The position numbers were made by a program, and so were the translations under genes. The notes beneath the pieces are model-generated. The model was not told the origin of the DNA. It worked only from the letters and a program-made list of their open reading frames with translations, and did not search any database. Below, piece after piece: positions 1-23,212 of a DNA stretch of 23,212 nucleotides. Within the stretch, counting starts at the first letter, position 1, and the number at the start of each line of letters is the position of its first letter. Source of the stretch: a virus; IMG/VR virus record IMGVR_UViG_3300021963_000676, positions 1-23,212 of that record. One strand, written 5' to 3'.

Positions 1-1
1 G

Positions 2-454
2 CAATATTACAACGCCCAAGGTAACACAAACGTAGCCGCTGGTTATGTTGGGATGGCTTACGGCTATGTGAATTTGCAGCCGCAAAATATCACTGTTGCC
101 GCCGCAAACTTTCCCGCAGGGACAGGCTCTAATATTCTGACTGCCGGGGCCATTTACATTGTCCCCGGAAGATGGACTCCGGCAGGGCTTACAAGCGGCG
201 GGACCAGCGCGGCGGTTTCCGTATCCATCAACGCGAATGAGTTGGTCACTTACTCCTGCTACAACTCTACCGACAGTTCTGCCCAAAACATCACGCAGTC
301 GGCTGGCACTTTGATCGCAAGTTGCAAACAAAACTGGTATGATGGCTGTCAGCATGGGCTGGTTTACCGAACAACCGCTGGACTTGTCACTATGACACCA
401 ACTGGCACGGCAACAGGCTGTCGCATACAAGCTGTAAGATGGACCTTCGGATAA
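2..454 (+). CDS. Probable virion/tail-region protein, 5' end cut by the window
   Basis: The reading frame is open from base 2, so the ATG at 53 is internal and the true start lies upstream of the window. About 150 residues are visible. They are rich in Gly, Thr, Ala and Val in a pattern typical of beta-structure, with three cysteines in the second half (YSCYN, ASCKQ, DGCQH) and a fourth near the end (TGCRI). It ends in a hydrophobic-aromatic strand (QAVRWTFG). No family is recognised. Its position directly before repeat and fibre genes makes a virion component plausible, but this is inference from neighbours. An 84-nt spacer follows, which is long for this window. Confidence 0.6.
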   Translation, partial: QYYNAQGNTNVAAGYVGMAYGYVNLQPQNITVAAANFPAGTGSNILTAGAIYIVPGRWTPAGLTSGGTSAAVSVSINANELVTYSCYNSTDSSAQNITQSAGTLIASCKQNWYDGCQHGLVYRTTAGLVTMTPTGTATGCRIQAVRWTFG

Positions 455-484
455 CCCCGCAGACAGACCCGAGCACCTAGTCTC

Positions 485-507
485 AAGCGTAAAAATGCGG
501 TACGCTT
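485..507. other. Perfect 7-bp inverted repeat in the 84-nt spacer
   Basis: AAGCGTA (485-491) and TACGCTT (501-507) are perfect reverse complements separated by nine bases. There is no T-run on either side, so it is not a convincing intrinsic terminator. It sits between the end of the first gene and the strong Shine-Dalgarno of the next. It may be an mRNA hairpin that protects or separates transcripts, or an operator half-site pair. Function unknown. Confidence 0.4.
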
Positions 508-538
508 ACCCAACATGACCCAGTAAAGGAGGGACATA

Positions 539-1363
539 ATGTTTGGTTTTAGTCCCTTCTCCGCAGCGCCCTTTTCTGGCCTAACTGAAACAGCGGACAT
601 AGTTGTTGGGGTCGTCGGCGTTTCTGCATCGGGCAGCGTTGGTTCCGTTGTTGCGCCCGCCGCTGTCATCCTTACGGGCGTATCGGCCACCGGTGCCGTC
701 GGTGACGTCGCTGTCACTGGTTCTGCGCTGGTACTCGTTACGGGTCTCTCTGCCTCGGCAAGTGTTGGCACTGTTTCCGTGCAAGCAAACGCCGACGTCG
801 CTGTATCTGGCCTATCCGCCACAGGTGCTGTTGGAAATGTCAGCATTACGGCCTCAGCCCTTGTGCAACCCACAGGTCTTTCCGCCACAGGCGCTGTTGG
901 TACTGTTACCACTACGGCCTCGGCCCTTGTCCTTCCGACAGGTCTTTCCGCCACAGGCGATGTGGGCTCGGTTAGCGTAACAGCTTCGGCCCTTGTGCAG
1001 CCAACAGGTGTTTCCGCCACAGGCGCGGTAGGCACGGTCACAGTACAGGCCAATGCTGTCGTTGCCGTCTCCGGCGTCTCCGCTTCCGGCGCTGTTGGTT
1101 CCGTAACGGTTACGGGCTCGGCTGTCGTTATTCCTCTGGGTGTCAGCGCCATCGGTCGTGTTGGACAGGCGACAGTATGGGGCAATATCGTACCCAACCC
1201 CGGCACCGATTGGGACCCCCTTAACCCGGCCCCGCCCACTTCTTGGAACGCGATTTCCCCCGCTGCAGGTTCGGCGTGGACGGAGGTCGATCCAGATGCT
1301 ATAAATACGTGGACAGAGGTGGAACCGGCACCGCCGACCATCTGGACAACAATCGCGGCGTGA
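539..1363 (+). CDS. 22-residue-repeat virion protein (adhesin/decoration type)
   Basis: This 274-residue protein has a strong ribosome site (AAAGGAGGGACATA before the ATG). After about 20 residues it consists of about nine tandem units of 22 residues (first spacing 20) on the pattern G-V/L-SATGAVG-x-V-x-V-T-A-S-A-L-V-x-P-T. Alternating hydrophobic and small residues suggest a beta-solenoid or stacked beta-strand rod. The last 57 residues change character: proline-rich, with five tryptophans in repeated W-x-x-V/I-x-P motifs (for example AWTEVDPD, TWTEVEPA). From memory, this repeat plus Trp/Pro tail occurs in uncharacterised structural proteins of marine phages. Neighbouring fibre genes support a surface or tail role. 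No catalytic motif is seen. Confidence 0.75.
   Translation: MFGFSPFSAAPFSGLTETADIVVGVVGVSASGSVGSVVAPAAVILTGVSATGAVGDVAVTGSALVLVTGLSASASVGTVSVQANADVAVSGLSATGAVGNVSITASALVQPTGLSATGAVGTVTTTASALVLPTGLSATGDVGSVSVTASALVQPTGVSATGAVGTVTVQANAVVAVSGVSASGAVGSVTVTGSAVVIPLGVSAIGRVGQATVWGNIVPNPGTDWDPLNPAPPTSWNAISPAAGSAWTEVDPDAINTWTEVEPAPPTIWTTIAA
599..1189 (+). repeat. Tandem 66-bp coding repeats, about 9 copies
   Basis: The DNA encoding residues 21-217 of the repeat protein is a diverged tandem array with a mostly 66-bp period. The best-conserved core reads like TCTTTCCGCCACAGGCG and recurs in adjacent units (around 880, 946 and 1012). Middle units are more alike in DNA than outer ones, which suggests recent unit duplication. 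Copy number may vary between related phages through slippage or recombination. Confidence 0.8.
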
Positions 1364-1372
1364 GGATGACCT

Positions 1373-2695
1373 ATGCCCAGTACGTACACTACTAACCTCG
1401 GAATTGAACTTCCAGCCGATGGCGAACAGGACGGCGTCTGGGGCGATGTCGTTAACGACAACATGAACATCGTCGACCGTGCCATTAACGGGTCGTTGAT
1501 TTTATCCCTGAGCGGCACAACCTCAACGCTGACTACGTCAGACGGCACGCTATCCAACGGGCAGTATAAGGCGCTGATTCTAGGCGGTACCCCAAGCGGC
1601 ACCCACACAATCACCATCGCGCCCAACGACGCCCAGAAGATTTACTTTGTGTACAACCTGTCCGGTCAGTCTGTTGTCTTCTACCAAGGCTCTGGGACCA
1701 CTGTGACCATCGCCACGGGCGACACTGCAATCATCTACTCGGATGGTGGCGGCTCCGCAGCCGGTGTCGTAAATCTGACCGACCACTTCGCCATGAACTC
1801 GGTAAAGATTACTGGGGGTACTATTACTGGGATCACTGATCTTGCCGTTGCCGATGGCGGTACGGGGGCATCAACTGCCGCAAACGCTTTGATAAACTTA
1901 GGACTGACTGCCACGGCGGCAGAACTTAACTATACCGACGGTGTCACATCCGCCATTCAAACGCAGCTCAATAACAAGCAACCCTTGGACGCTGAACTTA
2001 CCGCCATTGCCGCCCTTGCTGTGACCGACAGCAACTTCATCGTTGGCAACGGGACGACGTGGGTCGCTGAAAGCGGGGCGACTGCGAGGACCTCTCTGGG
2101 TCTTGGAAGCATCGCCACGCAGGATTCTTCGGCGGTTGCAATCACCGGTGGGACCATCACGGGGATCACTGATCTTGCCATTGCCGACGGCGGCACGGGG
2201 GCATCAACCGCAAGTCAAGCACTTATCAACCTAGGTTTAACCGCCACTGCTACGGAGATTAACTACACTGATGGTGTAACCTCTGCCATCCAAACGCAGC
2301 TGGACGCTAAGCAAGCTACCATCACAGGCGCCGCCACAACGGTCACTTCAAGCGACCTGACGGCATCCCGCGCTGCTGTGTCGAACGCATCAGGTAAGAT
2401 CGACGTGTCGGCAGTGACGACCACCGAACTTGGCTACGTTTCTGGCGTGACCAGCGCCATCCAGACACAGATGAATACCAAGGCTCCGTCGGCGAGTCCG
2501 ACACTGACCACACCAACTCTTAGCAGCCCGACCACGACGGGGACTGTCACGGTCAATGGCGGCTCTGCAAGTTGGACTATCGTCGCAAGCGGCACAAACT
2601 TGACATTCTCCTACGGCGGGGTGGCTAAATTTAGAATGACTAGTGCTGGCGCACTTGTCACCGCTGGCGATATCACGGCATTTGGAGCACCGTAA
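1373..2695 (+). CDS. Tail fibre protein with GGTGAST repeats
   Basis: 440 residues, with a Shine-Dalgarno-like GAGGATGACCT before the ATG. The N-terminal third (TTNLGIELPADGEQDGVWGDVVNDN onward) resembles fibre head domains that follow the TNLGLxxPxxG pattern. Two copies of the classical tail-fibre motif ADGGTGAST-x-x-x-ALINLGLTATA follow, each continuing into the NYTDGVTSAIQTQL segment. A third, partial copy (GYVSGVTSAIQTQM) comes before a Thr/Ser/Pro-rich stretch and a short C-terminal beta-domain. This is typical of the elongated trimeric shafts of phage fibres. The stop TAA shares its last A with the next start, so the two fibre-type genes are probably co-translated. Host-range determination is the likely role. 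Confidence 0.85.
   Translation: MPSTYTTNLGIELPADGEQDGVWGDVVNDNMNIVDRAINGSLILSLSGTTSTLTTSDGTLSNGQYKALILGGTPSGTHTITIAPNDAQKIYFVYNLSGQSVVFYQGSGTTVTIATGDTAIIYSDGGGSAAGVVNLTDHFAMNSVKITGGTITGITDLAVADGGTGASTAANALINLGLTATAAELNYTDGVTSAIQTQLNNKQPLDAELTAIAALAVTDSNFIVGNGTTWVAESGATARTSLGLGSIATQDSSAVAITGGTITGITDLAIADGGTGASTASQALINLGLTATATEINYTDGVTSAIQTQLDAKQATITGAATTVTSSDLTASRAAVSNASGKIDVSAVTTTELGYVSGVTSAIQTQMNTKAPSASPTLTTPTLSSPTTTGTVTVNGGSASWTIVASGTNLTFSYGGVAKFRMTSAGALVTAGDITAFGAP
1811..1981 (+). repeat. Fibre shaft duplication, copy 1
   Basis: This segment is repeated at 2144-2314, exactly 333 nt (111 codons) downstream and in frame. Identical stretches include GATCACTGATCTTGCC. Most differences fall at third codon positions, so the copies have drifted under protein-level constraint. 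Confidence 0.8.
2144..2314 (+). repeat. Fibre shaft duplication, copy 2
   Basis: Second in-frame copy of 1811-1981. It encodes GGTITGITDLAIADGGTGAST and the following NLGLTATATEINYTDG segment. A third, shorter and more diverged copy of the end (GVTSAIQTQ) lies at about 2449-2472. Confidence 0.8.
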
Positions 2696-3786
2696 TGGGA
2701 TTTCCGTTTAGCGGTAATGGAGCACCACTATCGTTCTCTGAACTCCAAACTGAGTTTGGTGGGTCAAATCCCATCAGCATGTCTGAGTACTATCGCAACG
2801 GCGCATACGTCACGGACAACAACGTAGACGTGCCTACATCCGGGGTTCTGGCGTTTAGCGACTTCTACGGCGCGTCCAAGAAGTTTGTCGTCACAATATC
2901 CGCCAATACCACAAACGCAGACGCCGCCACCCTTCTAACCGCCGCGGGCTGGAATACGGAAAGCTTCTTCCAGATAACCATTAACGCTGGCGTAACAGCC
3001 TACGCTACGTCTACCGCCAATGGGGGTCTCACCATAAGCGGCTCCTACCCCTATGGGTTCGCCGTTGTTAATAGCGGCGTAATTATGGGTATGGGCGGAC
3101 AAGGCGGAAGTGACTCGTCTCTTGCCGGAGGAAACGGTGGCCCTGCCCTAAAGATTGTTAACTCGTATACAACTGCGCAGATGTCCGTCACCAACAACTC
3201 TGGAGCAGTTATTGCAGGTGGCGGCGGTGGCGGTGGCGCACAAAACAACGGTGAAATTAAAGGTGGCGGCGGTGGTGGCGCGGGCGGCGGTTCTGGCGGG
3301 TTAGCCAGACAACTTCGCGGTGGGTACTACCTTGGGTCTGCAGGGGCAGGTGGCGCTCTTGGAGCGGCTGGCGGCACGGGGACGGGAGATGGTAACTTGA
3401 TTACCAGCGCATCCGGGGGTGGCGCGGGCGGTGGTGGCGGTGGCTATGACCTAGACGGTATTTCCGCCACACGCGATGGCGGATGCTGTGGCGCGGGTGG
3501 CGGTAGGATTCTTCCGGGAAGCGGCGGTGCTGGCGGTGGTGGTGGCAGTGGCTGCAATGGCGGGTCTGGCGGGTCTGGCGGAGCCGTCGGCGGTAATGGT
3601 CAACCTTCCGTGGCGGGCGGTCATGCGGGTGCTGGCGGCGGTGGTGGATGGGGCGCTACCGGAGGCACTGGCGGAGGCGATGCTGGCTCTGTTGCGGGCG
3701 GTGCTGGCGGCGCAACTGTTCAAAAGAACGGTAGCACTGTAACGGTCACAAACAGCGGTACTCTGTACGGCTCTGTTGCTGCGTAG
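2695..3786 (+). CDS. Glycine-rich fibre/adhesin protein
   Basis: 363 residues. The start overlaps the previous stop (TAATG) and GGAG lies eight bases upstream. The first 62 residues carry a recurrent phage N-terminal module: SFSELQTEFGGSNPISMSEYYR followed by a VPTSGVLAFSDFYGA motif. A beta-rich stretch follows (residues about 63-160). From about residue 165 the chain is dominated by Gly with Ala and Ser, including several runs of five to seven glycines. Long Gly runs occur in distal receptor-binding tips of phage fibres, such as T-even gp38-type adhesins with polyglycine-II helices, so a receptor-binding role is plausible. It could instead be a fibre shaft extension. Four cysteines sit within the glycine-rich part. 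Confidence 0.75.
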   Translation: MGFPFSGNGAPLSFSELQTEFGGSNPISMSEYYRNGAYVTDNNVDVPTSGVLAFSDFYGASKKFVVTISANTTNADAATLLTAAGWNTESFFQITINAGVTAYATSTANGGLTISGSYPYGFAVVNSGVIMGMGGQGGSDSSLAGGNGGPALKIVNSYTTAQMSVTNNSGAVIAGGGGGGGAQNNGEIKGGGGGGAGGGSGGLARQLRGGYYLGSAGAGGALGAAGGTGTGDGNLITSASGGGAGGGGGGYDLDGISATRDGGCCGAGGGRILPGSGGAGGGGGSGCNGGSGGSGGAVGGNGQPSVAGGHAGAGGGGGWGATGGTGGGDAGSVAGGAGGATVQKNGSTVTVTNSGTLYGSVAA

Positions 3787-3795
3787 GGGATAAGC

Positions 3796-4029
3796 ATGGA
3801 ACTTCTAGACATCATAAACGCCGTAATGCAGTGGGTGGTGGTGCCTGTCGCTGGCGGGTTGCTGATGATGTATCGCACACAGCAGAGCCACGCGACACAG
3901 ATCGCGGTTCTGCAAGCGGTCCACGAGGCAAACAAAGAAGCGCATGACCGGGAGTTCAAGGAAGTGCGGGAAAGCTTTAAGCGCATCTTCGAGAAGCTGG
4001 ACACTATTGAACTGGCTTTGCGCAAATGA
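3796..4029 (+). CDS. Small membrane-anchored coiled-coil protein (i-spanin candidate)
   Basis: 77 residues, with GGGGATAAGC before the ATG. Residues about 10-28 (AVMQWVVVPVAGGLLMMY) form one membrane segment. Residues about 32-75 are charged and heptad-like (KEAHDREFKEVRESFKRIF) and predict a coiled coil. An N-terminal anchor plus periplasmic coiled coil followed by an overlapping lipoprotein gene is the arrangement of Rz/Rz1-type spanin pairs. However, 77 residues is short and the partner lacks the usual proline-rich linker. The stop overlaps the next start (ATGA). It could equally be an unrelated membrane protein or a small XhlA-like protein. Confidence 0.6.
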   Translation: MELLDIINAVMQWVVVPVAGGLLMMYRTQQSHATQIAVLQAVHEANKEAHDREFKEVRESFKRIFEKLDTIELALRK

Positions 4030-4247
4030 AGTGGCTTCCACTCCTACTCCTAGCTGCGTGTGGTCCTATTGCAGTTACATCAATAGCCTACACCACAGCT
4101 TGCCCGGAAGGAGACGCGCAATGCGAAATTCGTCAAAACGCGCAGACCCTTTACTACATGGGCCAGTTCGACGCTGGGGACGCCTTGATGTGTGGCGGCG
4201 ATCCTGCTGTGCGGTCATCGCTTGGGGATGTCTGCTCGTCTTACTAA
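4026..4247 (+). CDS. Small Cys-rich lipoprotein (o-spanin candidate or other envelope protein)
   Basis: 73 residues. The N-terminus MKWLPLLLLAAC is a lipoprotein signal with lipobox L-A-A-C, so Cys12 should be lipidated after signal peptidase II cleavage. The mature part has four further cysteines (26, 33, 56, 70), enough for two disulphides. The start overlaps the preceding stop by ATGA and no good ribosome site is visible, so coupled translation is likely. The last 127 nt are also read in another frame as the start of the next gene. A spanin role is suggested by the coiled-coil neighbour and the endolysin downstream, but the Cys-rich sequence is not typical of o-spanins. Confidence 0.6.
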   Translation: MKWLPLLLLAACGPIAVTSIAYTTACPEGDAQCEIRQNAQTLYYMGQFDAGDALMCGGDPAVRSSLGDVCSSY

Positions 4248-4924
4248 GCCCTGCCGCAGCGCAAGTCACGGGCGACCTGAACACCAACAGTGGCAACACC
4301 AACTCCACTGTTGGCAGCAACAACCCCACCAGCAACGAAACTACAAACTACAACGGTGCCGGGGCTGCGCCATTCAGCCAGCCTGTTCCGACCGCTGCAG
4401 CGCCGACAGTCATGGGTGGCGGCGGCAATGATTCCTGCCTGATCCCAATCCAACAAGCCTTCCAGATCAGCATCTTTGGCAAAGCCGAAGGTAAAATGAT
4501 CCAAGACCCCGAGTGCAATCGTAGGAAAGACAGTCGCCTTCTTGGCACACCGCAGGACACGGGCGGGCTCGGGCTGCAGGTTAGCGGCATATCCCTGATG
4601 TGCAACAATGCCGCCGTCTTCAAGGCAATGGCTTTGGCGTCAACGCCCTGCCCCATTTACTCGATAACTGCCGGAAAGCTGATGGTTGGTCGAGAAGCCT
4701 ACGTTGCTATGCGTAGTCAACCCTCCATTTATGTGGTAGGATACACCGACGACCAGATTTTCTGGGACGAGTTTTTGCTGATGGGAGAGGAACTGCCCGA
4801 TGTCGAAATCAACCAAGATACTGGCCCTAGCCTTTCTGAGCGCTTCCGCCGCAACACAGGCGCTGGCGGATCAGACGATGCCGAATCTAAACCAAGCGGC
4901 GGAAACGATTCTGGGGCAAATTAG
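4121..4924 (+). CDS. Exported protein with Asn/Thr-rich linker and four-Cys domain
   Basis: 267 residues. The frame is open further upstream, but AAGGAG at 4109-4114 is ideally placed for ATG 4121. GTG 4190 would give a more ordinary 25-residue signal peptide, but with a weaker ribosome site. Residues 25-47 (WRRSCC...LLVLLSPAAAQ) form a Sec signal with cleavage after AAA at about residue 47. Residues 48-80 are Asn/Thr/Ser-rich and 81-103 are Pro/Ala/Gly-rich. A compact domain with Cys106, 132, 161 and 177 follows: PECNRRKDSRL, then SGISLMCNNAAVFKAM, then STPCP. From memory, similar secreted proteins (Asn/Thr linker, then C-x-R-x-K-x-S-R and an M-C...AM...TPCP pattern) occur in marine phages, with unknown role. 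The gene overprints both neighbours (127 and 125 nt). Confidence 0.75.
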   Translation: MRNSSKRADPLLHGPVRRWGRLDVWRRSCCAVIAWGCLLVLLSPAAAQVTGDLNTNSGNTNSTVGSNNPTSNETTNYNGAGAAPFSQPVPTAAAPTVMGGGGNDSCLIPIQQAFQISIFGKAEGKMIQDPECNRRKDSRLLGTPQDTGGLGLQVSGISLMCNNAAVFKAMALASTPCPIYSITAGKLMVGREAYVAMRSQPSIYVVGYTDDQIFWDEFLLMGEELPDVEINQDTGPSLSERFRRNTGAGGSDDAESKPSGGNDSGAN

Positions 4925-5561
4925 CGCATCCCAGATTCTAATGGCGGGGGCAACCCAAGCCGCTGCAACAGGCGACGTCTTGAACCCGGGCGTCATGCAG
5001 ACCGCCGCCATCAGCGACCAGATGCAAGCAGACTATAACAATGCTATCCAAGCAGTGATCGACGCCAACTACTACGGCGCTCGAGAACTTTTGTTGGATC
5101 AGCACGATCAGGCTATGCAGAACCTAAGCACTTCCGTGGACGACCTTGTCGATGCCACGCTGGTGCTGGCGACGGCATCCACCGTGGCGCAAATGGCGGA
5201 AGCCGCCGACACCGTGCCAGAGCAGCAAGCCCTGCAGGCTATGTTGGAAAACTCCCCTGAGATGGCAATCTCGGATGCGGAGCAGGGGGACTACAACACC
5301 GCGCTTGCAGCAGTGCAGCAATACGCCCGCGAGGCTGGCGCGTTCCTTGCTGCCGCCAACAACACCACCCTGACATCGACAGTTGATGCCTATGCCGCCA
5401 ATGCAAACGTCAACCTGTACGGCGGCTATGCGGCCTACAGCGCCACGGCGGACATCATCAACATCGGCGCGGGCAACGCCTTCGGTCTTGGTTTTCAGGG
5501 GTTTCTTGCCAGCAACGGTGTGAGCGCTGCTGACATCTATAGCGCAGGGTATGGATCGTGA
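4800..5561 (+). CDS. Exported helical protein of unknown function
   Basis: 253 residues, with GAGAGGA just before the ATG and a clear Sec signal peptide (MSKSTKILALAFLSASAATQALA, cleavage about residue 23). The signal supports this start despite a 125-nt overlap with the previous gene. The mature protein is Ala/Gln/Asn-rich and mostly helical in appearance, with no cysteine. The final 50 residues are Gly/Tyr/Ala-rich (LYGGYAAYSA, GAGNAFGLGFQGF). I do not recognise a family with certainty. Together with the two preceding exported proteins it forms a secreted cassette between the fibre genes and the lysis genes. It could act in the periplasm during lysis, in superinfection exclusion, or be a virion part that passes through Sec. 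Confidence 0.7.
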   Translation: MSKSTKILALAFLSASAATQALADQTMPNLNQAAETILGQISASQILMAGATQAAATGDVLNPGVMQTAAISDQMQADYNNAIQAVIDANYYGARELLLDQHDQAMQNLSTSVDDLVDATLVLATASTVAQMAEAADTVPEQQALQAMLENSPEMAISDAEQGDYNTALAAVQQYAREAGAFLAAANNTTLTSTVDAYAANANVNLYGGYAAYSATADIINIGAGNAFGLGFQGFLASNGVSAADIYSAGYGS

Positions 5562-5989
5562 GCGAAGAAGACAGTGGCACGACCCTTAAGGTCGGTGGCT
5601 TTGACGTAAAGGGCTGGTACTTTGCCGTGGCCCTTCCTGTGCTGTCTGGCCTATCTGGCGGCATTTATTATGCCTATGACACCGTCAATCGGTTCTGGGC
5701 CGTCGAGGAGAGCGTCAACGCCATCACGGATATGGAAAGCCGGGTGCAGACGCTTGAACAGGCCATCCAAGACAACGATGTGCGCGGGCTTGCGCCAAAG
5801 CTGTCGTCAATCGGAACTCAAATGCAGACGATCTTGGAACAGCAGAAGGCGCTGCTTGACCTGCGTTCTTCGGTGGAAAAGTCTGATGCCGTCACGTCCG
5901 GCCTAAAAGATAAGCTGGACAAATACGACCGCGACATCGAAGACCTGTGGAAAGCGATGGACGACCTTTCGAAGAACCCGATCCAATGA
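5558..5989 (+). CDS. Membrane-anchored coiled-coil protein, GTG start
   Basis: 143 residues, starting at GTG 5558 within the overlap GTGA that also ends the previous gene. Residues about 18-42 (GWYFAVALPVLSGLSGGIYYAY) form a membrane segment. Residues about 48-140 are strongly heptad-like (MESRVQTLEQAIQD, then DKLDKYDRDIEDLWKAM) and predict a long coiled coil. An N-terminal anchor with a long coiled coil is compatible with an i-spanin, at a more typical length than the 77-residue protein. The following small TM/Cys protein could be a partner. Function is not proven by the sequence, and overlapping stops and starts tie it to its neighbours. Confidence 0.7.
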   Translation: MSEEDSGTTLKVGGFDVKGWYFAVALPVLSGLSGGIYYAYDTVNRFWAVEESVNAITDMESRVQTLEQAIQDNDVRGLAPKLSSIGTQMQTILEQQKALLDLRSSVEKSDAVTSGLKDKLDKYDRDIEDLWKAMDDLSKNPIQ

Positions 5990-5997
5990 GGAAACAC

Positions 5998-6186
5998 ATG
6001 ACAGAAAAAATCCTGTGGCTCTTGTTTGCCCTAGCCGTAGCTGGGGTGTTTTGGGTATCGCAAGATGGGTTTTACCGTTACCCCTGCCAAGACCCAAAGA
6101 AGTGGGGACTGCCCGAGTGCCAGCCGCCAATCTGCACGGCGACGAAACAATGTCCTGAAGACCTGTTAGGAGATCAAAATGGCTAA
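5998..6186 (+). CDS. Small membrane protein with four-Cys periplasmic tail
   Basis: 62 residues from ATG 5998, chosen because TGAGGA lies six bases upstream. ATG 5986 (ATGA overlap with the previous stop) would add four residues. Residues 4-20 (KILWLLFALAVAGVFWV) form a membrane segment. The rest is a compact Pro/Cys module: RYPCQDP, LPECQPP, ICTATKQCPEDL. Four cysteines in about 26 residues suggest two disulphides in the periplasm. From memory, similar YPCQDP-type small proteins occur in marine phages and are uncharacterised. The 3' end overlaps the next gene by 8 nt. Confidence 0.7.
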   Translation: MTEKILWLLFALAVAGVFWVSQDGFYRYPCQDPKKWGLPECQPPICTATKQCPEDLLGDQNG

Positions 6187-6442
6187 GGAAGACGCCAGCC
6201 TGTTGGAAGCAAAACTTCGCTACTTTATCGGAATCGCCCTGACCATCATCTTGGGCGGGACGATTTTTGTGATCCTGTACAGCTTGGTCTTTGTGACCCA
6301 GCCCATGGGTGCATCCAGCGAAAACGACCGCAAGTTCTTTGAACTCTTGACCCCCATCGCCTCGTTCATCGTCGGGGCATTGGGCGGCGTTCTCGCGGCA
6401 AGCAACAACAAGGCTCAGAAGGAAGAGGAGACTGAAGAATGA
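6179..6442 (+). CDS. Two-TM membrane protein, holin candidate
   Basis: 87 residues, with TTAGGAGATCAAA before the ATG. Two hydrophobic segments lie at about residues 15-38 (FIGIALTIILGGTIFVILYSLVFV) and 55-72 (LTPIASFIVGALGGVLAAS), with charged termini (KAQKEEETEE at the end). Size, two-TM topology and position two genes before the endolysin fit a class II holin. From memory, small two-TM proteins with an LTPIxSFIVG second segment are widespread in marine phages and often unannotated. The stop overlaps the next start by ATGA. No direct evidence of pore formation can be read from sequence. Confidence 0.7.
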   Translation: MAKEDASLLEAKLRYFIGIALTIILGGTIFVILYSLVFVTQPMGASSENDRKFFELLTPIASFIVGALGGVLAASNNKAQKEEETEE

Positions 6443-6663
6443 TTGGCAAACTCGTAGGCGCTTTGATTGGGCGCAAGGTCAAAGAGAAGATGGTCGACGC
6501 AGTGCTGGATAAGGTCGATCTGCCTGACCCAGTGGAAGACGCCATTAAGATTGCCGCCACTGGCAACGCCGGGGATTTGCTTGCCAATATCGCGGGCAAG
6601 GCCGGGGCGGATCAAGATTCGATCATAGGGGCAGTTGTCAAAAAGGCAGGGAAAAAGAAATGA
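6439..6663 (+). CDS. Small basic hypothetical protein
   Basis: 74 residues, with GAGGAG 10-15 bases upstream and ATGA overlap with the previous gene. It has a short amphipathic N-terminus (MIGKLVGALIGRKVKEKM), a middle that may be helical (VEDAIKIAATGNAGDLLANIAGKAG) and a basic tail (VVKKAGKKK). There is no clear TM segment or known motif. The amphipathic start and conserved place between the holin candidate and endolysin hint at a peripheral membrane or lysis-timing role, which is inference only. Its stop overlaps the endolysin start by ATGA. Confidence 0.6.
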   Translation: MIGKLVGALIGRKVKEKMVDAVLDKVDLPDPVEDAIKIAATGNAGDLLANIAGKAGADQDSIIGAVVKKAGKKK

Positions 6664-7496
6664 CACTGACCAAAGACCACATCATCCACATTCTGCACGG
6701 CAATGCTGACGCCGCCGCTTGGGCCGACGCCGCGCTGGAAATCCTGCCCAAATACGAAATCAACACGCCGAACCGCATTGCTGGCTTCTTTGCCCAGTGC
6801 GGCCACGAGTCCATGAACTTCACGGCCTTGTCAGAGAACCTGAACTACCGCGCTGAAACCTTGGAAAAGTTGTTCTCAAAATACTTCTCGAAGGCAGGGC
6901 GTAACGCTGCCGACTATGCCAAACAGCCTGAGAAAATTGCCAACGTCATCTATGCTAACCGCATGGGTAATGGTGACACTGCGTCTGGGGAGGCCTATCT
7001 GTTCCGTGGGCGTGGTGTTATCCAATTGACGGGCAAGGACAATTACAGTGCCTTTGCGTCATCTATCAAGATGAGTCTTCCAGATGTGATCGACTATGTG
7101 CAGACGAAAAAGGGCGCTTTGGAAAGCGCTTGCTGGTATTGGAACAGCCGAAAGATCAACATCGCCTGCGACGAGGGCGACATTGTAAAGATGACCAAGC
7201 TAGTGAATGGGGGGTCCATTGGCCTAGATGATCGGCGCAAGCATTTTGAGCAGGCTTTGGCTGTCTTGGGCGGTGCTGTCCCTGCCCCCATCACCACTGC
7301 TGCAGCCATCCCCGGTGTCTTAAAAAAGGGTTCTACGGGCGAAGCCGTCAAGCGGATGCAGGCTGAACTTGGTCTTGAAGACGATGGCGTGTTTGGTCCG
7401 GGGACTGAAGCTGCTGTGAAGAAATGGCAAGCGGCAAATGGTCTTGCAGCTGATGGCATCGTTGGCCCAAAGACATTGGCTAAACTTCTCGGGTGA
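6660..7496 (+). CDS. Endolysin: GH19-like catalytic domain plus peptidoglycan-binding domain
   Basis: 278 residues. Residues 1-205 match the chitinase class I/GH19 fold used by phage lysozymes: GFFAQCGHESMNF with candidate catalytic Glu50, then GEAYLFRGRGVIQLTGKDNY with second candidate Glu111 just before the conserved FRGRG-x-IQLTG motif, then LVNGG and DDRRKHF near the domain end. A Pro/Ala linker (about 206-218) leads to a PG_binding_1-type repeat at about 219-278 (LKKGSTGEAVKRMQ, DGVFGPGTEAAVKKWQ, DGIVGPKTL). The enzyme should cleave the MurNAc-GlcNAc glycan backbone. It has no signal peptide, so it needs a holin, consistent with the upstream membrane genes. The binding domain at the C-terminus suits a Gram-negative peptidoglycan target. 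Confidence 0.9.
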   Translation: MTLTKDHIIHILHGNADAAAWADAALEILPKYEINTPNRIAGFFAQCGHESMNFTALSENLNYRAETLEKLFSKYFSKAGRNAADYAKQPEKIANVIYANRMGNGDTASGEAYLFRGRGVIQLTGKDNYSAFASSIKMSLPDVIDYVQTKKGALESACWYWNSRKINIACDEGDIVKMTKLVNGGSIGLDDRRKHFEQALAVLGGAVPAPITTAAAIPGVLKKGSTGEAVKRMQAELGLEDDGVFGPGTEAAVKKWQAANGLAADGIVGPKTLAKLLG

Positions 7497-7525
7497 TGTA
7501 ATATCTCCACCAACAGGAGACCACC

Positions 7526-9388
7526 ATGACGCTTACAAAGCTTGTATTCCGGCCCGGTATCAATCGCGAGACCACTGCCTACGCCAACGAGGGCGGCTGG
7601 TGGGATGGTAATCTTGTGCGTTTTCGAGCCGGAAAGCCTGAAAGTATCGGCGGATGGACCCGCTACACACGGACCCAGATGCTTGGCACTGGGCGATCCT
7701 TGCTTACGTGGACTGCGTTGGACGGCACCATCTACACTGGAATGGGCACCAACCTAAAATACTACGTCATTCGTGGTGGCGGGCTGAACGACATCACCCC
7801 AATTAGGGAAACTACAACGGCGGGCGCAGTCACCTTCGCTGCGACTAACGGTTCCGCGGTGATCACGGTGACTGACACCAGCAATGGGGTTTACCTAAAC
7901 GACTTCGTAACATTCTCCGGTGCCGTTAGTCTCGGCGGCAACATTACAGCAGCGATTCTGAACGCAGAGCACCAAGTAACACAGGTTGTTAATGCCAATA
8001 CTTACCGAATCACAGTCAGCGTGGCCGCTAACGCATCCGACAGTGGCAACGGTGGCGCCTCGGTAATCGGCGCGTACCAAATCAATACGGGTCTCGACAC
8101 CTCTGTGTTTGGTACCGGCTGGGGTACGGGCGTGTGGTCGCGCGGGACTTGGGGCTCTGGAGCGACCACTACCATTCCGGGGGCTCAACTTCGCGTATGG
8201 TCGCAGGATAACTACGGCGAAAACCTCCTGATTTGTGTACAGGACGGTGGTATTTACTATTGGGATAAAAGTGGGGGCCTTACCGCACGGGCCGTTGCGC
8301 TTGAAGACTTGGCAGGGGCCCAAGCAGCGCCGACTATCGCTAAAATCGTGATCGTATCGGAACGTGATCGGCATGTGGTTGCTTTCGGCTGCGATCCAGA
8401 AGCAGACCCGGGCGTGCAGGACCCACTCGTCATTCGCTTTTCGGATCAAGAAAACCCAGCAGAGTGGCGTACACTGCCAACAACCACGGCGGGGGAACTG
8501 CGTATCGGCACCGGTTCTGAGATCATCGGCGCTATCCAGACCAAGCAGCAGATCATTGTGTTTACCGACGTGTCCGTCCATGCCATGCAGTATATCGGCG
8601 ACCCCTTCACGTTCGGTCTCCAAGAGGTGTCGTCCTCCGTGTCTATCATCAGCCCCAATGCAATGGCGGCTGTGGGCGATACTGTTTTCTGGATGGGCAA
8701 GAGCGATTTCTACGCATACGACGGCGCCGTTGTGCAAATCCCCTGTGACGTCAGGGAATACGTATTTTCAGGGTTAAACATCCAGCAGCAACTCAAGGTC
8801 TACGCAGGGCACTCTAGCTCCTTCTCTGAGGTGTGGTGGTTCTACCCCAGCGCGAATAGCCAAGAGAACGACAGCTATGTGGTGTACAACTATGAGCAGA
8901 AGATATGGTACTACGGCACCATGGCGCGTACCGCTTGGCAGGATCGAAATGTTCTATCGTTCCCCACTGCCATATCCCCCGACGGGTATGTCTATTATCA
9001 CGAGAACGGCCTTAATGACGGTAGCGTCAACCCCCCGGTGGCACTGACGCCGTACATCGAGTCGAGCGTTATAGACATGGGCGACGGGGACCAGTTCATG
9101 TTCGCAACGCGCATCATTCCTGACCTGACGTTCCGTAATTCTACCAACGCAGCGCCTACCGCTACTATGACGCTTAAGGCTAGGAACTTCCCCGGCGGTG
9201 CCTACTTTGCGTCGGACGTGGACCCTGTGACCAAGACGGCATCACTTCCCGTAGAGCAGTTCACCAACGAGCTCTATGTTCGGCTTCGTGGGCGGTCTAT
9301 GTCTATAAAGATCGAGTCGAACCAAACCGATACCGCTTGGCGCTTGGGCGACCCGCGCCTTGATTTTAGAACAGACGGGAGGAAGTAA
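7526..9388 (+). CDS. Tail/head-closure protein, P22 gp10 or nozzle-like
   Basis: 620 residues, with ACAGGAGACCACC before the ATG. The N-terminus (KLVFRPGINRETTAYANEGG, then VRFRAGKPESIGGWTRY) and repeated Trp/Gly/Asp strand motifs (IWYYGTMARTAWQDR, VYYHENGLNDG) resemble phage tail-hub proteins of the P22 gp10 (packaged-DNA stabilisation) and podoviral nozzle group, which fold as beta-propellers. Residues about 97-187 look like a separate beta-sandwich insert (FAATNGSAVITVTDTSNGV, DFVTFSGAVSLGGNIT). The role would be to close the portal channel and connect to the tail tip. Family assignment is from motif memory. Placement between endolysin and ejection-type genes fits a tail protein. Confidence 0.65.
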   Translation: MTLTKLVFRPGINRETTAYANEGGWWDGNLVRFRAGKPESIGGWTRYTRTQMLGTGRSLLTWTALDGTIYTGMGTNLKYYVIRGGGLNDITPIRETTTAGAVTFAATNGSAVITVTDTSNGVYLNDFVTFSGAVSLGGNITAAILNAEHQVTQVVNANTYRITVSVAANASDSGNGGASVIGAYQINTGLDTSVFGTGWGTGVWSRGTWGSGATTTIPGAQLRVWSQDNYGENLLICVQDGGIYYWDKSGGLTARAVALEDLAGAQAAPTIAKIVIVSERDRHVVAFGCDPEADPGVQDPLVIRFSDQENPAEWRTLPTTTAGELRIGTGSEIIGAIQTKQQIIVFTDVSVHAMQYIGDPFTFGLQEVSSSVSIISPNAMAAVGDTVFWMGKSDFYAYDGAVVQIPCDVREYVFSGLNIQQQLKVYAGHSSSFSEVWWFYPSANSQENDSYVVYNYEQKIWYYGTMARTAWQDRNVLSFPTAISPDGYVYYHENGLNDGSVNPPVALTPYIESSVIDMGDGDQFMFATRIIPDLTFRNSTNAAPTATMTLKARNFPGGAYFASDVDPVTKTASLPVEQFTNELYVRLRGRSMSIKIESNQTDTAWRLGDPRLDFRTDGRK

Positions 9389-9639
9389 TGCCCAGCAGTT
9401 CACCGGCACCGTTCTTCCCGACACCCCCGGGGGAATACAATCGCCAGTATATGGCGCAGCTCGTCCGTGCCTTCTCGGTGTTCGTCCAGCAAGCCAATAA
9501 CCCGGGCGACGCTATTTTCACCAGTCTTAAGCTGACCGCACTGCCTATCTATGCCAACAACGCTGCCGCTATCGCCGGAGGACTTATCGCCAATGACGTA
9601 TACAAGACGTCGACAGGCGAGCTTCGGATTGTCGTGTAG
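9388..9639 (+). CDS. Small conserved phage structural-region protein
   Basis: 83 residues. The start overlaps the previous stop (TAATG) with GGGAGGAAG upstream. It has a Pro/Ser-rich beginning (SSSPAPFFPTPPGEYNRQY), a short helix (AQLVRAFSVFVQQA) and a C-terminal motif LPIYANNAAAIAGGLIAND-x-YKTSTGELRIVV. This ending (small residues plus Ala-Gly, then VYKTxTGxLRI) recurs, from memory, in many short phage tail-region proteins. The function is unknown. Tight coupling to the gp10-like gene suggests a tail component or assembly partner. No TM segment or signal is seen. Confidence 0.7.
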   Translation: MPSSSPAPFFPTPPGEYNRQYMAQLVRAFSVFVQQANNPGDAIFTSLKLTALPIYANNAAAIAGGLIANDVYKTSTGELRIVV

Positions 9640-9683
9640 CGTAGTATCTGCTAAGTTGTGTCAAACTCGCTAGAGGAACCGCC

Positions 9684-10763
9684 ATGCTTCCGATGATCTT
9701 GGGCTTTCTTGGGTCCGCTTTTGCCCCCGCCATCGCGGGTGCTACCGGTATTGCCGCCCTCGCCAGCCCGCTTCTTGCAGGGGCCATAGGTCAGGGGGTC
9801 GGTACGGCCATAGAACGAAAAGACCTCGGTGCCGGACTTATGGCGGGGCTAGGGTCTTTTGCAGGTGGCAAGCTCCTTGGTGGACTCATGGGGGGCACGG
9901 CAGGCGGGGCGCTACAGCAACCTCTTCCGGGGCAAAGCACCGTTGGTGTTGGGGCTAACGCCATGACGATGGGTACGCCGCTTAATGCTGCAGACGCTGT
10001 CCGCGGTATTAATTCTTTAGCGCCAGCAGCTAAGCCCGGACTGTTCGGGTCGGGTGCCCTTGGCACGGGTTTGCGGGGCGGCATGGACTTCATGAGCTCC
10101 GCTCAGGGTATTGGGTCTCAGATCGGCGGTGCATTGGCTACGCCCCCACCCAAGGTTGGTACTAATGCTACGACCCCCACAGAAGCTGGCGTAGAAATGA
10201 AGCCGATTCCACGGCAACAAAGAACGCCGCCCGCGGGGTATCGCCCCGGCGTCGACCCAGAGTTTGACTACGGCTTAGGTACGCCTTATTCCTACGAGGA
10301 CATTCTGGCCTATCGCGACAATGGTACGCTGCCCTATGCCAAAGGTGGCGAGGTAGCAAAACCTAACGAGAAGACCGAAATCGTCGAGGCCATCGCTGCC
10401 ATCAAAGGTCAGCACCCACAGCCAGAAATCGCGCTTGGTAAATTCTTGGCCAAGTACGGCAAGGCGGCGCTGCGCGATCTTGTAGACTCCGTGAAGTCCG
10501 GTGAGTTCGACGATACCCGTGAACGTTTTGCCAACGGGGAAAAGGGCGCGGTTCGCGGCCCCGGCGACGGTTCCGGCGTAGACGACAAAGTGCCGGCCAC
10601 GATTGACGGCGAGCAAGACGTGCTTCTTGCCGATGGCGAGTTCGTGCTCCGTAAGGACGCCACCGACGCGCTAGAGAAAAAGTTTGGCGGTGGGTTCCTA
10701 TCTGCTGTAAACTCCGCGGGTAAGAAGGCGCCAGAGGTGCTGAAACAGAAAGCGGCGGCATGA
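9684..10763 (+). CDS. Glycine-zipper internal virion/ejection-type protein
   Basis: 359 residues, with AGAGGA before the ATG. Residues 1-75 are hydrophobic and Gly/Ala-rich with glycine-zipper spacing (AGAIGQGVGTAI, then GLMAGLGSFAGGKLLGGLMGG), as in membrane-inserting phage ejection proteins. A Gly/Pro-rich flexible middle follows. The C-terminal part has a helical segment (QPEIALGKFLAKYGKAALRDL) and the recurrent phage motif GDGSGVDDKVPATIDGEQ with LADGEFVLRKDA, followed by a helix. From memory, this IPAxIDGxxxxxLADGEFV motif is widespread in structural proteins of marine and other phages with unknown role. The job could be DNA ejection or virion core. The stop overlaps the next start (ATGA). 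Confidence 0.7.
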   Translation: MLPMILGFLGSAFAPAIAGATGIAALASPLLAGAIGQGVGTAIERKDLGAGLMAGLGSFAGGKLLGGLMGGTAGGALQQPLPGQSTVGVGANAMTMGTPLNAADAVRGINSLAPAAKPGLFGSGALGTGLRGGMDFMSSAQGIGSQIGGALATPPPKVGTNATTPTEAGVEMKPIPRQQRTPPAGYRPGVDPEFDYGLGTPYSYEDILAYRDNGTLPYAKGGEVAKPNEKTEIVEAIAAIKGQHPQPEIALGKFLAKYGKAALRDLVDSVKSGEFDDTRERFANGEKGAVRGPGDGSGVDDKVPATIDGEQDVLLADGEFVLRKDATDALEKKFGGGFLSAVNSAGKKAPEVLKQKAAA

Positions 10764-11203
10764 AGGATGTTGTGACCAGCCTAGTCTATACTCCAGTCCC
10801 GAAGGCTTTCGTTGAGGCCATCTGGGATGACGTAATCCGCGTGCTTAAACCTGCTGTGGATACGACACGTGGAAAGTACGACATAGACGGTCTATACGAA
10901 GGCATCATGGCCGACGTGTACGTGCTTTGGGTTGTTCTCGACGGTGACGATATTGTTGCAGCTGTGACAAGCCGGATCGTGCGCTATTCGGATACCCAGT
11001 GTGGTATGGCTCTCGATTGGATCGGTGGGGCACGCATGGCAGAGTGGCTACCGCAGGCGCAACGTGTTATGAGTAAGTATGCGAAAGACAACCGGTGCAC
11101 GCACCTCGAAGGGTTTGGTCGCAAGGCTTGGGGAAGATGGCTGGCTAAGTACGGGTGGAAACCCGAGTACATTGCCTACAGAATGGAGTTGAGCGATGGG
11201 TAA
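10760..11203 (+). CDS. GNAT-like fold protein in the virion operon
   Basis: 147 residues, ATGA overlap with the previous gene. The order matches small phage GNAT-like proteins: a helix pair, strand VYVLWVVLDGDDIVAAVTSRIV, an aromatic strand (CGMALDWIGG), helix WLPQAQRVMSKYAKDNRC, and LEGFGRKAWGRWLAKYGWKPE near the end. The usual acetyl-CoA loop (Q/R-x-x-G-x-G/A) is not clear, so enzymatic activity is doubtful. Such proteins are found among ejection genes of podoviruses (from memory) with unknown role. It could modify a virion or host protein, or be a non-catalytic structural adaptor. The 3' end overlaps the next gene by 8 nt. Confidence 0.65.
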   Translation: MKDVVTSLVYTPVPKAFVEAIWDDVIRVLKPAVDTTRGKYDIDGLYEGIMADVYVLWVVLDGDDIVAAVTSRIVRYSDTQCGMALDWIGGARMAEWLPQAQRVMSKYAKDNRCTHLEGFGRKAWGRWLAKYGWKPEYIAYRMELSDG

Positions 11204-12629
11204 GGGCAGCAGCGCGCCGACTAACCAGACAGTTACGCAGACGAACATCCCTGAGGAGTTCATGCCGTACTTTGAACGGCTGATGGGGCGTGTCGAAGAG
11301 CAAAGCCTGCAGCCATATGAGGCGTATGGCGGGTCCCGCCTAGCGACGTCTGACCAATTTGCCGATATCGGCGCGTCGCGCGATGCGGTCCGTAACCTTA
11401 CCGCTGCCGGTACCCCAGTGCTTACTGAAGCGCAGGGGATGGCACGCGATGTTGCACAGGGCGCAGCTGGGCTTGCTTCTATGCAGCAGCCATATCAGTT
11501 CTCGCAGTACGGTGGCTTTCAAGCTGGGCAAGCGCAACCATTCGCTAATTTTCAAGCTACACAGGGCACGCCGTTTGCTGGGTTTCAGGCTACGCAGGCG
11601 CAACCATTCGCTGACTTCTCCGAGGCAGGATATCAACAATTCGATTTCGGCCCGGCTGGCGAGTTTAGCGCGGAAAATATCTCGAAGTACATGAACCCCT
11701 ACGCACAGAACGTGGTCAATGTAGAGAAACAACAGGCGCAAGAAGACTACGACATCGCACGGCAGGGGCGCAACGCGCGCGCTATATCTGCTGGGGCTTT
11801 CGGTGGTTCCCGTGCAGCGGTGCAGGAGGGTCTTGCCGAACGAGACTTAATGAAGCGGCAGGGTGATATCCAAACCCGTGGGCTATCTACCGCCTACGGC
11901 GATGCTCAGCGCCTGTTTGAAGCAGACCGCGCGGCGCGGATGGAGACGGAGCGTGCGCAGGCTGGCGAAGCTGGTCGAGTGCAGGGCGGAGTTGCGGGAG
12001 AAGCTGCACGGGTTCAGGCCGCTCGAGCAGCGGAACTTGCAAGGACGCAAGGTATGTCGCAAGAAGAAGCGGCACGTGTACAACAGGCGCAAGCAGCGGA
12101 GCTGGCCCGTACTCAGGGCATCAGCGTAGACGAAGCCGCACGCATCCAAGCAGCGCAGGCGGCGGAACTTGCAAGGACGCAGGGTATCAACATCGGCGAG
12201 CAGGCCCGAGTTCAGGGCGCGCAGGCTGGAGAACTATCGCGAGTACAAGGCGCGCAGGCTGCTGAAAACCTTGCTGCTAACCAGTTCGGTCTGGATGCAC
12301 TGAAACTTCAAGGACAACAGGCCGGTCAGCTTGCTGGGCTTAGTGAGCAAGAGCGCGCAGCGCAGATTCAGAATGCCCAGTTGCTAGAAGGCATTGGCAA
12401 AGCGCAACAAGGCGAAACACAAGCGGGGCTCGACATTGGGTACCAAGATTACCTGCGCCAGCAAGGTTATCCAGAGGAGCAGCTAGGGTTCTACTCGGAC
12501 ATACTGCGCGGACTTCCTGTTGCAGATGCGGGTACCACCACGCAGCAGGGTTATCAGTCTTACAACCCGCTCCAGCAGGCGCTTGGTGCCGGACTCTCTG
12601 GCCTGTCTCTGTATAAGGCGTTCTCATAA
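11196..12629 (+). CDS. Ala/Gln-rich coiled-coil internal virion protein
   Basis: 477 residues, with AATGGAG upstream. The N-terminus (GKGSSAPTNQTVTQTNIPEE) leads to a domain with SKYMNPYAQNVV (residues 163-174) and QQAQEDYDIARQGRNARAIS, then AGAFGGSRAAV. This combination recurs, from memory, in phage structural proteins next to ejection genes. Residues 107-141 hold three short repeats (F-QATQ/QAGQ-x-x-PFA). Residues 271-357 hold four 22-residue coiled-coil repeats (AAELARTQG core). The rest is Gln/Ala-rich and probably helical. The C-terminus is short and hydrophobic (ALGAGLSGLSLYKAF). A long helical rod inside the virion or an ejected tube protein are the best guesses. The TAA overlaps the next ATG. 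Confidence 0.7.
   Translation: MGKGSSAPTNQTVTQTNIPEEFMPYFERLMGRVEEQSLQPYEAYGGSRLATSDQFADIGASRDAVRNLTAAGTPVLTEAQGMARDVAQGAAGLASMQQPYQFSQYGGFQAGQAQPFANFQATQGTPFAGFQATQAQPFADFSEAGYQQFDFGPAGEFSAENISKYMNPYAQNVVNVEKQQAQEDYDIARQGRNARAISAGAFGGSRAAVQEGLAERDLMKRQGDIQTRGLSTAYGDAQRLFEADRAARMETERAQAGEAGRVQGGVAGEAARVQAARAAELARTQGMSQEEAARVQQAQAAELARTQGISVDEAARIQAAQAAELARTQGINIGEQARVQGAQAGELSRVQGAQAAENLAANQFGLDALKLQGQQAGQLAGLSEQERAAQIQNAQLLEGIGKAQQGETQAGLDIGYQDYLRQQGYPEEQLGFYSDILRGLPVADAGTTTQQGYQSYNPLQQALGAGLSGLSLYKAFS
11515..11620 (+). repeat. Short tandem coding repeats (FQATQ-x-x-PFA)
   Basis: About three imperfect units encode F-Q-A-G/T-Q-A/G-Q/T-P-F-A with N, G or D next. Identical pieces such as CAACCATTCGCT recur (11537 and 11600). 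They fall in the N-terminal part of the coiled-coil virion protein. Confidence 0.65.
12006..12266 (+). repeat. Four 66-bp coding repeats (AAELARTQG units)
   Basis: Four 22-codon units: ARVQAARAAELARTQG, ARVQQAQAAELARTQG, ARIQAAQAAELARTQG and a diverged last unit ARVQGAQAGELSRVQG. GCGGAACTTGCAAGGACGCA occurs twice exactly, at about 12030 and 12162. The period of 22 residues (two 11-residue hendecads) suits a long coiled coil. Confidence 0.75.
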
Positions 12630-14575
12630 TGAATATCGTCCAACTCCAAGACCAGCTAAAAAACTTTTCGCAGGACCAGCTCGTGCGGGAAATGCAGGCA
12701 CCGTCGGGTAACGCTCCGCAGTTCCTCGTTCTTGGGGAAATCATGCGCCGCAAACGCATGCAGGACGACTTCACTGCACAAAATGCAAAAGATGAAGGGG
12801 GCACGGTGGCTGAAGAGGCTATTGCAGCTGCAGGCGTCCCGCAGGGTGGCATCGCCGATATGGCCCGGGCCCTAGCCCCAAGCACTGATATGACGCAGAA
12901 TACCGGTGTGCAGGCTATGTATGCTGGTGGGTTCGTAAAGAAGATGGCTGAAGGGGGTGGGACTTCCACCGCTAAGCGCTATACGCCGCGCGACGAAAGG
13001 GTACTAGCGGACGCTGCCTTGATTGCCATGGCAAACCGTGCGGGTATGACCGTCAGCGAATATCTCCGTGCGATGTCCCCAGAAGAACGTAACCTTGTGG
13101 AAGCACAATCGGCGGCACGGGCTACGCGTGATCGTATGCAGGCCCTAGAACCTGCGACTGCCACTTATAGTAGCATCACCGCTGTTAACCCTTCCTACAA
13201 AGAGCAGCTTACGTCTGTGTTCCCACCTGACCCGGAGCCTGTTCGTAATCGCCCAGATTTTGAAGACTACGGGCGTGAGGGCGCGCCGACCTACCAAGAA
13301 CGGGGTTACGCCGCGCGGTTGCCTTCGTTCGATGCTATGCTTACCCCTAACTTCGAAGAAACAGGCCGTGAGCCGGAACCCGGCTTCTTCACCCGTGAGC
13401 GCGTGCGCAGGGCCACATCTCCGTCCTTGGACGAGCTGGTTACGCAAAACAGGATGGCTAGCATGGAGGGCGTTAACGCCGTGCGCCCTGAGTATATTCC
13501 CGGTGGGCCAGTTCGCCGTGATGTAGGTACAGGCCCCAGCTTTGAGGCTATAGGCCGTGGGGGTGACGCATCTCTTATGGACCAAGCATATGCAGATAGC
13601 GCAAAGAACACGACATATTACACGCCGAATGAAACCTCGTTTGAAAAGATGGGGCGTCATGGGAGGGGTAGCACCCCGCAGTGGGTACAAGATTTGCAAG
13701 ATGGTCCAAAAGCTGTCAGCCGTTCTGGCCTTCCTATTACAGGGGGTGGGTATGATCCGTTAAGCTCTCCTGGAACTACCCTTGATACTTTCTTCACCGC
13801 TCTCGGCGGCGCTACCAACGAAGATATGGCAAAGCGTGCCGCAGCGCTAGCAGCGGCGGAAGCCGCCAAAGCCGCACCTGAAAAAGCTGCAGCGCAAGAC
13901 AAGGCCGCAGATACCAAACTTGCAGGGCTTGCCGCAGCTAAGACCGCTGCTGACGAAGCGACCGCCGCTGCGGGCACTGGGGAAACCGGTGGAGCTGGCG
14001 GTGGTGGTGGTGGCGGTGGTGGGGCGGGCGGTGCCGGTGGCATGTCCTCCTATGAGCAAGAGCTCATGAACGCGCTGCAGAAGCGCGAGAAGGCGGCAGA
14101 ACAGGACAAGTGGCTGGCTCTGGCCCAAGTCGGTTTGAACCTCATGTCGTCCACGCAGCCGACGCTTGGCGGCGCTATCGGCGAAGCTGGTCTTAAGGGT
14201 GTCGAAGCAGCGCGCGGCGCGCGGGATCAGTATGATAAGGACCGGATCGAGCTCCTTGGCGCCCTAGAACAATCACGCATGGCACGGGCCGCGGCAGCGG
14301 CTAAATCCGCACAGGGCGCACGGGGTAAAGACTTGCCTGTCGGTGCTCTTGATATGTACGATGCAGACATCGAGGCTATCAATCTGGCACTCACCGACAC
14401 TATAAACCCGCCTAGCCCCGACCAGAAACTGCAGCTTGTGGCCCAGCGCGATGCGCTTCTGGCGGAAAAAACCGCGGTTCGGAACGCCTATAAGTCCCAA
14501 TACGGTATTGGTTCTGCGGGGGCTTCTCCCGCGGCCTCGTCAGGGGTATACTCTATGGACGACGTATCCCAATAA
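12629..14575 (+). CDS. Conserved phage structural-region protein with poly-Gly linker
   Basis: 648 residues. The start overlaps the previous stop (TAATG). The N-terminal 90 residues (MNIVQLQDQLKNFSQDQLV, then QFLVLGEIMRRKRM, then AAGVPQGGIADMARALAP) are a module I recall from many marine phage structural loci, function unknown. The middle (residues about 170-380) is Pro/Arg/Glu-rich with a repeated short motif (F-E-x-x-G-R, for example NFEETGREPEP, SFEAIGRGGDA, SFEKMGRHGRG) and is probably unstructured. Next comes an Ala/Lys/Glu helix (AAALAAAEAAKAAPEKAAAQD), then a run of Gly (about residues 452-472), then a C-terminal helical domain (LMNALQKREKAAEQDKWLAL). The architecture suggests a linker-rich internal virion protein. 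No enzyme motif is found. Confidence 0.65.
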   Translation: MNIVQLQDQLKNFSQDQLVREMQAPSGNAPQFLVLGEIMRRKRMQDDFTAQNAKDEGGTVAEEAIAAAGVPQGGIADMARALAPSTDMTQNTGVQAMYAGGFVKKMAEGGGTSTAKRYTPRDERVLADAALIAMANRAGMTVSEYLRAMSPEERNLVEAQSAARATRDRMQALEPATATYSSITAVNPSYKEQLTSVFPPDPEPVRNRPDFEDYGREGAPTYQERGYAARLPSFDAMLTPNFEETGREPEPGFFTRERVRRATSPSLDELVTQNRMASMEGVNAVRPEYIPGGPVRRDVGTGPSFEAIGRGGDASLMDQAYADSAKNTTYYTPNETSFEKMGRHGRGSTPQWVQDLQDGPKAVSRSGLPITGGGYDPLSSPGTTLDTFFTALGGATNEDMAKRAAALAAAEAAKAAPEKAAAQDKAADTKLAGLAAAKTAADEATAAAGTGETGGAGGGGGGGGGAGGAGGMSSYEQELMNALQKREKAAEQDKWLALAQVGLNLMSSTQPTLGGAIGEAGLKGVEAARGARDQYDKDRIELLGALEQSRMARAAAAAKSAQGARGKDLPVGALDMYDADIEAINLALTDTINPPSPDQKLQLVAQRDALLAEKTAVRNAYKSQYGIGSAGASPAASSGVYSMDDVSQ

Positions 14576-14596
14576 CCATCACTAGCGAGGCGTAGC

Positions 14597-17500
14597 ATGG
14601 CCGAAATCGTTGTCCCCGGCCCTATCAGTGGGCGTAGCTACGGGTTCAAGATCAAAGGCGATGCGCCGACTGTTGATGAACAGACCCGCATCGACGGAAT
14701 CTTGCGTCAGCGGGAAACAGACTTTCAGCAAGAGTACGCCGCAAAATTCGGCGCGCCCGTTGAAACCGGTGAAGGCGAAGGCGTACTTAACTACCTCGGG
14801 GAAATCCCCAAGGGTATCGCGCGCGGTGCCGTCGGTATGTTTGAGTCCGCCCTGCTTGGCGGCGCAGCTGCCCTGCCAGAACAATACGAAGCCCCAACAC
14901 GCGAAGGTATTCGCAGCGTCGCCTATGGTCTCAAGCCGCAGACTGACATGGGCATGGAGAACACGGTTGGAGGTACTCTCGGTGAAGCCCTTGGGTCTTT
15001 TGGCGCGCTGGGCATAACGGCCCTTTTGCCCGGGGGTCTGTATGCTGCACCGGCGCTCGCTATTGGTGCTGGTTCTGGTGAAGCATCTGAACGCGCCCGT
15101 GCTGCAGGTGCGACCGAGGAAGAACGCGGTACCGCCGCGCTGCTTGGTGCCCCTGTCGGCGCACTGGAACTCCTGCCGATCAAGTTCATTAAGGTTCTCG
15201 GTAAGCCCGCTACGGGCACGATCATGAACCGTCTGACCCGTGCCGCTGCCGAAGGTGGCGTTGAAGGCGCACAGGAAGCCGCTACCACCATTGCACAGAA
15301 CCTGATCGAGCAGGGCATCTATAACCCGGACAAGGGTACGTTCTCGGATACCGGTGAAGCTCTTGGCTACGGTGCCGGCACCGGTGCACTTGTGCAGGGG
15401 CTGCTTGACCTTCTGCCGGGCCGCAGCCGGACTGCGCCTACCCCTCCGCCGCAGGAAGAAGTCCCCGTCGCTCCAACTCTTGCCCTCCCTGCGCCTACCC
15501 AAGTCGCTGGCGCTCTACCGGCGCCGGGCACGCTTGATCCTTTGTCTGCCGCACAGACACCTGACGTTGTTGTAACGCCCCCGCCCCCCGGCGCTGTGCG
15601 CGGTTCGGCTACGTCTAATATCCCTTCGCTTTCCCCCGATGCCGCCGCAACCGCACGCTCTATCGGTAGTGATGCGCAGATGCTCAGTGCGGTCGAAGCT
15701 ATTGAAGCTGCGGGTAAAGCGACGACAAAGGTTTTGCAGGATGCGCTCGGGCTCAGCTACTCCGCAGCCAATGGTTTGATGCGCAAGCTGGAAGGCGCTG
15801 GGGCTGTATCCAAATACCAAAATGGCAAAGAGCGCGTCCTGACGCTGCCATTTAAGGTTTCCGCAATCCGCCAAGCACAGGCACCTGCAGCTCCGGCGGA
15901 AGCTCCGGTCGAGCCTACTGTCAAGACCGAGCCCACCACTGTGCCGAAAGCTACGGTTACAGAGGCCGCTAAAGTAGAGGTGCCGAGCGTAAACGAGGCT
16001 GTTGCAAAAGCCGCGGTTGTCCCAGACGAACCGCCGGCCCCCGTTGTTGTGCCGAAGCAAAAAGCGCGAAAAGCCGCAGCGGTCGATGCCGGCAAAGCCG
16101 CCCCCATGCAGGAGGTTGCAGATGTCCCCGAGATTGCGGCGGTTGAGCCGGGAGAAGTGGGAGCTGGCGTTCCAAGTGGTGGACAAAGCGTGGAAGGAGG
16201 CGGAGGGGCCGTTGACGTCGCTGCAAGCGCCGCCGGGATTGAAGCACCTGCAGGCGAAGGACTGGGAGGAAGTGTGTCGGACACTGTGGGTGCTGCAGCA
16301 GCAACAACAGCAGAGCCCAACGCACTGACAGCTCCGGCGTTTACCGGTTCGCCGACCGAATTGCAGGTACGTGACGCTGAAAAAGCGCTTGCGCCAATGC
16401 AGGCAGTTCGTGAAGTCGCGGCCAATTCGGCTGCGCAAAGTGAACTTGATGCCGCATGGACGGCGCGGGTAGCAGATAAGCCGGAACTGGCTTCACTCAT
16501 CGAAGAATACTCGGTCCCCGACGCACTGGTTCTGGACGACCCGACGACGTCGGAAGATAAGCGCAAGGTGCTGGACCTGTTTCAGCCCGGCGCCGTTAAG
16601 AAAGGCAAGGCCGGCATGGCCCCTGCCGAGAATGCACAGATGTACTTCTCGCGGTTCAAGCGCCCAATCGACGCGCTCGAGTTCATCGTTGCCGATGCCA
16701 CGCTCAAGAATCAGCGGTTCAAGGGTGAGAAAGCGCTCGAGGCCGAAACCGGTACACTACCGGCAGGTGACGAAACAATCAGCCCCGTGGAACGAGAGTT
16801 CTTTGATGGCATGACCGCGGAGCGCGCAAAGGAAGCGCTTAAGTGGGTCGAAACCAACATGTCCCCGCAGGCACAGGCCAAGGTGCGTGAACTGCAGCGC
16901 AAGTATAAGCAAGCGCAAGAAGCTAAGGTCCCTAATAAGGTGCTGTCGTCTGCGCCAAGCTCTACCGCTATCGGTGGGCGCGCCGCTAACGCAGAAGAAC
17001 GTCAGGCCATGGAGCAGGAGCTGGCCGTGCAGGCGACCGAAGACGCCGCAAAAAAGGCAGAGTCGAAAGCACTAGCTGGTGCTGCACGCACACGGATGCA
17101 GGGGCTGGAGAACCTTCTTAGCGCCGTACAGGAGACGAAGGCACCGATACCAAAGCGCGCGCTGCCCAAGACAAAACTTACCGACGAAGACCAAATCGAC
17201 CTCGTAACAGACAAAATCCTCGGGCTGCGGTTCAACCGCCCGCAGGAAGTTCTGGACCTTTACACCCCGCTGCACCCCGCGGTGATCAACGCGCTGCGTC
17301 GTGGTAATCTTACGCTGGCCCTGCGCGCCTTGCAGCTCCACGCGCCCAATGATCGGGTTAAACGCATCGCCCGTGCACTTGCCCCCTACGCCGAAGGCAC
17401 CTCGGTGCGGCTTGTGGACGGCCTGCGCGACGAAGCCACCGAAGCTAACCTCAATGGGCAGTATCGGCGGATCGGCGGCACAAGCAAAATTCTGTTGGAC

Positions 17501-20500
17501 TCCCTCTACGGCACGAACGTCATGACGTTGCTGCACGAGATGACGCATGCCGCCACCGCAAAAGAATTGCTGAATAAAGCGTCGCCGCTGCGCAAGCGTA
17601 TGGAAAAAATCTTCGCCGACGTAGCGCCGAAGCTTGGTAAGCTAAACGGGCAGAAGAACCTGTTTGAGTTTGTCGCTGATGCTTTCTCCGACCCGCAGTT
17701 CCAGAGCGAACTGGCCCGCCTGTATCCCGATGGCAAGCCTATTTCAGCGCGCGGGCGGTTCCTGCACGAGGTGACGAACTTCGTGCGTCGGTTGCTTGGC
17801 ATGCCCCTAAAAGCACTTGGCAGCGCGCTCGACGTCACTGACCAAATGGTCATGGAGATGCTGGACTCCCCGATCAGCGCAACACAGTTTTCCTCGCCGC
17901 AAGAGGAAGCGGTGCTACTCAATCGCGTTGCACAGGTCGACGGCTCCTTCCCGGGCCGCACCAAGGAGTTCGCCCAGCAGTTCGGCGACGACGCATCCAA
18001 TGTGTTGGCCGGCGCTTCTTGGGGTGCAAAGCGCACCATTCTCGGCTTCCTAGGCATGCAGGCTCTTGGTGACGTATCCGCGCACTATAAGGTCGACGGC
18101 GCCTATGATCTCCAGAATGCTGTGCAGCAGATGGACGCGGCATCTATCAAGTCCGACCAAGAGGTAGACGGTGTTCTGCAGATCGCCCAGAAGTGGGTGA
18201 AGAACAACCCCAACCTTAAGTCGGTGTTCGACCGCGTCGTCACGCGCTCCACAGTCAACCAAGTTGACCCCTCCCTACCGCGCGCCAAGGCCATCAAAAA
18301 GTACGGCGCTGGTTCGGAAAAAATGGGCATGTACGATGCACTCCAGAAAGACTGGGCTGCCATTGGCAAAGACGGCCATGACCTATACAACAACATGCGC
18401 CAGCTGTATCGCACGCAATACGAGCGTCTGCGTGAAGCGCTTTCGGGCAAGATCGACTTCATCCTGTCGTCTAATCCTGCGCTGGCTGCAGAAGTCAAGA
18501 AGAGCATCTACACCAAGTTCTTCGACATGAACCGCCTTGAACCCTACTTCCCGCTGGCTCGCAAGGGCGACTACTGGCTGGAATACAGCGCGTTCGACCC
18601 CGAGACCGGCACCACGGAGCCGGTGAAAGAAGCATACGAAAGCCCCCGTGCACGTGACCGTGCCGCCAAAGAGCTTGAGGCTATGCCGGAAGTGTCCAAG
18701 GGGCAGGACGGCAAGCCGATCTACAACTACTACTCCACGCTCGACATAGTGCAGAAAGGGCGCACGCCCGACTCGCTGTTTGTGCGTGACACGCTGTCTA
18801 TCATTCGGACTAACCTTGCCAACACCAACGTGGATGCGGCCACGGCGCAGAGCATTCAGCAGGAAATCACACGGCTGTTCGTCGACGCCCTGCCAGAAAC
18901 GTCGTTTGCCAAGTCCCTGCAGCGTCGTAAGAACACCCGTGGCTACATGGAGGACTCCCTCGAAGCGCTCAAAACTAAGGGCTACAGCCTTGGGCGTCAG
19001 GGTGTGCGGTATGCCTACAGCAACAAGATCAGGGCTGTGTCCGACGCCATTCAGGATCAGGCGCGCAACACCAACGACCAGAACAAGGTCGCGGTGGTCG
19101 AAGAACTTGTGGCACGGGCCAACTTCGCCACCAATCCGCCCGCGGATATGTTCGAGCGCATGGTGCAGACTGTTAACCGCTCAGCCTTCACCTTCACTAT
19201 CGGCCTGAACGTGTCGTCGGCGCTTGTGAACTTGTCGTCGGTTCCGGTTGTGCTGTATCCGTATCTGGCTGGACGCTACGGAAGCAAGTCGGCTGCCACT
19301 GCAATCGGCAATGCCTACAAGCTATTTATGAACAGCGGGCTGTCACGAGAGCTCGAGCTCCCTGCGCAGTTCCAAGGACAGAAGACGACCAAGGTGCGGT
19401 CGATGCCGTCTATCGACAACTACTTCGTCCTGAACAGCAACAACGAATACGTCCTGCGTGACGACATTGCACCGGAACTTCGTCCGATGCTGCAGGAGCT
19501 CGCTCCTCTCGTGGATGTCGCATCTAAGAACGGCCAGCTGAACCGCTCGATCTTCTACGATAGCATTGGCGCCGAAGATGTTGGGCGTGCACGGGGCTTC
19601 GGGGACCGCTTCGCGGCCATCTCTGGCGCTATGTTCCACCAAGTCGAACGGGCCAACCGGCAGGTCGCGCTCGTTGCGGCCTATAACCTAGAGCTCGCCC
19701 GTCTGCGTAACAAGCCTACGGAAGCTGAACGGGGGCTTACCGAAGCGCAGCGGCGCACCCGCGCTGCCGAGCGCGCTGTGTATCAGGCAACGGAAACCGG
19801 TGGTGGTTCCACGCTTGCGACTGCACCGCGCTGGGCCCAGAAGGGTATCGGACGCGTGGCCATGATGTTCAAGAACTACGGCCTGTCCATGTTCTACCTG
19901 CAGATGAAGCTGGCAAAGCAGCTGACGATAGGCAGCAATGACCCGGACTTCACACCAGAGGATCGTCGGGTTGCCTTCAAGCAGCTTGTCGGCCTGCAGC
20001 TTTCGTCCTTCGCGCTTGCCGGTATCGCAGGCATGCCGCTCTATGGGCTTGTGTCCACCGTGGCAGATGCGTTCCTTGGGGACGACGAAGAAGATGCAGA
20101 CATGCTGACCCGCCGCTACCTTGGCGAAGGGCTCTACAAGGGCTTCCTGTCTGAAATCACTGGGCTCGACATCTCGTCGCGTATCGGTCTTACCGGACTT
20201 CTAATCCGCGAGAACCGCTATAACACCGACCCGTCTGCGGAAGAGACCCTTGTAGCCAACCTCGGCGGTCCCGCGTGGTCTACTGCCACGCAGCTTGGTC
20301 GCGGTGTGTCGGAGTTCTACAACGCCATGACCGGCGAAGAAGGCGATATGGTGCGCGGTATCGAGAACATGGTGCCGGCAGCGGTCCGCAACTTCATCAA
20401 GGCGGGAAGATATCTATCCGATGGCGCTTCCATCGAAACGCGCCGCAAGGACGTTATCACCGGTGATCTTGGGGCCAGCGACTTGCTCGGGCAGATGCTC

Positions 20501-20854
20501 GGGTTTACGCCGACGAAGGCCACGCTGCAGCAGGACATTAACCAGCTCAAGGTTAAGATCAGCAACGCGGTATCCAAGAAGCGTTCGGACCTGTCCAAGC
20601 TCTACTACATCGCCCTGCGTGAAGGTGACATCGAAGGGGCCCGCGAAGTTCTGGAAGACATCCGTGCGTTCAACGAGGATGTTAAGGGCCGGTTCCCTGA
20701 TGCAGTGATCGACAACGAGTTCCTTAAGCGGTCCTTGAAGAGCCACCAACGCACATCGGAACAGATGTCCAGCGGTGTGTCGGTTAACCCTGCGGTGCAA
20801 GAAGGACTGGCTGACCTGCAGGCGATGTATAATAAGGGCGTGCAGCTCTTCTAA
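14597..20854 (+). CDS. Giant polyvalent virion protein with FtsK-gamma-like and zincin-like domains
   Basis: 2085 residues; GCGAGG precedes the ATG. Domains by residue: 1-55, an N-terminal module (VPGPISGRSYGFKIKGDAPT); 68-275, several hydrophobic Gly/Ala segments (KGIARGAVGMFESALLGGAA, TALLPGGLYAAPALAIGAG), potentially membrane-active; 276-350, Pro/Ala-rich linker; 355-419, winged helix like FtsK gamma (KATTKVLQDALGLSYSAANG, then GAGAVS); 420-590, acidic/Pro/Ala linker; 590-780, helical; about 900-1110, zincin-like region with H980-E981-M-T-H984 and downstream E1024 (FEFVADAF); then a long helical part; hydrophobic stretches at about 1531-1565 and 1797-1830; and a helical C-terminus. This matches large polyvalent phage proteins that are packaged and ejected. 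No transglycosylase motif was recognised. It ends one base before a minus-strand terminator. Confidence 0.8.
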   Translation: MAEIVVPGPISGRSYGFKIKGDAPTVDEQTRIDGILRQRETDFQQEYAAKFGAPVETGEGEGVLNYLGEIPKGIARGAVGMFESALLGGAAALPEQYEAPTREGIRSVAYGLKPQTDMGMENTVGGTLGEALGSFGALGITALLPGGLYAAPALAIGAGSGEASERARAAGATEEERGTAALLGAPVGALELLPIKFIKVLGKPATGTIMNRLTRAAAEGGVEGAQEAATTIAQNLIEQGIYNPDKGTFSDTGEALGYGAGTGALVQGLLDLLPGRSRTAPTPPPQEEVPVAPTLALPAPTQVAGALPAPGTLDPLSAAQTPDVVVTPPPPGAVRGSATSNIPSLSPDAAATARSIGSDAQMLSAVEAIEAAGKATTKVLQDALGLSYSAANGLMRKLEGAGAVSKYQNGKERVLTLPFKVSAIRQAQAPAAPAEAPVEPTVKTEPTTVPKATVTEAAKVEVPSVNEAVAKAAVVPDEPPAPVVVPKQKARKAAAVDAGKAAPMQEVADVPEIAAVEPGEVGAGVPSGGQSVEGGGGAVDVAASAAGIEAPAGEGLGGSVSDTVGAAAATTAEPNALTAPAFTGSPTELQVRDAEKALAPMQAVREVAANSAAQSELDAAWTARVADKPELASLIEEYSVPDALVLDDPTTSEDKRKVLDLFQPGAVKKGKAGMAPAENAQMYFSRFKRPIDALEFIVADATLKNQRFKGEKALEAETGTLPAGDETISPVEREFFDGMTAERAKEALKWVETNMSPQAQAKVRELQRKYKQAQEAKVPNKVLSSAPSSTAIGGRAANAEERQAMEQELAVQATEDAAKKAESKALAGAARTRMQGLENLLSAVQETKAPIPKRALPKTKLTDEDQIDLVTDKILGLRFNRPQEVLDLYTPLHPAVINALRRGNLTLALRALQLHAPNDRVKRIARALAPYAEGTSVRLVDGLRDEATEANLNGQYRRIGGTSKILLDSLYGTNVMTLLHEMTHAATAKELLNKASPLRKRMEKIFADVAPKLGKLNGQKNLFEFVADAFSDPQFQSELARLYPDGKPISARGRFLHEVTNFVRRLLGMPLKALGSALDVTDQMVMEMLDSPISATQFSSPQEEAVLLNRVAQVDGSFPGRTKEFAQQFGDDASNVLAGASWGAKRTILGFLGMQALGDVSAHYKVDGAYDLQNAVQQMDAASIKSDQEVDGVLQIAQKWVKNNPNLKSVFDRVVTRSTVNQVDPSLPRAKAIKKYGAGSEKMGMYDALQKDWAAIGKDGHDLYNNMRQLYRTQYERLREALSGKIDFILSSNPALAAEVKKSIYTKFFDMNRLEPYFPLARKGDYWLEYSAFDPETGTTEPVKEAYESPRARDRAAKELEAMPEVSKGQDGKPIYNYYSTLDIVQKGRTPDSLFVRDTLSIIRTNLANTNVDAATAQSIQQEITRLFVDALPETSFAKSLQRRKNTRGYMEDSLEALKTKGYSLGRQGVRYAYSNKIRAVSDAIQDQARNTNDQNKVAVVEELVARANFATNPPADMFERMVQTVNRSAFTFTIGLNVSSALVNLSSVPVVLYPYLAGRYGSKSAATAIGNAYKLFMNSGLSRELELPAQFQGQKTTKVRSMPSIDNYFVLNSNNEYVLRDDIAPELRPMLQELAPLVDVASKNGQLNRSIFYDSIGAEDVGRARGFGDRFAAISGAMFHQVERANRQVALVAAYNLELARLRNKPTEAERGLTEAQRRTRAAERAVYQATETGGGSTLATAPRWAQKGIGRVAMMFKNYGLSMFYLQMKLAKQLTIGSNDPDFTPEDRRVAFKQLVGLQLSSFALAGIAGMPLYGLVSTVADAFLGDDEEDADMLTRRYLGEGLYKGFLSEITGLDISSRIGLTGLLIRENRYNTDPSAEETLVANLGGPAWSTATQLGRGVSEFYNAMTGEEGDMVRGIENMVPAAVRNFIKAGRYLSDGASIETRRKDVITGDLGASDLLGQMLGFTPTKATLQQDINQLKVKISNAVSKKRSDLSKLYYIALREGDIEGAREVLEDIRAFNEDVKGRFPDAVIDNEFLKRSLKSHQRTSEQMSSGVSVNPAVQEGLADLQAMYNKGVQLF

Positions 20855-20855
20855 G

Positions 20856-20882
20856 AAAAAAGCCCCGGCGCGAAGCCGGGGC
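20856..20882 (-). terminator. Intrinsic terminator for the minus-strand operon
   Basis: On the minus strand GCCCCGGC, loop TTCGC, GCCGGGGC is followed directly by six T residues: a perfect 8-bp GC stem plus U-tract. On the plus strand no T-run follows (CAGTGTGG), so plus-strand termination there would be weak. It lies about 60 nt past the small minus-strand gene and directly after the stop of the giant plus-strand gene, separating two convergent operons. Confidence 0.85.
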
Positions 20883-20941
20883 CAGTGTGGAGAACAACAG
20901 TAGGCGAGCTGGCGGCAGGCTCTTCTGTCAGGCACACAATA

Positions 20942-21160
20942 TCATGTGGTTCTCCATATACGCAACCCCAATAGCTGGGCTTCAATTCGCTGCCTACACG
21001 TTAGGCGTATCCCTAACCTTCTCGCCACCTGTTGAACCTGCCGCTCGCAGCGTTCGGTGTCGATGCAGGGGACAAAGAGTGAGCCCCCCACGGGTATTTG
21101 TCGCCACGGCACGATGATGCGGACGCCATCGGGGTCTAGATCATTTACCTTCTTCGCCAT
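20942..21160 (-). CDS. Small conserved protein next to the primase-helicase
   Basis: 72 residues on the minus strand. The start overlaps the end of the primase-helicase gene by 20 nt. The sequence MAKKVNDLDPDGVRIIVPW, GGSLFVPCIDTERC, QVARRLGIRLTCRQRIE and LGLRIWRTT reads as a compact alpha/beta protein with two internal strands (RIIVPW, SLFVPC), a helix, a strand and a final strand ending in R-x-W. From memory, short proteins with the pattern VPW...G-S-x-F-V-P-C and ending in R-V/I-W occur in replication loci of marine phages, function unknown. No ribosome site stronger than AGG is seen, so translation is probably coupled. A terminator follows. Confidence 0.75.
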   Translation of the reverse strand: MAKKVNDLDPDGVRIIVPWRQIPVGGSLFVPCIDTERCERQVQQVARRLGIRLTCRQRIEAQLLGLRIWRTT

Positions 21161-23212
21161 TCGGATCGCCTAGGACAATCGGAATTTCAATGGTGTCGGC
21201 GACCGGCATCTGCAGTTTCGTGCCTTTGGTCAGGCGGACCTTCGACTTCTTGGCGTTATACTTGGTTTTGAGCTCAGCGATAACAGAGTTGTAGTTGACC
21301 TGCTGCTCGGCCAGCCATGCCTTAAACGGTGCCGGCAGAAGGAAAAGCACATGCAGGTCGGTCTCGTAACGCCCGACGATATCGGCGGTCCTAGGCTGCT
21401 GATCTGGCACCACAAGGTCGTCAATGCCGTTGTCGTTCCCCTTGCTGCGGCGGTCGACGGTGGACTTGATCTGCAGGATGCGGCCCAAATTCTGGTAGGT
21501 ATAGGCGGTCACGAGGTCCATCGGGTCTAGGGACATATCGGCGCTGACCGCCTTGTTGCCCTTAAGGATGTTCTTGACGATGTAATCCCGCAGCGTGGGG
21601 ATGTCGTAGTCCAAGAGTTCGAGGTGCTTACAGATCACTGCAGCGGCAAGTGATGTAGCGACGGCAGCGGACCAGAAGCGGTTTTCAGGGCCAAGGCCCG
21701 CGGCCTCGTCGATCTTGCGCTGCAGCGTCTCCACCAACAGTTTGGTTTCGGCGCGGTTGGCCATCACATACTGGACGAACAAGATACCTGCATGGCCGTA
21801 GTTGTTCTGTATCTGGGCGCTGAACGCGTCTGTCTGGCGCTTGTCGGCCTTCTCGGTGAAGAGCCGGCTTGTCTCGATCTCCAGCACCCGCTGGGCTTCT
21901 GCTTTCGGCATGGCCTTTGCCATGGCCACTTTGTCGATCAGGCTGCAGTTCCCAGATGAGATAAACAGCAGGTTCCAAGGATCACCGCGGTAGCGTTCGG
22001 TGTTGCCTGTCGAAGCCAAGCGGTTGCGCTGCTGCCCGCCGGTGATCTGGTAGATCATGTCGGAAGCGTCATGGGGCTTGATATTCGTGATCTCGTCCAT
22101 GCAGACCGGTAGGCTGTGCATCACGTCGGCGCGGTTCATACGGGAGTTGTGGGTGTCCCGCTCCTGCAGGATAAGTTTACTGGGGTTGCCCCACGCCGAG
22201 AGCGCTGCAAACTGGGCGTGTGTCTTGCCGAAGCCGGAGTCCTTGGACCAGATGTGCAGCAGCGCCGCGTTGATAGGCAGGAACTTCATCAGCACCGAGC
22301 CGAAACCGACACAGGTGATGAACTGGTGCAGTTCGAAGCCGGGCCGGTTGTAGAAGTTGACCGCTTCGCGCCACCCGTCAAGGGTGCCCGCTGGTTCAAA
22401 GAACTCGATCATGCCGCGCGTTGCAGCTGACGGTGCGTTGAACTCGACGCGGTCTTCGTAGATGACCTTGTCCCCAAGGATGAAGCCTTTGAAGTCGGGT
22501 AGCCAGCCAAACTGGCGGTGGGCATTGTCTGCCTGCGTGGTGATCTGCAGGTCTTTAACCATGCTTTGCGTAAAGCTCATGATCGCATCCACTTCTTTGT
22601 TGATAGCTATGACGCCATTGGTGGCGAGTACTTTCCGAAACTCTTCTTTCGACGTAACGACGTATAGCGGCACCACGAAGGACCTAACCCCGTCCCTTGG
22701 TAGGTGGTGCCGCATCTCGATGATTTCACCCTGCTCGGGGTCATACAGGCGGCGCACGACATAGAGATCGTGGTGCCAGACAATCCGTTCGCTGACCTCA
22801 CCCTCGTCGTCAATGATACGGATGAACACGCCGCCGTCTTTGCCGCGGAAGTAGGGGCTTGGGTATGTGGGGATTTCATAGACCCGTGGTGGTGCCTCTG
22901 GTTCTTCTGGGTCCGATACGGCAACGATGTTGTCCTCTGGCGTAGCTTCAGTGAACTGCTGTCCTAGGACGATTGGCGACTTGATCTTGTTCCAGTTGGG
23001 GCATCCTTGGCACCCGCCCGGGTTATACTCTTCGAAACGTGCACAGAGATACGGCCCCTTGATCAGGCTGGCTTTATATAGCGCTGCGTCTTCGTCGTAT
23101 TCGGCGTGGCCCATAGACACCGACTTCACAGCCTTGGGCATATCGGTGCAGTGCTTGGCGATAGACAACGCCGCGCGCCACATGGGCTCCGCCAGTTCAG
23201 CCCTGTGCTCGA
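21141..23212 (-). CDS. DUF927-like primase-helicase, N-terminus beyond the window
   Basis: The frame is open to the right edge (EHRAELAEP precedes the first ATG at 23183), so the gene continues outside and the start is not visible. Numbering from that ATG: a Cys group C12, C47, C58 and C61 (PYLCARF, GGCQGCPNW) suggests a metal-binding knuckle. It is followed by a beta-rich middle, then an ATPase-like core: P-loop-like SKDSGFGKT (313-321), acidic LPVCMDE (358-364) as Walker B, and LLFISSGN (405-412) as a sensor-1 strand. The HNSRMNRADVMHSLPVCMDE order and TGGQQRNRL (381-389) fit the DUF927/D5-like helicase group that accompanies primases in phages. The role would be unwinding, and perhaps priming, at the replication fork. 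It is transcribed toward the late operon. Confidence 0.75.
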   Translation of the reverse strand, partial: EHRAELAEPMWRAALSIAKHCTDMPKAVKSVSMGHAEYDEDAALYKASLIKGPYLCARFEEYNPGGCQGCPNWNKIKSPIVLGQQFTEATPEDNIVAVSDPEEPEAPPRVYEIPTYPSPYFRGKDGGVFIRIIDDEGEVSERIVWHHDLYVVRRLYDPEQGEIIEMRHHLPRDGVRSFVVPLYVVTSKEEFRKVLATNGVIAINKEVDAIMSFTQSMVKDLQITTQADNAHRQFGWLPDFKGFILGDKVIYEDRVEFNAPSAATRGMIEFFEPAGTLDGWREAVNFYNRPGFELHQFITCVGFGSVLMKFLPINAALLHIWSKDSGFGKTHAQFAALSAWGNPSKLILQERDTHNSRMNRADVMHSLPVCMDEITNIKPHDASDMIYQITGGQQRNRLASTGNTERYRGDPWNLLFISSGNCSLIDKVAMAKAMPKAEAQRVLEIETSRLFTEKADKRQTDAFSAQIQNNYGHAGILFVQYVMANRAETKLLVETLQRKIDEAAGLGPENRFWSAAVATSLAAAVICKHLELLDYDIPTLRDYIVKNILKGNKAVSADMSLDPMDLVTAYTYQNLGRILQIKSTVDRRSKGNDNGIDDLVVPDQQPRTADIVGRYETDLHVLFLLPAPFKAWLAEQQVNYNSVIAELKTKYNAKKSKVRLTKGTKLQMPVADTIEIPIVLGDPNGEEGK

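Follow-up and report, generated by a model that had tools for sequence, protein, structure and literature searches.

The closest described counterparts of the locus reported here are overlapped or embedded two-component spanins, such as LysB/LysC of phage P2 and Rz/Rz1 of phage lambda (PMC6139136). In 338 surveyed prokaryotic genomes no co-directional overlap longer than 60 nt was judged to be real, and the longest real overlap of that survey, holD/rimI in enterobacteria, measures 56 nt at most (PMC2478687). Gene overlaps in DNA viruses have a median length of about 16 nt (PMC8903798).

We analysed a 23.2-kb virus contig (IMGVR_UViG_3300021963_000676, positions 1 to 23,212), the whole of which is called the window below. 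From left to right it carries tail-fibre-like genes, a close-packed series S-L-M-H-C-T-holin-like-X-endolysin, and virion genes. A preliminary description of this DNA had placed three exported-protein genes (L, M and H) in overlaps of 127 and 125 nt in different frames, and the open reading frame coordinates and overlap lengths proved to be exact. The features of the series are as follows.

3796-4029, plus strand: S, a 77-aa inner-membrane coiled-coil protein with one transmembrane (TM) segment; its stop and the L start overlap as ATGA
4026-4247, plus strand: L, a lipoprotein of 73 aa with a LAAC lipobox (Cys12) and four more conserved Cys
4108-4114, plus strand: Shine-Dalgarno sequence AAGGAGA for M, within L; includes the L Gly29 codon, which is never GGC
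4121-4247, plus strand: L-M overlap of 127 nt, M in the +2 frame of L
4124-4189, plus strand: free-rider half of the L-M overlap, M residues 2-23 over a conserved L domain; open but unconstrained in the M frame
4193-4246, plus strand: dual-constrained half of the L-M overlap, M signal-peptide core over the L C-terminus; L pS reduced, hydrophobicity above that of recodings in the window clade
4121-4924, plus strand: M, an exported N/T/S-rich protein of 267 aa with four invariant Cys (C106, C132, C161, C177)
4783-4791, plus strand: Shine-Dalgarno sequence GGGAGAGGA for H, within M; AGGA core kept in 93 of 93 loci
4800-4924, plus strand: M-H overlap of 125 nt, H in the +1 frame of M
4802-4852, plus strand: dual-constrained half of the M-H overlap, M 228-244 (PSLSERFRR motif) over the H signal peptide
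4853-4921, plus strand: free-rider half of the M-H overlap, M tail 245-267 over the end of the H signal peptide and the mature N-terminus
4800-5561, plus strand: H, an exported alpha-helical protein of 253 aa
5558-5989, plus strand: C, inner-membrane TM segment and coiled coil with a C-terminal NPI/NPL motif; GTGA overlap with H
5986-6186, plus strand: T, a small TM/Cys protein
6179-6442, plus strand: holin-like protein with two TM segments (PHROG 9987 holin, E=0.006; PHROG 25359, function unknown, E=1.5e-14)
6439-6663, plus strand: X, a small protein
6660-7496, plus strand: endolysin with a GH19-like and a peptidoglycan-binding domain (PHROG 181, E=1.4e-71; PF01471, E=3e-17)

The endolysin also matched PF00182 with E=4.8e-5, just below the family cut-off. 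Among the genes outside the series, a 2085-aa protein is encoded at 14597-20854, the initial 801 residues of which have no PHROG match. The other junctions of the gene series are overlaps of 1-8 nt or a gap, and those between S and the endolysin are overlaps of 4-8 nt, compared with 127 nt for L-M and 125 nt for M-H. As in spanin pairs, the products are phage envelope proteins encoded near an endolysin, and the DNA for the downstream signal sequence also codes, in another frame, for part of the upstream protein; the preliminary description had seen downstream signal peptides over upstream C-termini, and this was borne out in both overlaps. Unlike in spanin pairs, the lipoprotein is encoded upstream here, the downstream members have ordinary signal peptides, two overlaps follow each other in series, and there is no sequence kinship with spanins beyond weak matches of S and C. 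The locus resembles holD/rimI in having a real co-directional overlap that is kept among relatives, and differs from it in overlap length.

Relatives of L, M and H were sought in phage records and in IMG/VR. Pattern-limited scans yielded 402 loci with M relatives, 172 with H relatives and 194 with L relatives. All three occurred together in the Roseobacter phages CRP-810 and CRP-207, in MW202675 and in about 100 non-identical IMG/VR loci; the cassettes of the three named records have the same genes in the same order as the window, including C and both overlaps. L and H accompanied M in every fetched locus with enough flank, except for the M-only pelagiphage HTVC023P. With this exception, L, M and H form an inseparable block in these loci, in line with the compact cassette that had been proposed for them. 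A scan of genome contigs from a bacterial genome collection revealed no cellular or prophage relative of M, and the L-M-H block therefore looks phage-only. Among the 60 loci in which the flank was long enough, 57 have C, T, the holin-like gene, X and the endolysin downstream of the block. The lipobox of L lies at an invariant Cys in all aligned relatives and reads LAAC, LASC, VSAC, LSAC or LAGC. The slot of S is taken in relatives by small membrane proteins of at least three unrelated kinds, with a 4-nt junction to L in 81 of 90 cases; this gene swapping just before L marks the border of the overlapped block as a recombination boundary.

Overlap lengths were counted in the 93 loci in which all three starts could be placed, and both overlaps were present in every one of them. 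The L-M overlap measures 121 nt in 78 loci and 127 nt in 12, and otherwise 130, 107 or 43 nt. The M-H overlap measures 107 nt in 77 loci and 125 nt in 12, and otherwise 119, 116, 161 or 80 nt. For the named relatives, the respective L-M and M-H values are 43 and 161 nt in CRP-810, which combines its short L-M overlap with a compact signal peptide, 107 and 80 nt in CRP-207, and 121 and 107 nt in MW202675.

To describe selection in the shared DNA, divergence was compared in the clade of the window (12 sequences) and its sister clade (78 sequences); paired values below are given in this order. Over M 2-23, the pS of L is not reduced (0.62/0.59), and M itself shows a pN/pS of 2.9/1.7. Only under the M signal-peptide core does the pS of L fall, to 0.36/0.32. 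The M-H overlap is divided in a similar way. The pS of M drops from 0.61/0.55 in its single-coded part to 0.28/0.25 over the H signal peptide, where M 228-244 has a pN/pS of 0.27/0.32. M 245-267 has a pN/pS of 3.0/1.9, and H in the same DNA one of 0.20/0.30.

The frames that drift in aa sequence are nevertheless kept open. Third-base changes were reconstructed on a tree of 82 sequences and counted as at risk where a T would create a stop in the other frame; parsimony was used because related sequences make raw counts overstate independence. For M 2-23, T was involved in none of 37 at-risk changes, compared with 81 of 156 changes not at risk (Fisher P=1.4e-10). The corresponding counts were 0 of 8 versus 65 of 88 for M 25-42 (P=6e-5), 0 of 9 versus 26 of 43 for H 2-18 (P=0.002) and 0 of 22 versus 22 of 82 for the M tail (P=0.003). 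Outside the overlap, H showed no avoidance of T, which took part in 149 of 258 at-risk changes. By raw counts in the sister clade, 54.5 stop-making codons were expected over M 2-23 and none was observed. In both the L-M and the M-H overlap, each frame is thus either constrained or kept open: judged from these substitution patterns, each overlap consists of one half constrained in both frames and one free-rider half that is only kept open.

Synonymous recodings of L left 48 M codons open in only 12% of cases in the window clade and 23% in the sister clade. In the window clade, the hydrophobic core of M exceeded every L recoding (mean P 0.000); in the sister clade the excess was weak (mean P 0.105). 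The same comparison for H over M gave P values of 0.034 and 0.011 for the window and sister clades. The persistence in 93 of 93 loci, together with the small share of open recodings and the hydrophobicity beyond every window-clade recoding, indicates that the overlaps are not due to chance.

In each of the 93 loci, CRP-207 and CRP-810 among them, H starts with an ATG that is preceded by the conserved AGGA core. M starts with ATG in 25 loci and with GTG in 68; its frame is open without any earlier start in 67 of the 93, and an in-frame TGA lies just upstream of the M start in 53 of 78 sister-clade sequences. The Gly29 codon of L, which forms part of the Shine-Dalgarno sequence of M, is GGA, GGG or GGT in 90 sequences; its 19 inferred changes all run among these three codons and none leads to GGC, the codon used for 57% of Gly elsewhere. 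L codon 32, which as CAA provides the ATG of M, is CAA in 12 of 12 window-clade sequences, with CAG commoner elsewhere. L codon 55 (window 4188-4190), at M residue 24, is the rare Leu codon CTA in 29 of 78 sister-clade sequences, where 5% would be expected, and CTA at this place creates an ATG in the M frame. RNA folding predictions show no stronger pairing near the M and H starts than near other starts.

Three alternative readings of the overlaps have to be weighed against these data. In cellular genomes, almost every long co-directional overlap proved to be an annotation artefact (Palleja et al., PMC2478687), and chance open frames or mispredicted starts might likewise be suspected here. The conserved starts, Shine-Dalgarno sequences and overlap lengths, the synonymous constraint and the avoidance of stops in 82-93 phage sequences make this extremely improbable. 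A more specific proposal is that translation of M begins only at residue 24 (in the window GTG 4190; ATG, TTG, GTG or CTG in relatives), so that the L-M overlap would shrink to 58 nt and M 2-23 would remain untranslated. The unslowed synonymous sites of L over M 2-23 and the free drift of these residues would fit such a start, as would the signal peptide of normal length that it would give and the sister clade's over-use of CTA at L codon 55. If M 2-23 were untranslated, however, the avoidance of stops through 37 inferred third-base changes would be needless; the absence of GGC at the Shine-Dalgarno glycine and the retained CAA at L codon 32 in the window clade also speak for the upstream start, and at position 24 about 15 of 93 loci have no ATG, GTG or TTG and no conserved Shine-Dalgarno sequence precedes it. 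We consider a sole start at M24 quite unlikely. The stop avoidance between 4121 and 4190 and the Shine-Dalgarno glycine favour the M start at 4121 over GTG 4190, and these comparisons support 4121 and 4800 as the starts of M and H. A second start at M24 is possible, since sister-clade sequences have an ATG there more often than expected.

The overlaps might also serve translational coupling, a form of the linked expression suggested by the preliminary description, and thereby fix the stoichiometry of L, M and H, and the remaining junctions of the series are indeed short coupling-type overlaps of 4-8 nt. Termination-reinitiation works over short distances, however, and in the window more than 120 nt separate the starts of M and H from the upstream stops beyond them. 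Both starts also have their own strong Shine-Dalgarno sequence, and predicted pairing near them is not stronger than elsewhere. Coupling by re-initiation at this overlap length is thus unlikely, and improbable as the purpose of the overlaps. Taken together, the comparisons argue very strongly that L-M and M-H are two genuine, selectively maintained and conserved dual-coding overlaps.

Several suggestions of the preliminary description bear on this reading. The comparison of homologous loci it had recommended showed both frames and the start sites to be kept (93 loci), and the recommended comparison of synonymous and non-synonymous change supported both overlaps through constraint and stop avoidance. 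Later starts in relatives, or missing upstream tails, had been named as outcomes that would speak against the overlaps; neither was encountered for H and the tails, leaving the possible additional start at M24. The tail of M from residue 227 had been taken for an extension produced by overprinting. This agrees with M 245-267 (pN/pS about 3 and 1.9) and disagrees with M 228-244 (0.27-0.32), which is conserved in its own frame around PSLSERFRR, so that the whole tail cannot be regarded as filler. L ends in a conserved Cys-containing domain that is no extension, and no sign of a fusion of exported proteins was seen.

M matched PHROG 20531, a family of unknown function (E=2.4e-5, residues 54-196), to which gp45 of HTVC023P also belongs (E=2.8e-18 to this family). 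Proteins of this family (HTVC023P gp45, HTVC033P gp46, Mosig_00202 and Baldr_001) share with M an N/T/S-rich exported N-terminus and a four-Cys core. In the Pelagibacter phages, by contrast, neither an L gene nor an H homologue was found, and the M tails are rich in K/E and do not carry PSLSERFRR. There, the M-like gene is followed by a gene for a large exported protein and one for a TM-coiled-coil protein, with overlaps of at most 14 nt or gaps at the junctions. This TM-coiled-coil protein mostly ends in NPL, like C of the CRP phages; C of the window ends in NPI. The Pelagibacter phages with this triplet (loci L011 and L213-L217) range widely in size, from 32 to 141 kb.

Because the M-like genes of SAR11 phages have no long overlaps, the overlaps look like a compaction of an older module, and we infer that they arose in this way from separate genes. 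M would have acquired an upstream ribosome-binding site within L, which would have added the neutral leader M 2-23, and the M stop would have moved into H, which would have given M its neutral tail. As the sequences show, M and H each have a Shine-Dalgarno sequence of their own within the gene before them, and their signal-peptide cores are read from DNA that also codes for the conserved upstream C-terminus.

Pfam searches gave no match for L, M or H. L had no PHROG match, spanin families included, and H no significant family match. Profile searches against the PDB revealed none for L and M and only chance-level matches for H (E >= 0.07), and the structure predictions for M and H (pLDDT 42 and 35) were too low for a fold. 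L has the lipobox expected of the lipoprotein of a two-component spanin. S matched PHROG 5151 ('Rz-like spanin') weakly, with E=0.005, and the spanin-type matches of S and C together (E 0.005-0.012) are too weak to place them in a spanin family by sequence; on reading their sequences, both look like an N-terminal TM segment followed by a coiled coil. Two GenBank labels were not upheld. CRP-810 gp53, the M homologue at L009 4971-5726, is named 'OmpA family', and neither it nor M of the window has a Pfam OmpA match. CRP-810 gp51 and CRP-207 gp73, which correspond to C, are named 'lysozyme' and show no lysozyme domain, only weak coiled-coil-like matches. These 'lysozyme'-labelled homologues of C lie at L009 6357-6779 and L010 3292-3873.

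S, L, M, H and C appear to form an envelope module whose most likely role, at slightly less than an even chance, is the outer-membrane step of lysis in a spanin-like manner, as judged from gene neighbourhood and topology. S and C would be its inner-membrane coiled coils, L its outer-membrane lipoprotein, and M and H its periplasmic components. In HTVC023P and HTVC033P, the M-like genes also have M15 endolysin or lysozyme genes nearby. The main alternative is that the module acts in superinfection exclusion or alters the host envelope in some other way during infection, which we consider possible but unlikely. Exclusion systems are known to include lipoproteins and periplasmic proteins, and the exported lipoprotein and periplasmic proteins of the module fit such components. 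In HTVC202P, Baldr and CRP-207 the module is located near terminase genes, and in these three and Mosig no endolysin is annotated close by, doubtful labels aside. Against exclusion stand the order with a holin-like gene and the endolysin, conserved in 57 of 60 loci, the coiled-coil inner-membrane partners S and C, which resemble the topology of i-spanins, and the fact that L, M and H are never apart in this phage group. If the outer-membrane lysis role holds, the module may account for spanin functions that have gone unrecognised in these phages. The stronger proposal, that L-M-H-C (with S) might be an undescribed multi-part outer-membrane-disruption machine of Alphaproteobacteria phages that replaces classical spanins and is inherited only as a unit through two welding overlaps, is a tentative one that we would not favour on present comparisons.

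Two serial overlaps of more than 100 nt are here backed by about 90 phage sequences, although long co-directional overlaps are usually dismissed. The clean split into a dual-constrained and a stop-avoiding half makes the locus a good natural test of how overlaps originate and persist. Because gene callers miss L, M or H in published relatives, current annotation conceals this exported module, which belongs to common aquatic phages. L is omitted from the GenBank entries of CRP-810 and CRP-207 and H from that of MW202675, in which the M start is also annotated 285 nt late; the H start is annotated late in CRP-810 and CRP-207. The cause is apparently that gene callers avoid long overlaps. The papers on CRP-810 and CRP-207 contain nothing specific on the L, M and H genes. 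The missed or shortened genes in relatives are located at L009 4753-5013, L010 1737-1940, and L008 981-1760 and 1654-2403.
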